The notes under the pieces are model-generated. The model was not told the DNA's origin and did no database searches. It saw only the letters and a list, made by a program, of their open reading frames with translations. 64,000 nucleotides of DNA from Halobaculum saliterrae. GTDB taxonomy: Archaea > Halobacteriota > Halobacteria > Halobacteriales > Haloferacaceae. The stretch covers positions 62,001 to 126,000 of the forward strand of contig NZ_WUUS01000011.1 of assembly GCF_009831625.1 (NCBI RefSeq). The letters run 5' to 3'. Position numbers and translations under genes: made by a program. Below are positions 1 to 64,000 of this stretch, one piece after another (within the stretch, counting starts at the first letter, position 1; each line of letters starts with the position of its first letter).

Positions 1-415
1 ATGAGATGTAGACGATGCCGCCGACGAGGAACGCCCCGAGCGGTCCGAGCCCGAACAGCAGGCCGAGGGCGACGCCGACGGGGAAGTTCACGAACAGGTC
101 GACGGCGGCGGCCGCCGAGAGCTTCCTTCGGGCGGCGATGAGCCGGTCGATGCTGAACTCCAGTCCGAGGAAGAACAGGAGGAGGACGACGCCGACCTCC
201 GCGAGCGTGAGCACCTCCGCGGGCGCTATCGACGGGAGCCCGGCGGCGCCGGCGACGTGCGGGCCGACGAGCACCCCGCCGAGGACGTACAGCGGCACCG
301 TCGGGATCCCGACGCGTCGGCCCGCGGCCGCGACGAGCATGGCGGCGGAAAGCAGGACGCCCAGCGCGAGCAGACCGTGGAGCCCGCCGTCGGCCGCGGC
401 CGCTTCCGCCGCCAT
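1..415 (-). CDS. Kef/KhtU-type cation:proton antiporter, N-terminal part (cut by window edge)
   Basis: This is a membrane antiporter of the CPA2 (Kef/KhtU) family, which exchanges K+ or Na+ for protons. About 138 codons are visible, from an ATG at 415 to the window edge. They give hydrophobic helices containing 'VPLYVLGGVLVGPHVAG' and 'VVLLLFFLGLEFS', the signature of helices 2-4 of the Na+/H+ exchanger fold. The ATG overlaps the upstream gene's stop codon by one base (TGATG), so the two are translationally coupled. The C-terminal half lies outside the window, so any fused RCK domain cannot be judged. Confidence 0.85.
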   Translation of the reverse strand, partial: MAAEAAAADGGLHGLLALGVLLSAAMLVAAAGRRVGIPTVPLYVLGGVLVGPHVAGAAGLPSIAPAEVLTLAEVGVVLLLFFLGLEFSIDRLIAARRKLSAAAAVDLFVNFPVGVALGLLFGLGPLGAFLVGGIVYIS

Positions 416-951
416 CAGATCCCGTCACCGCGGTCGGCGTCGACGTCGACGCCGCCGTCCGCGTCACCCATGTCGATGAACAGCTCGTTGAACGTGTCCA
501 CCTCCTCGCGCGAGCCGATGACGACGACGGTGTCGCCGGCGCGAACGCCCGCCCCGGGATCGGGGTTGGGCGTCACCTCGTCGCCGTGTTCGACCGCGAT
601 GATCGACACGCCGGCCCGCCGTCGGACGTCCGCCTCCTTGATCGTCTCGCCGGCCAGTTCGGAGCCCTCCGGGACCTCGTACCACTCGATGAGCGCGTTG
701 CCGCCGAGGACGGTCTCGATGTTCTCGGTCGCGACCGGCTGGAAGTACGCCCCCTCGAGCACGGTGCCGACGGTTCGCGCGAGCCCGTCGGAGAGCTCGA
801 ACAGCTTCTCGGCGTCGCTGTCGGCGTTCTTTCGGCGGTACACCTCCCGCTTTCCGGTGTTGTGAGTGACGACGACGAGCCGCTCGTCCCCGTGGAGTTC
901 GATCTCGTGTTTCTTCCCGACCCCCGGAAGGTCGGACTCGTAGACCGTCAT
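415..951 (-). CDS. KhtT-like regulatory subunit of K+/H+ antiporter (RCK_C/TrkA-C domain)
   Basis: A 178-residue soluble protein. The N-terminal half (to about residue 75) resembles the KhtT N-domain. The C-terminal half is an RCK_C/TrkA-C ligand-binding domain, with 'GSELAGETIKEADVRRR' and 'PDPGAGVRAGDTVVVIGSRE'. In known systems this subunit gates a KhtU/Kef antiporter in response to nucleotides or pH, and the directly coupled antiporter gene downstream supports that role here. The last 15 residues are Asp/Gly-rich. A TATA-like element 27-32 bp upstream of the ATG suggests a leaderless transcript for the pair. Confidence 0.85.
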   Translation of the reverse strand: MTVYESDLPGVGKKHEIELHGDERLVVVTHNTGKREVYRRKNADSDAEKLFELSDGLARTVGTVLEGAYFQPVATENIETVLGGNALIEWYEVPEGSELAGETIKEADVRRRAGVSIIAVEHGDEVTPNPDPGAGVRAGDTVVVIGSREEVDTFNELFIDMGDADGGVDVDADRGDGI

Positions 952-977
952 ACGTGGGTGGTGCGGGCGGTCGGCGC

Positions 978-983
978 ATAAAC
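978..983 (-). promoter_or_regulatory. TATA element of the khtT-like/antiporter operon
   Basis: Reads GTTTATGC on the minus strand, centred about 29 bp upstream of the ATG at 951. This is the spacing expected for a leaderless haloarchaeal mRNA. It lies in the 146-bp divergent region shared with hisA. Confidence 0.5.
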
Positions 984-1097
984 ACGGCGGCGGGTGGACG
1001 GCGGCGGACGGACCGTGGACGGCGCCGACCCCGGAACCCGACGTCCAGAGTCGCCGATGACGAACGACTTACCAGCCGCCCCGACGCAGGCCCTCGC

Positions 1098-1820
1098 ATG
1101 AGCCACTTCCCGGAGTTCGAGGTGATCCCCGCCGTCGACATGCAGGAGGGCGAGGTCGTCCAACTGGTGCAGGGCGAGCGCGGCACGGCCACCCGCTACG
1201 GCGACCCCGTCGAGGCCGCACGACGCTGGGTCGACGAGGGCGCCCGGACGCTCCACCTCGTCGACCTCGACGGCGCCTTCGAGGGCGAGCGCGTCAACGC
1301 CGACGCCGTCGACGCCGTCCTCGACGCGGTGGACGTGCCCGTCCAGCTCGGCGGCGGGATCCGCACAGCAGATGGTGCGATCGACCTCCTCGACCGCGGC
1401 GTCGACCGCGTCATCCTCGGCACCGCCGCCGTAGAGAACCCCGACATCGTCGCCGAGATCTCCGAGGAGCATCCCGGGAGCGTGATGGTGAGTCTCGACG
1501 CGAGGGACGGGGAGGTCGTCGTTTCCGGGTGGACGGAGGGAACCGGTCTCGACCCGGCCGAAGCCGCCGGCCGCTACGAGGACCTCGGCGCGGGCGCGAT
1601 CCTGTTCACCGACGTGGACGTGGAGGGACAGTTGGAGGGGATCAACCGCGAGCAGGTCGAGCGCGTCGTCGACGCCGTGGACATCCCGGTCGTCGCTTCC
1701 GGTGGCGTGACGACGCTCGATGACGTTCGTGCGGTACGCGAGGCCGGCGCCGCGGCCGTCGTCGTCGGCACCGCGCTGTACGAGGGGCGGTTCACCCTCG
1801 CCGAGTCCCAGTCGGCCTGA
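1098..1820 (+). CDS. hisA: Phosphoribosylformimino-5-aminoimidazole carboxamide ribotide isomerase HisA
   Basis: HisA catalyses the fourth step of histidine synthesis, the Amadori isomerisation of ProFAR to PRFAR, in the cytoplasm. The 240-residue (beta/alpha)8 barrel shows the N-terminal catalytic Asp in 'VIPAVDMQEGEVVQL', the phosphate-binding 'VPVQLGGGIRT' and the second half 'IPVVASGGVTTLDDV'. Length is normal for the family. The frame is open a further 48 codons upstream, but that part is Arg-rich and unlike the family, so the ATG at 1098 was chosen. hisB lies 0.3 kb downstream and hisI at 62.4 kb, so the pathway genes are scattered. Confidence 0.95.
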   Translation: MSHFPEFEVIPAVDMQEGEVVQLVQGERGTATRYGDPVEAARRWVDEGARTLHLVDLDGAFEGERVNADAVDAVLDAVDVPVQLGGGIRTADGAIDLLDRGVDRVILGTAAVENPDIVAEISEEHPGSVMVSLDARDGEVVVSGWTEGTGLDPAEAAGRYEDLGAGAILFTDVDVEGQLEGINREQVERVVDAVDIPVVASGGVTTLDDVRAVREAGAAAVVVGTALYEGRFTLAESQSA

Positions 1821-1829
1821 GACGACGGC

Positions 1830-1982
1830 TCAGTTCCCCAGTCGTCTCGATATCCACGTGACCGCCAGCACCGTCGCGACCGCCATCAGCACCAGCCCGA
1901 CCACGAGTCCCGCGTCCGTCGCCGACGAGAGCGAGACGGAACCGCCGGCGAACGCGATCGCCGCCGGGAGTTCCTCGTTCAT
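1830..1982 (-). CDS. Small single-pass membrane protein, 50 aa
   Basis: Fifty residues: a short N-terminus, then one clear hydrophobic helix ('[19 protein letters not shown]') ending in 'TWISRRLGN', a positive-inside stop. It is convergent with hisA (9-bp gap). Its start codon sits at the edge of a dyad (TGTGTG-N7-CACACA). Short one-helix proteins of this kind are common in haloarchaeal genomes. No function is recognised. The ATG at 1982 is the only start giving a compact protein; upstream the frame runs into unrelated sequence. Confidence 0.6.
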
Positions 1983-2138
1983 GTGTGTCTTTATCACACA
2001 CAGATCGACTTGAATCCCCGTCGAACGGCCGTCAGACGGCTGTCGGGCGAAGGGGCCAGACGGATGTGGGACAGCACGCGAGGCGCGACGACCGACGAAG
2101 CCGGAACCGTCTTGGCCGGCGGCGCCGAGGCCACGGCC

Positions 2139-2729
2139 ATGAGCGACCGCACGGCGGCCGTCAGTCGAGAGACGGCCGAGACGGACATCGACCTCACGCT
2201 CGCGATCGACGGCGACGGCGACAGCGAGGCCGACACCGGCGTCGGCTTCCTCGACCACATGCTGACCTCCTTCGCGAAGCACGGGCTGTTCGATCTGACC
2301 GTCCGCTGCGACGGCGACACGCACATCGACGACCACCACACCGTCGAGGACGTGGGGATCGCCCTCGGCGAGGCGTTCGCGGAGGCGCTGGGTGACAAGC
2401 GGGGCATCCGGCGCTACGCGGACCGACGCGTACCGCTCGACGAGGCGGTCGCCGGCGTCGTCGTCGACGTGAGCGGCCGGCCGTACTTCGACTTCTCGGG
2501 CGGGTTCTCGCAGGCGGCGGTGGGCGAGCTGACCAGCGACATGGCCCGGCACTTCGCGTACTCGCTGGCGATGAACGCCGGCCTGACGCTGCACGCCGAG
2601 GTCGAGACCGGCGTCAACGCCCACCACGAGGTGGAGGCGCTGTTCAAGGCGCTCGCGCGGGCGCTGGACGACGCGACCCGCCTCGACGAACGCCGAAGCG
2701 ACACGCCGAGCACCAAGGGCGACCTCTGA
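2139..2729 (+). CDS. hisB: Imidazoleglycerol-phosphate dehydratase HisB
   Basis: HisB dehydrates imidazole glycerol phosphate to imidazole acetol phosphate, the sixth step of histidine synthesis, using Mn2+. The 196-residue protein has both metal-ligand regions: '[14 protein letters not shown]' and '[17 protein letters not shown]' in the first half, and '[19 protein letters not shown]' near the C-terminus. Length is typical of the monofunctional archaeal and plant enzyme, with no phosphatase fusion. The frame is open 52 codons further upstream, but the family begins at the ATG at 2139 ('[17 protein letters not shown]'). Confidence 0.95.
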
Positions 2730-2759
2730 GTCGGAGCGGGATCGTACCCGAGGGACCCG

Positions 2760-3479
2760 CTATCCCTTCGACAACTGTCCGTCGTCCTCGACGAGGACCC
2801 CGCGCTCGATCGCGTAGTCGAAGATCTCCCGTACCTCCTCGTCCTCGAGGTCGTAGGCGCCGGCCGCGAACTCCGCCACCTCCGCGCGGTCGACGGGGAA
2901 CTCGCGGTTGTTGAGGAATCGCATCACCGTCCGAAACTCCGCCGGTTCCTCATCGGCGTCAGTCCCTGTCGCGTCCGGGTCGTCCTCCCTCGTCGCCGCC
3001 GCGCCGCCCCGGTCGTCCCCGGGGCCGTCGGTCCGGTCCGCGGCGTCGTCTGTCGCGTCCGCGGCGTCGTCCTCCACCACGGTGTGAGCGCCGTCGGTCT
3101 CCCCGTGGTCGTCGTCGGCCGCCGAGAGGTCCAACTCCGCGGGGGACGGGGAATCGTGTCCCGCCGTGTCGATCCCGAACCCCGAGTCCTCTCCGGTCTC
3201 GGCGGTCCCCTCGTCGTCCTCGCCGCCCTTGTCGTTCTCGTCGTCGGCCGGCGAACCCTGTCCGGCAGCGTCCGCGGCGAACGAGGAGTCCGTGTTCCCC
3301 GCGCCGCCGGCATCGAGGCGGTCGAGGAGGGGGGCCACCACGCCGTCGAGCGTCCGCCGACAGGAGTCACAGAGGACGAGCCGTACCTGTTCGTCCGGGG
3401 CGGGATCGAGGCCCTCGGGGAGGACCTCGTAGGCGCCTCCCGCCGTCCCCCCGCAGAAGTCGCAGTCGAGTGCGCGCAT
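2760..3479 (-). CDS. Haloarchaeal zinc-finger protein with acidic linker and C-terminal winged-helix-like domain
   Basis: The 239-residue protein has three parts. Residues 1-45 carry two Cys pairs ('CDFCGG' and 'CDSCRR') likely to bind one zinc. Residues 50-180 are a low-complexity Asp/Glu/Gly/Thr linker. The last 60 residues ('MRFLNNREFPVDRAEVAEF' to 'IERGVLVEDDGQ') look like a small helical or winged-helix module. No catalytic motif is visible. It could be a regulatory or adaptor protein; the function is unknown. The ATG at 3479 places the zinc motif at the N-terminus. Confidence 0.7.
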   Translation of the reverse strand: MRALDCDFCGGTAGGAYEVLPEGLDPAPDEQVRLVLCDSCRRTLDGVVAPLLDRLDAGGAGNTDSSFAADAAGQGSPADDENDKGGEDDEGTAETGEDSGFGIDTAGHDSPSPAELDLSAADDDHGETDGAHTVVEDDAADATDDAADRTDGPGDDRGGAAATREDDPDATGTDADEEPAEFRTVMRFLNNREFPVDRAEVAEFAAGAYDLEDEEVREIFDYAIERGVLVEDDGQLSKG

Positions 3480-3681
3480 GTGCGGAGCGTGGGTGGGGGC
3501 CGACAAGGGCGTTGTGGGCGTGGCCGAGCGAAGGGAGGCCACGATGACGAGCGGGGAGTGAAACGACACGCGAGGCGGGCGCGGTCGAACGAAGTGAGAC
3601 CGCGAAAGCGAACGGCGAGCACGACCTCCGATCGCTCAACACCGAACAGTTATGCCCGCAGGTGGGCGACGATGACCACGA

Positions 3682-4182
3682 ATGTTCGACGAGATCCTGG
3701 GGAAGTTCGAGGGGTCGCCGGGACAGCAGGCGGTGGTCAGGCTCCTGCTCGCGCGCGGGTTCTCCGTCAACGAGGAGGGCCGCGTCGTCTCCGGCGGTAT
3801 CGAGATCCCCGACACCGGGATCGCCCGCGAGGCTGGCGTCGACCGCCGGGTCGTCGACGCGACGACGACCGCGGTCCGCGAGGACGAGGAGCTGCGCCGG
3901 ATCTTCGCCAACATCACCTCGGTGCCGAGTCTGATGGACCTGGCGCCGGTGCTCGGGCTCACGGTGCTCACCGTCGAGGTCGGCGACCCCGACGCCGCCG
4001 GCATCGTCGCCGATATCACGGGACTGCTCGCCGACGCCGGGCTCTCGCTGCGGCAGGTCCTCTCCGACGATCCCGAGTTCGCCGACGAGCCGAAGCTGTA
4101 CCTCATCACCGACGGGGAACTGCCGGGGGATCTGCTCGTGTCGATCCGTGAGTTGGAGTACGTCCGCAGCGTCGAGTTCTGA
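3682..4182 (+). CDS. ACT-domain regulator of amino-acid metabolism (COG2150-like)
   Basis: The 166-residue protein pairs an N-terminal helix-turn-helix region (about residues 10-75, 'QQAVVRLLLARGFSVNEEG' and 'IAREAGVDRRVVDAT') with a C-terminal ACT fold (about residues 92-166, 'TVEVGDPDAAGIVADITGL'). ACT domains usually sense amino acids. Archaeal proteins of this layout are annotated as predicted regulators of amino-acid metabolism; ligand and targets are not known. hisA and hisB lie upstream, which fits the theme but is not proof. Confidence 0.8.
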   Translation: MFDEILGKFEGSPGQQAVVRLLLARGFSVNEEGRVVSGGIEIPDTGIAREAGVDRRVVDATTTAVREDEELRRIFANITSVPSLMDLAPVLGLTVLTVEVGDPDAAGIVADITGLLADAGLSLRQVLSDDPEFADEPKLYLITDGELPGDLLVSIRELEYVRSVEF

Positions 4183-4224
4183 CGAACCGACGGCGATTTC
4201 ACCGCGACTCGCCGAGTTGGGTGC

Positions 4225-4746
4225 ATGGACGACCGAACCGCGAGCCTCCTGCGCGTGCTCGGCGTGCAGGCGGCGCTCGTCTCGGCGGCGATCCACCTGA
4301 TCGAGGGACTCCCGCGGCTGTTCGTCTACCTCCCGCTACTGTCGGTCCGGGACCCTCGCCCCTACCTGTTCGTCCCCTCGGCGCTGTTGCTCGTCGCGCT
4401 CGCGACGGTCATCGTCCGCGGATCACACAACCGGCGGCTCTACTCGTTGAGCGCCGGCGTGTTGCTCACCTACTCCGCCGGGTACGTCTGGTGGCACCTC
4501 ACCGACCACGGCGGTCTCCTCCCGCGCCACGACGTGAGCGACCCGGTCGGCGAGGTCGCCGCGCACCTCGCGAGCGACCCGATCGCGCTGGTCTCGTTCG
4601 CCGCACAGGCGCTCGGCGCGGCCGCGTTCCTCGCGCTGTTCGTCGCCGACCCCGGGCTCCCGTCCAACGCGGCTGACGACGGATCGCCGTCGAACGCGGT
4701 TGACGACGCCGGGGAGTCGGCGACCACCGCGACGAGAGACGAGTAA
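4225..4746 (+). CDS. Haloarchaeal four-helix membrane protein, unknown function
   Basis: The 173-residue protein has four hydrophobic segments (about residues 10-30, 45-65, 72-92 and 122-142). A conserved-looking 'YVWWHLTDHGG' follows helix 3, and an acidic Ser/Asp-rich tail ends the protein. The His and Trp residues near the membrane face could bind metal or heme, but nothing decisive is visible. It starts at an ATG 42 bp after the ACT regulator and may share its transcript. Confidence 0.65.
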   Translation: MDDRTASLLRVLGVQAALVSAAIHLIEGLPRLFVYLPLLSVRDPRPYLFVPSALLLVALATVIVRGSHNRRLYSLSAGVLLTYSAGYVWWHLTDHGGLLPRHDVSDPVGEVAAHLASDPIALVSFAAQALGAAAFLALFVADPGLPSNAADDGSPSNAVDDAGESATTATRDE

Positions 4747-4776
4747 CCCTTTCACGCGCCGTCGGGACACACCGCC

Positions 4777-5409
4777 ATGACGAGCCCCGAACCGTACCGC
4801 ACCGTCGCCGAGCGCGCGTCCGCGGAGTTCACGGTGCAGGGATCGCGGTTCATCGGCCACCTCGCTCCCGCCGACACCGTCGACGAGGCGGAGGCGTTCG
4901 TCGACGAGGTCGAGGCGGAGTACGACGACGCGACGCACAACGTCCCCGCCTACCGCGTCCCCGCGGGCGGCGGCGCCTCGAAGTCGCCGGGCGAGGTGAT
5001 GCTCCGGGAGTACTCCAGCGACGACGGCGAGCCGACCGGCTCGGCCGGCAAGCCGGCGCTGAACGTCCTCCAACAGCAGGAGATCCGTAACGTCGTCGCC
5101 GTCGTCACGCGCTACTACGGCGGGACGAACCTCGGCGTCGGCGGGCTCGCACGGGCCTACTCCCGCGGGGTGAAGGACGGGCTCGACGCCGCGGGCGTCG
5201 TCGAGGAGCGACCACACGAGCACGTTTCGCTCAGGGTCGCGTACGACGACTCCGGTACCGTCAGGAGCGTCCTCGAGTCGACCGGCGTCGAGTTCGACGC
5301 CGACTACGACGCCGAGGTGACGTTCGAGGCGCGCGTCCCCGTCGCCGATGCGCCGGAGCTACGCGATCGCCTGCGGTCGGCGACGAGCGGCCGTGTCGGC
5401 ATCGAGTAG
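4777..5409 (+). CDS. YigZ/IMPACT family protein
   Basis: The 210-residue protein carries the UPF0029 (Impact N-terminal) domain: 'EFTVQGSRFIGHLAPADT', the hallmark 'DDGEPTGSAGKPALNVL', and 'VVAVVTRYYGGTNLGVGGL'. The C-terminal part is a ferredoxin-like domain (DUF1949-type). Bacterial YigZ and eukaryotic IMPACT are linked to translation or stress control; no enzymatic activity is assured. Length matches the family. It sits 30 bp after the preceding membrane protein. Confidence 0.85.
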   Translation: MTSPEPYRTVAERASAEFTVQGSRFIGHLAPADTVDEAEAFVDEVEAEYDDATHNVPAYRVPAGGGASKSPGEVMLREYSSDDGEPTGSAGKPALNVLQQQEIRNVVAVVTRYYGGTNLGVGGLARAYSRGVKDGLDAAGVVEERPHEHVSLRVAYDDSGTVRSVLESTGVEFDADYDAEVTFEARVPVADAPELRDRLRSATSGRVGIE

Positions 5410-5499
5410 CCGGACCGGACCCGCCGCGACCCGGCCTCGGAAGTCGCCATCCCGTTCCGGGTTCCGAACGTACTTTGCACGCGGCTCCGACCCCGCGGT

Positions 5500-7533
5500 A
5501 TGGACCACATTCAGGCGAGCGACTTCCACGACATCGCCAAGCCGAGCGATCCGCGGGTCGCGCCGGACGGCGAGCACGTCGCGTTCGTGCGGAGCGTACC
5601 GGACGACGACGAGTCCTACGAGTCGACGGTGTACCTCGCGTCGGCCGACGGCGACGACGACGCCCGACGGCTGACGCTGGAGGAGGGGGCCGACGCGGAG
5701 CCCCGGTTCTCGCCGTCCGGAAACCGACTCGCGTTCACCTCGACGCGTGGGAAGGACGACGACACCCAGCAGCTGTGGCTGCTCCCGCTCGACGGCCCCG
5801 GCGGCGAGGCCGAACGGGTGACGGACGTGGTCGGCGGCGTCAGTTCGATCGCGTGGAGCCCCGACGGCAGCCGGATCGCGTTCCTCCAGTCGGTCACCGA
5901 GGAGGACCGCGAGGAGGAACGGGACATGGCGGTTCCCGAGGAGTACGAGCCGGAGGAGCCGGACCCGCGGGTCATCGACCGGACCGTCTACCGAACCGGC
6001 ACCAACTACTTCGACGGGAAGCGGCCGCAGGTGTACGTGCTCGACGTGGAGTCGGGCGATCTCACGCGCGTCACCGACGGCGACCACGATCACGCGGGGC
6101 CGACGTGGGGTGACGACGAGACGCTGTACTTCACGGCACAGAAGGCCGGCGAGGACCCGGACGACAACTACCAGATCGACATCGTCGCCTACGACACCGA
6201 GTCGGGCGAGACCGAGGACATCCACCGGACGACGGGGTGGGGTGCGTCGCTCGCGGCCACGGAGGACCACCGGATCGCCTACACCTACACCGAGGCCGAG
6301 CAGGCGAGCATCCAGCCGACGGAACTCCACGTGTACGACCGTGCGGCCGACGAGACGTTCGACCTCACCGCCGATCTCGACCGCGGGCTGGGCTACGAGG
6401 CGGCCCCGCAGTGGGGCCCCGACGAGGAGCGCGTGTTCTTCACGACGCCCGACGAGGGCGCGACGAGCCTCTGGTCGGCCCCCGGCGACGTGAACGCCGA
6501 TCCCGAACGGGAGTACCGCGGCGGCGCCGTCAACGGCGCACACATCGCCGACGGCGTGACGGCGATCACGAAAAGCGAGTGGGACCATCCCGGCGACCTG
6601 TTCGTGCTCGACGGCTCCGAGGAGCGCAGACTGACCCGCCTGAACGGCGAGTACCTCGACTCGGTCGCGGTCTCCGAACCGGAGCCGCTCGCGTTCGAGT
6701 CCGAACAGGGGCCCGTCGAAGGGTGGGTCCTGACGCCGCCGGAGTTCAACGAGGACGAGACGTACCCGCTCGCCGTGGAGGTTCACGGGGGGCCGCACGC
6801 GATGTGGACGACCAGCGGGACGATGTGGCACGAGTTCCAGACGCTCGCGGCCCGCGGCTACGTCGTCTTCTGGTCGAACCCGCGCGGCTCCACCGGCTTC
6901 GGCGAGGAGTTCATGCAGGCCATCGAGCGCGACTGGGGCGACGTGACCCTCACCGACGTGATGGCCGGCGTCGAGGAGGTCGCGAGCAGGGAGTACGTCG
7001 ACGAGACGAACGCTTTCCTCACCGGCGGCTCCTTCGGCGGCTACATGACGTCGTGGACTGTCGGACAGACCGACTACTTCCGCGCGGCCGTCTCCCAGCG
7101 CGGCGTGTACGACTTCACCGGGTTCTACGGGTCGACCGACGGCGCGTACAAGCTGGTCGAGGGGGACTACGACACGACGCCGTGGGAGGAGCCGGAGTTC
7201 CTCTGGGAGCACTCGCCGGTCGCGTACGCGAACGAGGTGGACACGCCGACGCTGCTGGTCCACTCGGACCAGGACTATCGGACGCCCGATAACACGGCGG
7301 AGCTGTACCACCGTATCCTGCGCAAGGCCGGCGTCGACACGCGGCTGGTGCGGTACCCGCGTGAGGGCCACGAACTGTCGCGCTCGGGCGAACCGGCCCA
7401 CATCGTCGACCGGATCGAGCGCATCGCCCGGTGGTTCGACGGCTACTCGGAGCATCACGACGCCGAGCGCGCGCTCGACCGTCCCGACGACGACGGACTG
7501 AGCGCCGGTGCGGACGACGAGGACGAGGAGTAA
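5500..7533 (+). CDS. S9-family prolyl oligopeptidase / acylaminoacyl-peptidase-like serine peptidase
   Basis: The 677-residue cytoplasmic peptidase has a beta-propeller made of TolB/WD40-like repeats (residues 1 to about 400, e.g. 'SSIAWSPDGSRIAFLQS') followed by an alpha/beta hydrolase domain. The triad is visible: Ser511 in 'TGGSFGGYMTSW', Asp592 in 'HSDQDYRTP' and His624 in 'PREGHELSRSG'. 'NPRGSTGFGEEF' is the usual oxyanion-side motif. The family cleaves short peptides, often acyl-peptides or after hydrophobic residues. No signal peptide is present. The tail is Asp/Glu-rich. Confidence 0.9.
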   Translation: MDHIQASDFHDIAKPSDPRVAPDGEHVAFVRSVPDDDESYESTVYLASADGDDDARRLTLEEGADAEPRFSPSGNRLAFTSTRGKDDDTQQLWLLPLDGPGGEAERVTDVVGGVSSIAWSPDGSRIAFLQSVTEEDREEERDMAVPEEYEPEEPDPRVIDRTVYRTGTNYFDGKRPQVYVLDVESGDLTRVTDGDHDHAGPTWGDDETLYFTAQKAGEDPDDNYQIDIVAYDTESGETEDIHRTTGWGASLAATEDHRIAYTYTEAEQASIQPTELHVYDRAADETFDLTADLDRGLGYEAAPQWGPDEERVFFTTPDEGATSLWSAPGDVNADPEREYRGGAVNGAHIADGVTAITKSEWDHPGDLFVLDGSEERRLTRLNGEYLDSVAVSEPEPLAFESEQGPVEGWVLTPPEFNEDETYPLAVEVHGGPHAMWTTSGTMWHEFQTLAARGYVVFWSNPRGSTGFGEEFMQAIERDWGDVTLTDVMAGVEEVASREYVDETNAFLTGGSFGGYMTSWTVGQTDYFRAAVSQRGVYDFTGFYGSTDGAYKLVEGDYDTTPWEEPEFLWEHSPVAYANEVDTPTLLVHSDQDYRTPDNTAELYHRILRKAGVDTRLVRYPREGHELSRSGEPAHIVDRIERIARWFDGYSEHHDAERALDRPDDDGLSAGADDEDEE

Positions 7534-7605
7534 GCCGAGCCGCACGCTCGCCACGGACGCACGCCCGGGGACTCGTTTTACGTCCGCCGCCCGTCGTCAG
7601 CGACG

Positions 7606-7782
7606 ATGAGCGACGCTTCCGACTGCGCGTACTGCGGCTGTGACGTGACCGCCCACGATCCGGTGTACGTCCGCGAGGACGGCTCGGGGACGGAGACGCC
7701 GTACTGCAACTACGGGTGCCTGTCGGCGCACATCGAGGAGGAGGGACTCGCGCTCGGGACGACCTGTTCGATCGGGGGGTGA
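7606..7782 (+). CDS. Small haloarchaeal zinc-finger protein, 58 aa
   Basis: Fifty-eight residues with four Cys in two pairs, 'CAYCGC' near the N-terminus and 'CNYGC' at about residue 34, spaced like a zinc knuckle of the TRASH/MYM type. A T-rich promoter stretch (GTTTTACG) lies about 30 bp before the ATG. It converges with another small Cys-pair protein 9 bp downstream. Small zinc fingers of this size are abundant in haloarchaea and some are needed for growth or biofilm phenotypes; no role can be assigned here. Confidence 0.7.
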   Translation: MSDASDCAYCGCDVTAHDPVYVREDGSGTETPYCNYGCLSAHIEEEGLALGTTCSIGG

Positions 7783-7791
7783 CGACCCGCC

Positions 7792-7995
7792 TCAGTCGAC
7801 GATGATGTCGTTGTCCTCGTCGATCGTCACGTCCGGTTCCGACCGCATCCGTTCCTCGTAGCGATCGATCCAGTCGGCGAAGCAGCCCGGGCACAGTCGC
7901 TGCTCGTCGACCGTCGAGCGATCGACCGAGAGCCGGACCGTCCGGGCGAGCGCGTCCTCCACCGCCGATCCGCACGCGTCACAGGAGTCGGCCAT
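7792..7995 (-). CDS. Small haloarchaeal two-CxxC protein, 67 aa
   Basis: Sixty-seven residues with 'CDACGS' at residue 5 and 'CPGCF' at about residue 35, a likely single zinc site, followed by an acidic tail. The ATG at 7995 was chosen because it puts the first Cys pair at the N-terminus; the open frame upstream is Arg-rich and unconvincing. It is convergent with the neighbouring zinc-finger gene. Function unknown. Confidence 0.65.
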   Translation of the reverse strand: MADSCDACGSAVEDALARTVRLSVDRSTVDEQRLCPGCFADWIDRYEERMRSEPDVTIDEDNDIIVD

Positions 7996-8183
7996 ACCTT
8001 CGGCTGTGCGAGCCAGCGATTTAGTCGTTGCTTCGATGTGTCGCCGTGGAGGCGGCTCCGGGATGGCGAACAGGCGGCAGGATCGCTTCGTGACGGGGAT
8101 GCCGCGCACCCGCGAACCCGCCACGGCCCTCGTCAGGTCATGGGGGCGCTGGTTCCGACATCGGATTCGAACGTTCGCGTTCG

Positions 8184-9068
8184 TCAACTCCACATGTCGG
8201 GCGCCGACGCGTCCGCCTCGCGGGCGGTTCGCCACTCGTGCTCGGGGGTCCAGTCGAACAGCTCGGCCGCCTTCGCCGTCGACAGCGCGGACTCCTCTCC
8301 AGCGAGGCGACACTCGTCGGGGAGGCCGCCGAATTGCTCCTCGACCGCCTCGGCGGTCGGCCGGCCGAGGTAGTTGTCGGCGGCGGCCGCGTGAACCGCC
8401 TCGTGGCCGGCGGGCGGGTCGGCGACCGCGCGGGCGACGAGCGAGGCCACGTCCCGCACGTCAACGTAGGACCAGCAGTTCCCCGCGCCGTCGGCGAGGG
8501 CGTCGAGATCGCGGCAGGCGTACTCGCCGGGGTACTGGATCCACGACGGCCGGATCGAGGTGACGGGGACGCCGTGGCGGCGGCGGACCATGTCCGCGAT
8601 CTCCTCGGCGACGACCTTCCCGGTTCCGTACGGGTCCTCGGGGCGCATCGGGTGATCCTCCGTGATCGGGAGTTCCTCCGGGAGCGGCGTCTCCTCGGCG
8701 AACGCGAGGCCGTAGGCGCTCTCGCTGGACGCCTGCACGACGGCCGCGTCCGCGCGGCCGGCGGCGACGAGAACGTTGTACGCGCCGGCGACGTTGTCCT
8801 GAAAGACGCGACTCCCCGCGTGGCGCGTCGGCGACGGGTGCGAGCCCCAGTGGACGACCGCGTCGGGGTCGACCTCGCCGACGAGGTCGAACGTCTCGCC
8901 CGCGTCGGTGAGGTCGGCGGTGCGGAAGTCGACGTTCGCGCGGGGAGTCACCTCGTAGCCGGGGTGGTCGAGGTCGACGCAGACGACCTCGTGGTCGTCG
9001 GCGAGCCGGTCCACGATCCGACGACCCGAGCGGCCGAGGCCGCCGGTGACGATGACTGTCGAGCCCAT
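8184..9068 (-). CDS. NAD-dependent epimerase/dehydratase family protein (extended SDR)
   Basis: The 294-residue extended short-chain dehydrogenase starts with the NAD-binding 'VIVTGGLGRSGRRIV'. It has Asp32 ('VCVDLDHPG') favouring NAD(H), the 'DAVVHWGSHPS' segment, catalytic Ser region 'VQASSESAYG' and the YxxxK motif 'DPYGTGKVVAEE'. Related haloarchaeal proteins are annotated as sugar-nucleotide epimerases. The substrate cannot be read from the sequence, and no cell-surface sugar genes lie nearby. A T-rich element (TTTTTGAC) 25-30 bp upstream of the ATG would give a leaderless mRNA. Confidence 0.85.
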   Translation of the reverse strand: MGSTVIVTGGLGRSGRRIVDRLADDHEVVCVDLDHPGYEVTPRANVDFRTADLTDAGETFDLVGEVDPDAVVHWGSHPSPTRHAGSRVFQDNVAGAYNVLVAAGRADAAVVQASSESAYGLAFAEETPLPEELPITEDHPMRPEDPYGTGKVVAEEIADMVRRRHGVPVTSIRPSWIQYPGEYACRDLDALADGAGNCWSYVDVRDVASLVARAVADPPAGHEAVHAAAADNYLGRPTAEAVEEQFGGLPDECRLAGEESALSTAKAAELFDWTPEHEWRTAREADASAPDMWS

Positions 9069-9092
9069 ACGCTCCGGTGGGGCCGTCGCGTC

Positions 9093-9097
9093 AAAAA
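9093..9097 (-). promoter_or_regulatory. T5 run serving as epimerase TATA and/or mdh terminator
   Basis: On the minus strand this is TTTTTGAC. It lies 69 bp after the mdh stop codon, where a T-run terminator is expected, and about 27 bp before the epimerase ATG, where a TATA element is expected. Sequence alone cannot separate the two roles. Confidence 0.35.
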
Positions 9098-9165
9098 CGG
9101 GGTCGGTTCCTCGGATCGAGGCCGGTCGCTCGGGCGACTCCGTGTCCGAGTGGGGGAGGTTCCGG

Positions 9166-10080
9166 TTACGCGATCTTCCCGTACTGGTCGGCGAGCTTCT
9201 CGGCCGCCTCGTCCATGAGGTCGACCTCGTAGTCGTCCAGGTCCCACTCGACGACCTCCTCGACGCCGTCGGAACCGAGCTTCACGGGGACGCCGAAGGC
9301 GGTGTCCTCGTGGCCGAACTCGCCGTCCAGCGCGATCGAGCCGGGGAGCACCTCGCCGGTGTCGCGGACGACGGCCTCGACCATGTGGGCGACGCCGGTC
9401 GCCGGACCCCACTCAGTCGCGCCCTTGCGCGAGATGACGTCCATCGCCGACTCCTGCAGGTCGCCGAGGATCTCCTCCTTCTCGTCGGCGGTGAACTCGG
9501 GGTCGGTCCCGTCGACGCGGACCTTCGAGAACACGGGCACCTGTGCGTCGCCGTGCTCGCCGAGGATCGTCGCCTCGACGTTCGTCACCGGCGCGTCGAA
9601 GCGCTCGGAGAGGACGTACCGGAAGCGCGCGGAGTCGAGGCGGCCGCCGAAGCCGATCACCTTCTCCCGGGCGCGCTCGCCGCTCTCGTACAGGTGACGG
9701 TTGAGCAGGTCCACGGGGTTCGACGTGGTGATCGAGACGAAGTCGTCGTTGTACTCGCGCAGCGACTCGCCGATGTCTTCCATGATGGGCGCGTTGTCGC
9801 CCGCCAGATCGATCCGAGTCTGGCCCTCCTTTCGCGGGATGCCCGCGGTGATGACGACGACGTCGGACCCCTCGGTGGCCTCGTAGCCGCCCTGCCGGAT
9901 CCGCGTGTTGGAGTCGTACGCGACTCCGTGGTTGGTGTCGGCCGCCTGGCCGATCGTCGTCTCCTCCATGTCCGGAATGTCGACGAACACGAGTTCGTCC
10001 GCGATGTCCCGGAGCGCGATGTTGTAGCCCGCTGCGGCGCCCACGGTTCCCGCCGCGCCGATCACGCTGACTTTCGTCAT
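9166..10080 (-). CDS. mdh: Malate dehydrogenase, halophilic LDH-like type
   Basis: Interconverts malate and oxaloacetate with NAD in the citric acid cycle. The 304 residues closely follow the well-studied haloarchaeal tetrameric enzyme: Rossmann '[19 protein letters not shown]', NAD-selecting acidic 'FVDIPDMEE', active-site loop '[16 protein letters not shown]' with Arg83 and Arg89, and catalytic His176 in '[11 protein letters not shown]'. It is strongly acidic throughout. The ATG at 10080 is preceded by a GTTTACC TATA element about 30 bp upstream. It is divergent from upp. Confidence 0.95.
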
Positions 10081-10269
10081 ATCACGTACACAGCCGACCG
10101 AGTCGCCGGTAAACGTTTCGAAACCGACGATCTCGGCGGCGAACGACGTAGGGCGGATCGACGATCGACGAAATCACGGCCCCGCGAGCCCGGGATCCAC
10201 GCGACACTCGGACACGAGACGCGCGAGCCAACGGGATTATGAGCGCCCGCACAGCTACCTTCGACAACG

Positions 10270-10947
10270 ATGGCCATCGAGGACCGAGGGGACGCACACC
10301 TCATCACGCACGCGCTGGCGAAGGACACCCTCTCGCGGCTGCGCGACGTGGAGACGGAACAGGTCGCGTTCCGGAAGGGTCTGGTGAAGCTGGGCCGTAT
10401 CTGCGGCTACGAGATCATCGACGGCGCGATGGAGACGGAGTTCGTCTCGATCGAGACGCCGATGGCCGAGACGACCGGCGAGCGCGTGAAGGGGCTCGAC
10501 AACGTCGTTATCATCAACGTGCTCCGCGCCGCGACGCCGTTCGTCGAGGGGCTGTTGAAGGCGTTCCCGCGAGCCAAACAGGGCGTCATCTCCGCCGGTC
10601 GCAACGAGGAGGCCGGAATGGCCGAGGACGGCACCTTCCCCATCGAGATCGACTACACGAAGCTTCCCGACATCACCGAGGAGGACACCGTCATCGTCGC
10701 CGACCCGATGCTCGCGACCGGGTCGACGATGTGTACCGTCCTCGATCACGTGCTCGGGGACAACCCCGAGCCGGAGGACCTGTTCGTCCTCTCTGCGGTC
10801 TCCGCCCCCGACGGGCTCACCCGCGTCGCCGAGGCGGTTCCCGAGGCCGATCTCCTCACCGTCGCCATCGACGACGAGCTCAACGACGAGGGGTTCATCG
10901 TCCCCGGCCTCGGCGACGCAGGCGACCGCGCGTTCCGGACGCAGTAG
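10270..10947 (+). CDS. upp: Uracil phosphoribosyltransferase
   Basis: Salvages uracil with PRPP to UMP. The 225-residue type I PRTase shows the flexible-loop region '[17 protein letters not shown]', the PRPP loop '[14 protein letters not shown]' and the uracil-binding C-terminus '[13 protein letters not shown]'. Length is normal. It is divergent from mdh across 189 bp. Downstream are 187 bp without a gene before the uvrC 3' end; that gap holds one imperfect dyad (GTGATCC...GGATCAC around 11060-11095) and nothing else I can name. Confidence 0.95.
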
Positions 10948-11134
10948 CGTCGACTCCGGGACCCGGCGACAACGGAGCTCGTCCGGCCGAACCTTCTTGT
11001 ACGAAACCGGGACCATCACGTCGCGTGACGTAGCGGCAGGCGTCGGGGAACGGGGCGGGTGCGTGATCCACCCTCGACGTGACGACGCGGGATCACCTGT
11101 CAGCCACGAAGCGAACGGCGATACGGACACGAGG

Positions 11135-12868
11135 TCACAGCCGAGCCTTCAGCGCCCGCGCCGTCTTCTCGCCGACGCCAGGTACGTCGAGGAGATCGGA
11201 TTCGCTGGCCGCGCGGACGTTCTCGACGGAACCGAACCGGCGGAGCAGTCGTCGCCGCGTCTCGGGACCGATCCCGGATACCTCGTCGAGGACGGTCGAG
11301 ACGTCGTCCCGCAGCGTCTGATGGTACTGGACCGCGAACCGGTGGGCCTCGTCGCGCACGCGTTGGAGAAGGTGGAGGTGCGGAGCGTCGTCGTCCCAGC
11401 GGAGTACTCCGTCGGGAGTGATGACCAGTTCCTCCTCCTTGGCGAGCGCCACCACCGGAACCGACCAGCCGACCTCGGCGAGGGCGTCGCGGGCGGCACC
11501 CAGTTGTCCGTCGCCGCCGTCGACGAGCAACAGATCCGGATCGGGGCGGTCGTCGTCACCCTCGATCGCGCGTTCGGCGCGCCACCGCACCAACTCGCGC
11601 ATGTTGGCGTAGTCGTCGTTGCGGTCGGTGAGCTTCTTCCGCCGGTAGTCCGCAGTCCGGGCGTTCCCGCCGACGAAGCATACGTCCGAGCCGACGACGT
11701 GTTTCCCCTGCGCGTGACTCACGTCGAACCCCTCGATTCGCTCGGGCCGGTCGATCCCGAGGGCGTTCGCGAGCGCGGACAGCTCGTCCCGTCGGGTCGG
11801 ACCGCTGCGGGCGTTCTTCAGCGCGAGGTCGACGAGCTTCGCCTCTCGGCCCGCACCGGGGACGCGGACGGCGACGCCCTCGGCCTCCAGCCACGCGAGC
11901 ACGTCCTCGTCGGCCGGACGTTCCGAGAGCAGGATCGCGTCCGGGAGCTCCCGCTCGGCGTAGTACTGCACGAGGAACGCCGACAACACCTCCGCGATCC
12001 GGTCCTCCGCGTCCGGGGCGTCCAGCGAGTGGCGGGACCGATCGACGAGTTGACCGCGCTCGCTGTGCAGGCGGGCGACGACCGCCGAGTCGCCCTCGAC
12101 GGCCGCGCCGAGCACGTCGACCGCGCGCTCGTCGGAGCGGTCGGCGACGGCCTCCTCGCCCTCGCCGTGGAACGCCTCGACGACGTCGAGGCGATCACGG
12201 AGGTTCGCCGCACGTTCGAACTCCCGCGACTGTGCGGCCGCCTCCATCTCCCGGCGCAGTGGGTCGGCGAGCGCGCCGGTCTCCCCTTCGAAGAAGCGGA
12301 CCGCGGACTCGACGTCCTCGCGGTAGGACGCCTCGTCTATCTCCCCGGTGCACGGGGCGGAACACAGTCCCATCTCGTAGTCGAGACAGGGTCGATCGCG
12401 GCCCCGGTACTTGTGGTCCGAGCAGCCGCGCAACCCGTACGTCTCGCGGATCGCCTTGATCACCGTGTCGACGCGACCCTTGTCCGTGAACGGGCCGAAG
12501 ACGGTCGCCGCCTCGTCTGGGTCGCGCGTCGCCTCGATCCGCGGAATCGGGTGGTCGGTGAGTTGGACCAACGGGTACGACTTGTCGTCCTTGAGACGGA
12601 CGTTGAAGCGCGGGTTGAGTCGCTTGATCAGGTTCGCCTCCAGCAGCAGCGCCTGCGTCTCCGTGTCGGTGACCGCGAAATCGATCGCGTCCGCCCGGTC
12701 GACCATCCGTCGGACCCGAGCGGACCGCGGGTCCGCGTACGACGGCACCCGGTCGCGAAGGTCGACCGCCTTCCCGACGTAGAGAACGGTGTCGCCGTCG
12801 AGGAACTGGTAGATCCCCGGCTCACGGGGGATGTTCGCCGCACGCTCGCGAACGGCGCTCGCGTCCAT
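11135..12868 (-). CDS. uvrC: Excinuclease ABC subunit C
   Basis: UvrC is the dual-incision nuclease of nucleotide excision repair, acting with UvrA and UvrB. The 577 residues contain a GIY-YIG nuclease (residues 15-95, '[19 protein letters not shown]'), a Cys cluster ('[20 protein letters not shown]' with 'CSAPC'), a UVR coiled-coil for UvrB contact (about 195-235), and an RNase-H-like 5' nuclease ('[12 protein letters not shown]', '[11 protein letters not shown]'). A C-terminal helix-hairpin-helix pair ends in '[16 protein letters not shown]'. Intact and of normal length. Haloarchaea use bacterial-type uvrABC. No other uvr gene is in the window. Confidence 0.95.
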
Positions 12869-12976
12869 CGTGGGTAACTGGGGCTCCGCGCGTTTGAGGC
12901 TGACGCGTCCGTCTCGGGACGATTCGCCGATTGGTCACCCGGCGGAGCGCGGTCGAGCTCTCGACGAAGACCGAGA

Positions 12977-13012
12977 GTATCGTATCTGATTCCCGGACGG
13001 CAACGGTTAAAC
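12977..13012 (+). promoter_or_regulatory. Promoter of the MCP transducer, with degenerate archaellum-type dyad
   Basis: GTATC (12977-12981), six bases, GATTC (12988-12992), thirteen bases, then GTTAAAC (TATA, 13006-13012). The arrangement is the same as in the four archaellum promoters, but the half-sites are less conserved. The TATA lies about 27 bp before the ATG at 13035, so the mRNA is probably leaderless. Confidence 0.45.
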
Positions 13013-13034
13013 GGGATTCGGAGAGCCCTAGGGT

Positions 13035-14804
13035 ATGTCACTACTCGCCCGCTTCCGGGAGTGGATCGCGGGGACGAACCGGGAGGAGCCGGTGGCCGAC
13101 GGCGGCGTCACCGTTCAGCCCGGCGGCGACCCGATCCCCTCGCCCGAGGAGGAGGAAGAGGACGACGAACTGAACGTCGACGACGACCTGCTGCTCGACG
13201 GCGTCGGGTCGCCCGTCTTCATGTTGGACGCCGACGGGGAGATCGTCGCCTGGAACTCCGCGATCGAGGAGCTGACCGGCGCGACCGCCGAGGAGGCGAT
13301 CGGCCACGAACACGCCAGCGAGATGTTCTACCCCGACGGGCGTAGGGCACAGACGCTCGCCGACAAGGTGCTCGAGTACCCGAAGTCGGTCCACGAGGAG
13401 TTCGACGTCGGGCTGGAGGACCGCTCGACGTGGCTCTACTGCGACGAGAGCGTGATGACCGACCAGTACGGCGATGACCGCCACATCTACTTCACGGCGA
13501 TGCCGCTGTACGAGGACGACGAGCTCGTCGCCGTCGTCGAGACGGTTCGCGACCGGACCGACCAGGTCCGCCGGCAGCGGGCGGTCGAGGGGCTCGTCGA
13601 CGAGCTCGGGACGTCGATGGAGAAGTTGATGGAGGGTGACCTCGACGCGCGAGCGTCGTTCGTCGACGAGAACGACTGCCTCGACGACCGGCTCCTGTCG
13701 GTCGTCGACGACCTGAACCGGATGGCTGACGCCTTCCAGGACACCGCCGCCGGCGTCGACGAGGGCACCGTCCGACTGGGAGAGTCCGTCGAGGAGGCGG
13801 TCGACGCCGCCGAGGAGATCGCCGAGAACGTCGGCGAGCAGAACGAACTGCTCTCCGAGGGCGTCTCGGAGATGCAGACGTTCTCCGCGTCGATGGAGGA
13901 GGTCGCCGCGACCGCCGAGGAGGTCGACACGGCCGCCGAACAGGCACGAGACGCCGCGACCGAGGGGCTCGACGCCAGCGAGGACGCTCGCGAAGCGACC
14001 GAGGAGGTGACGGAGATCGGCGAGGAGCTCGTGGACTCCGTCACGGACCTCGGCGACCGGATGGACGACATCGAGGCCGTCGTCGAGGTCATCTCCGACG
14101 TGGCCGAGCAGACGAACCTGCTCGCGCTCAACGCGAACATCGAGGCCGCCCGCGCGGGCAAGGAGGGCGACGGCTTCGCCGTCGTCGCCGAGGAGGTGAA
14201 GACGCTCGCCGACGAGACCCGACAGCACACCGAAGAGATCACCGGCAACATCGAGGAGCTCCAGAGCCAGACCGACTCGACGGTCGTCGCTGCCGAACAG
14301 AGCCACCAGCAGATCGACCACGCGGCCGACCAGATCGACGACGTGTTGGAGGCGTTCGAGGACATCGCGTCGTCGATCGACCAGGCGGCCGACGGCATCG
14401 CGGAGGTGTCGCGCGCGACCGACGACCAGGCGGCCACCGTCGAGGAGCTCACCGCGACCATCGAGGAGGTCCGCGAGCGGTCGAAGGAGAGCCAACACGC
14501 CGCCGACCGGATCGTCGCCGCGACCGACGACCAGAGCGATGCGATCGCGGAGCTGTCCCAGCGCGTCGCCGAACTCCGCGGCGAGAACGCCGAGAGCGAC
14601 GGCGTCCGCGTCGACGGCGGGAAGCCGGTCGACCGCGCCGGTCGGACGGCTTCGCCCGAGACCGAGGATCCGGAGTTCCGCACCGACGGCGGGATCACGA
14701 TCGGGCGGTCGGGGAAGGACCAGTCCACGGACGATGGCGCCCACGAAGCCGGAAGCGATGGCTCCGAGGTCGACGACTACGGCGGCTTCGAGTTCGGGAA
14801 CTGA
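13035..14804 (+). CDS. Soluble methyl-accepting chemotaxis transducer with PAS domain (Htr-type)
   Basis: The 589-residue cytoplasmic receptor passes a signal to CheA/CheW. No transmembrane helix is present. An acidic N-terminal segment leads into a PAS domain (about residues 50-165, 'VFMLDADGEIVAWNSAIEEL'), then a HAMP-like helix pair (about 180-245), then the long MCP coiled coil. The hairpin tip is intact ('LLALNANIEAARAGKEGDGF' and 'VVAEEVKTLADETR'), with Glu/Gln-rich heptads that would hold methylation sites. The PAS ligand (heme, flavin or other) cannot be told. It lies 16-24 kb from the archaellum cluster but has a related promoter. Confidence 0.92.
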   Translation: MSLLARFREWIAGTNREEPVADGGVTVQPGGDPIPSPEEEEEDDELNVDDDLLLDGVGSPVFMLDADGEIVAWNSAIEELTGATAEEAIGHEHASEMFYPDGRRAQTLADKVLEYPKSVHEEFDVGLEDRSTWLYCDESVMTDQYGDDRHIYFTAMPLYEDDELVAVVETVRDRTDQVRRQRAVEGLVDELGTSMEKLMEGDLDARASFVDENDCLDDRLLSVVDDLNRMADAFQDTAAGVDEGTVRLGESVEEAVDAAEEIAENVGEQNELLSEGVSEMQTFSASMEEVAATAEEVDTAAEQARDAATEGLDASEDAREATEEVTEIGEELVDSVTDLGDRMDDIEAVVEVISDVAEQTNLLALNANIEAARAGKEGDGFAVVAEEVKTLADETRQHTEEITGNIEELQSQTDSTVVAAEQSHQQIDHAADQIDDVLEAFEDIASSIDQAADGIAEVSRATDDQAATVEELTATIEEVRERSKESQHAADRIVAATDDQSDAIAELSQRVAELRGENAESDGVRVDGGKPVDRAGRTASPETEDPEFRTDGGITIGRSGKDQSTDDGAHEAGSDGSEVDDYGGFEFGN

Positions 14805-14806
14805 GC

Positions 14807-14842
14807 GACGCCACTTCGACACCACTTCGACGCCACTTCGAC
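14807..14842. repeat. Three tandem 11-bp repeats just after the transducer gene
   Basis: Unit GACGCCACTTC, GACACCACTTC, GACGCCACTTC followed by GAC, starting 3 bp after the stop codon. One base differs in the middle unit. This is probably slipped-strand duplication; no T-run or hairpin is attached. Confidence 0.85.
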
Positions 14843-14946
14843 GCGGTCCCGGTATCGCGACGCGCCGTTTGCTTCAGCAGTCGTCGGCCCCGGATCGACG
14901 GTCGCGACCCCCACAGTCTTTCTCGTCCGCGGTCGAACCGGGATCC

Positions 14947-15198
14947 ATGCGTCTCTGGCTCGTCTCCCGCGAGTACGACACCCGACAGACGGTGACACTC
15001 ACCTACGCGAGCGTCGACGGTAGACGCTCGTACACCCGACAGGCGTCGATCGAGTTGCTTCAGCGGAAGTCGATCACCGCCGCGATCGATCGCGACGAGG
15101 ACGACGCCGAGCGCGTCGACGACGACGAGCGGCGCGAACGGTACGCCGCGGAGGCAGAGCGGATGGCCGCCGATCACGACCCGGACGACGAGATCTGA
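14947..15198 (+). CDS. Small haloarchaeal protein, 83 aa, unknown
   Basis: The N-terminal half ('MRLWLVSREYDTRQTVTLTY' to 'TRQASIELLQRKSITAAI') reads as a short beta-alpha segment. The C-terminal half is charged, Asp/Glu/Arg-rich and probably helical. No Cys pairs or membrane helix. The ATG at 14947 gives the only compact protein in this frame; upstream residues are translated non-coding sequence. Codon use matches its neighbours. Function unknown. Confidence 0.55.
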   Translation: MRLWLVSREYDTRQTVTLTYASVDGRRSYTRQASIELLQRKSITAAIDRDEDDAERVDDDERRERYAAEAERMAADHDPDDEI

Positions 15199-15306
15199 CG
15201 GCGCCGTCGGCGGAACCGATCGGCGCGTGACGACGACGGAAGTCGCGGAAAAGCGGCGAAGAACGGCGGCGAGAATGCGAGCGTGGGGGAGGCGAGTCCC
15301 CCGCCC

Positions 15307-15459
15307 TCAACACCAGTTCTCGAGCACCGGGGCGTCCGCCTCGCCGACGGAGAGCCACGCGCCGTCGCACCCGAGGTCCGCGATGACGAACTCCGCGGAG
15401 CTCTCGTCGACCGACGCCATCACCTCACCGGGCTCGCATCCCGTGTGCCTCGTTGCCAT
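15307..15459 (-). CDS. Small haloarchaeal protein, 50 aa, unknown
   Basis: Fifty residues, 'MATRHTGCEPGEVMASVDES' then a hydrophobic beta-like stretch ending in 'GEADAPVLENWC'. It has three Cys, including the final residue. A GTTTATCA TATA element at 15483-15490 is placed for leaderless start at the ATG at 15459; this excludes the longer in-frame start at 15513, which would overlap the promoter. It resembles short haloarchaeal DUF proteins, but I cannot name the family with certainty. Confidence 0.6.
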   Translation of the reverse strand: MATRHTGCEPGEVMASVDESSAEFVIADLGCDGAWLSVGEADAPVLENWC

Positions 15460-15482
15460 ATGATTATGTCTCACATGCGCAC

Positions 15483-15490
15483 TGATAAAC
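15483..15490 (-). promoter_or_regulatory. TATA element of the 50-aa protein gene
   Basis: GTTTATCA on the minus strand, about 27 bp before the ATG at 15459. It fixes the start codon of this short gene. Confidence 0.5.
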
Positions 15491-15686
15491 TCGTCGGATT
15501 GCCATCGATTCACAGGGTCGCTCGTCGGATCGACGCCGGATCACGGGGCCGCTTCCGATCCGTCGAACACGACCTCGACGGGAGTCCCACGCCGACCGGG
15601 ACGACGACTCGGCCGGAACGAAACAGGGAGTGGGGCGGCACCACACCTTCGCATGATACAAGAGGCGCCGGAGCGCACTGCGGGGT

Positions 15687-16541
15687 ATGAACGTAGCAGA
15701 CGCGATGACGCCGCGGGCAGACCTCGTCACGGTGTCGCTCCCCGGCAGTCGCGACGACGTCCTCACGTACCTCCAAGAGTACCGCTTCTCGTCGGTCCCG
15801 GTCGTGAAAGGCGAGGGCGACGAGGAGGTGTACCGCGGCCTCGTCTCCCGGGACGACCTCATCGAACAGCCCGACGAGGACCAGCTCGCGCTGTTGATGC
15901 GGGACGTCCCGACGGTCACACCCGACACGAACCTCCGTGACGCCGCGCAGGTGATGATCGGGGGCAGTCGCCGAGTGCCCGTCGTCGAGGAGCAGAACGG
16001 CGACGTACTGACTGGTGTCATCACCGTTACGGACATCGTCGCCGCGATCGCCCGTGGAAAGGTGGAGACCGACGCCGCCTGCGGCGACGTCGCCGGTACC
16101 GACGTGAACACGGTGTACACCGGCACGCCGCTGACGGTCGCCGAACGACAGCTGTTCTTCGCGAACGTCCCCTACGCGGTTGCGCTGGGCGACGACGGCG
16201 ACATGGCGGGCATGCTCACCGAGGTCGACGTGCTCGACGTCGCCCGCGTCGTCGAGGGCGAGGACGACACCGGCGACTCCATCGCCGACCAGGACGACGA
16301 CTGGAAGTGGGAGGGGATCAAGGCCATCGGCGCGGCGTACGTGCCCACACGGAACGTCGAGATCCCCGCCGAGCCGGTCTCCGGGTTCATGACCGAGGAG
16401 GTCGTCACCGTCTCGCGCCGGCGGAGCGTGACCGAGGCCGCCCAGGAGATGATCACGGAGGACATCGAACAGATCCCGCTGCAGGCCGGCGGCGAACTCG
16501 TCGGCATCGTTCGGGACGTGCACCTGCTGGAGGCGCTGTAG
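15687..16541 (+). CDS. CBS-domain protein with four CBS motifs
   Basis: The 284-residue soluble protein consists of two Bateman modules: CBS1 about residues 1-55 ('VADAMTPRADLVTVSLPGSR'), CBS2 about 70-125, CBS3 about 140-190, and CBS4 about 225-284 ('VSGFMTEEVVTVSRRRSVTE'). CBS pairs bind adenine nucleotides or SAM and act as energy sensors. There is no attached catalytic domain, so its target is unknown. The gene ends 1 bp before glyS, so the two are almost certainly cotranscribed. Confidence 0.9.
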   Translation: MNVADAMTPRADLVTVSLPGSRDDVLTYLQEYRFSSVPVVKGEGDEEVYRGLVSRDDLIEQPDEDQLALLMRDVPTVTPDTNLRDAAQVMIGGSRRVPVVEEQNGDVLTGVITVTDIVAAIARGKVETDAACGDVAGTDVNTVYTGTPLTVAERQLFFANVPYAVALGDDGDMAGMLTEVDVLDVARVVEGEDDTGDSIADQDDDWKWEGIKAIGAAYVPTRNVEIPAEPVSGFMTEEVVTVSRRRSVTEAAQEMITEDIEQIPLQAGGELVGIVRDVHLLEAL

Positions 16542-16542
16542 G

Positions 16543-18339
16543 ATGGTCGCACAGGAGGACGTGATCGAACTGGCGAAGCGTCGAGGCTTCTTCTTCGGCG
16601 CGAACGGCGCCTACGGCGGCGTCGCGGGCTTCTACACGTACGGCCCCAACGGCGCGGCGGTGAAGGACAACCTCGAGTCCGCCTGGCGCGACCGGTTCAC
16701 CGTCCGCCAGGGCAACATGGAGATCGAGGCGCCGACGATCATGCCCGAGGCCGTCTTCGAGGCGTCCGGCCATCTCGACGGCTTCGACGACATGCTCGTC
16801 GAGTGCCCCGAGTGCGGCGAGTCCCACCGTGCCGACCACCTCATCGAGGACAACACCGACATCGAGGAGGCCGAGTCGCTGCCGGTCCCGGAGGTCGAGG
16901 AACTCATCCGCGAACACGACCTGCGGTGCCCCTCGTGTGACGCCGAGCTCTCGGACGAGCCGGTCGAGGACTTCAACCTCATGTTCGAGACGAGCATCGG
17001 CCCCGGCTCGGGCCAGCCCGGCTACATGCGCCCGGAGACGGCGCAGGGCATCTTCGTGGAGTTCCCGCGGCTGAAGGAGTACGCCCGGAACCGCCTCCCG
17101 TTCGGCGTCACCCAGATCGGCCCCGCCTACCGCAACGAGATCAGCCCCCGGAAGGGTATCATCCGCGTGCGGGAGTTCACGCAGGCCGAACTGGAGACGT
17201 TCATCGACCCCGAGGAGGACGAGCCGCCCCTGCACGAGGTCGAGGACGTGGAGGTCACGCTGTACCCGGCCACCGAGCAGGAGGACGAGGACGCCGAGGC
17301 GTACACCACGACCGTCGGCGAGGCCGTCGACGAGGGCGTCATCGGCTCCGAGTGGGTCGGCTACTACCTCGGCGTCGCGCAGGGCTGGTACGAGCGAGTC
17401 GGCGTCGACATGGACCGGTTCCGCTTCCGCCAGCACCTCCCCGGCGAACTCGCCCACTACGCGGCCGACTGCTGGGACGCAGAGAGCGAAGTCGGCGGCG
17501 ACTGGATCGAGATCACCGGCTTCGCCTACCGCTCGGACTACGACCTGACCAAGCACGCCGAGCACTCCGGCGAGTCGTTCACGGTGTTCAAGCAGTACGA
17601 CGAGCCGAGGACGGTGGAGCGGGCGACGGTCGATCCCGACATGGCGACGCTCGGCCCCGAGTTCGGCGGCGACGCCGGCGCGGTCGCCGAGGCGTTGCAG
17701 ACGATCGCCGAGCGCGACCCGGACGCCTTCGACGCCGACGAGGTCGAGGTCGAGGTCGACGGCGAGACGCACACGGTCGCCACGGACGTGGCGAACTTCT
17801 CGGTCGAGGAGGTGACCGAGAACGGCGAGCACATCACGCCGCACGTCGTCGAGCCGTCGTTCGGCGTCGACCGCATCGTCTACACGGTGATCGAGCACGC
17901 CTACCGCGTCGACGAGGTCGACGGCGAGGAGCGGACCTACCTCGCCTTGGACCCGGAGATGGCGGCGACCGACGCCGCCGTCTTCCCGCTCGTCTCCAAC
18001 GACGACCGCCTGCTCGACCTCGCTGACGAGGTCACCGGCGACCTGCGCGCGGCGGGCCTCTCCGTCGAGTACGACGACTCCGGCTCGATCGGCCGGCGCT
18101 ACCGCCGGCAGGACGAGGTCGGCACGCCGTTCTGTGTCACCGTCGACCGCGACGGCGTCGAGGGCGACGACCCCGACACCGTCACCGTCCGCGAGCGCGA
18201 CTCCGCGCGGCAGGTCCGCGTGCCCGTGGGCGAGGTCGCCGACGAGATCGCGCGCCTCCTCGATCCCGAGGAGGACCGCGCGTTCCACGCGCTGGCGGAG
18301 TCACACGACGAGATCGAGACGGACGTGGAGACGGCCTGA
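16543..18339 (+). CDS. glyS: Glycyl-tRNA synthetase, archaeal/eukaryotic alpha2 type
   Basis: Charges tRNA-Gly. The 598-residue class II enzyme begins 'DVIELAKRRGFFFGANGAYG', has a zinc-binding insertion with two Cys pairs ('CPECGE' about residue 88 and 'CPSCDAE' about 128), motif 2 around 'AYRNEISPRKGIIRVREFTQ', and motif 3 'EPSFGVDRIVYTVIEHAYR'. The anticodon-binding domain covers about residues 460-590. Length is normal. The ATG directly follows the CBS gene. Confidence 0.95.
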   Translation: MVAQEDVIELAKRRGFFFGANGAYGGVAGFYTYGPNGAAVKDNLESAWRDRFTVRQGNMEIEAPTIMPEAVFEASGHLDGFDDMLVECPECGESHRADHLIEDNTDIEEAESLPVPEVEELIREHDLRCPSCDAELSDEPVEDFNLMFETSIGPGSGQPGYMRPETAQGIFVEFPRLKEYARNRLPFGVTQIGPAYRNEISPRKGIIRVREFTQAELETFIDPEEDEPPLHEVEDVEVTLYPATEQEDEDAEAYTTTVGEAVDEGVIGSEWVGYYLGVAQGWYERVGVDMDRFRFRQHLPGELAHYAADCWDAESEVGGDWIEITGFAYRSDYDLTKHAEHSGESFTVFKQYDEPRTVERATVDPDMATLGPEFGGDAGAVAEALQTIAERDPDAFDADEVEVEVDGETHTVATDVANFSVEEVTENGEHITPHVVEPSFGVDRIVYTVIEHAYRVDEVDGEERTYLALDPEMAATDAAVFPLVSNDDRLLDLADEVTGDLRAAGLSVEYDDSGSIGRRYRRQDEVGTPFCVTVDRDGVEGDDPDTVTVRERDSARQVRVPVGEVADEIARLLDPEEDRAFHALAESHDEIETDVETA

Positions 18340-18346
18340 GACGCCG

Positions 18347-18979
18347 ATGGGGGAGCTGAAGCGGCGGGCGGTTCACGTCTCCGGGACCGGGTTCCCGGCG
18401 ATCTACCTCCTCGGGCTGGTCACGTGGCGACAGCTCCAGGGGCTGCTCCTGCTCGCGACCGCCGGCGTGTTCGTCCTCGAGTTCCTCCGGCTCGTCGTCG
18501 ACGTGGAGTGGTGGCCGCTGGACCGCGTGTACGACGAGTTGACCCGCGAGTACGAGGCCGACAACGTCGCCGGCTACGCGCTGTTCATGGTCGGAGCAAC
18601 GCTGGCGGCGTTGGCGTTCGCACCCCCGTACGGCCCCGAGATCGTCGCGTTCGAGCCGCCGCTCGCGGTGTCGGCGATCCTGATGCTGTCGATCGGCGAC
18701 CCCGTCTCGGGGTACCTCGGGAGCAACGACGCGACGACCGCGAAGGAGGTCGGCGTGCTCGCGGTCATGTTCCTCGTGTGCTTCGCGCTCGCGGTGCCGA
18801 TAACCGTCCTCCACGCGGGGACCGTCGTCGGCGTCGCCGCCGCGGTCGCGGGGGCGCTCGGTGCGACAGTCGCCGACGGCCTGAAGCCGGTGATCCGCGG
18901 CTACGTGATCGACGACAACCTCACGATCCCGCCCGCCGCGGGGGCTGCGATGACCGCCGTGTTCCTGTTTGCGGCCTGA
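18347..18979 (+). CDS. Dolichol/phytol kinase-like (CTP transferase family) membrane protein
   Basis: The 210-residue protein has about six hydrophobic helices and the family pattern 'ELKRRAVHVSGTGFPAIYLL' at the N-terminus, 'AILMLSIGDPVSGYLGS' in the middle and 'GALGATVADGLKPVIRGYVIDD' near the C-terminus. These match the SEC59/COG0170 polyprenol kinase family, which phosphorylates dolichol or phytol-like alcohols with CTP. In haloarchaea this could serve lipid-carrier recycling for N-glycosylation; that is inference. It starts 7 bp after the glyS stop codon. Confidence 0.8.
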   Translation: MGELKRRAVHVSGTGFPAIYLLGLVTWRQLQGLLLLATAGVFVLEFLRLVVDVEWWPLDRVYDELTREYEADNVAGYALFMVGATLAALAFAPPYGPEIVAFEPPLAVSAILMLSIGDPVSGYLGSNDATTAKEVGVLAVMFLVCFALAVPITVLHAGTVVGVAAAVAGALGATVADGLKPVIRGYVIDDNLTIPPAAGAAMTAVFLFAA

Positions 18980-19040
18980 GGGCCTCATGCAACGGGGTTC
19001 GAGAGGATTCGAGCGCGACCGTCTCGCCCCGGCTCACCGA

Positions 19041-19220
19041 CTACCGCAACACGATCAGGTACGTCGCCGCGAAGATGACGAGCGCGAGGCCGGCGACGTT
19101 CTCGAGCGTCAACGCGGCCAGATCGAGGTACGACAGCCCCCAGACGACGACCGTCGAGAACAGGCTCGACAGGACGATGTTCATCGCAAGCAGCACGCGC
19201 GGGTCGCCGTCGTTTGCCAT
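19041..19220 (-). CDS. Small two-helix membrane protein, 59 aa
   Basis: Fifty-nine residues with two hydrophobic helices ('VLLAMNIVLSSLFSTVVVWG' and 'VAGLALVIFAATYLIVLR') joined by 'LDLAALTLEN'. The ATG at 19220 is chosen over an upstream in-frame start that adds only 'MVPARRG'. It is divergent from the next membrane protein. Function unknown; similar two-helix proteins are frequent in haloarchaea. Confidence 0.65.
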   Translation of the reverse strand: MANDGDPRVLLAMNIVLSSLFSTVVVWGLSYLDLAALTLENVAGLALVIFAATYLIVLR

Positions 19221-19272
19221 ACCCCGGCGTGCGGGGACCACCTACTTGGCTCTCGCGGTCGTATCCCACCGT

Positions 19273-19596
19273 ATGCGCCCCCGGAACCGCGAGGGCGACC
19301 CCGTCGATCCCGTCCCGTTCCTCGTCATCGCGGGGATGGGGTTCATGATCCTCCTCTCGGCCGGGCCGATCTACCTGATGGCGCTGTTCGGCGTCGACGT
19401 GACGACCGCGCTGGCCGGCTCAGCCGCGGCGTTCGTTCCGGTAGCGCTCGTCGCGTACCACCGGCTCGTCCGATCCGCTCGGCCGGCCCTCCGCGAGGAA
19501 CTCCCGACGTCGTGGCGGTTCCGCAGGCTGTGGTACGCCGCGATCGCGTTCGGGCTGCTGCTCGTGTTGTTGAGCCTCCCGCTGATCGACTGGTAA
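19273..19596 (+). CDS. Three-helix haloarchaeal membrane protein, 107 aa
   Basis: The 107 residues hold three hydrophobic helices (about residues 14-38, 42-62 and 86-105) with a basic loop 'RLVRSARPALREELPTSWRF' between helices 2 and 3. No motif is recognised. The start ATG lies 52 bp from the divergent small membrane gene, so the two promoters must overlap. Confidence 0.6.
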   Translation: MRPRNREGDPVDPVPFLVIAGMGFMILLSAGPIYLMALFGVDVTTALAGSAAAFVPVALVAYHRLVRSARPALREELPTSWRFRRLWYAAIAFGLLLVLLSLPLIDW

Positions 19597-19703
19597 CCGC
19601 GAGCGGCGCGGCCCTCCCGGGCATGGCGACGGAAGCGGAGCCGCGGACGGAAGCGGAGGCGGTTCCCCGCGGGCTTTTGTGCGGGGGGCGCCCACGCCGC
19701 GGC

Positions 19704-20108
19704 ATGCGCGAAGTCGAGGTCGAGCGGTTCGTCGCGGCGACGCCGGACGCGCTTCGGCGACTCCTCACGCCGGCGGCGCTCGTCGAGTACGAGGGGAGCT
19801 TCGTCGCCCGCGGGACCCGACCCGACGGCGACGCGACCGTCGTCACCGTCGCCGGCGGCGGCCTGGAGTTCGACCTCCGGGTGACCGAGACGCCCGACGG
19901 CTGGCGCTACGAGCAGGTCGGTCAGCAGGGGCCGTTCGACGCGATGGAGACGGCGGTGACCCTCGAGCCGGCGAACGAGGGAAGTCGGGTTCGAGCAGTC
20001 TCGCGCGTCTCGCTGGGGCTGCCGATCCCTCTCGTCGACCGCGTCGCCGGCTGGAAGCGCCGCGGGGAACTCCGACGGCTGCTCGACGCCGTCGCCGAGG
20101 ACGCCTGA
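19704..20108 (+). CDS. SRPBCC/START-like polyketide-cyclase-type protein
   Basis: The 134 residues begin 'MREVEVERFVAATPDALRRL' and run as a beta-rich helix-grip fold ending in a long C-terminal helix ('GWKRRGELRRLLDAVAED'). This pattern is typical of SRPBCC proteins, which form a hydrophobic ligand cavity. The ligand is unknown. No neighbour suggests a pathway. Confidence 0.75.
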   Translation: MREVEVERFVAATPDALRRLLTPAALVEYEGSFVARGTRPDGDATVVTVAGGGLEFDLRVTETPDGWRYEQVGQQGPFDAMETAVTLEPANEGSRVRAVSRVSLGLPIPLVDRVAGWKRRGELRRLLDAVAEDA

Positions 20109-20206
20109 GGCGGTCGATCGGCGCGGGAGCGAGCGGCGCGGGACGGTCGTGTGTCATGCCCGGGAAGCCGCGTCGCAGTTTAGACACGAGTCGACAACTG
20201 ACCTGT

Positions 20207-20428
20207 ATGGGACTGTTAGGCACACTCACGGAGACGTTGAAGGCATCGACGGAGTCGCCGAACCGCGGCGAGGGAACCGCCGAGTCGAAGGGCGCGTACT
20301 GGTGTCACGACTGCGACGAGCGTCTGCTCGATCTCGACGTGGCGGGCGACGATCCCCCGTCGTGTCCGGAGTGCGGCGACGAGATGGAGTTCGAACGCTC
20401 GCCCGGATCGACCGGCTGCGCCTGCTGA
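20207..20428 (+). CDS. Zinc-ribbon protein, 73 aa
   Basis: Seventy-three residues. A short N-terminal helix ('MGLLGTLTETLKAS') is followed by two Cys pairs, 'CHDCDE' and 'CPECGD', forming a zinc ribbon. The tail 'GSTGCAC' adds two more Cys. A TATA-like GTTTAGAC lies about 30 bp upstream. It is convergent with the CobW GTPase gene, only 3 bp apart. It may be a client or partner of that metallochaperone, but this is only positional inference. Confidence 0.7.
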   Translation: MGLLGTLTETLKASTESPNRGEGTAESKGAYWCHDCDERLLDLDVAGDDPPSCPECGDEMEFERSPGSTGCAC

Positions 20429-20431
20429 CGG

Positions 20432-21763
20432 CTACGACAGCGAGACGACCGCGTCGCCGCCGTCCCCGTCTCCGTCGGACGCGACCGGAACCCACGCGTC
20501 CGCGTTCGCGTCGATCTCCACGCCATCGTCCCCGATCTCGTCGTCCGTGACCAGACAGGTGTCCAGCCCCGCGCGAACCGCCGACTCGTCGAGGTCGACG
20601 CCGATGACGACCACCTCGGTGTGCCTGTCGCCCCACTCGTCGTCCCAGTCGGCGTCGCCTCGGCGGTTCGCCCGATACAGCTCCCGATCGGCCTCGTCCA
20701 TCGCGGCCACCCACGGGCCGACCGCCTCCACCCGAACCGACGGGCCGGCCTGACTGTAGTTCAGTCGCTGATCGCTGCCGGCGACGTGGAGCGTTCCCTT
20801 CGAGCGGACGACCGACTCGGGCAGGTCCGAGAGGAACTCGGCGAGCCGTTCCGGGTGGAACGGTCGACGCTCCCGATACACGAACGAGGTGACCCCGTAC
20901 ACCTCGTCCGGGTGGGCGTGGGTGTGGTCGCCGCCGTGTTCATGACCGACTCCCTGCCCATGCTCGTCGCCATCCCCGTGGTCGTCGCCGTCCGCGTCGC
21001 CGTGTCCGTGCCCATGGTCGTGCCTCTCGTCCCGGTGCTCGTACAGGTCCACGTCGAGAACCCGATCCAGCGGCGCCGCCGAGTGCTCGGTGGGGACGAT
21101 CTCGACGCCGGGACGAAGCGCGCGGACCAACTCCTCGGCCTCCGCGATCTCCGCCTCCGCACACAGGTCCGCCTTGTTCAGGAGGACCACGTCGGCGCCC
21201 TCGATCTGTTCGACGAGGAGATCCGAGAGCGGGCGAACCCCGTCGTCGCCGGCGGCGGCGCCGTCGGCCTCGTGGGCGCCGCCGCGTCGCTCGGGCGTTC
21301 CCTGCCCCGCGAACGCGTCGAGGAACTGCGGGGTGTCGAGCACCGTGACGACCGCGTCCATCCGGTAGCGCGCGGCCGCCGGGCCGTTGGTGAACTGCCT
21401 GGCGACCGGGCCGGGCTCGCTGATCCCCGAGGGCTCGACGACGAGGTGGTCGAACTCCTTGCCGTCGGCGAGCTGGACAACGGCGCGTTCGAGGTCGTCT
21501 CGCAGCTCACAGCAGATACAGCCGTTCGACAGCTCGGCGACGCCCACCGCCGGGAGGTCCTCGGAGGAGAGGAGGTCGTAGTCCACGTTCACCGCGCCCA
21601 CGTCGTTGACGAGCACGGCGACGTCCCTGTCGCCGGCGTTCGACAGCAGGTGGTTCACGAGCGTCGTCTTGCCGGCGCCGAGGCTCCCCGAGAGAACGGT
21701 CACGGGGATCGCGTCGTCGTCGGCCGAGCCGGGTCCACCGCCGAGTCCGCGTCCGGGCGTCAT
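20432..21763 (-). CDS. CobW/COG0523 G3E GTPase, putative zinc metallochaperone
   Basis: The 443-residue GTPase belongs to the family that hands metal (often zinc) to client enzymes. The P-loop 'SGSLGAGKTTLVNHL' (about residues 25-39), metal site CxCC at Cys82-84-85 ('NGCICCELRDD') and 'VVLLNKADL' base-recognition motif are intact. A CobW C-terminal domain covers about residues 320-400. Between them (about residues 243-290) is a His/Asp-rich loop with 'HDHGHGHGDADGDDHGDGD', a metal reservoir. Cobalamin synthesis genes are not nearby, which favours zinc homeostasis over CobW proper. Confidence 0.88.
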   Translation of the reverse strand: MTPGRGLGGGPGSADDDAIPVTVLSGSLGAGKTTLVNHLLSNAGDRDVAVLVNDVGAVNVDYDLLSSEDLPAVGVAELSNGCICCELRDDLERAVVQLADGKEFDHLVVEPSGISEPGPVARQFTNGPAAARYRMDAVVTVLDTPQFLDAFAGQGTPERRGGAHEADGAAAGDDGVRPLSDLLVEQIEGADVVLLNKADLCAEAEIAEAEELVRALRPGVEIVPTEHSAAPLDRVLDVDLYEHRDERHDHGHGHGDADGDDHGDGDEHGQGVGHEHGGDHTHAHPDEVYGVTSFVYRERRPFHPERLAEFLSDLPESVVRSKGTLHVAGSDQRLNYSQAGPSVRVEAVGPWVAAMDEADRELYRANRRGDADWDDEWGDRHTEVVVIGVDLDESAVRAGLDTCLVTDDEIGDDGVEIDANADAWVPVASDGDGDGGDAVVSLS

Positions 21764-21841
21764 CGACGGAGGATCCGCGCGTGTGGTACTTGTGCCCGTT
21801 GATCGTGTCGGGAGCGAACGGCGAACGCATCATCGCGATAC

Positions 21842-21848
21842 GCTTAAC
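21842..21848 (+). promoter_or_regulatory. TATA element of the small protein-arsA operon
   Basis: GCTTAAC about 28 bp before the ATG at 21874, consistent with a leaderless mRNA carrying the small protein gene and the ArsA-type ATPase gene. Confidence 0.45.
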
Positions 21849-21873
21849 CACGGGAGCGCCACACACATGCCTG

Positions 21874-22197
21874 ATGAGCAACGCCACGGACGACGGCGGA
21901 TCGGCCCTCTCGGACCGGATCGAGCGGTACCTCGACGCGCTACGCGAGTGGGCCGCCGGCCTATATCACGGGCTCTTCACCCACCCGGCCTACGAGAAGA
22001 TCGAGAAGGAGGCCGAGGACATCGAGGACTCGTTCATGTTGGCGTGCTTCCCCGACGCCTTCGGCATCCCCTCGCCAGTCTCCTACTACACCGCCGAGCT
22101 GCTCCCGTATCTCGATTCGGAGTTCGAGGCGTGGGAGCGACGGATGTGGGACCGCGGATCGATGCTCGAACGCAAGGGACAGCAGTACCACTTCTGA
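21874..22197 (+). CDS. Haloarchaeal protein coupled to ArsA/GET3, 107 aa
   Basis: The 107 residues are mostly amphipathic helix ('RIERYLDALREWAAGLYHGL', 'AYEKIEKEAEDIEDSFML') with aromatic-rich segments 'FGIPSPVSYYTAELLPYL' and 'EFEAWERRMWDRGSM'. There is no transmembrane helix. Its stop codon overlaps the start codon of the ATPase gene (TGATG), implying coupled translation and possibly a shared complex. I do not recognise the family; it could be a co-factor of a tail-anchored-protein targeting ATPase. Confidence 0.65.
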   Translation: MSNATDDGGSALSDRIERYLDALREWAAGLYHGLFTHPAYEKIEKEAEDIEDSFMLACFPDAFGIPSPVSYYTAELLPYLDSEFEAWERRMWDRGSMLERKGQQYHF

Positions 22198-23198
22198 TGG
22201 CCGAGCACGCACACATGGAGAAGTTCGTGTTCTTCGGCGGGAAGGGCGGCGTCGGCAAGACGACGATGTCGGCGGCATACGCCGTCAAGTGCGCCGACGC
22301 GGGCCTCGACACGCTCATCGTGTCGACGGACCCCGCACACTCGACGTCCGACGTGTTCGACCAGCGGTTCGGCGACGAACCCGAGGCGGTCGACGGCCGG
22401 ACGGGGCTGTGGGCGATGGAGATCGACCCCGACGAGGAGGTCGAACACCACCTCATGGAGACGAAGCGCGCGCTGGGCGACCAGGTGAGCGCCGCGATGG
22501 TCAACGAGATCGACCGCCAGATCGAGATGGCCCACCAGACGCCCGGCGCCTACGAGGCCGCGCTGTTCGACCGGTTCGTCGACGTGATGCGCTCCAGCGG
22601 GGACTTCGACCGCGTCGTCTTCGACACCTCCCCGACCGGCGGCACCCTCCGGCTGCTCGGGCTGCCGGACTTCCTCGAGGGGTGGATCGACCGCCTCACG
22701 CGAAAGCGCGAGCGGTCGATCGACCTGTTCGAGAAGGCCGCGATCGGCAACAACGAGCCCCGTCGGGTGATGGACGGCGACCCGATCCTCGCGCGACTGC
22801 GCGAACGCAAGGAGTTCTTCGAGTACGCAGGCGAGACGCTGCGCGAGCACGCCGCGTTCTTCCTCGTCGTCAACCCCGACGAGCTCTCGGTTCGGGAGAC
22901 GCGCCGCGCGGCCGAGGGGCTCGCAGACCGCGGGCTCGCCGTCCGCGGACTCGCGGTGAACCGACTCACACCCTCACCCGACGACGACGAGAACGGCCGG
23001 GGCGCGCGCTACCTCCGCGACCGCGTCGAGACCGAGCGCGCTCACCTCCGGACGCTCCGGGAGGAGTTCGACCAGCCCGTCGTCGCCGAGATCGAGACCC
23101 GCATCGAGGAGGTGAAGGGGGACTTCCTCACCGAGGTCGCCGCCGAACTCGACATCGACACCGCCGCGCCTGCGACCCCCGAGGACGGCCGGACGTGA
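22197..23198 (+). CDS. ArsA/GET3 family ATPase
   Basis: The 333-residue ATPase has the deviant Walker A 'FFGGKGGVGKTTMSAAYAV' (about residues 11-29), the switch I-type 'VSTDPAHSTSDVFDQRFG', the switch II-like 'VVFDTSPTGGTLRLLGLPDF', and 'FLVVNPDELSVRETRRAAEG'. The family covers arsenite-pump ATPases (ArsA) and tail-anchored membrane-protein targeting factors (GET3). No arsB or arsenic genes are nearby, and this is a single-domain (GET3-size) protein, so a targeting role is more likely. Starts inside the preceding stop codon. Confidence 0.9.
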   Translation: MAEHAHMEKFVFFGGKGGVGKTTMSAAYAVKCADAGLDTLIVSTDPAHSTSDVFDQRFGDEPEAVDGRTGLWAMEIDPDEEVEHHLMETKRALGDQVSAAMVNEIDRQIEMAHQTPGAYEAALFDRFVDVMRSSGDFDRVVFDTSPTGGTLRLLGLPDFLEGWIDRLTRKRERSIDLFEKAAIGNNEPRRVMDGDPILARLRERKEFFEYAGETLREHAAFFLVVNPDELSVRETRRAAEGLADRGLAVRGLAVNRLTPSPDDDENGRGARYLRDRVETERAHLRTLREEFDQPVVAEIETRIEEVKGDFLTEVAAELDIDTAAPATPEDGRT

Positions 23199-23464
23199 CC
23201 CTCTCACCGAACGAGAGGTTCGCGGGTCGGGCGGAACGCGCGTCCCAACGAGTGTGTGCCGGGGCGAGTGCGCGCGAGGCGCGGGGCCGGAACCACAAAG
23301 TACTCAACGGCAAATATTTCGAAGAATCCAGAATGGATTAGTAAGAAAATAATAAAGAACGGCCGTTCCAGTCGAGGAACCGCCGGTTTCGGGGCCGGCG
23401 AGCCGCCGTCGAAGGTTAATGTTTTTATATCAATTCTGCACACGACTGTGACGAGGTAACAAGC
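23199..23464 (+). promoter_or_regulatory. AT-rich intergenic region with cstA promoter
   Basis: The 266-bp gap is unusually AT-rich in its middle (about 23296-23365: AAATATTT, AATAATAAAG) and contains a perfect dyad AATCCA-GAA-TGGATT at 23325-23339. A strong TATA, TTTTTATAT (23422-23430), sits about 38 bp before the cstA ATG. A GAGGT Shine-Dalgarno-like string (23453-23457) lies 7 bp before it, so this mRNA probably has a short leader. The AT-rich block may be the arsA terminator, a regulator site, or both. Confidence 0.55.
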
Positions 23465-25306
23465 ATGGTGGCAGCAATGTGGCTGGTGATCGGGGTACTC
23501 GTACTGTTCAGTGCGGGATACCTCGGATACTCGCGGTACCTCGCACAGTTCGTCGAGCTGGACGAGGACCGCGAGACGCCGGCACACAAGTACGAGGACG
23601 GACAGGAGTACGTACCGGCGAAGAAGCCGGTACTCCTGGGGCATCACTATTCGAGTATCGCTGGCGGCGCGCCCATCGTGGGCCCCATCACCGCGGGTGT
23701 CGTGTGGGGCTGGGTGCCCGCGATCCTCTGGATCGCGATCGGGAACCCACTGATGGGAGCGACGCACGACTTCGTCTCGCTGTCGGCGAGCCTCCGACAC
23801 GAGGGGAAGTCGATCGGATACATCATCGGCGAGTACGTGGGCGAGCGCGGCAAGAACATGCTGCTGTGGTTCGCGTTCCTCACGATCGTTCTGGTCGTCG
23901 CGGTGTTCGCGCTGGTCGTGGCGATCGTGTTCAACGCGTACCCCGAGGCGGCGACCGCGAGCCTGATCTACATCGGGCTCGCGGTGCTGTTCGGCGTGTA
24001 CCTGTATCAGCTGAACCTCTCGTTCATCCCGGGAACGATCGCGTTCGTCGCCGCGATGTTCGTGGGCGTGTACGTGGGGACGCTGTTCCCGGTCGCGCTG
24101 TTCGAGCCGGCGGCGCGCGCACCCGCCGAGACGTTCGTGCTGCTCGGCAGCGGCGGCTCGTGGCTCCCCGGCGCGGGGTCCCTGGGCGCCAACACCGCCG
24201 CGTGGGTGCCGGTCATCCTCGTGTACGGGGCGCTCGCGAGCGCGCTCCCGGTGTGGGTGCTGCTGCAGCCGCGTGACTACCTCTCGTCGTTCCTCCTGTA
24301 CTCTGGGGTCGGCGGGGCCCTGCTGGCGATCATCGTCGGCACGATCGGCGGCGCGCTCGGCATCGGCGCGATCACGCCGAGCCAGCCGCTCGTGACGCAG
24401 CTCGAACCGTTCTACGGGTTCATCGGTCGCTCCGGTGCGCCGCTGTTCCCGCTGCTGTTCATCACCATCGCGTGTGGGACCATCTCCGGGTTCCACTCGC
24501 TGGTGTCGTCGGGGACCACCTCGAAGCAGCTCGACAAGGAGACCGACGCGCGCGCCATCGGCTACGGCGGGATGCTCGGCGAGGGCCTGCTCGCCACCGT
24601 CGCGCTGATCACCGTCGCGCTCGTCGCGCCCGAGGTCGGCGGCGGCATCGGTCTCGCGCTGCCGACGTTCGCGAGCGGCGGCGCGATCGTCCTGACGAGC
24701 TTCGGCATCCCGACCTCCTTCGGCGGCCCGTTCATGGCGCTGGTGCTCGTGAGCTTCCTGCTCACGTCGACCGACACCGCCGTCCGCCTGGGTCGGTACA
24801 TGATGGAGGAGATCGTCGGAACGCCCGAGTCGTCGGTCGAGTCGTTCGCGGCCGACCGCTACGGCAACGCAGTCGTGCAGGCGCTACCGGCGTACGTCCT
24901 CATCACGAGCGGCTCGTGGCTGACGCTGTGGCAGCTGTTCGGCAGCGCGAACCAGCTGCTCGCGGCGCTGGCACTGCTCACCGCGACGGTGTGGCTGGCC
25001 AACTGGAGCGACTCGAAGCAACTCATCTCCACGGGCGGCCCGATGGTGGTCATGGTGACGATCACCTCGCTGGCCCTGCTGTGGCTCGCGCTGCACGACA
25101 ACATCTACGCGAAGTTCCTCAACGACGCGTGGATGGCCGACGCCGGAGCCTTCGCGATGCTCTCGGCGGTCGTCCAGATCGTCCTCGCGTTCACCCTGCT
25201 GTACCTGGGGCTGTCCCTGGTGAAGATAGGGTACGACAACATCCAGGACGCCCGCAGGGACACGGGCGGCGCGGTCGCCACCGACGGGGGCCAGGCCGAC
25301 GACTGA
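23465..25306 (+). CDS. cstA: Carbon starvation protein A (CstA) family peptide/pyruvate transporter
   Basis: The 613-residue membrane protein has about 16 hydrophobic helices. The family signature 'LLGHHYSSIAGGAPIVGPIT' is at about residues 57-76, followed by 'GWVPAILWIAIGNPLMGATH' and 'VSLSASLRHEGKSIGYIIGE'. 'ITIACGTISGFHSLVSSGTT' and 'LTSTDTAVRLGRYMMEE' are the other conserved blocks. Bacterial CstA/BtsT proteins import peptides or pyruvate under carbon limitation. The haloarchaeal substrate is not established. It is monocistronic, with its own promoter and a T6 terminator. Confidence 0.93.
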   Translation: MVAAMWLVIGVLVLFSAGYLGYSRYLAQFVELDEDRETPAHKYEDGQEYVPAKKPVLLGHHYSSIAGGAPIVGPITAGVVWGWVPAILWIAIGNPLMGATHDFVSLSASLRHEGKSIGYIIGEYVGERGKNMLLWFAFLTIVLVVAVFALVVAIVFNAYPEAATASLIYIGLAVLFGVYLYQLNLSFIPGTIAFVAAMFVGVYVGTLFPVALFEPAARAPAETFVLLGSGGSWLPGAGSLGANTAAWVPVILVYGALASALPVWVLLQPRDYLSSFLLYSGVGGALLAIIVGTIGGALGIGAITPSQPLVTQLEPFYGFIGRSGAPLFPLLFITIACGTISGFHSLVSSGTTSKQLDKETDARAIGYGGMLGEGLLATVALITVALVAPEVGGGIGLALPTFASGGAIVLTSFGIPTSFGGPFMALVLVSFLLTSTDTAVRLGRYMMEEIVGTPESSVESFAADRYGNAVVQALPAYVLITSGSWLTLWQLFGSANQLLAALALLTATVWLANWSDSKQLISTGGPMVVMVTITSLALLWLALHDNIYAKFLNDAWMADAGAFAMLSAVVQIVLAFTLLYLGLSLVKIGYDNIQDARRDTGGAVATDGGQADD

Positions 25307-25335
25307 ACGGCCGTCCGTCCCGACGGTCGATCTCG

Positions 25336-25341
25336 TTTTTT
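25336..25341 (+). terminator. T6 terminator after cstA
   Basis: Six T residues 30 bp after the cstA stop codon in otherwise GC-rich sequence, flanked by CGACGG/CGACGC strings. T-run termination is the usual haloarchaeal mode. Confidence 0.6.
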
Positions 25342-25693
25342 CGACGCGCTCGACGGCCAGCGGCCGCGCCGTCGACGCACCGGTGGCCCGAGTTAGAGGT
25401 GATGCCGGCGGCTTGGGAGAGCACGCGCTCGCCGAGATCTCGAATACGGAACGTCCGGAGCGCCTCCAAGGCGAGGCGTCCGGTCGGGTCCACGCGTCGA
25501 ACGCCAGGTCCCTACCCATGGCTTCGCCGCGACCCGACGGCGGTCGACTCCCGTAGCCCCGTGACCGCCGCTGACAGTACGTCGATGTCACGACGGTATA
25601 ACCGTTCCGCGCGGAGTATCACCGAGGAGATCCGCAGCGACGAGCGGGGCTCCCCCCACGGTCCGTATCCGAATTCCGGTCGGCCTCGGAGCC
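25342..25693. other. Non-coding stretch between cstA and arlJ, no confident gene
   Basis: About 350 bp between the convergent cstA and arlJ genes. On the minus strand one frame reads like protein from 25493 ('GRLALEALRTFRIRDLGERV') but soon turns Arg-rich, and no start region or family is recognised. It may be a gene remnant. TATA-like GGTATAACC at about 25594-25602 is the only other feature. No tRNA fold could be drawn. Confidence 0.35.
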
Positions 25694-27442
25694 TCAGATC
25701 GTGAGGATCGCGCTGACGAGGTGCTTCGTGAAGACGGCCACGCCCGAGCCGAGCCACGTCATGAGCACGAAGTGGAGGTAGGCGTTCGCCTTGTTGCCGC
25801 CGTCGATGGTACGGATCATCACCGACGAGAGCACGGCGTTGAACAGGATGACGAGCAGGAGCAGGAACTCGATGAGCGCGATGTCGTACACGCCGGCGTA
25901 GATGATCTTGCCGACCCCGCCGGCGTTGGTGATGTCGAACTGTTGGGACAGGTCGGCGAGGATGTTCACGACCTGCAGGCCGATGAAGAACGCGAACGCG
26001 GAGGCGGAGGTGATCCCGTACAGCAGTCCGATCATCGTCACCGTCGCCTGCCGGCGCTGCTCGCGCAGTTGCATGACCGTGTTCATGTTCTGTGAGATGA
26101 GCTCCCCCAGCAGCTTCGGCCGACCCCCCATCGACCGACCCTCGAGGTACATGTCGGAGAACTTCTGGATGAGGTACGAGCGCGTGTCGGTCGCGAAGGT
26201 GTACCACGCCTGCTCGGAGCTGATCCGGATGTTGAGTCGTCGGTACAGGCGAACGATCGCGGGCGAGAGCGCGCCGAAGTCCTTCTGGTGGAGCGTCGCG
26301 AGCACGTCGCCGGTCGTCGACTGCTTGGCCGACTCTGCGGCGCCGAGCGCGCGGATGAACGAGGGGAACTCCCCGTCACGCTCCTCGATGTTCCGCTCCT
26401 CGAACCGGAGCATCACCCCGGTGATCGCCATCGGCGTGATCGGGACGCAGATGTACAGCGCGAGCGGGATGTCCTCGAGGAAGAAGAGGAGTCCGCGTAG
26501 CCCCGGGCCGACGTTGAACAGCCCCGCGCCGACGAAGACGACGAGCGCGACCGTCCCGAACACGCCGACCGCGAAACTGGCCCACAGCCGGAAGTCCGAG
26601 GGCGCCCCCTCCTCGGAGTGGAACCAGACGGGATCGTGCGGGGCCATCGCTCGGATGACGACGTAGAAGCCCAGCTGCACCAGCATGAACAGGACGATGA
26701 CCGCGGAGACGGTGAGCGTCGGGTTGTCGCCGGTGAGGATCGGGAGCACGATGGCGAACACCAGCGCGAACGTCATCGAGAGGATCATCGACATGTAGAG
26801 GTCCTTCATGACCTCCAGGTTCGCCAGCGCGCCCTCGTACACCGTGATGTAGTTCTGGATGACCGCGTCCTGCTCGGACAGCAGGAACTCGTCGAGCGTC
26901 TGGCCGGCGCCGATCGTGTAGCCGAGTCGGTCGAAGAAGTCCGAGAACACGTCCGAAGGGACCTCCTTCGCCCGGCGGCGCAGCGCGTCGTCGAGCGACT
27001 GGTTCCACGTGTCGACGAGGTGGACGACCCGCCCGAGCTCGTCGGCCGCGGCGCCGTACTCCTCCTCGGTCGCGAGCGTCCGGAACACCTCCATCCGGTC
27101 GATGTTCGTCGTCGACAGCACCGTCATGTGCGTCATCACCAGGTGGAGCTGGTTCTCGATCGCCACCTGTCGCCCGTTGAGGTACAGCTTCGGGTAGAAC
27201 ACCGCCGCGACGAACACCAGGATCCCGAGCGCCGGGATCGGCAGGCGGACCGTCAGCGGGAGCGGCAGCAGGAACGCGCCGACGATCGTGAGCAGGAAGA
27301 ACGCCCCCGAGGGGGCGAGGATGTAGCCGACGTACTTCCGCTTGGACATGTCCAGCGCGTCGTACGACGACGCGAGATCCGCCGCAAGCTCCGCTGCGGA
27401 GTCGGGGAAGAAGTCGGACGCGGACGCGCTGTTCGTGCTCAT
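25694..27442 (-). CDS. arlJ: Archaellum assembly membrane protein ArlJ (FlaJ)
   Basis: ArlJ is the polytopic platform protein on which the ArlI ATPase acts to assemble and rotate the archaellum. The 582 residues contain about nine hydrophobic helices in three groups (about residues 38-85, 210-270 and 290-360, plus a C-terminal set), with a large basic cytoplasmic domain (T2SS F-like) between 'YPKLYLNGRQVAIENQLHLV' and 'SDFFDRLGYTIGAGQTLDEF' and a second one after residue 360. It lies 9 bp downstream of arlI and ends the operon. Confidence 0.95.
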   Translation of the reverse strand: MSTNSASASDFFPDSAAELAADLASSYDALDMSKRKYVGYILAPSGAFFLLTIVGAFLLPLPLTVRLPIPALGILVFVAAVFYPKLYLNGRQVAIENQLHLVMTHMTVLSTTNIDRMEVFRTLATEEEYGAAADELGRVVHLVDTWNQSLDDALRRRAKEVPSDVFSDFFDRLGYTIGAGQTLDEFLLSEQDAVIQNYITVYEGALANLEVMKDLYMSMILSMTFALVFAIVLPILTGDNPTLTVSAVIVLFMLVQLGFYVVIRAMAPHDPVWFHSEEGAPSDFRLWASFAVGVFGTVALVVFVGAGLFNVGPGLRGLLFFLEDIPLALYICVPITPMAITGVMLRFEERNIEERDGEFPSFIRALGAAESAKQSTTGDVLATLHQKDFGALSPAIVRLYRRLNIRISSEQAWYTFATDTRSYLIQKFSDMYLEGRSMGGRPKLLGELISQNMNTVMQLREQRRQATVTMIGLLYGITSASAFAFFIGLQVVNILADLSQQFDITNAGGVGKIIYAGVYDIALIEFLLLLVILFNAVLSSVMIRTIDGGNKANAYLHFVLMTWLGSGVAVFTKHLVSAILTI

Positions 27443-27451
27443 ACGCGGCGC

Positions 27452-29119
27452 TCAGGTCGTGCGGTGCATGTCGAAGGGAAGCCCGTCGACGCCGTCGCGC
27501 TGGAAGGAGGTGATCGCCTCGTTCACCTCGTGGTAGCCGAGGATGCCCTCCTGGATCATCCGCTCGATGAGCTCCGCACGGAAGCTCAGGTCGTCGTAGA
27601 TGTCGCGGGTGTCGGCGTACCCCAGCAGCGTCGCGATCTGCTCTTCGAGCACGTAGGAGTTGTTTCGCCCGCGGAAGACGATCTCGTCCTCCACGGGGTC
27701 CCAGTCGAACACCTGCCGGGTGACGACGCCGTCCATCTCCTTGGAGTACCCCTCGATCTCCTGTACCGAGGTGACCCGGCGGAGCACGTCGTCGCCCTGC
27801 TTGACGCGGTTCTGGAACAGCGCCACGTCCGCCACGTCCATGAACGTCTCCGGGACGTTGATCGGCTCGGAGGTGAACCGCTGGATCATCGAGACGATGT
27901 CGGAGGCGTGGAACGTCAGCATCACCGGGTGGCCCGTCTGGGCCGCCTGGAACGCCATGCGACCCTCCGCACCACGGACCTCCCCCACGATGATGTAGTC
28001 GGGACGCGAGCGAAGCGCCGCGGCGACGAGGTCGAACATGTCGACGTCGTTGGAGTCGCCGCCGTCGCCCTCGCGGGTGAGCAGTTGCTGCCAGGTGCTG
28101 TGCGGCGGCACGACCTCGGCGGTGTCCTCCGCGGTATAGATCTTCGAGTCGCGGGGGATGTAGCTGAGGATGGCGTTGAGCGTCGTCGTCTTCCCCGACG
28201 CCGTCTCCCCGACGACGAAGACGGTCTGCTCGTTCTCCAGGCACAGCCAGAGGTACGCCGCGAGTTCGGGACTGAGCGTTCCCCACTTCGTGATCTGGTT
28301 GATCGAGAGGGGCGTCTCCTCGCCCTGGCGGATAGTGAGCGAGGACCCCTTGATCGACACGTCGTCGGAGTAGATGATGTTGATACGCGACCCGTCCGGC
28401 AGCGTCGAGTCGATGATGGGGTTGGAGTCGGAGACGGGGTCACCCATCCGCTCGCCCATGTTGCGCAGCCAGTTGTCGAACTCCGTCGGCGTCCCGAAGT
28501 CGACGGTCGTCTCCATCATGCCGAAGACCCCGTGATCGACGTGACACTCCTTGGGGCCGATGACGTGGATGTCCTCGTTCTCCGGGTCGCGCATGACCGG
28601 CTCCAGCGGCCCGAAGCCGACGATGTCCCGGTTGAGCCGGTAGCGGATGTTGTCGTAGGTCTGCTTGGACACCTCGACGCGGCCGAAGTTCTTGATCGAC
28701 GAGAGGACGTTGCGCCGACCCTGCTCCTCGGTGACGGCGGTGACGTCCTCCAGCAGTTCCTCGATCAGGTCGTCGTATCCCGACTCGCCCTCCGGCGCGG
28801 GCTTGTGGCCGCTCTGGCGTAGCAGCTTCGACTTGACGGTGTCCAGCACTTCCTCCTCGGCGCCCGACAGCGTCGGCTCGACGGTGTAGTACTTCGTGTC
28901 CTGCCCGAAGTCGCCGTACACGTGACAGAAGATGGGACCGCCGACCGGGTACAGCACGTTCGGGCGACGGGCCTCGTGCTCCCCCTCGATCTCGTCGACG
29001 AACATCGGGAACTCGCCGGTGATCTGCTTGAACTTCTGCAGGTGCTCCCGCAGGTGCGGCCGCTTCATCGCCAGCTGTTTCAGTTCGCTCGAGGGGTTCG
29101 CCTGTCCTTGGTCTGTCAT
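27452..29119 (-). CDS. arlI: Archaellum motor/assembly ATPase ArlI (FlaI)
   Basis: The 555-residue type II/IV secretion ATPase hexamer powers both export and rotation. The N-terminal domain precedes the catalytic domain with Walker A 'VFVVGETASGKTTTLNAIL', Asp box, Walker B 'DYIIVGEVRGAEGRMAFQAA' and His box 'GHPVMLTFHASD'. The ATG at 29119 follows a Shine-Dalgarno GGAGGTG (29125-29132) and matches the family N-terminus; longer in-frame starts run into promoter sequence. A 30-codon mini-ORF ends in a 4-nt overlap with this ATG. It has its own promoter, apart from arlH. Confidence 0.95.
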   Translation of the reverse strand: MTDQGQANPSSELKQLAMKRPHLREHLQKFKQITGEFPMFVDEIEGEHEARRPNVLYPVGGPIFCHVYGDFGQDTKYYTVEPTLSGAEEEVLDTVKSKLLRQSGHKPAPEGESGYDDLIEELLEDVTAVTEEQGRRNVLSSIKNFGRVEVSKQTYDNIRYRLNRDIVGFGPLEPVMRDPENEDIHVIGPKECHVDHGVFGMMETTVDFGTPTEFDNWLRNMGERMGDPVSDSNPIIDSTLPDGSRINIIYSDDVSIKGSSLTIRQGEETPLSINQITKWGTLSPELAAYLWLCLENEQTVFVVGETASGKTTTLNAILSYIPRDSKIYTAEDTAEVVPPHSTWQQLLTREGDGGDSNDVDMFDLVAAALRSRPDYIIVGEVRGAEGRMAFQAAQTGHPVMLTFHASDIVSMIQRFTSEPINVPETFMDVADVALFQNRVKQGDDVLRRVTSVQEIEGYSKEMDGVVTRQVFDWDPVEDEIVFRGRNNSYVLEEQIATLLGYADTRDIYDDLSFRAELIERMIQEGILGYHEVNEAITSFQRDGVDGLPFDMHRTT

Positions 29120-29208
29120 CGTGGACACCTCCGTTCCGGCGACGAGCGGCGATCGTCGTCGGACGTGACGGCACCGCGCCCCCGGCTCCCGACGAGGGTG
29201 ATGCTCAT
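29116..29208 (-). CDS. Possible 30-aa leader ORF overlapping arlI
   Basis: Thirty codons beginning 'MSITLVGSRGRGAV'. The ATG is about 28 bp from the TATA centre, i.e. at the predicted leaderless start. The stop codon overlaps the arlI ATG (ATGA), and the arlI Shine-Dalgarno lies inside it. The peptide is Arg/Ser-rich and unlike a stable protein, so if translated it may act only in coupling ribosomes to arlI. No homolog is recognised. Confidence 0.35.
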   Translation of the reverse strand: MSITLVGSRGRGAVTSDDDRRSSPERRCPR

Positions 29209-29234
29209 TACGACGATCCACCCGCGAACGAGTC

Positions 29235-29268
29235 TTAAAGCCTCCCCGCGAGCTATCACCTCCGATAA
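29235..29268 (-). promoter_or_regulatory. arlI-arlJ promoter with archaellum dyad box
   Basis: Read on the minus strand: TTATC, six bases, GATAG, thirteen bases (CTCGCGGGGAGGC, BRE-like), then TTTAA. It has the same spacing as the promoters of arlCDE, cheY and the archaellins. Predicted transcription start is near 29210. Confidence 0.7.
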
Positions 29269-29382
29269 CAATGTGTGCCGTACGCGATAGCCTGAGAACA
29301 CGTCCGCGGGCGGCGACGGCCGATCGGCCGACAGCCACGTGAACGACGACCGGTCCGACGGCGGCGCCCGGGCAGCGGCCGG

Positions 29383-30141
29383 TCAGGCGACGCTGCGCGA
29401 CTCGATGACGATCCCGGTCCCCGAGCGGACCGAGAACCCGATCGAGTCGCCGACCTGACTGCCCATCCCGGCGAAGCGCTTCACCGCGATGTTTCGGCGC
29501 ACGTCGGATCCGACCTCGACCATCTGGAGTTCGAGGAACACGTCGGCGATGGACCGGAACGGCCCGATGGCGTCGTCGCCGACCGCCGAGGGGTCGACGG
29601 TGAGGACGATCACCTTGCCCGAGGAGATCATGTCGCGGAAGAAGGAGATGATCTCGAGTGCCGCCTGTCGCTCGTCGTTGTTGCGGACGAGCGCCTCGAA
29701 CGTCGGGTCGTTGCGGAGGATGGAGTCGAACGTGTCGAGGATGATCACGTCGGAGTTCCACATCGTCTCCGCCTCCATCAGGAGCTTGAGCAGTTCCTTC
29801 CGGTCGGCGTCGGTGTCGGAGAAGTTCCCGCCCGAGTCGAAGTCGGCGGCGAGAAACAGCAGCTCCTCGTTCAGCAGCGGTTTCGTCACGTCGTACCGCA
29901 GCGAGTACATCTGGTCGATGAACCCCGAGACGGTCAACTCCGTCGACAACAGCGTCACGGTCGCGCCCTCGTCGACGAGACCGTAGGCGAACCGTTGGGA
30001 CAGCGCGGACTTCCCGGCGCCGTAGTCGCCCTCCATGAGGACGATCGAACCGCGGGGGATCCCCCCGCCGAGTTCCTTGTTCAGTTGGTCGCGCTCCGGC
30101 AGGCCGATCGATAGCAGCGAATTCTGTTGTGCTCGTGACAT
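29383..30141 (-). CDS. arlH: Archaellum regulatory ATPase ArlH (FlaH)
   Basis: The 252-residue KaiC-like ATPase sits at the motor base with ArlI and ArlX/CDE and is thought to switch it by its nucleotide state. Walker A is 'MEGDYGAGKSALSQRFAYG' (about residues 36-54) and Walker B 'VIILDTFDSIL'. Single RecA domain of normal family length. The 25-bp spacing from arlG fits one operon. The 263-bp gap to arlI downstream contains a separate promoter and no other recognisable gene. Confidence 0.95.
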   Translation of the reverse strand: MSRAQQNSLLSIGLPERDQLNKELGGGIPRGSIVLMEGDYGAGKSALSQRFAYGLVDEGATVTLLSTELTVSGFIDQMYSLRYDVTKPLLNEELLFLAADFDSGGNFSDTDADRKELLKLLMEAETMWNSDVIILDTFDSILRNDPTFEALVRNNDERQAALEIISFFRDMISSGKVIVLTVDPSAVGDDAIGPFRSIADVFLELQMVEVGSDVRRNIAVKRFAGMGSQVGDSIGFSVRSGTGIVIESRSVA

Positions 30142-30166
30142 TAGTGGGTGAGTGGTGTGGTGCGGA

Positions 30167-30619
30167 TCAGGTTCTGAAGCGGAACACTTCCTCGTCGCCG
30201 CTGACGACCAGCTTCAGCCGGTGGTCGCCGGCGGGCAGGTCCGCCGCGGAGAACTCCACGCGGACCACGTCGCCGCGGTGCCAGGTGTCGCCCCCGCCGA
30301 CGACCGAGATGTTCACTTCCGTCTGGTACTCGCCGTCGAGGAGGACGTCGACCGTCCCGGGCTCCGCCGGGAGATCCGATGCACCCGTGTTACGGACGTG
30401 GACGGTGACGTTCTCGTTGCCCGAGCGGTTGTACACCTGCGCGCCGGCGTCGGAGACGATCTCCGCGTCGGCGCGGATCTCGCCGGCCACGTCCAGCGAC
30501 TTCGCCGAGATGGCGTCGCTGACGCGGTCGACCTCGCTCGTCAGGGTGCCGGCGACCGACGCCGCGACGACGATGGCCGCGATGAACAGGATGAGTTCGG
30601 CGGCGCTCCCGCCCGCCAT
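30167..30619 (-). CDS. arlG: Archaellum stator protein ArlG (FlaG)
   Basis: The 150 residues have an N-terminal helix 'AAELILFIAAIVVAASVAGT' like archaellin/pilin but without a prepilin-peptidase site, and a beta-sandwich domain after about residue 60 containing sequons ('NRSG', 'NVTV', 'NISV'). In known systems ArlG forms a filament capped by ArlF and anchors to the S-layer as part of the stator. It lies 1 bp downstream of arlF. Confidence 0.93.
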   Translation of the reverse strand: MAGGSAAELILFIAAIVVAASVAGTLTSEVDRVSDAISAKSLDVAGEIRADAEIVSDAGAQVYNRSGNENVTVHVRNTGASDLPAEPGTVDVLLDGEYQTEVNISVVGGGDTWHRGDVVRVEFSAADLPAGDHRLKLVVSGDEEVFRFRT

Positions 30620-30620
30620 C

Positions 30621-31067
30621 TCAGTTCACCTCGACCACGTCGCTCGCGTCGCGGACCCCGTGGTCGACGACGACCTGCGTGCGGTTCGGCGCGCTCGCGA
30701 GGTCGACCTCGAAGCGCGCGGTCTCGCCCGGCAGCCACACGCCGGTGTCGACGTCGCCCTCGACGGCGACGGTGGTGTTCGCGGGCGCCGGGATCTCGTT
30801 GTCGACGAGCAGCGTCGCGTCGCCGACGTCGAGGCTCGTGGTGCCGTCGTTGGTGGCGTTGACGACGAGCGTCTCGGTGGACGTGTTGTACGTCGCGTTC
30901 GTCACGGTGACGTCCGTGTTCGCCTGCGCGAGCGCGCGGTCGGCGGCGTCGTGGCGCGCGTCGCTCACCTGTTCGAAACCGTTGGCCGCGGCGGGGTACA
31001 CGATGCCGGCCGCGAGGAACACGCCGAGGAAGACGACGCCGGCGGAGGCGCTAACGCTGAAGCCCAT
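30621..31067 (-). CDS. arlF: Archaellum stator protein ArlF (FlaF)
   Basis: The 148 residues have an N-terminal membrane anchor ('SASAGVVFLGVFLAAGIVYP') and an extracellular beta-sandwich with many N-glycosylation sequons ('NATY', 'NTST', 'NATN', 'NTTV', 'NRTQ'). ArlF binds the S-layer and ArlG to hold the motor. The gene overlaps the end of arlCDE by 17 bp, implying translational coupling. Confidence 0.93.
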   Translation of the reverse strand: MGFSVSASAGVVFLGVFLAAGIVYPAAANGFEQVSDARHDAADRALAQANTDVTVTNATYNTSTETLVVNATNDGTTSLDVGDATLLVDNEIPAPANTTVAVEGDVDTGVWLPGETARFEVDLASAPNRTQVVVDHGVRDASDVVEVN

Positions 31068-32571
31068 TCATGCCCCCCGAGAGCTGCGGCCACCGGTCGA
31101 TGACGACCGACTCGGCCGTGGCGTCGGTCAGCTGCATGATGTACTTGAGCGAGCGCGTGTGGTGGTCCAGATCGAGGTGGTCGGTCCCGGGGCGGTCCAT
31201 GAGGTTGCGGTCGATGTCGCCGAAGCCCGAGAGGAACCCCTTGAGCTGGTCGGCGACCTCCTCGTCGATCCAGTCGACGCGCTCGTAGTAGTTGACCGCG
31301 CGCACCGCGTCGGTCGTGGACGACTCCTCGACGAGGAACTCCAGCCACTCCATCACCATCAGGTCGCCGACGTAATCGCCCGGCAGACTGGTGAGGTACG
31401 GCTTGTCCGGCTCGTCCGAGAGATCGTCCTCCTCGACGAACTCGAAGCCGCCGTCGTCGTCGACGCCGGCGCCGCGGCGACTCGGATCCGTCGGCCCCGC
31501 CGTCGACTGGGGCGTCGGGTCGGGATCGGGCTCGGGTTCCGGCTCGGCCCCGCCACCCATCCCGAGATCGCCGGCCTCGTCGTGGCCGTTGGACTCCGGC
31601 TCGGCGTCGAGCGCGTCGAGCGGGTCCGCGCCCCCGTCGGCCCCGTCGGGTTCGGCGGCCTCGGCGCCGTCCTCGTCCCAGTCGGCGTCGCCCGACTCGT
31701 ACTCATCTTTCAGTTCGCTGAAACTCTTTCCGCCGCCGTTGTCGGTCGCCATGGTATCTGAATCGGTGTCATCCGCGTTGTCGTCCCCGAAGCCGTCGAG
31801 GTCGTCGTCGAAGCTGTCCCCCTCGTCCATTCCGTCGAGGTCGTCGTCGAACTCGTCGTCCTCCATCTCGTCGAGGCCGTCGTCGAGGTCGTCGCCCTCG
31901 TCCGCCTCGTCGAGGTCGTCCATCCCGTCGTCCGCGAGGTCCTCGTCGAAGAACCCCTCGGCGTCGGCGCTCGCGAGGTCCTCGTCGAGGTCCTCCTCGC
32001 TCTCCTCCTCGCCGTCGGCGTCGTCGAACAGCCCGAAGCCGCCCTCGCCGCCGAAGTCGCCGCCGCCCCCACCCTGCACGTCGTCGACGAAGGGGTTGAT
32101 CCCCCGCGTCACCATCTCGTAGATGTCGAGCAGGCTGCGAACGTCCTCCCCCATGTCCTCGACCTTCCCGGAGATCTCCTCGTTCTCCGAGCGGACCGTG
32201 TTGACGGTCGAGGAGAGGCTCGCGACCTCGTTCTCGAGGTCGTCGACGCGCTTCTCGAGCTCGGCGACGCCGTCGTCGCCGCCGCCGCCCTCTTCCCCGC
32301 CGAAGGGGTCGTCGTCGTCCCAGTCGTCCATGCCGCCGAGGTCGCCGAGGTCGTCGTCGCCGCCGCCGTCGCCGCCTCCGCCGCCGAAGGCGCCGTCGTC
32401 GCCGCCGAGCAGATCGTCGCCGTCGTCGTCGACGTCCCCGGGCCCGTCGTCGCCGTCGCGGAAGCGATCGAGCAGGCTGGCCCCCAGGAGTCCCAACGAG
32501 ACGAGGAGTGTCGCGTCGGCCCCTGGGATCCCGCCGACCCCTGCTCCCGATAGCGCGGTGAGGAGACCCAT
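31051..32571 (-). CDS. arlCDE: Haloarchaeal ArlC/D/E-type motor-switch protein, single fused ORF
   Basis: ArlCDE links CheF/CheY-P signalling to the motor. The 506 residues comprise an N-terminal hydrophobic stretch ('DATLLVSLGLLGASLLDRF'), a Gly/Asp linker, a coiled coil (about 110-160, 'LEKRVDDLENEVASLSSTVN'), an ArlC-like 'LLDIYEMVTRGINPFVDD', a very long Asp/Glu repeat linker (about 190-380), and the conserved FlaD/E domain ('YLTSLPGDYVGDLMVMEWLE' to 'QLKGFLSGFGDIDRNLMD'). I see one FlaD/E domain, not separate arlCE and arlD genes. The ATG at 32571 fits a leaderless start. Confidence 0.85.
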   Translation of the reverse strand: MGLLTALSGAGVGGIPGADATLLVSLGLLGASLLDRFRDGDDGPGDVDDDGDDLLGGDDGAFGGGGGDGGGDDDLGDLGGMDDWDDDDPFGGEEGGGGDDGVAELEKRVDDLENEVASLSSTVNTVRSENEEISGKVEDMGEDVRSLLDIYEMVTRGINPFVDDVQGGGGGDFGGEGGFGLFDDADGEEESEEDLDEDLASADAEGFFDEDLADDGMDDLDEADEGDDLDDGLDEMEDDEFDDDLDGMDEGDSFDDDLDGFGDDNADDTDSDTMATDNGGGKSFSELKDEYESGDADWDEDGAEAAEPDGADGGADPLDALDAEPESNGHDEAGDLGMGGGAEPEPEPDPDPTPQSTAGPTDPSRRGAGVDDDGGFEFVEEDDLSDEPDKPYLTSLPGDYVGDLMVMEWLEFLVEESSTTDAVRAVNYYERVDWIDEEVADQLKGFLSGFGDIDRNLMDRPGTDHLDLDHHTRSLKYIMQLTDATAESVVIDRWPQLSGGMNGLQR

Positions 32572-32597
32572 TACGCCTGAACACCTCCGAACGAAAC

Positions 32598-32631
32598 TTA
32601 AACCCATCCCGCGGATTATCGCCCCCGATAA
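32598..32631 (-). promoter_or_regulatory. arlCDE-F-G-H promoter with perfect archaellum dyad box
   Basis: Minus strand: TTATC-GGGGGC-GATAA (perfect dyad, 32616-32631), thirteen bases (TCCGCGGGATGGG), then TTTAA (32598-32602). The TATA is 29 bp before the arlCDE ATG, so the mRNA is leaderless. This is the best-preserved copy of the shared motif. Confidence 0.75.
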
Positions 32632-32744
32632 CGGACGTACGTCGGATCTCACGCCCGATATCGAGTATCCGTCGGTCGGAGAACGTGAGAGCGTGCCGAC
32701 GACCGCCGGAGAGCGTGTCGGACGACCGTCGCCGCGGATCTCCC

Positions 32745-33284
32745 CTACAACACGATCGTCTCGCCGCCGGCGTAGGAGACGTGGAGCGCGCCCGTGCCGG
32801 TGTCGAACCGAAGCGATCGGCCGCGGTTGCCGCCGGTGTCGGCCCCGTCGACGGGGACGCCCCGCTCGCGGAGGATCGCCTCCGCGGCGGCGACGTTGCG
32901 GTCGCCGACCGAGCCGTCGTCGCCGCCGGCGTTGAACTCGATCATCTCGGCCGCGCCGGCGATCTTCGCGCGGACCTCTCCGGGAGCGGCCCCGGCCTCC
33001 GCCATCGCGTCGATCGTCGCGTCGACGCCGTCGACGACGAACTTCTCGGGGACGCCGGGACGTCCGTCCGCGACGGGAAGCATCGCGTGTAACAGTCCGC
33101 CGACGCCCGAGCTCGGGTCCCGGAGCGCGACGCCCAGACACGAGCCGAGTCCGCTTGTGACGAGCACCGCGCCGTCATCTGCGACCGCTGCCTCCGAGAG
33201 CCCGACCTTCAGTCGCGACGCGGACTGATCGGACGCCGGCGACGCCGACGGCGCACCCGCGCTCGAGGAGTCGATCGGGCTCAC
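32745..33284 (-). CDS. cheD: Chemoreceptor glutamine deamidase CheD
   Basis: CheD deamidates receptor glutamines and is modulated by CheC. The 179 residues have a disordered Ser/Ala N-terminus, then the family core with the catalytic Cys49 and His66 in 'TSGLGSCLGVAL' and 'GGLLHAMLP', and 'KIAGAAEMIEFNAGGDDGSV' plus 'VGDRNVAAAEAILRERGVPV'. A GTG start at 33284 lies 7 bp after the cheC stop codon, so the pair is cotranscribed. Some 170 bp separate it from the next promoter. Confidence 0.93.
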   Translation of the reverse strand: MSPIDSSSAGAPSASPASDQSASRLKVGLSEAAVADDGAVLVTSGLGSCLGVALRDPSSGVGGLLHAMLPVADGRPGVPEKFVVDGVDATIDAMAEAGAAPGEVRAKIAGAAEMIEFNAGGDDGSVGDRNVAAAEAILRERGVPVDGADTGGNRGRSLRFDTGTGALHVSYAGGETIVL

Positions 33285-33291
33285 GGTCGCC

Positions 33292-34491
33292 TCACCGGGG
33301 GAGCCCGCCGTCGGTCGCCGCCGGTTCGATGCGGTCCAACGCCGCCGCCAACTCGCGCTGGTCGGGGAGCGCGTAGATGTCGCATCGCACGTTGCCGTCC
33401 GGGGTTCGGACCGTCGAGTCGATGATGAACGCGTGGTCCTGGGTCTGCCCGAGCCGGCTCACGAGCGGACTCATCACCGCCGAGCCCATGTCGTGGACGA
33501 ACTGTGGCGGGGTGTGCTCGATGCTCGTGCCGAGCACGTTCGCCCAGCCGTCGATGAACCCCGAGGTCATGATGTTCCCCAGTTCCCGGAGCGCCCCCTT
33601 CTCCATGTCGCCGATCCCCGGCTCGGTCTCGGTGGGGATCATTCCGCCCGCGACCTCCTCGGCGGAGTCCTCGTCGAACAGGATGGCGAGATAGCCGCTC
33701 GGGTCGCCATGGAGCTCGAACACCGTCCCGGCCACGGTCTCGTTTCCGAGTTCGGCGGGCACGTCCTGCACCGGGACGAAGCGGAGCCGCGACACGTCCA
33801 CGTCGGTCTCCGTGCCCGTCATCATGGTGATGTTGTCGGCGGCGGAGGCGGCCCCCTGTTCGGTCATCCGGTTGAACGTCGGGAGTTTGTTCACCGGGAC
33901 CGCGTCGCCCGCCTCGCCGACGGGCCCCTCGTGGCCGAGCATGTCGGTGAGGCCGGCGTACTCGGGCAGCATGTAGATCGCGAACTCGAGCTCCTCGTCC
34001 ATCGAGGAGACCTGCGACTCGAACATGAACACGCCCTGTCTGTCGTCGTCGAACGCGCCGTCCGGGAGGATGTCGGTTCCCGTCGCACGGACGTACGCGG
34101 GCGGCGTCATGTCGATGGCGACGCCGAGGTGGTCGGCCCAGCCGTCGATGAACCCCGAGGTCATGATGTTGCCCGCCTCGGTGACGCCGCTCCTAACGAA
34201 CTCGCCGTCGCCGCCGCCGGGCATCAGCCGATCGACGAGGCTCTCGGCGGCGTCCAGCTCGAAGGCCATCACGGTCTGCCCGGTGATCCCGCCCTGCAGC
34301 CCGATCTCAACGCCCACGAACTCCCGGCCGGCGAACGACTCCCGCAGGTCGCCCGCGGCCATCAGCGTCACGTCGGTCACGTCGACGTACACGTTCGCGT
34401 CGGCGAGCTGTCCGAGCGCGTCGGCGGCTCGGTCGGCACCCTGGCTCGCCAGATCGGAGAACTCCCCCAGCGACTGGATGTCGACGTACAT
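33292..34491 (-). CDS. cheC: CheC-type CheY-P phosphatase with two CheC modules
   Basis: The 399 residues contain two copies of the CheC/CheX module. Each has the active-site-like helix 'GNIMTSGFIDGWA' preceded by a Glu ('TEAGNIMTSG' at about residue 107 and 'RELGNIMTSG' at about 305). Bacterial CheC dephosphorylates CheY-P and binds CheD; the adjacency to cheY (2 bp) and cheD (7 bp) fits this. The tandem form is roughly twice the size of bacterial CheC. ATG 34491 directly follows the cheY stop codon. Confidence 0.9.
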   Translation of the reverse strand: MYVDIQSLGEFSDLASQGADRAADALGQLADANVYVDVTDVTLMAAGDLRESFAGREFVGVEIGLQGGITGQTVMAFELDAAESLVDRLMPGGGDGEFVRSGVTEAGNIMTSGFIDGWADHLGVAIDMTPPAYVRATGTDILPDGAFDDDRQGVFMFESQVSSMDEELEFAIYMLPEYAGLTDMLGHEGPVGEAGDAVPVNKLPTFNRMTEQGAASAADNITMMTGTETDVDVSRLRFVPVQDVPAELGNETVAGTVFELHGDPSGYLAILFDEDSAEEVAGGMIPTETEPGIGDMEKGALRELGNIMTSGFIDGWANVLGTSIEHTPPQFVHDMGSAVMSPLVSRLGQTQDHAFIIDSTVRTPDGNVRCDIYALPDQRELAAALDRIEPAATDGGLPR

Positions 34492-34493
34492 CC

Positions 34494-34856
34494 CTACGCG
34501 GGGACGACGTCGTTGATGGCTTCGAGCACGTTCGGCTTCTGGAACGGTTTCGTGATGTACCCCTCGGCGCCCGCCTTGATCGCGGCCTTCATCTTCTCCT
34601 CCTGCCCGACGCTCGTGCACATGATGACGCTCGCGTCGGGGTGTTCCTCGGTGATCTCGGTGGTCGCCTCGATCCCGTTACGGATCGGCATGACGATGTC
34701 CATCATCACGATGTCGGGGGCGTGTTCGCCGTAGAGATCCACCGCCTCCACGCCGTTCTCCGCCTCTCCGACGATCTCGAACTCGCCCTCGAGGATCTCC
34801 CGGAGGAGGTTCCGCATGAATTCCGAGTCGTCCGCGATCAGCACGCTGGTCGGCAT
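34494..34856 (-). CDS. cheY: Chemotaxis response regulator CheY
   Basis: The 120-residue single receiver domain has the acidic pair in 'VLIADDSEFMRNLL', phospho-acceptor Asp in 'DIVMMDIVMPIRNGIEAT', Thr/Ser switch in 'SVIMCTSVGQEE' and Lys in 'GYITKPFQ'. Phosphorylated CheY would act on the motor through CheF and ArlCDE. cheA and cheF are not in this window. It is the first gene of the cheY-cheC-cheD unit. Confidence 0.95.
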   Translation of the reverse strand: MPTSVLIADDSEFMRNLLREILEGEFEIVGEAENGVEAVDLYGEHAPDIVMMDIVMPIRNGIEATTEITEEHPDASVIMCTSVGQEEKMKAAIKAGAEGYITKPFQKPNVLEAINDVVPA

Positions 34857-34883
34857 ATAGCCGAAATGGCCTCGGCGGCGATG

Positions 34884-34917
34884 ATAAACGCATCCCCGCG
34901 GATATCAGGTATGAAAA
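34884..34917 (-). promoter_or_regulatory. cheY-C-D promoter with archaellum dyad box
   Basis: Minus strand: TTTTC-ATACCT-GATAT (34902-34917), thirteen bases (CCGCGGGGATGCG), TTTAT (34884-34888). One half-site base differs from the consensus. The TATA is 28-32 bp before the ATG at 34856, a leaderless arrangement. Confidence 0.65.
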
Positions 34918-34954
34918 CCCGATCAGAGCCGCGACGCGTCGCCGGACGGGCGGT

Positions 34955-35899
34955 TCACTTCAGCCGGAGCCCGCCCGCCTCGTCGAGTGCGGCGAGCACG
35001 TCCTCGACGGTGTCGTCACGGGAGACGCCGAGTCCCGCGAGCGCCGATCGGACGGCGTTCGCCGGGAGTCGCGGGGCGGTGTCCATTCCCGCCAGGAGGA
35101 TCCCGAGCGCGTCCTCCGCCTCGGTGTCGCCGCCGGCGGCGTCCGCGAACCAGGTCACGAGCGTCTCGAAGGTCTCCCCGACGTCGTCGGACGCCATTCG
35201 ATGGCGTGCCGTGCGCCCGTCGAGCGACAGCGTCGCGTCGAAGCCGTAGGCGAACTCGGTGTCGGCGAGCGAGGCGGCGAGCCACTCGCCGACCGCACCG
35301 GCGTCGAGGTCCGAGGGCGAAGCGGCCGCCTCGCCCCGCGGCGCGCCCCGTCGTACGTGCGAGGCGGGGCGTTCGGACGCGGCCGCCTCCACGTCGGCGT
35401 CCCGCCCGTCGCCGCTCGTCGGGTCCTCCGGGAGCCCATCGTCGGTGCCGACGTCCGGCGACTGCGGCGTCCGTGAGGAGCCGTCGACGTCGCCGCCGGA
35501 TCCGCGTGCGTTGGAGGTCGTCCGCTCGGTCGACGAGGACGACGTCGGTGGCGAGGACGACGTCTTCGGCGGCGACGACGACGCCGCGTTCGCCCCCGTA
35601 CCGGCGGCTCCGGGCCCGTCCGCGGGCGAGAGTCCCTCCCGGACGGACTCGGCGGTCGAGGCGACATCGGGACCCCCGGGCTCGTTCGCGGCGGTGTCCG
35701 TCGTCGCGGCCGGATCGTCCGGCGCGTGCTCCGACTCGGGCGCATCCGAGGGGTCCTCCGCCGGCGGCCGCTGTGGCTGACGACGGTCGGGCGAGACGAC
35801 GTACCGGTCGTCGCCCAGTTCGCGGACGTACTCGCTCTTCGAGATGTCGAGGTCGTCCGGGTCGACGCCGGGGTTCCCGCGCGGCGCGTCGTCGCTCAT
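34955..35899 (-). CDS. Uncharacterised haloarchaeal protein of the archaellum cluster, 314 aa
   Basis: A conserved-looking N-terminus ('GVDPDDLDISKSEYVRELGD', 'DRYVVSPD') is followed by a long Ser/Pro/Asp/Gly disordered linker (about residues 40-200) and a C-terminal folded region with 'GEWLAASLADTEFAYGFDAT' and a small helical end ('LPANAVRSALAGLGVSRDDT'). No enzyme motif and no membrane helix. Its position between cheY and the archaellins suggests a motility role, but its promoter lacks the dyad box. It may belong to a family labelled DUF7500; this is from memory and unverified. Confidence 0.65.
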   Translation of the reverse strand: MSDDAPRGNPGVDPDDLDISKSEYVRELGDDRYVVSPDRRQPQRPPAEDPSDAPESEHAPDDPAATTDTAANEPGGPDVASTAESVREGLSPADGPGAAGTGANAASSSPPKTSSSPPTSSSSTERTTSNARGSGGDVDGSSRTPQSPDVGTDDGLPEDPTSGDGRDADVEAAASERPASHVRRGAPRGEAAASPSDLDAGAVGEWLAASLADTEFAYGFDATLSLDGRTARHRMASDDVGETFETLVTWFADAAGGDTEAEDALGILLAGMDTAPRLPANAVRSALAGLGVSRDDTVEDVLAALDEAGGLRLK

Positions 35900-35920
35900 G
35901 GATCGGTGTTCCGTGCCGGG

Positions 35921-35929
35921 CGGTAAAAA
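35921..35929 (-). promoter_or_regulatory. CTTTTTACC: TATA of the 314-aa gene and likely archaellin terminator
   Basis: On the minus strand a T5 run, 27 bp downstream of the last archaellin stop codon and about 26 bp before the ATG at 35899. Both roles are plausible. No TTATC-N6-GATAW dyad is found at the 13-bp position upstream of it. Confidence 0.45.
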
Positions 35930-35955
35930 GTGTAGTCGCGATCGGACGGACCGGT

Positions 35956-36555
35956 CTACAGTTCGATCCCCTGCTTCTGCCCGAGCGACTCGGGCACCGT
36001 GAAGCGGATCGTCGTCGTCGCGCCGGCCATCGTGTTGATCTTAATGGTTACCTCGTCGCCCTCGGTGAGGAGGTTCGGCTTGTCGCTGTCCCGCGAGAGG
36101 TCGAAGTTGATGGCGAACCGGTCGTCCGGGTCGTTGAGCACGGTCGGCGAACCCTGCGCGTTCTTCACGACCGACGTGGTGAACACGTCGTCGACCGACG
36201 TGCTCGCGTTCTCGTGGTTGAGGATGAACGTGCCGTCCGGACCGACCCAGGTGATCGTCACGTTCTCCAGGTCGATCTCGCCGGCGCCGGGCGCCTGCGT
36301 CACCGTCACGTTCACCGCGGTGACGGTGTTGTTCGTCTGGTCGACCGTTCCGGTGGTGACGACCTCCTGCAGGCGGTCGCTGACCTGTTTACTGCTCTGT
36401 TGTCCGGTCTCCTGTGACTTGCTCTGGAGGAAGCCGGCGGTGTTGATGAGGACGCCGGCGGCGATCGCCGCCACCAGCACCATCGCGATGAACACGATGA
36501 GCGTCCCGATCCCCACCTGCCCGCGCTCTTCATCGTCCGTGATGAACTCGAACAT
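35956..36555 (-). CDS. Archaellin (second copy)
   Basis: The 199-residue filament subunit has a class III signal '[12 protein letters not shown]' cut before '[20 protein letters not shown]' by the prepilin peptidase (encoded at 62.9-64 kb). The N-terminal helix forms the filament core and the beta-rich rest faces outward, with sequons ('NNTV', 'NVTV', 'NVTI', 'NAST') for N-glycosylation. It starts 2 bp after the first archaellin and shares its first 56 or so mature residues and its last 28 almost exactly; only the middle has diverged. Confidence 0.95.
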
Positions 36556-36557
36556 GG

Positions 36558-37154
36558 TTACAGTTCGACGGCCTGCTTGTTCCCGAGCGATTCGGGCACG
36601 GTGAAGCGGATACTGGTGGTCGCGCCGGCCATCGTGTTGATCTTGATGGTGACCTCGTCGCCCTCGTTGAGGTTACTGGCGTACTGGTCGACATCGAACA
36701 CGAGGTTGAGCCGGTCGTCCGCGTCGTTGAGGACGTTGTCGGAGCCGTCGGAGTCCTTCACCGAGAGGTAGGAGAACTGCTCTCCGCTCGGGTTGGTCTG
36801 CGAGTAGTTCTCGGTGGTCGACGTCAGCTGGTAGGTCCCGCTGGGACCGATCCAGGTGACGGTGGCGTTCTGGATGTCGATCTCGCCGGCGCCGGGCGCC
36901 TGCGTCACCGTCACGTTGACGATATCGATCTGGCTGCCGCTGACGTTGCCGACGGTGGCGACCTCCTGCACGCGGTCGCTGACCTGTTTACTGCTCTGTT
37001 GACCCGTTTCCTGTGACTTGCTCTGGAGGAAGCCGGCGGTATTGATGAGGACGCCGGCGGCGATCGCCGCCACCAGCACCATCGCGATGAACACGATGAG
37101 CGTCCCGATCCCCACCTGCCCGCGCTCCTCCTCCTCGGTGATGAATTCGAACAT
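36558..37154 (-). CDS. Archaellin (first copy, promoter-proximal)
   Basis: The 198-residue archaellin has the signal '[12 protein letters not shown]' and the same hydrophobic core helix as its downstream twin. Sequons 'NVSG', 'NVTV', 'NATV' and 'NYSQ' lie in the exposed domain. It is first in the operon, with a strong dyad-box promoter, so it is probably the major filament protein. The two copies resemble the flgA1/flgA2 pairs of other haloarchaea; I do not assign numbers because orthology was not tested. Confidence 0.95.
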
Positions 37155-37222
37155 TGTATGGTTCTCTCGGTCCCGAACCCGACGTGGGCCGGGCGGTGAC
37201 GCCGACGACTCGGAATCGCCTA

Positions 37223-37284
37223 ATAAATCTGCGGCGCTGCATATCAGATTAGATAACCAGATCGTGGGCTATCGGGATCGATAT
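37223..37284 (-). promoter_or_regulatory. Archaellin promoter with two dyad boxes
   Basis: Minus strand: TTATC-TAATCT-GATAT (37241-37256), thirteen bases, TTTATTA (37221-37227). A second dyad with CTATC-GGGATC-GATAT on the plus strand lies at 37269-37284, 12 bp further upstream and towards the divergent regulator gene. Predicted archaellin leader is about 40 nt. Confidence 0.7.
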
Positions 37285-37369
37285 CTCTCGATCGGGGCGG
37301 CCGAATTCGAGGGATCGAGCTCGATTGAAGACGGCACGCTTATCACACTCACAATCAGTACTGAGAGTC

Positions 37370-37711
37370 ATGTCCGCGGACGACGAGGAGATCATCGAGG
37401 TGCTGGGGAACAAATATAACCCCGAGATCCTCGACGCGGCGGGCGAACCGAAGTCGGCACAGGAGCTGTCCGATCAGCTCGGCGTGCCGATCGCCACCTG
37501 TTACCGCCGGATCAACGAACTGGAGGACACCGAGCTGTTGGAGCTACACGACCGCCCGCTCTCCGACGAACACCGTCGAATCAAGGTGTACCGGCGGTGT
37601 GTCGACGGCGTGAACGTGCGGTTCCGCGACGGGCTGACCGTCGAACTCGAGGAGCGCTCGGAGGTGAAGAACAAGCTCGACGACGTGTGGCGGACGATGA
37701 CCGACGGCTGA
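37370..37711 (+). CDS. Winged-helix (ArsR/EarA-like) regulator next to the archaellins
   Basis: The 113 residues form a winged helix: 'NKYNPEILDAAGEPKSAQEL' leading to the recognition helix 'VPIATCYRRINELEDTELLE' and a wing 'HRRIKVYRRCVDGVNVRF', then a basic/acidic C-terminal helix. It resembles the EarA group of archaellum activators of Euryarchaeota, which bind upstream of the BRE of fla promoters. It is divergent from the archaellins by 215 bp. A CTTATC element (37339-37344) is placed for leaderless start at 37370; the longer in-frame start at 37325 precedes that TATA. Confidence 0.8.
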   Translation: MSADDEEIIEVLGNKYNPEILDAAGEPKSAQELSDQLGVPIATCYRRINELEDTELLELHDRPLSDEHRRIKVYRRCVDGVNVRFRDGLTVELEERSEVKNKLDDVWRTMTDG

Positions 37712-37759
37712 TCGGGGGTCGAACGACCGTCGCGTTCGCCGGGCCCGAACGGATCCCGT

Positions 37760-38491
37760 TCAGAACCCGGCGTCGGGACCGTCGCGGCCCATCATCGAGA
37801 AGCCGCCCGCGCGCTCGTACACCTTGATCCCGCCCTCTGCGATCTCCATCGGGAAGATGTCGGTGTCGATGTCCTGCTTACGCATCTTCGCCACCCAGAC
37901 GTAGCGGTTGACGCCGGAGTCGGTCGGCGTCTGGATGAAGTAGATGTTCCCGTCGGTGAGGAAGTTCTCGAGGCCGATCTCCGTCTCCGGGAACACCGCC
38001 CCCTGCTCGTTGATGAGCAACGAGGTGAGTCCGTTCTGCTTCAGGATGTCCGAGAACTTCAGCAGGTACGTGCGTTTCTCCTTCTCGTCCTCGAAGAACA
38101 GCGAGAACATCGTCAGGGAGTCGAGCACCAGCCGGTCGTAGGAGGTGTTCGCGAAGTCCTCCATCAGCGTGTCCAGCGCCGACGAGAAGTCGCCCTCCCG
38201 AAGCATATGCTGTTTGTCGTACACCTTGATCGCTCCCTCGTCGACGAGATCGCCCCAGCGGTCGAAGCCGATCGACTCGGCCGCCTGCCGGATGTCCTCC
38301 TCGTTCTCCTCGAAGGAGATGTAGATGCCGTGCTCGTCGTGCGTCGTGACGCCGTCGTAGAGGTACTGGATCCCGAACAACGACTTCCCGGTCCCGGGGT
38401 TTCCGCTCACGAGCACCGTCGCGTTCTCGACGAGACCGCCATTGAGGATGGAGTCGAGCCCATCGATTCCGGTCGGAACAGTGGCTACCAT
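37760..38491 (-). CDS. KaiC-like single-domain RecA ATPase
   Basis: The 243 residues contain Walker A 'VLVSGNPGTGKSLFGIQYLY' (about residues 24-43), the KaiC-type 'GIYISFEENEEDIRQAAESI' and Walker B 'YDRLVLDSLTMFSLFF'. It is a paralog of ArlH in fold but lacks the ArlH N-terminus. It is convergent with the EarA-like gene. The ATG at 38491 is preferred because KaiC-like proteins start just before 'VPTGIDGLDSILNGG'; an ATG 21 bp upstream is possible. Its role, perhaps in signal or motility control, is inferred from position only. Confidence 0.82.
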   Translation of the reverse strand: MVATVPTGIDGLDSILNGGLVENATVLVSGNPGTGKSLFGIQYLYDGVTTHDEHGIYISFEENEEDIRQAAESIGFDRWGDLVDEGAIKVYDKQHMLREGDFSSALDTLMEDFANTSYDRLVLDSLTMFSLFFEDEKEKRTYLLKFSDILKQNGLTSLLINEQGAVFPETEIGLENFLTDGNIYFIQTPTDSGVNRYVWVAKMRKQDIDTDIFPMEIAEGGIKVYERAGGFSMMGRDGPDAGF

Positions 38492-38636
38492 ATTGGTATC
38501 CGCCGTCCCCACAAATGAAAACGGTTCCGCCGTGTACCGACGGCGCGAACGCGACCGGGCCGAGGGCTGTTCGACATGTCTAATTCCACATACCTCCTCG
38601 GTAATAGCTTTCTACGGCAGGATCTGTGTGCGATAG

Positions 38637-38643
38637 TTTTAAG
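38637..38643 (+). promoter_or_regulatory. TATA element TTTTAAG upstream of the HalX regulator
   Basis: The TTTTAAG string is centred about 28 bp before an ATG at 38668 that opens a 14-codon mini-ORF, and about 70 bp before the HalX gene start. The dyad box is not convincingly present at the 13-bp position. Confidence 0.5.
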
Positions 38644-38667
38644 CACGAACACGTCCGGTTCACGAAC

Positions 38668-38712
38668 ATGATTGACCGTGGGATCGGGCTCGTCGGAGGG
38701 CAGTCACGGTGA
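38668..38712 (+). CDS. Possible 14-aa leader ORF overlapping the HalX regulator
   Basis: The peptide is 'MIDRGIGLVGGQSR'. Its ATG is at the predicted leaderless start. Its stop codon overlaps the GTG start of the regulator (GTGA), and a GGAGG Shine-Dalgarno (38695-38699) lies inside it. The layout is the same as at arlI. It may be a coupling leader peptide; it may also be chance. Confidence 0.3.
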   Translation: MIDRGIGLVGGQSR

Positions 38713-39287
38713 CGCGGCGCGTGCTCATCGTCGAGGACGAACCCGAGGTCGCCGATCTGTACCGCGGATACCTCTCGGGGACCTACGACGTCACGGTCGC
38801 GAACACGGGCGCCGAGGCGCTCGACCTCGTCGACGACACGATCGACGCCGTGCTCCTCGACCGGCGGCTTCCGGACACCTCCGGATCGGAGGTGCTCGCG
38901 GCGATCCGCGATCGGGGCCTCGACTGTCGGGTGGCGATGGTGACCGCCGTCGAACCGGACGTCGACATCGTCGAGATGGGGTTCGACCTGTACCTCGTCA
39001 AGCCCGCGACCCGAGACGACATCCAGTCCGCCGTCGAGCGACTCGGAACGCGCGCGCAGTACGACGACACGCTCCAGCGGACCGCCTCGCTCGTCACGAA
39101 ACGGGCGGTACTCGAGGCCGAGCGAACTCCGGCGGAACTCCGCTCGTCGCCGGAGTACGAGGAGCTGGTCGACACCATCGACTCGCTGCAGTCGGAGATG
39201 GACGACCTCGCGTCGGCGTTCTCGCCGGACGACTACCGGATGCTGTTCCGCGACCTCGGTCCGTCGTCCACGTCCGAGTCGGCCTGA
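38709..39287 (+). CDS. HalX-type response regulator
   Basis: The 192-residue protein joins a receiver domain (residues 1-115: 'VLIVEDEPEVADLY', phospho-acceptor Asp in 'DAVLLDRRLPDTSGSE', Lys in 'DLYLVKPATRDD') to a C-terminal HalX helical domain (about 120-185, 'ASLVTKRAVLEAERTPAEL' and 'EYEELVDTIDSLQSEMDDLA'). HalX regulators act with haloarchaeal histidine kinases; output is unknown. The GTG at 38709 is preceded by GGAGG. No kinase gene is adjacent. Confidence 0.92.
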   Translation: MTRRVLIVEDEPEVADLYRGYLSGTYDVTVANTGAEALDLVDDTIDAVLLDRRLPDTSGSEVLAAIRDRGLDCRVAMVTAVEPDVDIVEMGFDLYLVKPATRDDIQSAVERLGTRAQYDDTLQRTASLVTKRAVLEAERTPAELRSSPEYEELVDTIDSLQSEMDDLASAFSPDDYRMLFRDLGPSSTSESA

Positions 39288-39326
39288 TCGTCGGATCGTT
39301 CTCCGCCCCTCGGGGCGAACTCGCAG

Positions 39327-40799
39327 TCACTCGCCGTTCAACTGCTCGCCGACGAGCCCGTCGACCGCCGCGAGGAACGCCTCGCGTTCGTCCGCGGGGA
39401 TCGTCGCGCCCGCCGCGACGTCGTGTCCGCCGCCGTCGCCGCCGACCGCGCGGCTCGCCTCCCGCATCACGGCCGAGAGATCGAGCCCCTCGCCGACGAG
39501 ACGCCCGCTCCCCCTGGCCGAGACCTTCGTCTCCCCCTCGCCCTTGTCCGCGAACGCGACGATCGGCTTGCGGGCGGAGACGCCGTCGGCGCCGACGGCC
39601 ATCCCCGCCACGATGCCGACGATGGTCTCGCGGATCCTGGTGCCCGCGTCGAACCACTGGACGTTGTCCTCGCGCTCGACGCCCTCGTTCGTGACCCACT
39701 CGAGCCCCTCCGAGAGGTTCCGACGGTGGTTCCGAAGGAGGGTTCGGGCGCGCTCGAGCGCCTCCCCGCGGTCGCCGAGACAGACCGCGAGCCCCACGTC
39801 CGCGCGTTCGTAGCGCGCGGTCGCGTTGAGCAGCGTCGAGAACTCGCTCACGTCGCGAAGCTCGGTTCCGGGCTCCTCGTCGGCGAGCACGTAGGTGGTG
39901 CCGACGAGCGAGTCCACGCGCTCGCTGGGGACGCCAGAGGAGACCGCACGGCGGATGAGCGCGCTGGCGACCGTGCGGCGCTCGTCCGCCCCGAGGTCGA
40001 CCCACCGGCGCCACTCGCCGTCACCGTCCTTCATCGGCACGTCGAGGTCGGAAAGGAACTCGATCGCGCCGGCCTGATCGTTCGAGATACCCGGGATCCG
40101 AGCCTCGCTGGCGTACTCCAGCAGCTTCGGGAGCGGACGGGTCTGTCGACCGTACAGCGCCAGGTCGGTCACCTCCTCCAGCGCGCCGGCGGCGACCGCG
40201 TCGGCGACGAGCCCCTCGTTGGCGCCCGAGAGCCCGCCGTCGCCGTCCTGCATGTCGCCGACAGCGCCGACGACCGCGAGGGCCGCGAGATCGCGGTTGT
40301 CCGTCTCGGTCGCGTCGCCCAGTGCGCGTGCGAGAAGATACGAGGCGCCCGCACCCGAGAGCTCGCTGGCGCCGTCGAGCCCCTCGAGGAGGGGATTGAG
40401 GTGGAACTCCGTCTCCGCGTCCGCCGGCTGGTGGTGGTCCGCGATCACGGGAACGAAGTCGCCGGCTTCCTCGTGGGGAGCGATCACGTCGAGCTGGCCG
40501 CTGCCGAAGTCGGTGAAACAGACCACGTCGTAGTCGGTCGCGGCGATCGAGGCGACGGCGTCGGCGTCGAGCTGCTTGAAGAAGGCCGTCTCGAAGTCGA
40601 AGCCCGCGCGCTCGAACGCCGCCGTCGCGACCGCGGCGCTGGTGAGGCCGTCGGCGTCGATGTGCGAACACAGGAGGAACTCGCCGGCCTCGCGTAGCCG
40701 GCCGGCGCAGGTCTCGGCGCGCTCGCGGAGTTCGGGGACGGGGAAGCCGTCGCTTTCGTCGGGTTCCGACCGCGTTTCGTCGGCGTCCGCGCTCGACAT
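39327..40799 (-). CDS. DHH-family RecJ-like exonuclease/phosphoesterase
   Basis: The 490 residues contain the DHH core 'LLCSHIDADGLTSAAVAT', 'VVCFTDFGSGQLDVI' and the DHH box 'VIADHHQPADAE', then a DHHA1 substrate domain with 'GGDGGGHDVAAGATIP' near the C-terminus. Archaeal RecJ-like proteins of this form include GAN (GINS-associated nuclease) and other single-strand exonucleases. Which of several haloarchaeal RecJ paralogs this is cannot be decided here. It is convergent with the HalX gene. Confidence 0.88.
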   Translation of the reverse strand: MSSADADETRSEPDESDGFPVPELRERAETCAGRLREAGEFLLCSHIDADGLTSAAVATAAFERAGFDFETAFFKQLDADAVASIAATDYDVVCFTDFGSGQLDVIAPHEEAGDFVPVIADHHQPADAETEFHLNPLLEGLDGASELSGAGASYLLARALGDATETDNRDLAALAVVGAVGDMQDGDGGLSGANEGLVADAVAAGALEEVTDLALYGRQTRPLPKLLEYASEARIPGISNDQAGAIEFLSDLDVPMKDGDGEWRRWVDLGADERRTVASALIRRAVSSGVPSERVDSLVGTTYVLADEEPGTELRDVSEFSTLLNATARYERADVGLAVCLGDRGEALERARTLLRNHRRNLSEGLEWVTNEGVEREDNVQWFDAGTRIRETIVGIVAGMAVGADGVSARKPIVAFADKGEGETKVSARGSGRLVGEGLDLSAVMREASRAVGGDGGGHDVAAGATIPADEREAFLAAVDGLVGEQLNGE

Positions 40800-40893
40800 T
40801 GCTGTGAGAGGGTGGGGCGTTCTCGGGCATAAACGCTCGTACTCCGTGAGCGCGCACGTCGAGAACGGGATGACCGAGACCGGAAGGGCGGCG

Positions 40894-41526
40894 CTACTTC
40901 ACGAACTGCAGCAGGTCGTCCCGCTTCGCCTCCCGGAAGTGACCGCGCAGGGCCTCCTTCAGCGGCTCGATGGACCCCTTCTTGGCGGTGATCGGCGCGA
41001 TCGTTCCGCCCTCGCCGGACCACTGCTGCCACGGCGGGTACAGCCCCAGCCGCTCGCACAGCTCGTTCAGCCGCTCGTCGCGGTCGTCCACCTTGTCCAT
41101 CTTGTTCACCGCGACCACCGGCGCCACGTCCACGTCCTGCAGGAACTGGAACAGCTCCACGTCGTGGGGGATCTCGTCCTCATCGCTGTGGCGGTCGATG
41201 ATGTCGACCACGGCCTTCCCGTCGACGACGAGCACGCCCGCGACGATGGAGTCCGCGTTTTCCTCGACGTAGCGAACCACGTCCGTCTTGATCGCCTCGC
41301 GTTTGTCCTCCTCGACGCCGGACATGAACCCGAATCCGGGGAGGTCCGTGAACATGAACGACTGGGGCGCCCAGTCGAAGTGGTTCGGCTTTCGTGTGAC
41401 GCCCGGCTTCTTGCCCGTGGACACGTCGTGGCCGGTCAGCTCGCGCATCAGCGTCGACTTGCCGACGTTCGAGCGCCCGACGAGCACCACCTCGGCGTCC
41501 CGGTTCGGTCGCCCCTCGAAGGTCAT
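40894..41526 (-). CDS. engB: EngB/YihA-type GTP-binding protein
   Basis: The 210-residue TRAFAC GTPase has G1 '[19 protein letters not shown]', G3 '[10 protein letters not shown]' and G4 '[12 protein letters not shown]'. Bacterial EngB aids large-subunit ribosome assembly. The archaeal version is conserved, with an insertion typical of euryarchaea around '[15 protein letters not shown]'. A CCTTAACC TATA-like element about 27 bp before the ATG at 41526 supports leaderless translation from that start. Confidence 0.9.
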
Positions 41527-41667
41527 GGCGTCGGCTTGGACGAGCGGCGGGTTAAGGGGCGCGGGTCGAGCGGCCGGGAGTCCGACAAGCGAGGGCCAGC
41601 GACTCGGTCGGGTCCGCCGGCGACCGCCGAGCGACGCGCCCAAGTCCCCGGCTTCCGAGCCACGGAC

Positions 41668-42411
41668 ATGGACAAACAGCCCCTCCGCGAGCGCGTCTGG
41701 GACGACTTGGAGGAGTCGGGCGAGGCTCGCTTTCCGTTTCCGCCGCACGGCCGCATCCCGAACTTCGCCGGGGCCGACGGGGCGTGCGACCGCCTGACCG
41801 ACACGCCGGAGTGGGAGTCGGCGGACGTCCTCAAGGCGAACCCCGACGCCCCCCAGCTCCCGGTTCGTCGCGCCGCCCTCCGCGCAGGCAAGACCGTCTA
41901 CATGGCCGTCCCTCGGCTTCGGGAGGAGGAGCCGTTCCTCCGGCTGGCGCCCGAGGAGGTGCCCGATATCGACGAGGCGACCACCGTCTCCGGCTCCTCG
42001 ACGCACGGCGTCCCCGTCGGCCCCGACGAGGTTCCACACGTCGACCTGATCGTCTCGGGAAGCGTCGCCGTCACCGAGGCCGGGGGGCGGGTCGGAAAGG
42101 GCGAGGGGTTCGCGGACCTGGAGTTCGCCGTGTTGTCGGAGTTGGGTGCCGTCGACGCCGGGACCGCGGTGGCGACGACCGTCCACGAGCGCCAGGTGGT
42201 CGACGACGAGGTGGCCCTCGACGCCCACGACGTGCCGCTGGACCTGATCTGTACCCCCGAACGGACGATCCGGCCCGGCAAGACCGACGACGGCGAGGGG
42301 GACCGTGGCGGCGACGCCGTCCCCGCGCGACCCGACGGCGTCGACTGGGACGCGCTTCCCGCCGAGAAGCTGGAGTCGATCCCGGTGTTGCGGCGGCTTC
42401 GACCGGAGTGA
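41668..42411 (+). CDS. 5-formyltetrahydrofolate cyclo-ligase-like (MTHFS domain) protein
   Basis: The 247 residues contain '[20 protein letters not shown]' at the start, '[16 protein letters not shown]' and the family block '[20 protein letters not shown]' followed by '[13 protein letters not shown]'. This matches the COG0212/MTHFS superfamily, as found in archaea without close similarity to the bacterial enzyme. Activity on folates is uncertain: some members are RNA-binding MTHFSD-like. Start ATG 41668 is divergent from engB. Confidence 0.82.
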
Positions 42412-42529
42412 ACGGCGTATCAGCGGTGTTCGACACGCCGGAGCGAAGGGGCAGGTAGCGCCGCCGAGGCGACGGTCGACGGCGAGCCGACCCCGGTGCG
42501 TATAACTGTCCGGTCTGTGAGTTTCGCCC

Positions 42530-43858
42530 GTGCGACTGCTTCAGGTGATGGTGCCGGCGGGCAAGCGGGAGACGGTCCTCGCGGTGCTCGACGAGGAGGG
42601 GATCGACTACGTGCTCTCCGACGAGACGAGCGGCCGCGAGTACACGGCGGTCGTCTCGTTCCCGCTGCCGACGGAGGCCGTCGAGCCCGTCCTCGCGGAA
42701 CTCCGCGAAGCAGGTCTCGAACGCGACGCGTACACGGTGGTCCTCGACGCCGAGACGGTGATCTCCCGGCGCTTCGAGGAGCTGGAGGAGCGGTACGCCG
42801 AGGACGAGGACGGCAACGGCGACCGGATCGCCCGCGAGGAGTTGGAGGCGCGGGCGATCGACATGTCGCCGCGACTGGGCGCGTTCGTGACGATGACGGT
42901 CATCAGCGCCGTCGTCGCGACGGCGGGGCTGCTGCTCGACTCGGCGGCGGTCGTCGTCGGCTCGATGGTGATCGCGCCCCTCATCGGCCCGGCGATGGCC
43001 GCCAGCGTCGGCACCGTCGTCGACGACGACGAACTGTTCGCCCGGGGAGTGAAACTCCAGACCCTCGGGGCCGTCCTCGCGGTGGCGAGCGCGGCCGTGT
43101 TCGCGGCGATACTTCGATACGGGCGGGTCGTCCCCTTCGGCGTCGAGGAGGTGTTCTCGATCGCGGAGGTCCGGGAACGACTCGCACCCGACGTGCTCTC
43201 GCTGCCGATCGCGTTGGGGTCGGGCGTCGCCGGCGCGCTGTCGCTGTCGTCGGGCGTCTCGACCGCGCTCGTCGGCGTCATGATCGCGGCGGCCCTGGTC
43301 CCGCCGACGGCCGTCGTCGGCATCGGCATCGCGTGGGGGCGTCCGGGGACCGTCGCGGGCGCGGCGCTGCTGGTCGTCGTCAACTTCGTGGCGATCAACT
43401 TCGCCGCGCTGGCGACGCTGTGGTACAAAGGGTACCGCCCGGAGTCGTTCTGGCGCCTCGACGAGGCGCGCGCGACGACGATCCGGCGGGTCGGGGTGTT
43501 GGGCGTCGCCATCCTGCTCTCGACGGCCGTACTGGGAGGGGTGACGATCGCCTCCTACGAGAGCGCGCAGTTCGAAACGGCCGCTCAGGAGGAGGCGAAC
43601 GCCCTCCTCGAGGGCGACGCGCGCGTCCTCGACGTGGCGGTGACGTACGGCGGGTTCCCCTTCCGACAGCCGACCGCCGTGACGGTGACGGTCGGCCACC
43701 CGCCGGGGGCCCCGCCGCCACAGATCGGCGACGCGCTCGCGACACGCCTGGCGGACGAGACCACTGCGCCGTTCGGGATCGGCGAGGGCGCGACCGTCGA
43801 GGTGTCGGTTCGGTACATCCCCGTCGAGGAGTCCCACGCCGGCGAGGATCCGGCGTGA
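42530..43858 (+). CDS. DUF389 / TIGR00341-type membrane protein
   Basis: The 442 residues have an N-terminal ACT-like soluble domain (about residues 1-85, '[20 protein letters not shown]'), then six or so helices with the family marks '[20 protein letters not shown]' and '[15 protein letters not shown]', and a C-terminal extramembrane domain after about residue 340. Function of DUF389 proteins is unknown; transport has been proposed. A GTG start at 42530 follows a TATA-like GTATAAC about 30 bp upstream. Confidence 0.88.
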
Positions 43859-43917
43859 CACAAACGGGCATTTGTGTGTAAGATAGCTTAACGGTCGTCG
43901 CGGGCGTCGGTACACGC

Positions 43918-44652
43918 GTGAACCGAACAAGGACCCTTCCAGCGCTGCTCGTCGCGGCCATGCTCGTGCTCGCGGGCTGCGCCGGGACGACCGGATCGAG
44001 CGCCACCGACGCGGCCGCGACGGGCGCGAACGCGACGGACGTGAACAGCATCACCGCCGACGGCACCGCGACCGTGAGCGCCTCGCCCGACCTCGCGGAG
44101 ATCACCGTCGCCGTCGAGTCGACCGCCGACAACGCCAGCGCGGCCCGCTCGCAGGTCGCCGCCGACATCGAACGGCTCCGCGAGGCGCTGACCGACGCCG
44201 GCTACGAGGTGCGCACGGTCGACTTCCGGCTGTCGCCCGAGTACGACCACTCCCGCGACGAGCGCGAGCTCGTCGGCTACCGCGCGTACCACGCGCTCGC
44301 GTTCGAGACGAGCCCCGACGACGCCGGCAGCGCCGTCGACCTCGCCGTCGACAACGGCGCGACCGCCGTGCAGGACGTCCGCTTCACGCTGAGCGACGAA
44401 CGCCGCGCCGAGCTCCGCGAGGAGGCGCTCGCGGCCGCCGTGGGCGACGCCCGCGCGACCGCGGAGACGACCGCCGGTGCCGCCGACCGCTCGGTCGGAA
44501 CCGAGCTGTCGATGCGGGTCGGCTCGTCGGCCGTCTCGCCGTACGACTCGCGAGTCGTCTACGAGACCGCCGACGCCGGCGCCTCCACGTCGTTCGATCC
44601 CGGGCCGGTGACGGTGTCGGCCTCGGTGACGGTGACCTACGAGTTGGAGTAG
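43918..44652 (+). CDS. SIMPL/DUF541 lipoprotein
   Basis: The 244-residue exported protein has a signal peptide with the lipobox 'AAMLVLAGCAGT' (Cys near residue 21) and a Thr/Ala linker, then the SIMPL domain 'ADGTATVSASPDLAEITVAV' to the end. Members (such as YggE) form oligomeric rings and relate to oxidative stress in bacteria; the haloarchaeal role is unknown. It starts with GTG; a GCTTAAC TATA about 30 bp upstream implies a leaderless mRNA. Confidence 0.88.
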   Translation: MNRTRTLPALLVAAMLVLAGCAGTTGSSATDAAATGANATDVNSITADGTATVSASPDLAEITVAVESTADNASAARSQVAADIERLREALTDAGYEVRTVDFRLSPEYDHSRDERELVGYRAYHALAFETSPDDAGSAVDLAVDNGATAVQDVRFTLSDERRAELREEALAAAVGDARATAETTAGAADRSVGTELSMRVGSSAVSPYDSRVVYETADAGASTSFDPGPVTVSASVTVTYELE

Positions 44653-44732
44653 CGCGACCGGAAACGGGGATCCCGGACGGTCGTGTCCGCCGGGGCGGAA
44701 CCGCCAAGTGATCGTCTCGCCGACATCGATCC

Positions 44733-45131
44733 GTGAGCGACTCCGAGCGCCTCGTCACCGGCACGATGTTGGGGCTGTTCCTCGCGTTCGGCGTGGACAC
44801 GATCCTGATCGTCGCCGTGCTGTGGTACGTCGGCTCGATCCCCGGCCCGACGGCCGGCCGGATCTCGGTCGCGGTCCTGTCGGCGTTCCTGCTGTGGATC
44901 GCTGTCCGATGGAATCGCCTGCGCCGGACACGCGGGACCGACGCCACCGAGAACGCCGGGACAGACACCGACGCCGAGGACGACCCCGTCGAGCGCCTGA
45001 AGCGCCGCTACGCCGAGGGCGAGGTGTCCGACGAGGAGTTCGAGCGCCGGCTCGACCGACTGCTCGACGCCGACAGCCGACTCGACGCGGACGCGACCGG
45101 GACGGCGACCCGTGAGCGCGAGCCGGAGTGA
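44733..45131 (+). CDS. Two-helix membrane protein with C-terminal SHOCT domain
   Basis: The 132 residues have two hydrophobic helices (about residues 9-33 and 41-60), a charged linker and the short C-terminal SHOCT motif 'PVERLKRRYAEGEVSDEEFE'. SHOCT motifs often mediate oligomerisation, and such genes are numerous in haloarchaea. The GTG at 44733 is preferred because it gives the intact first helix. No specific role is known. Confidence 0.8.
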   Translation: MSDSERLVTGTMLGLFLAFGVDTILIVAVLWYVGSIPGPTAGRISVAVLSAFLLWIAVRWNRLRRTRGTDATENAGTDTDAEDDPVERLKRRYAEGEVSDEEFERRLDRLLDADSRLDADATGTATREREPE

Positions 45132-45165
45132 CGGGGGCCGTGTGGCGTGACGGGGGCCGTGTGGC
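45128..45165. repeat. Two perfect tandem 19-bp repeats at the SHOCT gene end
   Basis: Unit GTGACGGGGGCCGTGTGGC, twice in tandem, with the SHOCT stop codon inside the first copy. It looks like a recent duplication between convergent genes. Confidence 0.9.
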
Positions 45166-45184
45166 TTCGGTGTCGCCGCGCGGC

Positions 45185-46153
45185 TCAGTTCTCGCCGCGC
45201 GAGGGCAGGTCCGGCTCGAATCCGACCGCCTCGACGGCCATGTCGAGGACGGCGTCGACGTTGTCGTTCTCGGTAACGCTCATGTACGCGTCCGCCTCCA
45301 CGTCCCTCGACCGGTCGCTTTTGTTGCAGACGACGAGCACCGGCGCGTCGAACCGCTCCTCGACCTCCGCGAGCAGTTCCAGTTGCGACTCCAGGGGGTA
45401 GCCGCAGTCCCCGGAGGCGTCGACGACGAAGAGGACGGCGTCCGCGAGGTGGGTGAGCGCGGAAACGGCCTGCCGCTCGATGCCGTTGCGGTCCTCCTCC
45501 GGGCGGTCGAGCAGGCCGGGGGTGTCGATGATCTGATAGCGGATGCGGTCGCGCTCGAAGTGGCCGATCTGGACGGCCTTCGTCGTGAACGGGTAGGAGG
45601 CGATCTCGTTGGACGCGCGGGTGACGTGGTTGACGAACGACGACTTGCCGACGTTGGGGTAGCCGGCGACGACGATCGCGGGCTCGTCGGGGCGGATGTC
45701 CGGCAGCGTCTTGAGCGCGTCGCGGGCCTCCCCCACGGTGAGGAGGTCGTCCTCGATCTCCTCGACGATGTCGGCCATGCGGGCGAACGCCTGCTTGCGG
45801 TGCTTGCGGGCGGTCTCGACGCCCGACTTGCGCATCTTCGCCTGATACTCCGAGCGGAGCTCGTCGATCCGCCGGGAGGCCCAGTTGACCTCCGAGAGCG
45901 CCTGCCGAAGTTCGTCGACGTTCACGACCGCGTCGGCGAGCTCGTAGTAGAACGGCTCGACCTCGAACTCGAAGTCGGGCCAGGAGGTGGAGACGTTGGC
46001 GAGGTTGTCCGAGAGGATGTTCGCGGCGGTGATCAGCATCGACTCCTGGGCGTCCCAGCCGTCCTTGGCGCGGCCGGTCCGGGACGCGCGGGAGAACGCC
46101 TTGTCGAGGAGTTCCTCCGCGCGGGGGGTGGTGGGGAGGTCTTCGAATGTCAT
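45185..46153 (-). CDS. NOG1-family GTPase
   Basis: The 322-residue GTPase of the Obg/NOG1 superfamily, linked to 50S/60S ribosome assembly. The N-terminal helical domain (about residues 1-155, '[20 protein letters not shown]') precedes the G domain with G1 '[17 protein letters not shown]', G3 '[20 protein letters not shown]' and G4 '[11 protein letters not shown]'. ATG 46153 with a CTTATAC element 31-37 bp upstream fits a near-leaderless mRNA; upstream in-frame residues belong to the promoter region. Confidence 0.92.
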
Positions 46154-46466
46154 AGTCAGTTGTCGGGAGTTGACGACGACGGCGTATAAGCCCGTTCGTT
46201 CGGGTTTCGCACGCTCTCGGGTGTGTTCGCCGGAGGCACGGTTGCGGTCGGACGGGACGACGTGGCGGCGCGACGGCCGAGCGCGACGCGGAGATCGCGA
46301 GCGTGCCCGCGGGCGACCGGCCGCGACCGGGGGCGGTTCCACCGGAAACGACGCCCGCATGGAGCGGTTGAAACAGAGAGACACGCACGTGAAGCCGCCA
46401 TCGTCGGAACAGCACCTTTATCAGTCGCACGCGGCGAAGTTCCAACGAGATTACTCTCGGAGGCCC
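46154..46466. promoter_or_regulatory. Divergent intergenic region NOG1 / aIF2-gamma
   Basis: 313 bp with no gene I can support. On the minus strand CTTATAC (46184-46190) serves NOG1. On the plus strand CTTTATCA (46416-46423) lies about 45 bp before the aIF2-gamma ATG, and a GGAGG string (46459-46463) sits 3 bp before the ATG, so that transcript has a leader. The middle 200 bp is GC-rich with no clear structure. Confidence 0.5.
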
Positions 46467-47696
46467 ATGGTGACGGAGCAAACACAACCGGAGGTGAACA
46501 TCGGACTCGTCGGTCACGTCGACCACGGAAAGACGACGCTAGTGCAAGCGTTGTCGGGCGACTGGACCGACCAGCACAGCGAGGAGATGAAGCGCGGGAT
46601 CTCCATCCGTCTGGGCTACGCCGACGCGACGCTGCGTCGGTGCCCGGACTGTGCCGAGCCCGAGTGTTACACCGTCGAGGAGACGTGCCCGGAGCACGGC
46701 GTCGACACCGAGACCCTGCGGACGGTCTCGTTCGTCGACGCCCCGGGCCACGAGACGCTGATGGCGACGATGCTCTCCGGAGCCTCGATCATGGACGGCG
46801 CGGTGCTCGTCGTGAGCGCCACCGAGGACGTCCCGCAGGCGCAGACGGAGGAGCACCTGATGGCGTTGGACATCATCGGCATCGAGAACATCGTCATCGC
46901 CCAGAACAAGATCGACCTCGTCGACGACGAGCGCGCCCGGGAGAACTACGAGCAGATCCGGGAGTTCGTCGAGGGCACCGTCGCCGAGGACGCGCCGATC
47001 GTGCCCGTCAGCGCCCAACAGGAGGTCAACGTCGACCTCGTCATTCAGGCGCTGGAGGACCGGATCCCGACGCCCGATCGCGACGAGACGCTTCCGGCGA
47101 GGATGTACACCGCGCGGTCGTTCGACATCAACCGCCCCGGGACGAAGGCGAAGGACCTGCTGGGCGGCGTCATCGGCGGGTCGCTCGCACAGGGCACGCT
47201 CACCGAGGGCGACGAGATCGAACTCCGCCCCGGCCGCGAGGTCGAGGAGGGCGGCTCCTCGGAGTACCACTCGATCGAGACCTCCGTGCGCTCGCTGCAG
47301 GCGGGCGGTCACCCGCAGGACGAGGTCGGACCGGGCGGCCTGCTCGGCGTCGGCACGGGGCTGGACCCCAGCCTGACGAAGGGCGACGCGCTCGCGGGGC
47401 AGGTCGCCGGCGAGCCCGGCACGCTGCCGCCGACTCGGAACGGGTTCGAGATGGAGGTCGAACTGCTCGACCGCGTCGTCGGCGAGGGCGAGGTCGAGGA
47501 GATCTCCACCGGCGAGCCGCTGATGCTCACCGTCGGCACCGCGACCACGGTCGGCGCGGTGACGAGCGCCCGGACGGGCGAGTGCGAGGTCAACCTCAAG
47601 CGTCCCGTCTGCGCCGAGGAGGGCGCGAAGATCGCGATCAACCGCCGGATGGGCGCCCGCTGGCGCCTCATCGGCGTCGGAACCCTCACGGAGTAA
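46467..47696 (+). CDS. eif2g: Translation initiation factor aIF2 subunit gamma
   Basis: aIF2-gamma carries Met-tRNAi to the small ribosomal subunit. The 409-residue EF-Tu-like GTPase has G1 '[19 protein letters not shown]', the zinc knuckle Cys residues in '[20 protein letters not shown]', G3 '[15 protein letters not shown]', G4 '[15 protein letters not shown]' and two beta-barrel domains after about residue 205. ATG 46467 was chosen; a GTG directly after it is an alternative. It heads a plus-strand block of translation and transcription genes. Confidence 0.95.
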
Positions 47697-47710
47697 CGGG
47701 GCCGGTGACG

Positions 47711-48115
47711 ATGGTCGTCCTCGACACGAACGCGCTCATGATGCCGGTCGAGTGCGGCGTTCGCGTGTTCGAGGAGCTCGACCGACTGGTCGACGACCCC
47801 GACCTCGTCACCCCCCAGGCGGTCGTCGCCGAGCTGGAGAAGCTCGCGACGGGCGCCGGCGAGGAGGCCGCCGCCGCGTCGGTCGGCCGCGACCTCGCCG
47901 AGCGGTGTCGGATCGCCGAAACGGCGGAGCAGTACGCCGACGACGCGGTCGTCGAACTCGCGGCGGGCGGCGCCGGTCACGGCGCCGACGCCGACACGGG
48001 CTTCGACGGCTACGTCGTCACGAACGACCGCCCCCTGCGCGAGCGCCTCCTCGCTCGGGGCGTACGCGTAATCGGTTTAAGGGGCGCGAACACACTCGCG
48101 ATAACAGAACCATAG
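47711..48115 (+). CDS. PIN-domain protein (Fcf1/VapC9-like)
   Basis: The 134-residue PIN nuclease has an acidic site from 'VVLDTNALMMPVECGVRVFE', a middle 'AVVAELEKLA' and 'FDGYVVTNDRPLRERLLARG'. In archaea a PIN gene commonly sits between aIF2-gamma and rpo7 and resembles eukaryotic Fcf1/Utp24 of rRNA processing, not a toxin; no antitoxin gene is adjacent. It starts 14 bp after aIF2-gamma. The rpo7 TATA lies inside its 3' end. Confidence 0.88.
   Translation: MVVLDTNALMMPVECGVRVFEELDRLVDDPDLVTPQAVVAELEKLATGAGEEAAAASVGRDLAERCRIAETAEQYADDAVVELAAGGAGHGADADTGFDGYVVTNDRPLRERLLARGVRVIGLRGANTLAITEP
48076..48080 (+). promoter_or_regulatory. Internal TATA for rpo7 within the PIN gene
   Basis: GGTTTAAGG, centred about 39 bp before the rpo7 ATG at 48117. 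It would give a short leader of about 13 nt, an internal promoter that lets rpo7-spt4 be expressed separately. Confidence 0.4.
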
Positions 48116-48116
48116 C

Positions 48117-48695
48117 ATGTACAAACGGGTACGACTCAAGGACACGGTCGAGGTCCCGCCGGAGCATCTGGCGGACGTGAGCCGCGACCGCGTCCGCAAG
48201 CTCTTGCAGGACAAGTTGGAGGGACGCATGGACGAGGACGTGGGCAGCGTTGTCAGCGTCGTCGAGGTCCACGACATCGGCGACGGCGCCGTCCTCCCGA
48301 ACAGACCGGGCGTCTACTACAAGGCGGAGTTCGACGCCGTGACCTTCGATCCGGACATGCAGGAGGTCGTCGACGGGAACGTCGTGGAGGTCGTCGAGTT
48401 CGGCGCCTTCGTCGGCATCGGCCCCGTCGACGGGCTGCTGCACGTCTCGCAGATCTCCGACGAGTACCTCGCGTACGACGGCGAGAACCAACAGCTCGCC
48501 TCGACGGAGTCCGACCGGACGCTCGGCGTCGACGACCCCGTCCGGGTGCGCGTCGTCACGAAGTCGATCGACGAGCGCAACCCGCGCGACTCGAAGATCG
48601 GCCTCACCGCCAAACAGCCCGGACTCGGCAAACACGAGTGGCTGGAGGCGGACGTTCGACGCCGCGCCGAGGGGGCGCCCGCGGAGGGTAACTGA
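48117..48695 (+). CDS. rpo7: RNA polymerase subunit Rpo7 (RpoE1)
   Basis: Rpo7 pairs with Rpo4 to form the polymerase stalk. The 192 residues have the N-terminal RNP-like domain 'YKRVRLKDTVEVPPEHLADV' to 'GVYYKAEFDAVTFDPDMQEV', and a C-terminal S1/OB domain 'EVVEFGAFVGIGPVDGLLHV' onward. Length is normal for archaea. The stop codon shares its final A with the spt4 start (TGATG). Confidence 0.95.
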   Translation: MYKRVRLKDTVEVPPEHLADVSRDRVRKLLQDKLEGRMDEDVGSVVSVVEVHDIGDGAVLPNRPGVYYKAEFDAVTFDPDMQEVVDGNVVEVVEFGAFVGIGPVDGLLHVSQISDEYLAYDGENQQLASTESDRTLGVDDPVRVRVVTKSIDERNPRDSKIGLTAKQPGLGKHEWLEADVRRRAEGAPAEGN

Positions 48696-48892
48696 TGGCG
48701 GAGGACCGCCTCGCCTGTCGCGAGTGCCACTTCGTCAACGGCCCCGACGCCCAGACGTGCGAGAACTGCGGCTCCTCCTCGCTGACGGAGGACTGGGCCG
48801 GCTACGTCATCATCACGCATCCCGAGGACTCGGAGATCGCCCCGGAGATGAACGTGAGCGAGCCGGGCAGCTACGCGCTGAAGGTCCGGTGA
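48695..48892 (+). CDS. spt4: Transcription elongation factor Spt4 (RpoE2)
   Basis: The 65-residue zinc protein binds Spt5 and closes the polymerase clamp for processivity. Two Cys pairs, 'CRECHF' and 'CENCGS', and 'DWAGYVIITHPEDSEIA' are diagnostic. It is translationally coupled to rpo7 by a one-base overlap. The spt5 gene is not in the window. Confidence 0.95.
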   Translation: MAEDRLACRECHFVNGPDAQTCENCGSSSLTEDWAGYVIITHPEDSEIAPEMNVSEPGSYALKVR

Positions 48893-48917
48893 CCGCGCGG
48901 ATCCGCCGCCGAATCGG

Positions 48918-49457
48918 ATGACGCTCCTCACGCTCCCCGACGACCTCCGCGGCGCGTTCAAGGAGCCCATGGGCCCCGTCTACACCGACGCCGAGCGGCT
49001 GCTGGCGGACGCGGGCGACCCGATCGTCGCCGTCGGCGACGTCGTCACCTACCACCTCCGCGTCGCCGGGCGCGATCCCGACGTGGCCGTGATCGACGGG
49101 AAGACGAAGCGGGAGGCCGTCGGCGAGGAGATCGCCGCCGTCCTCGACGGGGAGAACCGCCGGATCGAGGTCGACAACGAGCCGGCGACGCTGTCGACGG
49201 CGATGCTCGGCGCGCTGGTCGAGGCGCTCGCGAGCGACGATCCGGTCGTGATCCACGTGACGGGCGAGGAGGACCTCGCGACCGTCCCCGCGCTCGTCGC
49301 GGCCCCCGAGGGCGCGAGCGTCGTCTACGGCCAGCCCGACGAGGGGATGGTGCTCGTGGACGTGACCGCGGAATCGAGACGGGAGGCCCGGGACCTGCTC
49401 GGACGGCTCGACGGCGACACCGCGGCGGCGCTTTCGGCGCTCGACGGCGACGGGTAG
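48918..49457 (+). CDS. GTP-dependent dephospho-CoA kinase (DUF359)
   Basis: Catalyses the final step of coenzyme A synthesis in archaea, using GTP. The 179-residue DUF359 protein shows 'PIVAVGDVVTYHLRVAG', 'VAVIDGKTKREAVGEEI', 'TLSTAMLGALVEAL' and 'VIHVTGEEDLATVPALVAAP' with 'VVYGQPDEGMVLVDVT', the conserved blocks containing the acidic active-site residues. Start ATG 48918, 25 bp after spt4, so in the same operon. Confidence 0.92.
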   Translation: MTLLTLPDDLRGAFKEPMGPVYTDAERLLADAGDPIVAVGDVVTYHLRVAGRDPDVAVIDGKTKREAVGEEIAAVLDGENRRIEVDNEPATLSTAMLGALVEALASDDPVVIHVTGEEDLATVPALVAAPEGASVVYGQPDEGMVLVDVTAESRREARDLLGRLDGDTAAALSALDGDG

Positions 49458-49559
49458 CCGGTCGCACGCGTCGGCGATCCCCTCGCGGCCGCTGAATCGG
49501 GGTACAGGCCCTTCGAAATCCTTTTCCGCCTCTCGGGCGCAGTCACTGACAACTGAACC

Positions 49560-49868
49560 ATGGACATCGACATCATCTCCGAGAAGGAGAACCCCATGCT
49601 CCACCGGACGGACGTCCGGTTCGAGGTGCAGCACGACGAAGCAACCCCCGCCCGGCTGCAGGTCCGGGACTCGCTGGCCGCCAAACTCGACAAGGGATCC
49701 GACGAGGTCGTCATCCAGGATCTGGACACGAAGTTCGGCATGCGCAAGACGGTCGGCTACGCGAAGGTGTACGAGACGGCCGAGCACGCCGCCGACGTGG
49801 AGCAGGACTACGTCCTCGAGCGGAACGCCATCGCCGGCGACGAGGACGCCGAGGCAGAGGAAGCCTGA
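49560..49868 (+). CDS. rps24e: Small-subunit ribosomal protein eS24
   Basis: The 102 residues begin 'MDIDIISEKENPMLHRTDVR' and contain 'VVIQDLDTKFGMRKTVGYAK' and 'VYETAEHAADVEQDYVLERN', diagnostic for eS24. The tail is acidic, as often in halophiles. Its promoter region (49458-49559) has T-rich CTTTTCC about 35 bp upstream. It ends 6 bp before kae1-bud32; an eS31/S27ae gene, often found between them, is absent here. Confidence 0.95.
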   Translation: MDIDIISEKENPMLHRTDVRFEVQHDEATPARLQVRDSLAAKLDKGSDEVVIQDLDTKFGMRKTVGYAKVYETAEHAADVEQDYVLERNAIAGDEDAEAEEA

Positions 49869-49874
49869 CGCCGG

Positions 49875-51542
49875 ATGCGCGTCCTCGGCGTCGAGGGCAC
49901 GGCCTGGTGCGCCAGCGCCGCGGTGTTCGACGCCGAGGCCGACGCCGTTTTCATCGAGTCCGACCCCTACGAACCCGACAGCGGCGGCATCCATCCGCGC
50001 GAGGCCGCCGAACACATGGGCGGCGCGATCCCGCGGGTGATCGAGACCGCCCTCGAACACGCCCGCGAGGAGTACGACGACCGCGCCGCTGACGAGTCGC
50101 CCGTCGACGCCGTCGCGTTCTCCCGCGGTCCCGGGCTCGGTCCCTGCCTGCGCATCGTCGCCACCGCGGCCCGAGCGCTGGCGCGCACGCTCGACGTGCC
50201 GCTGGTCGGCGTCAACCACATGGTCGCGCACCTGGAGATCGGCCGCCACCGTGCCGGCTTCGACTCGCCCGTCTGCCTGAACGCCTCGGGGGCGAACGCC
50301 CACCTGCTGGGCTTCCACGACGGGCGCTACCGCGTGCTCGGCGAGACGATGGACACCGGTGTCGGCAACGCCCTCGACAAGTTCACGCGCCACGTCGGCT
50401 GGAGCCACCCCGGCGGCCCGAAGATCGAGGAACACGCCGCCGACGGCGAGTTCGTCGAGTTGCCCTACGTCGTGAAGGGGATGGACTTCTCGTTCTCGGG
50501 GATCATGTCGGCGGCGAAGGCGGCCCACGACGACGGCGTCCCCGTCGAGGACGTCTGTTTCTCGCTGCAGGAGCACGTCTTCGCGATGCTGACGGAGGTG
50601 GCCGAGCGGGCGCTGTCGCTGACGGGGACCGACGAGTTGGTGCTCGGCGGCGGCGTCGGCCAGAACGACCGGCTCCGGGAGATGCTCGCGTCGATGTGCG
50701 CCGAGCGCGGCGCCGACTTCCACGCGCCCGAGCCGCGGTTCCTCCGCGACAACGCCGGGATGATCGCGGTGCTCGGCGCGAAGATGGCCGCCGCCGGCGA
50801 CACCGTCGCCATCGAGGACTCCGCGATCGACCCCGACTTCCGGCCGGATCAGGTGCCGGTGACGTGGCGCGACGACGCGGAGTCGGTCGCGCGAGTGCCG
50901 AGCGCGGCGGACGGGGAGGACCGCGGGGGGGACGACCGAGCCGGCCGCGACGCCGCCGACATGCGCGGCGCGGAGGCGACCGTCGAGGTCGACGGCGACG
51001 GGGTCGTGAAGCGACGGCTCCCGAAGGGGTACCGCCATCCGGAACTGGACGAGACGCTGCGGCGCGACCGGACTGTCGCGGAGGCGCGCCTGCTCGCGGC
51101 CGCCCGTCAGGCGGGGGTGCCGACGCCGTTGGTCCGCGACGTGGACGTCGCCGAGGCGACGATCGCGATGCAGTTCGTCGGCGATCGCGACCTGGCGGCG
51201 GCGCTCACCGAGGACCGCGCCCGGACGGTCGGCGAGCACCTCGCGCGGCTCCACGACGCCGGGATCGTCCACGGCGACCCGACGACGCGCAACGTCAGGG
51301 TGGGCCGCGAGGGATCGCCCGAGAACGGACGGCTCTTCCCCATCGACTTCGGCCTCGGCTTCAGCTCCGACCACGTCGAGGACTACGCGATGGACCTGCA
51401 CGTGTTCGAGCAGTCGATCGAGGGGACCGCGAGCGAGCCCGAGCGGCTCGTCGCAGCGGTCGAGGACGGCTATCGGGCGGTCGGCGACCCCGCCGTGCTG
51501 GACCGGCTCCGCGGCGTCGAGGGACGCGGTCGCTACCAGTAG
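49875..51542 (+). CDS. kae1-bud32: Kae1-Bud32 fusion (KEOPS t6A synthase and kinase)
   Basis: Makes threonylcarbamoyladenosine (t6A) at tRNA position 37 as part of KEOPS. The 555-residue fusion has Kae1 at residues 1 to about 325, with metal ligands His115 and His119 in 'VGVNHMVAHLEIGR' and 'FSRGPGLGPCLRI'. An acidic linker (about 330-355) leads to the Bud32 kinase (about 360-555): Lys in 'DGDGVVKRRLPKGYRHPELD', catalytic loop 'IVHGDPTTRNVRVG', metal Asp in 'PIDFGLGFSSDHVEDYAMD'. The fused form is common in euryarchaea. Confidence 0.95.
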   Translation: MRVLGVEGTAWCASAAVFDAEADAVFIESDPYEPDSGGIHPREAAEHMGGAIPRVIETALEHAREEYDDRAADESPVDAVAFSRGPGLGPCLRIVATAARALARTLDVPLVGVNHMVAHLEIGRHRAGFDSPVCLNASGANAHLLGFHDGRYRVLGETMDTGVGNALDKFTRHVGWSHPGGPKIEEHAADGEFVELPYVVKGMDFSFSGIMSAAKAAHDDGVPVEDVCFSLQEHVFAMLTEVAERALSLTGTDELVLGGGVGQNDRLREMLASMCAERGADFHAPEPRFLRDNAGMIAVLGAKMAAAGDTVAIEDSAIDPDFRPDQVPVTWRDDAESVARVPSAADGEDRGGDDRAGRDAADMRGAEATVEVDGDGVVKRRLPKGYRHPELDETLRRDRTVAEARLLAAARQAGVPTPLVRDVDVAEATIAMQFVGDRDLAAALTEDRARTVGEHLARLHDAGIVHGDPTTRNVRVGREGSPENGRLFPIDFGLGFSSDHVEDYAMDLHVFEQSIEGTASEPERLVAAVEDGYRAVGDPAVLDRLRGVEGRGRYQ

Positions 51543-51606
51543 CGTCGGCGTCGGGATGCCGGATTCGGGCCAAAACGATTTATCCGACGGCGTCGTTGAC
51601 TGAGCC

Positions 51607-51888
51607 ATGGCAGACAAACCCCAGACAGGGGAGCTCTTCGGGATCCCGTACAACTTCGAGCGTCCGAGCGTCGGTCGCCTGCTCTCCTCGTACTGGAAGC
51701 CCGGCAAGGGTATGCTGGTGGAGAAGCCGTTCGGCATCGGCTACACGCTCAACCTCGCGAACTGGCGCTCGTGGCTCGTCCTCGTCGTCGCGGGCGCGCT
51801 GCTGTATCAGGAACGCGGCGGCGGCGACGACGACGGCGACGTCGACGACGAGGCCGAACCCGTCGAGGTCATCGTCGACGACGACTGA
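51607..51888 (+). CDS. DUF5808-domain membrane protein
   Basis: The 93 residues contain 'GELFGIPYNFERPSVGRLLS' and 'WKPGKGMLVEKPFGIGYTLN', the DUF5808 pattern, then one transmembrane helix ('WRSWLVLVVAGALLYQ') and an Asp/Glu tail. Function unknown. The T-rich GATTTATCC promoter element is about 30 bp upstream of the ATG. Confidence 0.82.
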   Translation: MADKPQTGELFGIPYNFERPSVGRLLSSYWKPGKGMLVEKPFGIGYTLNLANWRSWLVLVVAGALLYQERGGGDDDGDVDDEAEPVEVIVDDD

Positions 51889-51911
51889 ACGTCCGGACGA
51901 CGACCGGGCGC

Positions 51912-52331
51912 CTACTCGCTCCACTTCTCCGACTCCGCCCGGTCCCGCCAGGCGCGCTGCTGTGCGCGCTCCGCGACGTGGTCGACGCCGTCGGCGACGT
52001 CCTCGCGGACGGCCGTCTCGAACGCGTCCAGTTCGTTCAGGACGTTTCGCCGATACGCCGTGACGAGCTCGTACGTCCAGCGGCCCTCGACGACGCCCGC
52101 CGGGAGCAGCCGGTCGCGGATCTCGTCGGCGTACTCGTCGTGGCCGGCGGCCCGGAGGAGCTCCTCCGCCTCCGCGAACCGGTCCATCGCGTGGCCGGTT
52201 CGGTGGTGACAGCCGAGCAGGTCGGCGTACGCGCGGTGGGCGTGTTCGATCCCGAGCTGTATCGAGTGCAGCGCCGCCCGTTCGTCCGCGGTCAGGTCGG
52301 GAACGCCCCGGGCCGGTTTGTCGACGGACAT
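51912..52331 (-). CDS. Haloarchaeal helical protein, 139 aa, unknown
   Basis: All-helical and soluble: 'LTADERAALHSIQLGIEHAH', 'YADLLGCHHRTGHAMDRFAE' and a C-terminal helix ending in 'WRDRAESEKWSE'. A His-His pair and scattered Glu might bind metal, but nothing is diagnostic. ATG 52331 is preferred: in-frame upstream residues lie in the promoter. It is convergent with the DUF5808 gene. Confidence 0.65.
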   Translation of the reverse strand: MSVDKPARGVPDLTADERAALHSIQLGIEHAHRAYADLLGCHHRTGHAMDRFAEAEELLRAAGHDEYADEIRDRLLPAGVVEGRWTYELVTAYRRNVLNELDAFETAVREDVADGVDHVAERAQQRAWRDRAESEKWSE

Positions 52332-52408
52332 ATCACGTGCTACGTCACCATACACCAAGGAGCTTGTGTGCCCGAACGATTAGGGGGGCCGACGACGAGG
52401 GGGGTGGC

Positions 52409-52672
52409 ATGAACGGGTCGTTCCTCGCGTCGATGGCGCTGACGCTGGCGTCGCTCGGCGGCTACGTCCTCGGGACCGTCGCGCCGTACCCCGGTCGGGA
52501 GGCGAGCATCGCGGGGCTGTTCGTGGGGATAACGCTCGCGGTCGTGACCCACGGCCGGAGCGACGCGGGATCGACGGATCCCGAGACCGACGCGGGAACG
52601 CCGGAGCCCGGAATCGGCTCGGAAACGACCGGCTCCGGGAGCGACCCACGTGACGGGGGTGGATCGCGGTGA
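52409..52672 (+). CDS. Two-helix membrane protein in front of corA, 87 aa
   Basis: The 87 residues have two hydrophobic helices ('FLASMALTLASLGGYVLGTV' and 'ASIAGLFVGITLAVVTHG') and a Ser/Thr/Gly/Asp disordered tail. The stop codon overlaps the corA start (GTGA), so the two are translationally coupled. It may help CorA in the membrane, but only the overlap suggests this. Confidence 0.7.
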   Translation: MNGSFLASMALTLASLGGYVLGTVAPYPGREASIAGLFVGITLAVVTHGRSDAGSTDPETDAGTPEPGIGSETTGSGSDPRDGGGSR

Positions 52673-53700
52673 TCCACGCGATGTCGTACACCGACGGGGA
52701 GGCCGCGACGTTCGAGGAGGTGACGGCGGCCGCGGAGGCGCCGGGGACGACGTGGGTGTGGGTGAACGCGGCCGACCGGGGCGGGGACGGGGATCCCGCG
52801 GTTCGGGAGGGGGAGACCGACGTGGGTCGGGTCCCGCAGCCGACGGGCGAGCTCGCGACGGTGACCGAGCGGTTCGACATCCACCCGCTACACGTCGAGG
52901 ACGTGCTCGGCGACGCCCGCCCGAAGTCGGAGCTGCTGGACGAGTACGCGTTCCTGCTCGTGAAGGGCGCCCGGTTTCGCGTCGGGGAGACGACGTTCCT
53001 CGAGGAGATCCGGACGCGTCCGGTGGGCGTGTTCGTCGGCGACGACTGGCTGGTGACGGTGACGGTCGACAGCGACGACGCCGTCGAGGCGGTGTGGAAC
53101 CGCCTCGAGGGCGCGGACCGGCGGGCGCTTGCCCGCGGGGCGGACTTCGCGGGCTACCTCGTCGTCGACCGGATCGTGGACGGCTACTTCCGCCTCCTGG
53201 AGGAGCTGGAGGACGACATCGAGACCGTCGAGGACCGCGTCATCGAGGCGCCCGACCCGGACACCCTCGCGGCGATCAACGAGCTCCGGCGGGAGCTGCT
53301 GTCGGTCCGGCGGGTCGTGTGGCCGACCCGCGACGCCGTGAACGCGCTCTCGCGCGGCGACGCCGACCAGATCGCCGAGTCGACCGAGAAGTACTACCGC
53401 GACGTGTACGACCACCTCGTGCAGCTGGTCGAGCTGACCGAGACGTACCGCGACCTCACCGCCGGCGCGCGCGACATCTACCTCAACACGCTGTCGCAGT
53501 CGACGAACGAGGTGATGCGCCGGCTCACGGTCGTCGCGACGATCGTCCTCCCGCTGACGTTCGTCGCCGGCGTGTTCGGGATGAACTTCGAGTCGATGCC
53601 GGAGCTCGGGTGGCCGTACGCGTACCACACGGCGATGCTCGGGATGGGCGGCATCGCGCTCGTGCTGGTCGCGTACTTCCGGCGCGAGGGCTGGTTGTGA
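52669..53700 (+). CDS. corA: CorA-family Mg2+/Co2+ transporter
   Basis: The 343-residue pentameric channel has a large N-terminal cytoplasmic domain (residues 1 to about 275, with 'IHPLHVEDVLGDARPKSELL' and a long stalk helix) and two C-terminal helices carrying the selectivity motif GMN in 'FVAGVFGMNFESMPELGWPY'. It uses a GTG start. Acidic overall, normal length. No regulator is adjacent. Confidence 0.93.
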   Translation: MIHAMSYTDGEAATFEEVTAAAEAPGTTWVWVNAADRGGDGDPAVREGETDVGRVPQPTGELATVTERFDIHPLHVEDVLGDARPKSELLDEYAFLLVKGARFRVGETTFLEEIRTRPVGVFVGDDWLVTVTVDSDDAVEAVWNRLEGADRRALARGADFAGYLVVDRIVDGYFRLLEELEDDIETVEDRVIEAPDPDTLAAINELRRELLSVRRVVWPTRDAVNALSRGDADQIAESTEKYYRDVYDHLVQLVELTETYRDLTAGARDIYLNTLSQSTNEVMRRLTVVATIVLPLTFVAGVFGMNFESMPELGWPYAYHTAMLGMGGIALVLVAYFRREGWL

Positions 53701-53783
53701 GCCGGACGAGTTCCGTGGCTCGGTCGATCCGCCGGCCCGACTGATCCGCCGACACGGCCGATCGGACGGCCGCCGTGTGGCAC

Positions 53784-55166
53784 TCAGCCGTCGGCGATCC
53801 GTCGCACCGATCCCCCGTCGTCGCCGACCGTGCAGACGTACACCTCCCCGTCGGGGCCCTCCCCGAACGAGAGCAGTCCGCCGCCGAGCCCCGTTGTCGA
53901 CACCGCGCGGGTCGGCCATCGACCCGACTCGCGCGGCTCGGCCAGGAACAGGTCCCCATCGGGGCGGTAGTCGCCGAACACGTACGTCCCCGCGAGGTCG
54001 GCGACGGCGTCGCCGCGGTAGACGTAGCCGCCGATGACCGAGATCCCGGTCACCGCGCCGTCGCCGGAGTGAGGGTACTCGATCACCGGGTCGATCAGCG
54101 GACCGCCGTCGGGCGTCTCGGTCGGCGCCTCCGCGGCGTCGAACGGCCGGAACCCCTCACGGACGTTCCAGCCGTAGTTGCCGCCGGCCTCGACGCGGTT
54201 CACCTCCTCGTAGCGGTTCTGCCCCACGTCGGCGACGAGGAAGTCGTCCGTCTCGCGGTCGAAGCTGAACCGCCACGGGTTGCGGAGGCCCCACGCGTAC
54301 TGCTCGGGGAGCCCCTGGCCGCCGACGAGCGGGTTGTCGTCGGGGACGCCGTATGGATCGCCGTCATCGCCGACGCCGACGTCGTCGCCGCCGAGCGGGT
54401 CGATCCGGAGGACGCTCCCGAGGAGGTTCTCGGTCACGTCCTGCCCGTTGCCGCCCGCGACGCCGTCGTACCAGTCCTCGACGTGGCCGGTGCCCCGGTC
54501 GCCGGCGCCGCCGCCGTCGCCGACCCCGACGTACAGCAGTCCGTCCGGGCCGAACACGACCGACCCGGCGTTGTGGTTCGGCTGCGGCTCGGGGATCTCG
54601 AGGAGGATGCGCTCGCTGTCGGGGTCGGCGGCGTCGGGCGTCGCGCGGAACTCCGAGAGGACGAAGGTGTGGCTGTAGTCGCTCGGCATTCCGTCGCGCA
54701 GCGGGCCGCTGTACCGGACGTACACTCGATCCTCGTCGGGGAACTGGGGATGAAACGCGAGCCCGAGCAGTCCCATCTCGCCGCCTGCCCGGCCCAAGCG
54801 GTCGGTCACGTCGAGGAACGGCGACCCGTCGCCGCCGGCGAGAAGCGTCACCGTCCCCTGTTGGTCAACGACGTACAGACGGCCGTCGAGGCCGGCGGGC
54901 GCTTCCACGCCCAGCGGGGCGGCGAAGCCGTCGGCGATCGGCTCGGTCGCGAGCGAGTCGGGCGCGTCCGCGTCCGCCCCTGTCGTATCGGTGCCGGTCG
55001 TATCAGTTCGAGTCGTGTCGGTGCCGGCCGATTCCCGTCGATCCGCCGGCCCGGAGCGTCCGGACGTACAGCCCGCGACGGCGGTCGCGGCGAGCGTGCC
55101 AGAGCCCCCGAGACGGCGGAGGAACGTCCGTCGATCCATCGAGGCGTCCCGATCGGAACTGTCCAT
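53784..55166 (-). CDS. PQQ-type sugar dehydrogenase-like lipoprotein with Tat signal
   Basis: The 460-residue exported beta-propeller protein has a Tat signal 'MDRRTFLRRLGGSGTLAA' with lipobox 'TAVAGCTS', then a Thr/Asp linker and the soluble aldose/glucose dehydrogenase-like propeller ('MGLLGLAFHPQFPDEDRVYV', 'NHNAGSVVFGPDGLLYVGVG', 'GGNYGWNVREGF'). Cofactor and substrate are not assured, since many haloarchaeal members are uncharacterised. A GTATAC TATA at 55192-55197 supports start 55166; the ATG at 55139 would give the Tat motif at the very N-terminus and is an alternative. Confidence 0.85.
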   Translation of the reverse strand: MDSSDRDASMDRRTFLRRLGGSGTLAATAVAGCTSGRSGPADRRESAGTDTTRTDTTGTDTTGADADAPDSLATEPIADGFAAPLGVEAPAGLDGRLYVVDQQGTVTLLAGGDGSPFLDVTDRLGRAGGEMGLLGLAFHPQFPDEDRVYVRYSGPLRDGMPSDYSHTFVLSEFRATPDAADPDSERILLEIPEPQPNHNAGSVVFGPDGLLYVGVGDGGGAGDRGTGHVEDWYDGVAGGNGQDVTENLLGSVLRIDPLGGDDVGVGDDGDPYGVPDDNPLVGGQGLPEQYAWGLRNPWRFSFDRETDDFLVADVGQNRYEEVNRVEAGGNYGWNVREGFRPFDAAEAPTETPDGGPLIDPVIEYPHSGDGAVTGISVIGGYVYRGDAVADLAGTYVFGDYRPDGDLFLAEPRESGRWPTRAVSTTGLGGGLLSFGEGPDGEVYVCTVGDDGGSVRRIADG

Positions 55167-55233
55167 GCGGGGCGTGACGGTCCGCGTCGGTGTATACTCG
55201 TGGGCGGGTTGACTCCGCGGGAGACCGGGATCC

Positions 55234-55698
55234 TCACCTGAAGCGCCACGTCGCCGCGACGCCCGCCAGCCACGCGACGGCGAAGAAGGTAGCGAGCAAC
55301 TGGACCGCCCCGATCGCGGCGCCGCCGGCCGCGACCGCGGCGACGAACACCGCCGCATCGACGCCCAGCCCCGCGCCGACGATCCAGCGGAACCAGCGCG
55401 CCGGGCGCTCGACGCGGCCGAACAGGACCGTATTGAGCCACACGCCGCCGATCGCGCCCGGCGCGACGAGCGCGAACACCGGGTACAGCGCACGCGGCCC
55501 GACGACCCCGAGGGCGACCGCCAGCGCGAGGACGGCGACCGCGAGCGCCGACGTGGTCAACGCGCCGGAGACCGCGGCGTGCCCCTGACGGGAGATGCGT
55601 CGGTCGCGGCGGTCGAGAACGGACTCGGGGTCGATCCCGTCCGGATCGGATGCCACACGCGTTGTCACGGCGTGTACGCCATTGGATATTACGCCCAT
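55234..55698 (-). CDS. Four-helix haloarchaeal membrane protein, 154 aa
   Basis: After a soluble N-terminus ('VASDPDGIDPESVLDRRDRR') come four hydrophobic helices (about residues 43-68, 72-92, 105-125 and 128-150). No charged pore residues or motif are seen. It lies between the dehydrogenase and nuclease genes, with a separate start at 55698. Function unknown. Confidence 0.6.
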   Translation of the reverse strand: MGVISNGVHAVTTRVASDPDGIDPESVLDRRDRRISRQGHAAVSGALTTSALAVAVLALAVALGVVGPRALYPVFALVAPGAIGGVWLNTVLFGRVERPARWFRWIVGAGLGVDAAVFVAAVAAGGAAIGAVQLLATFFAVAWLAGVAATWRFR

Positions 55699-55749
55699 AC
55701 GGATGGGCTATCGCGCCCGTCGTGGATGGACTACCGCGCCCGACGGAGG

Positions 55750-57045
55750 TCACACCGTCACGCGCTCGCCGACCGACGGTGCCGCGGCGTCGTAGCCGTC
55801 GGCCCGCAACTCCTCGGCGAACGTCGGGCAGCGGTCCCCGTGGTTGACGAGCACCGTCGCGCCGCGGTAGTCGTCGAGGAACGCACGCAGACCGTCGCGG
55901 TCGGCGTGCGCGGAGAAGTCGAACAGTTCGACGCGGGCGGCGACCGGAACGACGCCGCCGTCGAGCTCACAGCGACCGTGTTCGAGCAGCTGTCGACCGT
56001 TCGTTCCCTCGACCTGGTAGCCGGTGAGACACACCCGGTTCGTCGGGTTCGAGCGAAGCATCGGCAGGTAGCGCATCACCGGCCCGCCCGAGAGCATCCC
56101 GGACGTGGTGACGATGGCCTCGTTGTCGGCGGCGATACGCTCCCGTTGTCCACGGGACGCCCCCGAGCGTCCCGTGCGGCCTGCGGGACCGGAGGTCCCG
56201 CTCTGGCCGGCCTTCCCGCCGACGTACCGCGCGCCGGACTTCGCCCGCCGGAGCGCCTCCGGGTCCCGGACGTACTCGGGGTATCGCCGGACGATGTCGG
56301 TGACGCGCTGGCCCATGCCGTCGAGGTACGGGCGGATCTCGGTGTCCTCCAGCACCGTCAGAATCTCCTGCGTCCGACCGATCGCGAACGCGGGGATCAG
56401 CGCGGTTCCGCCCTCGTATCGGGTGGTTCGGACCGTCTCGACGAACCGCTCCTCGACGCGGGCGCGGTCCTCGTGGGTCACGTCCGAGTAGGTGCTCTCG
56501 CAGATCACCGCGTCCGCGTCGGGCCGTGCCGTCGACCCCGACAGCAGGCGGGTGTCGTCGGTGTGGAAGTCGGCCGTGTACAGCAGCCGCGTGTCGCCGT
56601 CGTCGACGAGAACGTGCGCGCTCCCGGGGATGTGACCGGCGTCGAGGAGGGTGACCTCGTACTCGGTGCCGCCGGCGGCGACGGTGAACGGCTCGCCGTA
56701 GCCGTGGCGCTCCTCGACCTCCCCGAGGCGCTGGACGTGGCTCTCGGTGAAGGTACACTCGTAGCCGCGCAGCTTCAGCGTGTCGCGTGCGAGCACCCGA
56801 GCCAACTCGGCCGTCGGCGGCGTCCAGTGGACCGAGGGACGGCGGTCGCCGCGCAGTAGGGCGGGCACCTGCCCGACGTGGTCGAGGTGGCCGTGGCTGA
56901 CGACGACCGCGTCCGGCTCCGGCCGGCCGACGGGGTACTGCGGCGGCTCCCCGGTCAGCATCCCGTAGTCGAGGAGGAGCGCGTCGTCGATGAGGACCGC
57001 CGAGCGACCCACCTCGCGGGCGCCGCCGAGGAACTGGATCTCCAT
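55750..57045 (-). CDS. Beta-CASP metallo-beta-lactamase RNase (aCPSF2/RNase J-like)
   Basis: The 431-residue ribonuclease has metallo-beta-lactamase motifs 'VVVSHGHLDHVGQVPALL', 'LLDAGHIPGSAHVLV' and 'LLYTADFHTDDTRLL'. The beta-CASP motif blocks include 'DAVICESTYSDVTHED' (motif A), 'LFDFSAHADRDGLRAFL' (motif B) and 'TVLVNHGDRCPTFAEEL' (motif C). It likely processes or degrades mRNA ends. No N-terminal KH domain is present, so it is not aCPSF1. A Gly/Ser-rich insert 'GKAGQSGTSGPAGRTGRSG' around residue 278 is encoded by two DNA hairpins. Confidence 0.9.
   Translation of the reverse strand: MEIQFLGGAREVGRSAVLIDDALLLDYGMLTGEPPQYPVGRPEPDAVVVSHGHLDHVGQVPALLRGDRRPSVHWTPPTAELARVLARDTLKLRGYECTFTESHVQRLGEVEERHGYGEPFTVAAGGTEYEVTLLDAGHIPGSAHVLVDDGDTRLLYTADFHTDDTRLLSGSTARPDADAVICESTYSDVTHEDRARVEERFVETVRTTRYEGGTALIPAFAIGRTQEILTVLEDTEIRPYLDGMGQRVTDIVRRYPEYVRDPEALRRAKSGARYVGGKAGQSGTSGPAGRTGRSGASRGQRERIAADNEAIVTTSGMLSGGPVMRYLPMLRSNPTNRVCLTGYQVEGTNGRQLLEHGRCELDGGVVPVAARVELFDFSAHADRDGLRAFLDDYRGATVLVNHGDRCPTFAEELRADGYDAAAPSVGERVTV
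56153..56201. repeat. Two adjacent perfect hairpins inside the beta-CASP nuclease gene
   Basis: CGGGACGC-CCCCGA-GCGTCCCG (56153-56174) and GCGGGACC-GGA-GGTCCCGC (56183-56201), 8-bp stems, 8 bp apart. They encode the Gly/Ser/Thr-rich linker of the nuclease. They resemble a small palindromic repeat element that entered a tolerant loop. Confidence 0.8.
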
Positions 57046-57112
57046 CGCGTGAACGGCGGGGCTCGCCGGAGTTGGGTTCGTCGGTTCCTCGCGCGGGTCG
57101 CCGGCGACGGCG

Positions 57113-57205
57113 TCAGACTACCTGCACCGCGACCAGCGCGGCGGCCCCCAACGCCAGCACGCACAGCACGCCGACCGAGAGCGTGGACATCCGCTTCATG
57201 TTCAT
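57113..57205 (-). CDS. Candidate 30-aa single-helix membrane protein
   Basis: 'MNMKRMSTLSVGVLC' then a hydrophobic stretch to 'AALVAVQVV'. The helix plus basic N-terminus is the usual layout of tiny membrane proteins. A CGTTATGC element about 27 bp before the ATG at 57205 fits a leaderless mRNA. The 30-codon frame is short, so this rests on promoter and hydrophobicity alone. Confidence 0.5.
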   Translation of the reverse strand: MNMKRMSTLSVGVLCVLALGAAALVAVQVV

Positions 57206-57290
57206 ACCGAATCGGGGTGAGACCGCCGCATAACGGTTCGGTCCCGCCTATCACGGGTGAAAAACCGACCCCGATCGATCGCGCCTCCCG

Positions 57291-58994
57291 TCAGTCGTCC
57301 GCGGGGGCGGCGTCGGTGTCGGAGTCGGCTTCGCCGAGCTCCGGAACCACGCCGTCCTCGCGCCAGCCGCGCGTCTCGTAGTACTCGTCGAGCGCCGCCT
57401 CGAACCCCTCGATGTCGTACGGGAGCGTGTCCTCCGCGCGGTCGAAGCCGCGACGGTTGTTGAACGCCCGCTCCAGTTCGACGACGCGCGCGCCCACCGC
57501 GAGCAGATCGTCGTAGTCGGCGTCGAGCAGGGAGCCGAGCCGCTCCTCGGTCATGAAGTCCCGGCTGAACTTGCAGGCGACCGCGGAGTCGAGCACCGCG
57601 TTGTGGTCCTCCGCCGCGGCGACCATCGGGGCCTTCCCGTCGAGCCCGCGCTTGTCGACGGCCGCCTCCTTGTCGACGAGGGGGTACTCCTTCGAGTAGA
57701 AGCTCGCGTACATGTGGTCGGCGCCGCGGTTCGAGGTCGCGAACGAGAGGCCCTGCCCGTTCAGGGTGCGGCCGTCGTGGGCGGAGAACTCCAGCCCCTT
57801 CACCGACCAGTCCTCGACGCCCAGCTCGGGGGCCGCGCGGTGAACGCCCTCCGCGAGCAGGTCGCCCACCTCGCCCTCGCGGTAGGCGGCCTTCCGGAGC
57901 GTCTCGCGGGCGCGCTCGGGGTTTGCGAGGTCGTCCTCGCTCTCGAGGTAGGCGGCGACCGTGTCGCCCGCGGAGATGGTGTCGACGCCGAGACGGTCAC
58001 ACAGGTCGTTCGCCTTCATGACCTCGACCACGTCGTCGACGAGCTGGTTCGATCCCCACGCCATCACCGTCTCGAACTCCGGCCCCTCCGTCTCGACGCC
58101 GGCGTCCTCGTCCCTCGTCGGGAGCTTGCACGCGAACGCGCACTGCGAGCAGGTGCCCTTCTTGTACTTCTTCGACTCGACCGCGTCCCCGGAGATCCCC
58201 GCCACGCCCTCCTCGAAGTCGGTGCGCGCGAAGTAGTCGGTCGGGAGCGCCCCCACCTCGTTGGCGAGCTCCGTGACGCTCGTCGTTCCCTGCCGCTTCA
58301 TGATGTGGTCCGCGGTGGCCGCCTCACGGTGGACGTCCGTCTGGATCGGATCGATCTCCACGTCCGCCTCGCTGTCGCCGTCGAAGGTGAGGACCTTCAC
58401 GTTCTTGCTGCCCAGCACCGCGCCCATCCCGGTGCGGCCGAACGCACGCGTCTCGCTGGTCATCACGCACGCGTAGCGGACCAGGTTCTCGCCCGCCGGA
58501 CCGATGCACGCGAGGTTCTCGGCCTCCAGATCGTGGGTCTCCTCGGCCCACTCGGTCACCTCGGGGACCTCGGCGCCCGCGAGGTCGGGGACCTCCTCGA
58601 ACTCGACGCCGTCGTCGCGGACGTGGACCGCCAGGGGAACGTCGCTGGCGCCGTGGAGTTCGACGGCGGCGTACCCGGTGCCGGTGAAGTTGCGCGACAG
58701 GAAGCCGCCGGCGTTCGAGGAGGCGAGCCCGTCGGTCAGTGGCGATACGCTCGTCATGTTCATTCGCCCGGTGAAGCTCATCCGCGAGTGCTGGAGCGGG
58801 CCCGTCGAGAGCAGGACTCGGTTCTCCGGGCCCAGCGGGTCGACGTCGAACGGGACGCGGTCGAACGCCAGTTTCGTCGCGACGCCGCGGCCGCCGACGA
58901 ACTCGCTCAGCACGTCGTCGACGTCCTCCTCGGTCGTCTCGCGGGCCGAGAGGTCGACCGACAGCAGCGGACCGGTCGCGTGGATCATACCCAT
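57291..58994 (-). CDS. aor: Aldehyde ferredoxin oxidoreductase (tungsten-pterin family)
   Basis: Oxidises aldehydes with ferredoxin via a tungsten bis-pterin and a [4Fe-4S] cluster. The 567 residues show the N-terminal 'LSEFVGGRGVATKLAFDRVP', 'FTGRMNMTSVSPLTDG', the cluster Cys motif CxxCxxxC in 'KKGTCSQCAFACKLPT' with the fourth Cys in 'LDSAVACKFSRD', and 'CDRLGVDTISAGDTVAAYL'. ATG 58994 (GATTTACC TATA about 24 bp upstream) is chosen; ATG 58988 is also possible. Which aldehyde it uses is unknown. No cofactor genes are adjacent. Confidence 0.92.
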   Translation of the reverse strand: MGMIHATGPLLSVDLSARETTEEDVDDVLSEFVGGRGVATKLAFDRVPFDVDPLGPENRVLLSTGPLQHSRMSFTGRMNMTSVSPLTDGLASSNAGGFLSRNFTGTGYAAVELHGASDVPLAVHVRDDGVEFEEVPDLAGAEVPEVTEWAEETHDLEAENLACIGPAGENLVRYACVMTSETRAFGRTGMGAVLGSKNVKVLTFDGDSEADVEIDPIQTDVHREAATADHIMKRQGTTSVTELANEVGALPTDYFARTDFEEGVAGISGDAVESKKYKKGTCSQCAFACKLPTRDEDAGVETEGPEFETVMAWGSNQLVDDVVEVMKANDLCDRLGVDTISAGDTVAAYLESEDDLANPERARETLRKAAYREGEVGDLLAEGVHRAAPELGVEDWSVKGLEFSAHDGRTLNGQGLSFATSNRGADHMYASFYSKEYPLVDKEAAVDKRGLDGKAPMVAAAEDHNAVLDSAVACKFSRDFMTEERLGSLLDADYDDLLAVGARVVELERAFNNRRGFDRAEDTLPYDIEGFEAALDEYYETRGWREDGVVPELGEADSDTDAAPADD

Positions 58995-59141
58995 GGGTTT
59001 CCAGTCGAGGGTGGTAAATCCCGCTGTCGGTGAGCGTGTCACGAACCACCGTGTGTCGCCGTTCGTGCGGGGGAAACGGGCGGGAACGCCACGCGCCGGT
59101 TCGGAACCACTATCCCGCCGGCCGTCGGACCCACGAACCGA

Positions 59142-60518
59142 ATGAAGGTCTTCGGATCGAGCGGCACCCGCGGGGTCGTCGGCGAGGAGTTCACCCCGGA
59201 GTTCGTCTCCCGGGTGGCCGCGGCCGCGGCGGCGACGTGGGACGCCGAGCGCGTCGCCCTCGGCCGCGACACCCGCACGTCCGGGCGGACGTTCGCCGAC
59301 GCCGCCGCCGCCGGCGTCACCGCCGCAGGCGTCGACGTGGAGCGACTCGGCGTGGTCCCGACCCCGAGCCTGGTGCGCTACTGCGAGGTCGAATCGGTGC
59401 CCGGCGTGATGATCACCGCGTCGCACAACCCGCCGGAGTTCAACGGGGTCAAGCTCGTCGGCGACGACGGGGTCGAGCTCCCGGTGAACCGGCTGGAGGT
59501 CGTCGAGGAGCGCCTCCTCTCGGAGGAGCCGACGACCGTGTCGTGGGACCGGATGGGCGAGTCCCGCCGCGTTCCCGACGCCAACGGCGACTACGTCGCG
59601 GAGATGCTCGACGCGATCGACCGCGACGCCGTCGCCGCCGCCGACCTCACGGTCGCGCTCGACCCCGGCCACGGCGCCGGCGCGCTCACCTCGCCCGAGT
59701 TCTTCCGGGAGCTCGGCTGCGACGTCGTCACGGTGAACGCGCAGCCGGACGGCCACTTCCCCGGCCGCGACCCGGAGCCGGTGCGGGAGAACCTCGACGA
59801 CCTCGGGCGGCTCGTCCGCGCGGCCGACGCCGACGTCGGGGTCGCCCACGACGGCGACGGCGACCGCGCCATCTTCTTCGACGAGGCCGGCGAGTACGTC
59901 GAGGGCGACGCCTCGCTGGCGGCGCTCGCCGCCCGCGATCTGGGCGAGGGCGACACGACCGTCGCCGCGGTGAACGTCTCCCAGCGCCTCGTGGACGTGT
60001 GTGAGGCCGCCGGCGCGAACCTCGAGCTCACGCCCATCGGCTCGACGAACATCATCACCCGGATCAAGGAACTGTGGCGCGAGGGCGAGTCAGTCCCCGT
60101 CGCCGGCGAGGGCAACGGCGGGGTCTTCTTCCCCGACTACCGACTGGTGCGCGACGGAGCGTTCATCGCCGCGAAGTTCCTCGAGCTGCTCGCCGAGCGC
60201 GACGCGACCGTCAGCGAGATCGTCGCTCCCTACGAGGACTACACGAACGTCCGCGAGAACCTCACGTACGGCTCGGACGCCGAGCTGGACGCGATGCTCG
60301 CGGCCGCCGAGTCGTACGCCGACGCCGCCGACGCCGAGCCGGACACGAAGGACGGCTACCGCCTCGACTACGGCGACGCGTGGGTGCTCGTGCGCCCCTC
60401 CGGCACCGAGCCCAAGGTTCGCGTGTACGCGGAGTCCGCCGACGCCGACCGCGCGGCCGCGCTGGTGCGGGACCTGCGCGAGACGTTGGAGGAGGCGCGG
60501 GCCGACGCCGCGGCGTAG
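59142..60518 (+). CDS. Phosphohexomutase (phosphomannomutase/phosphoglucosamine mutase)
   Basis: The 458-residue alpha-D-phosphohexomutase starts 'MKVFGSSGTRGVVGEEFTPE', has the phosphoserine Ser94 in 'MITASHNPPEFNGVKLVGDD', the metal loop 'GVAHDGDGDRAIFFDEAG', sugar-binding 'GEGNGGVFFPDYRL' and the phosphate site 'VRPSGTEPKVRVYAES'. The family interconverts sugar-1- and sugar-6-phosphates for glycan synthesis. GlmM versus ManB specificity cannot be read with confidence. Divergent from aor. Confidence 0.93.
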   Translation: MKVFGSSGTRGVVGEEFTPEFVSRVAAAAAATWDAERVALGRDTRTSGRTFADAAAAGVTAAGVDVERLGVVPTPSLVRYCEVESVPGVMITASHNPPEFNGVKLVGDDGVELPVNRLEVVEERLLSEEPTTVSWDRMGESRRVPDANGDYVAEMLDAIDRDAVAAADLTVALDPGHGAGALTSPEFFRELGCDVVTVNAQPDGHFPGRDPEPVRENLDDLGRLVRAADADVGVAHDGDGDRAIFFDEAGEYVEGDASLAALAARDLGEGDTTVAAVNVSQRLVDVCEAAGANLELTPIGSTNIITRIKELWREGESVPVAGEGNGGVFFPDYRLVRDGAFIAAKFLELLAERDATVSEIVAPYEDYTNVRENLTYGSDAELDAMLAAAESYADAADAEPDTKDGYRLDYGDAWVLVRPSGTEPKVRVYAESADADRAAALVRDLRETLEEARADAAA

Positions 60519-60622
60519 CCGGGCGACTCGCCCCGACGGCGCGCGCCGGCCGACTCGCTCCGACCGCTCCCCGATCGCACACCCCCCGAATCCTTTCCTC
60601 CCGTCGACCCCGACCCCCGAAC

Positions 60623-61147
60623 ATGGACATCGAGGTGCGCCCCGTCGCCTCGCCGGCCGAGTTCCGCGCGGCGCTGACGGTCAACCGCGCCGCCTGGCGC
60701 GACGCGTACGCCGGCATCCTCCCGGACGAGCGGCTGGACGCGATGACGGTCCCCGACGGCGTCGAGCTACAGGAGCGGTACGATCGTGCGACGGCCGACG
60801 GCCGTGCGTTCCTCGTCGCCGTCGACAGGGAACCGGGCGCGGTCGTCGGCTTCGCCGACGCGCTGTGGAACGACGAGCGAAAGGCGTTCTGCGAGCGCGA
60901 GGACGCCGAGCTCCGAGCGATCTACGTCGATCCCGACGCGCAGGGCGCGGGCGTCGGCTCGGCGCTGTTGGAGGCCGTACTCGACCGCGTCGCCGGATCG
61001 AACTCGCGGCTGGTGTTGGAGACGTTCATCGAGAACCGCGCGGCCCGCGAGTTCTACGAGGCGCGCGGGTTCGAGCGGGTCGGCACCTCGGCCTTCGAGG
61101 TGGGCGAGGAGTCGTACCCGACGGCGGTGTACGCGCGGCCGCTGTAG
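60623..61147 (+). CDS. GNAT-family N-acetyltransferase
   Basis: The 174-residue acetyltransferase has motif A 'AELRAIYVDPDAQGAGVGSA' (acetyl-CoA pyrophosphate loop) and motif B 'NRAAREFYEARGFERVGTS'. The substrate is unknown. A T-rich element (CCTTTCC) about 30 bp upstream of the ATG may be the TATA. It is convergent with the coiled-coil protein gene. Confidence 0.88.
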   Translation: MDIEVRPVASPAEFRAALTVNRAAWRDAYAGILPDERLDAMTVPDGVELQERYDRATADGRAFLVAVDREPGAVVGFADALWNDERKAFCEREDAELRAIYVDPDAQGAGVGSALLEAVLDRVAGSNSRLVLETFIENRAAREFYEARGFERVGTSAFEVGEESYPTAVYARPL

Positions 61148-61171
61148 GCCGGTCGCGGTGAACCCTCGCGG

Positions 61172-62392
61172 TTACGAGTCCGCGTCCTCGAGCGTGTCGG
61201 TCAGCAGTTCGCGTCGCTCGCGCGCCTCGGCCAGTTCGGCGGCCGCCTCGCCCGAGGCGACGCGCTCGACCTCCGCGTCCGACAGCTCCGCCTCGGCCTC
61301 GGCGGCGCGGCGGAGCCGCTCGTAGTCGGGGTGGTCCGCGGCCTCCCGCAGCCGGCGGGCGCGGGCGACGGTCCCCTCGGGCGCGAACTTGGCGACGACG
61401 GAGACGAGCTCCTCGCGCTGGAACCGGAGCGTCTCGGCCGACGGCGGCGGCGGCCAGTCGACCGTGAGCGGTTCCGCGGACAGCCGTTCGAGGTACGTCC
61501 GGTGCGGGCGAACCCGCGCCGTGAACGTGCCCGGGTCCTCGACGTAGTGGTCGAGCTTGGAGGCGGAGTAGTCGGCGTACTCGAGCAGGTCCGGAAGCGC
61601 CGCCCCGTCGGCGGGCGACGAGTCGAGGAACGAGCGCAGCTCCGGCGGCGGCGCGGCGTAGTCGACGAACGGCGTCCCCGCCGCGTCCGCGACGAACGCC
61701 AGCAGCTCGCGGGCGGACGCCTCCCGGCGGAAGTCGTCGAACGCGTCGCGAACGGCGTCGTTGTAGGCGGCGATCGGCTCGCGGAGTTCCTCGGTGGGAG
61801 CGGTCAGGTCCGCCTCCCCGAGCTCGACGAGCCGTTCCAGCGCCGCGATCCGGTCGTCCAGCGCGTCGAGACGCCGCGTGACGTCCCGTTCGGCGTCGTG
61901 GACCGCGGCCTCGGCGGCCTCGCGCTCGGCCAGCCGGTCGGCGAGGTCGCGGGCGGGGGACAGCGCCTCGCGGGCGCGATCGAAGTCCGACTCGGAGAGC
62001 CGCCGGCCGTCGACGGCGTCGTTCGCGCGTTCGAACGCGTCGCGTCCGGGGACGTCCTCGTCGAGGTCCTCGGCGACGGCCGCGAACTCGCCCTGGAACT
62101 CGACGTACGCCTGGAAGTCGCCCGTCCCGGTCGCCGAGTCGACGTAGCGCTCCAGCAGGCGGTCTGCGCGCTGAACGGCGTCGCGAACGGTCGCGAGCGT
62201 CGACTCGCCGTGCTCCTCGACGGCGGCGGTCGCGTCGTCCCGTCGCCCGCGGGCGTCCCGGAGCGTCGTCGCGAGCGCGTCGGCGTCGCGTTCGGCGTCC
62301 GGCAGCGGGTCCGGCGATGCGTTCCGCCCGGAGGCCGCCTCCGGCTCGGCGGTCGCGTTCTGTCCGTGGGTCGCGTCGGCGTCGCGTCCCAT
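61172..62392 (-). CDS. Haloarchaeal coiled-coil protein, 406 aa
   Basis: Soluble and rich in Ala/Asp/Glu/Arg, with long coiled-coil stretches (about residues 35-90, 140-200 and 360-400). A central part has 'DYAAPPPELRSFLDSSPADG' and 'RPHRTYLERLSAEPLTVDW'. No nuclease or ATPase motif is visible. Start 62392 is 3 bp after the hisI stop codon, so it is cotranscribed with hisI. It may be a family labelled DUF7118, from memory. Function unknown. Confidence 0.65.
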   Translation of the reverse strand: MGRDADATHGQNATAEPEAASGRNASPDPLPDAERDADALATTLRDARGRRDDATAAVEEHGESTLATVRDAVQRADRLLERYVDSATGTGDFQAYVEFQGEFAAVAEDLDEDVPGRDAFERANDAVDGRRLSESDFDRAREALSPARDLADRLAEREAAEAAVHDAERDVTRRLDALDDRIAALERLVELGEADLTAPTEELREPIAAYNDAVRDAFDDFRREASARELLAFVADAAGTPFVDYAAPPPELRSFLDSSPADGAALPDLLEYADYSASKLDHYVEDPGTFTARVRPHRTYLERLSAEPLTVDWPPPPSAETLRFQREELVSVVAKFAPEGTVARARRLREAADHPDYERLRRAAEAEAELSDAEVERVASGEAAAELAEARERRELLTDTLEDADS

Positions 62393-62395
62393 CCG

Positions 62396-62791
62396 CTACT
62401 CGTACACCACGTCGGGGTCGAACACGCGCTCGCCGACGTGCTCGCCGTCGACTGTGCGGTGGAAACACGAGCGGTGGCCGGTGTGACAGGCGCCGCCGGT
62501 CTGGTCGACGAGATACAGCAGGGTGTCGGCGTCGCAGTCGACGCGGACCTCGCGGACCTCCTGCGTGTGTCCGCTGGTGGCGCCCTTTTCCCACAGTTCC
62601 TCGCGGGACCGGGAGTAGTAGTGCGCTCGGCCCGTCTCGCGGGTACGCTCCAGCGCCTCTCGGTTCACGTACGCGAGCATCAACACCTCGCCGGAGTCGG
62701 CGTCCTGTGCGACGGCGGGGACGAGCCCGTCGTCGCCGAAATCGACCGCGATCCGGTCGGCGGGTTCGGCGTCGGGCGTGGGATCACTCAT
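62396..62791 (-). CDS. hisI: Phosphoribosyl-AMP cyclohydrolase HisI
   Basis: Third step of histidine synthesis, hydrolysing PR-AMP. The 131-residue monofunctional enzyme has '[20 protein letters not shown]' and metal ligands in '[19 protein letters not shown]' and '[12 protein letters not shown]'. No HisE fusion, as is usual in archaea. It precedes the coiled-coil protein gene by 3 bp. hisA and hisB are at the other end of the window. Confidence 0.95.
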
Positions 62792-62882
62792 CGGTCCGAA
62801 CGTCGGGGCTGGGGCGAATAGGTCTTGTGCGTAGCGGGCGCGACCACCGGCCGCGTGCCGGGTCGGGGGAGTTCTAGGGAGG

Positions 62883-63995
62883 TCAGACCAGCCCGAGCGC
62901 CCCGAGCGCGACCGTGAGCACGTCGCCGTACGTCAACGCGAGCACGAGCCCCCCGAACAACGGCACGAGGAACGGGAGCCCGGGAGACACCCACAGCGCG
63001 TCCTCGCCGGCGACGCGTTCCAGGCCCTCGCGGAGCGTCTCGGGCGTCGTGCCGTAGGCCGTTCCCTCGATGTCGTCGAGGAACCGTTCGGCGGCCCACG
63101 GGTCGTCGACGGCGTCCGCCTCGGCGTCGACCGGCGGTCCGTCCCGTCCCGGCGCCGCGGCGGCGTCCGGGTCGCCGGCGGCGTCGTCGGCCGTCGCGTC
63201 CGACTCGGGGAACTCGAACCCGCCGTCGTCGACGCCCCCGTCCGTCCGCGCGCCGTCGTGGACTGCGCCGTCGGTCGGCGGGTTCGTCTCGCCGACGGAC
63301 GTCGGGTCGCGGTGCGCGTCGGGGTCCGACCGGACGGCCGCGAGCGTGGTGCCGCGCCACCGGAGGTACATCCGGAGCGCGTCGAGGTCGAGGCCCCGCT
63401 GCGGGCGGAGCCCGTCGACGCGGATGAGTTGGCCGTGCACGTCCGGGAGGTCTTCGGTCGCGGTCCAGCGACCGACGAACATCGCCGGAGAGAGCCGGCC
63501 GGCGGCGACGTTCGACACGAACAGCAGGGCGACGTAGCCCCCGCCGAACAGCACCGCGTTCGTCAGCGCCGACATCGCCGTGACGCCCAGCGCCGAGGGG
63601 TGCACGGGGAAGCCGACGGCGTGGAGCCACGTCACCTCCGGCAGGATCGACAGCGGGACGACGTACCCGGGAGTGGTCGGGAACGCGACCGCGAGCACCA
63701 CGAGCGCCTTCGCGTCGGCGCCGCCGAAGGCGGCCATCCGGTAGGCGAGCAGCGAGAAGGGGATCAGGAAGAGGATCGAGAACCCGACCCGGACGAGGAA
63801 CAGCCGTCCGGCGTAGCCGTCGAACGGGTACGCCCCGGCGGCCTCCACGACGAGCGCCAGCGCGCCGATCGCGAGGAGCGGAAGCCAGAGAGAACTCGCG
63901 ACCCGTCGGGTCCGGATGTCGCGGTAGGCGGCCCACGCGAACCCCGGGAGGACGAGGAGCCTGAGGAGGTCGGCCGCGGTGGCGACGCCGAGCAC
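62883..63995 (-). CDS. pibD: Archaeal prepilin/prearchaellin peptidase (PibD/FlaK, A24)
   Basis: Membrane aspartic peptidase that cuts class III signals of archaellins and pilins. The 370 residues have an N-terminal helix set with the first catalytic Asp in '[14 protein letters not shown]' (residue 26) and the second in '[13 protein letters not shown]' (residue 94), about six helices in all, and a long Asp/Ala linker (about 230-310) before the last hydrophobic segment. The GTG start at 63995 is 5 bp from the window edge, so an upstream start cannot be excluded. It would process the two archaellins at 36-37 kb. Confidence 0.92.
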
Positions 63996-64000
63996 GTTCA

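Follow-up and report, generated by a model that had tools for sequence, protein, structure and literature searches.

Beside the archaellin genes of Halobaculum saliterrae lie a small winged-helix gene and a gene for a KaiC-like ATPase, which a first-pass annotation read as an EarA-like control module of the archaellum. The locus raises the question of what these two proteins are, where the regulator might bind and what the ATPase might do to it. We addressed this question in a 64,000-nt stretch of contig NZ_WUUS01000011.1 (hereafter, the window) and by comparison with 194 genomes of the class.

The gene pair, its counterparts and its distribution

The archaellum and chemotaxis cluster of the window lies on the minus strand (Table 1). 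As the first-pass annotation had described, the archaellins and the winged-helix gene diverge, the KaiC-like gene converges on the latter, with 48 bp between the two stop codons, and a HalX gene comes next. The winged-helix protein matched the Pfam models HTH_20 (36.2 bits; cut-off 27) and HTH_24 (24.8 bits; cut-off 21.9), and the KaiC-like protein matched KaiC (PF06745; 174.9 bits, cut-off 26.6). The latter was also correctly held to be distinct from ArlH, since it scored 37.1 bits with the ArlH model (cut-off 215), on which the ArlH encoded in the window reached 323.4. The KaiC-like gene has an alternative start (GTG at 38512), and its product is 97% identical to the CirA of H. gomorrense.

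Table 1. Genes and CsmR sites of the window, with box matches given out of ten positions
Feature	Position	Strand	Remarks
csmR orthologue	37370..37711	+	113 aa winged-helix regulator; ATG 37370, stop 37711
cirA orthologue	37760..38491	-	243 aa single-domain KaiC-family ATPase, CI-like; ATG 38491, stop 37760
receiver-HalX gene	38709..39287	+	Response_reg and HalX, both above Pfam cut-off; divergent from cirA
first archaellin	36558..37154	-	PF01917; divergent from csmR
second archaellin	35956..36555	-	PF01917
cheY	34494..34856	-	predicted CsmR target
arlCE (FlaC + FlaD/E)	31051..32571	-	predicted CsmR target
ArlH	29383..30141	-	ArlH model 323.4 bits
arlI (T2SSE ATPase)	27452..29119	-	predicted CsmR target; start codon approximate (promoter scan from 29122)
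CsmR box AATCAGTACTGAGA	37353..37366	.	8/10; just before csmR start, downstream of TATA-like element; candidate self-repression site
second palindromic candidate box TATCGGGATCGATA	37270..37283	.	8/10; between csmR and archaellin
archaellin promoter	37224..37255	-	CsmR box 37242-37255 (9/10) + 14 nt + TTTA
cheY promoter composite	34885..34916	-	box TTTCATACCTGATA, 9/10, + TATA; one mismatch to composite
arlCE promoter composite	32599..32630	-	exact match
arlI promoter composite	29236..29267	-	exact match

The two genes correspond to csmR (HVO_1209) and cirA (HVO_1212) of Haloferax volcanii (PMC13286277, June 2026) in protein family, location and binding site, and we regard them as the Halobaculum orthologues. 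In both organisms a small winged-helix gene, for a protein of ~13 kDa, stands beside the archaellins, a single-domain KaiC-like gene lies within the same cluster, and the same DNA motif occurs at arl and che promoters, which for Halobaculum is a likeness of sequence only. The two loci differ in that arlA1 and arlA2 stand between csmR and cirA in H. volcanii, whereas the pair is directly convergent in the window. A Haloferax-like locus (L128, so called by gene order only) has the published order csmR, arlA, arlA, cirA, and the window's CsmR and CirA are 62% and 68% identical, respectively, to its proteins. As reported for H. volcanii, cells deleted for csmR are non-motile and lack archaella, over-expression of csmR increases motility, and deletion of cirA produces hypermotile cells that remain rods; the double mutant resembles the csmR mutant, i.e., hypermotility without cirA requires csmR (PMC13286277). 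With these deletion phenotypes in the counterpart pair, the proposal of an archaellum control module holds. No other paper naming CsmR was seen among the matches listed from the literature since 2024 on haloarchaea and the archaellum; the system is already known, and the present work adds a new genus and comparisons between genomes.

Among the 194 genomes, csmR (E < 1e-20) was found in 167, ArlH in 156 and cirA (E <= 1e-50) in 98, and all but one of the cirA genomes (97/98) also carried csmR. The two genes are, by this comparison, co-inherited. cirA was restricted to families f1, f3, f9 and f10, and the csmR loci examined from f2, f4, f5, f6 and f7 gave no CirA match at E 1e-5. Since 50 genomes had csmR and ArlH but no cirA at the E <= 1e-50 threshold, CsmR can work without CirA. 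Nor is csmR always tied to an archaellum, since 24 csmR genomes, four of them with cirA, had no ArlH match. ArlH without csmR at E < 1e-20 was found in 13 genomes (one of which, G020, reaches 8.8e-19), and cirA was missing from all 13. In one genome (G060), which lacks an ArlH match and a clear csmR, the cirA match at L159:6221-6938 is split into two segments with a single overlap, apparently in different frames, and may be a decaying copy.

Of the 97 genomes with both genes, 77 had them less than 300 bp apart, either convergent (46) or in tandem with cirA first (31), and 94 had them within 5 kb, with gaps of 0.3 to 5 kb between convergent genes in 16 and between tandem genes in one; the remainder were more than 5 kb apart (2) or on different contigs (1). 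csmR and cirA were neighbours in 2 of the 10 families sampled. That the pair is a chance neighbourhood without joint function could be argued from this variation of order and orientation between families and from the several motile families in which no cirA was found, but co-occurrence in 97 of 98 genomes, proximity in 94 of 97 across differing arrangements and the published csmR-cirA epistasis in H. volcanii (PMC13286277) make this reading scarcely credible.

The first-pass annotation had also asked whether the three-gene order is conserved across haloarchaea. Our check showed that the order varies. Among 70 named loci, csmR and cirA were convergent and adjacent in 61, in tandem in 6 and convergent with a gap in one, while two were without csmR in the stretch covered; an archaellin lay within the locus in 55. 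A HalX gene divergent from cirA was found within 1.2 kb in 58 of the 70, was missing from 10, and fell outside the covered stretch in two; it was in none of the five tandem (cirA-csmR) loci in which this stretch was covered. HalX was rejected as a constant third member on these counts, and the three-gene order is a feature of the window's relatives and not of haloarchaea at large. Gene order also bears on the antisense control of cirA (hvo_1211s) reported in H. volcanii (PMC13286277). Over the same 97 genomes, cirA and csmR converge in 62, some as direct neighbours and others across 0.3 to 5 kb, and cirA is co-directional with and upstream of csmR in 33 (32 within 5 kb, one further away). Since the latter arrangement is so frequent, an antisense layout cannot be general, and antisense control of cirA as a general rule was rejected.

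Two placements of the CsmR box

In ChIP-seq of H. volcanii, 50 of 65 CsmR peaks contained TATCA-N4-TGATA, with binding at arl and che promoters (PMC13286277). The window contained 12 sites with at most two mismatches to this motif against 1.61 expected, a number reached in 0 of 100 shuffles. A box at 57249 had no clear motility gene, and three other loci, of which L007 and L156 are apparently one genome region, have sites like TATCGGGATCGATA at position -100 relative to csmR. To count boxes at the relatives' loci, matches of at least 8/10 within 220 nt upstream were scored. Such a box preceded 87% of 77 first archaellins, 93% of 45 cheY-like receivers (cheY mixed with cheB) and 84% of 99 csmR genes; where csmR and its neighbor are divergent, a single intergenic box may count for both genes. 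Inner archaellins were intermediate (23% of 91). Among the comparison genes, values were 0/64 for recJ, 5% of 62 for HalX, 8% of 91 for cirA and 4% of 55 for DUF7500; the box was scarce also at arlF, arlG, arlH, cheC and cheD, the whole low group spanning 0 to 10%, and first-order Markov resamplings gave 1 to 7%. Neither HalX nor cirA was retained as a CsmR target at these frequencies. Arm conservation in the sets of 14-mers is inflated by their selection at 8/10.

The boxes fall into two placements. At archaellins and cheY-like genes, a TATA-like element begins 27-29 nt from the first base of the box at 65/96 and 39/45 sites, respectively, while the same spacing, read in the csmR direction, occurs at 1/146 sites at csmR. 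At csmR, 60 of 99 upstream regions carry the box close to the start codon (-17 to -21), as 41 different 14-mers; in the loci inspected it is 3' of a TATA-like stretch. Judged by position, the former would be an activator-like place and the latter, between TATA and start codon, a repressor-like one. Because of this location of the box, csmR is likely to repress itself in many relatives. The -17 to -21 box was missing from the other 39 of the 99 regions, including L136-L138 of f2 and the Haloferax-like loci L128 and L131; in the latter two no self-repression box was seen just upstream of csmR, a difference from the window, and the main text of PMC13286277 makes no mention of CsmR autoregulation. 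In the five loci inspected from f4 and f7, the csmR box was at -32 to -35.

Other loci with archaellum or csmR genes departed from this scheme. Five second-type archaellum clusters (L143, L147, L148, L151 and L153), with ArlH 46 to 50% identical, had no box upstream of the archaellin (best match 5 or 6/10), and a second-type cluster is present also in the csmR-less genomes G022 and G132. At L029:7303-7641 (+) of Halorubrum lipolyticum, a gene for a small membrane protein with a weak, below-cut-off match to DUF7521 is divergent from csmR and has a box and TATA at the usual spacing.

To follow the activator-like placement through whole genomes, we searched for the composite TATC-N6-GATA-N14-TTWA, with the reversed pattern as control. 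The genome of the window had five exact matches, three of them at arlA, arlCE and arlI, and 22 with at most one mismatch against 6 in the control. Eight of the 22 precede arl, cheY, cetZ (PF21011) or type IV pilin genes (PF07790, three genes). No clear motility gene was found at L160, L161 (GAF protein), L170 (CARDB), L171, L173, L174 (TM2), L175, L176, L177 or L178; the inspection covered all matches but L167, L168, L179 and the one on C12. Across 11 Halobaculum genomes, 27 of 30 exact matches were at arlA, arlCE or arlI (reversed control, 2), and the sole genome without a composite (G184, 93% complete) had no ArlH match.

Over all 194 genomes there were 467 composite matches and 22 in the control. 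The 167 csmR genomes held 462 of these (2.77 each; control 0.11), and the 27 csmR-less genomes held 5 (0.19 each; control 0.15), a difference with a Mann-Whitney p of 3e-13 when kinship is ignored. Since the pattern was drawn from promoters of f1, f3, f6 and f7, the counts in those families are not fully independent. The cleanest test is f4, whose target promoters were unread before the pattern was set; here, 44 csmR genomes had 89 matches (control 7) and five others had one. In f2, csmR and ArlH are present and the composite is nearly missing (1 match in 11 csmR genomes), so the site code there has been lost or changed, and the regulator's site may be a different one. Three f2 loci (L136-L138), with csmR ~5 kb from arlH and the CsmR site missing or weak, had 0, 1 and 3 boxes of 8/10, one of which (L138, 4939) has a TATA at the usual distance.

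We also inspected a selection of 14 csmR genomes, comprising 11 from f4, two from f7, and G017 from f1, in which ArlH gave no match. Of their 25 exact matches, 21 precede cheY (12 matches), transducer-like genes (7) or the type IV pilins of G017 (2); these calls were made from the ORF beside the site, and Pfam was applied to both pilins, two transducers (HAMP) and one cheY. In G017, where both csmR and cirA are present, the pilin genes are at L235 and L249 and carry exact composites, and those of the window genome, at L166, L169 and L172, have a CsmR-type box and TATA with one mismatch. The cetZ gene of the latter genome (L165:274-1455 (-), G000 contig C1) has a weak CsmR box and a TATA in the target place. 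Of 30 loci checked, 10 had a box of 8 or 9/10 at -77/-79 from cetZ; these came from Halobaculum, Halorubrum and one other genus. Three f3 loci had an 8/10 site at -74; the remaining loci had no box at those places. cetZ is accordingly put forward as a predicted CsmR target.

CsmR and CirA compared with known regulators

An alignment of 43 CsmR sequences had 19 invariant columns, including S65, R69 and Y74, and the stretches P40-I41-A42-T43 and Y45-R46-R47 were invariant in 43/43. The AF2 model of CsmR (pLDDT 86.0) had as its nearest solved folds, among the matches listed, Phr (2P4W; Foldseek E 9.5e-06) and other ArsR-type proteins, and superposed on 1ULY with Z 12.7 and an rmsd of 1.8 over 78 residues. 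Phr is a repressor. CsmR differs from the Phr/ArsR-type regulators in its low identity to them (~22 to 26%) and in ending in a short helix. Although CsmR is filed under Lrp/AsnC in PMC13286277, no Lrp/AsnC-titled fold was seen among the best 50 matches listed per structure comparison. The AsnC-type model PF13404 gave 18.4 bits (cut-off 27), with HTH_24 over its cut-off, and reached E 0.01 in 4 of 43 CsmR members.

The first-pass annotation likened the winged-helix protein to EarA, an activator of archaellum genes in Methanococcus and Pyrococcus. Indeed, the two share a winged helix, the archaellum genes as targets and a site just upstream of the BRE. The BRE spans 6 nt; the CsmR box, which ends 14 nt before the TATA, ends ~8 nt before the BRE, and the EarA motif of Thermococcales is reported to lie 9 nt upstream of it. 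However, the site itself is a different one. The Thermococcales motif A(C/G)(C/G)TACA(T/C) occurred in 0/77 archaellin upstream regions (and in 1/99 for csmR, 4/64 for recJ and 0/45 for cheY-like genes), and CsmR is stated not to be EarA, with no similarity reported (PMC13286277); the absence of EarA is itself published. On the motif and these published statements, we rejected the EarA label, and consider it very improbable that CsmR is the haloarchaeal EarA. By analogy of site and targets, CsmR would nevertheless work like EarA.

A second parallel is the gas-vesicle pair GvpD/GvpE, in which GvpE elements adjoin the BRE and GvpD lowers GvpE in a manner that needs its Walker motif (PMC4390858). 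This pair resembles CirA/CsmR, as modelled below, in having a BRE-adjacent activator site and a P-loop protein that restrains the activator, and in governing an organelle of movement (PMC4390858). It differs in that GvpE resembles a leucine-zipper protein (PMC4390858) and in that CirA is a plain KaiC domain, on which the GvpD_P-loop model stays below its cut-off (21.5 bits; cut-off 24), with 12 of 27 CirA members at E 0.01.

CirA carries a Walker A motif (GNPGTGKS) and the catalytic Glu pair E61-E62, and G30, G33, G35, K36, E61, E62 and D124 were invariant in the 27 aligned sequences. It is CI-like: it scored 93 to 101 bits against KaiC CI and 31 to 45 against CII (five KaiC sequences shown), and its best solved fold is the KaiC CI domain, with which it shares the fold, the Walker A and the Glu pair. 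The clock kinase KaiC has two domains and CII phosphosites, S431 and T432, while CirA is a single domain. No KaiC CII autophosphorylation residues were found in CirA by alignment; at the S-T position it has E-N-F (E175 in 88/88, N176 in 87/88 and F177 in 79/88), akin to the E-E-F of KaiC CI. Since CirA is CI-like and without the CII phosphosite residues, it is unlikely to be a KaiC-type kinase, and the earlier suggestion that it links phosphorylation to motility is, as far as phosphorylation in the manner of KaiC is concerned, improbable. CirA may still take part in other phosphotransfer, and it may possibly be a nucleotide-state sensor.

The H. volcanii authors proposed that CirA is a kinase, autophosphorylation being known in KaiC relatives (PMC13286277). 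In this reading CirA would phosphorylate CsmR, perhaps at its C-terminal end, where conserved hydroxyls occur at positions 97 (S/T in 92/99) and 111 (S/T in 83/99). However, CirA is closest to KaiC CI and has E-N-F in place of the S-T phosphosites, and the end of CsmR is a predicted helix (98-112, the last residues at low confidence) and not plainly unstructured. We regard phosphorylation of CsmR by CirA as distinctly unlikely, and a nucleotide-gated anti-activator seems the likelier role for CirA than a KaiC-type kinase. A second KaiC-like gene was observed at L155:6505-7200 (-); it encodes 231 aa, ~28% identical to CirA, and lies after cheW and divergent from cheB-cheA, and in the f3 locus L120 cirA itself lies after cheW.

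A model for the CsmR-CirA pair

We propose, with a probability of about two-thirds, that CsmR activates its targets and represses its own gene, and that CirA restrains CsmR by contact. CsmR, a winged-helix protein and a dimer in the published model (PMC13286277), would bind TATCA-N4-TGATA. At the archaellin, arlCE, arlI and cheY promoters, the box is so placed that a TATA-like element begins ~28 nt on, and CsmR bound there would recruit TFB/TBP, by analogy with EarA and GvpE. Bound between the TATA and the csmR start codon, it would block its own transcription and so cap its level. CirA, through its CI-type KaiC domain, would restrain CsmR via a nucleotide-dependent protein contact, as GvpD does GvpE. 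Here, we infer the sign of regulation at each place, the self-repression and the direct contact between the two proteins.

Simple activation is not enough, since arl and che transcripts go up, not down, in the H. volcanii csmR deletion (PMC13286277), and self-repression does not account for the rise of the arl transcripts. CsmR might instead be mainly a repressor everywhere, the loss of motility in the deletion being an indirect result of unbalanced archaellum parts. Consistent with this, transcripts of the bound genes rise most at motif-bearing promoters (PMC13286277), and the nearest folds among the matches listed, Phr and ArsR-type proteins, include many repressors. However, at the targets the box is upstream of BRE/TATA and should leave the path of polymerase free, motility rises on over-expression of csmR, and the hypermotility of the cirA deletion depends on csmR (PMC13286277). 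A general repressor is, in our view, unlikely, though it deserves to be kept in mind beside the model of activation with self-repression and restraint by CirA.

The comparison extends the pair from one described species to a large part of the class. csmR, the CsmR site and its 28-nt spacing are widespread, and cirA, the gene order and HalX are not. Co-inheritance, the two box placements, the composite counts and the CI-like nature of CirA are new here and come from comparison only. They bear on two questions raised in PMC13286277, namely a possible dual action of CsmR and a possible kinase activity of CirA, and the two box placements make the former testable by promoter reporters. It is conceivable, though we hold it only tentatively and at less than even odds, that CsmR is a position-dependent dual regulator and CirA a non-kinase, nucleotide-gated anti-activator that binds it, together forming a second, independent switch of the GvpD/GvpE kind. 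If this were true, the loop would let haloarchaea switch swimming, pili and rod shape on and off in a damped manner (boxes stand also before a cetZ gene and type IV pilin genes), and where a species has lost its archaellum, the pair would govern its pili.
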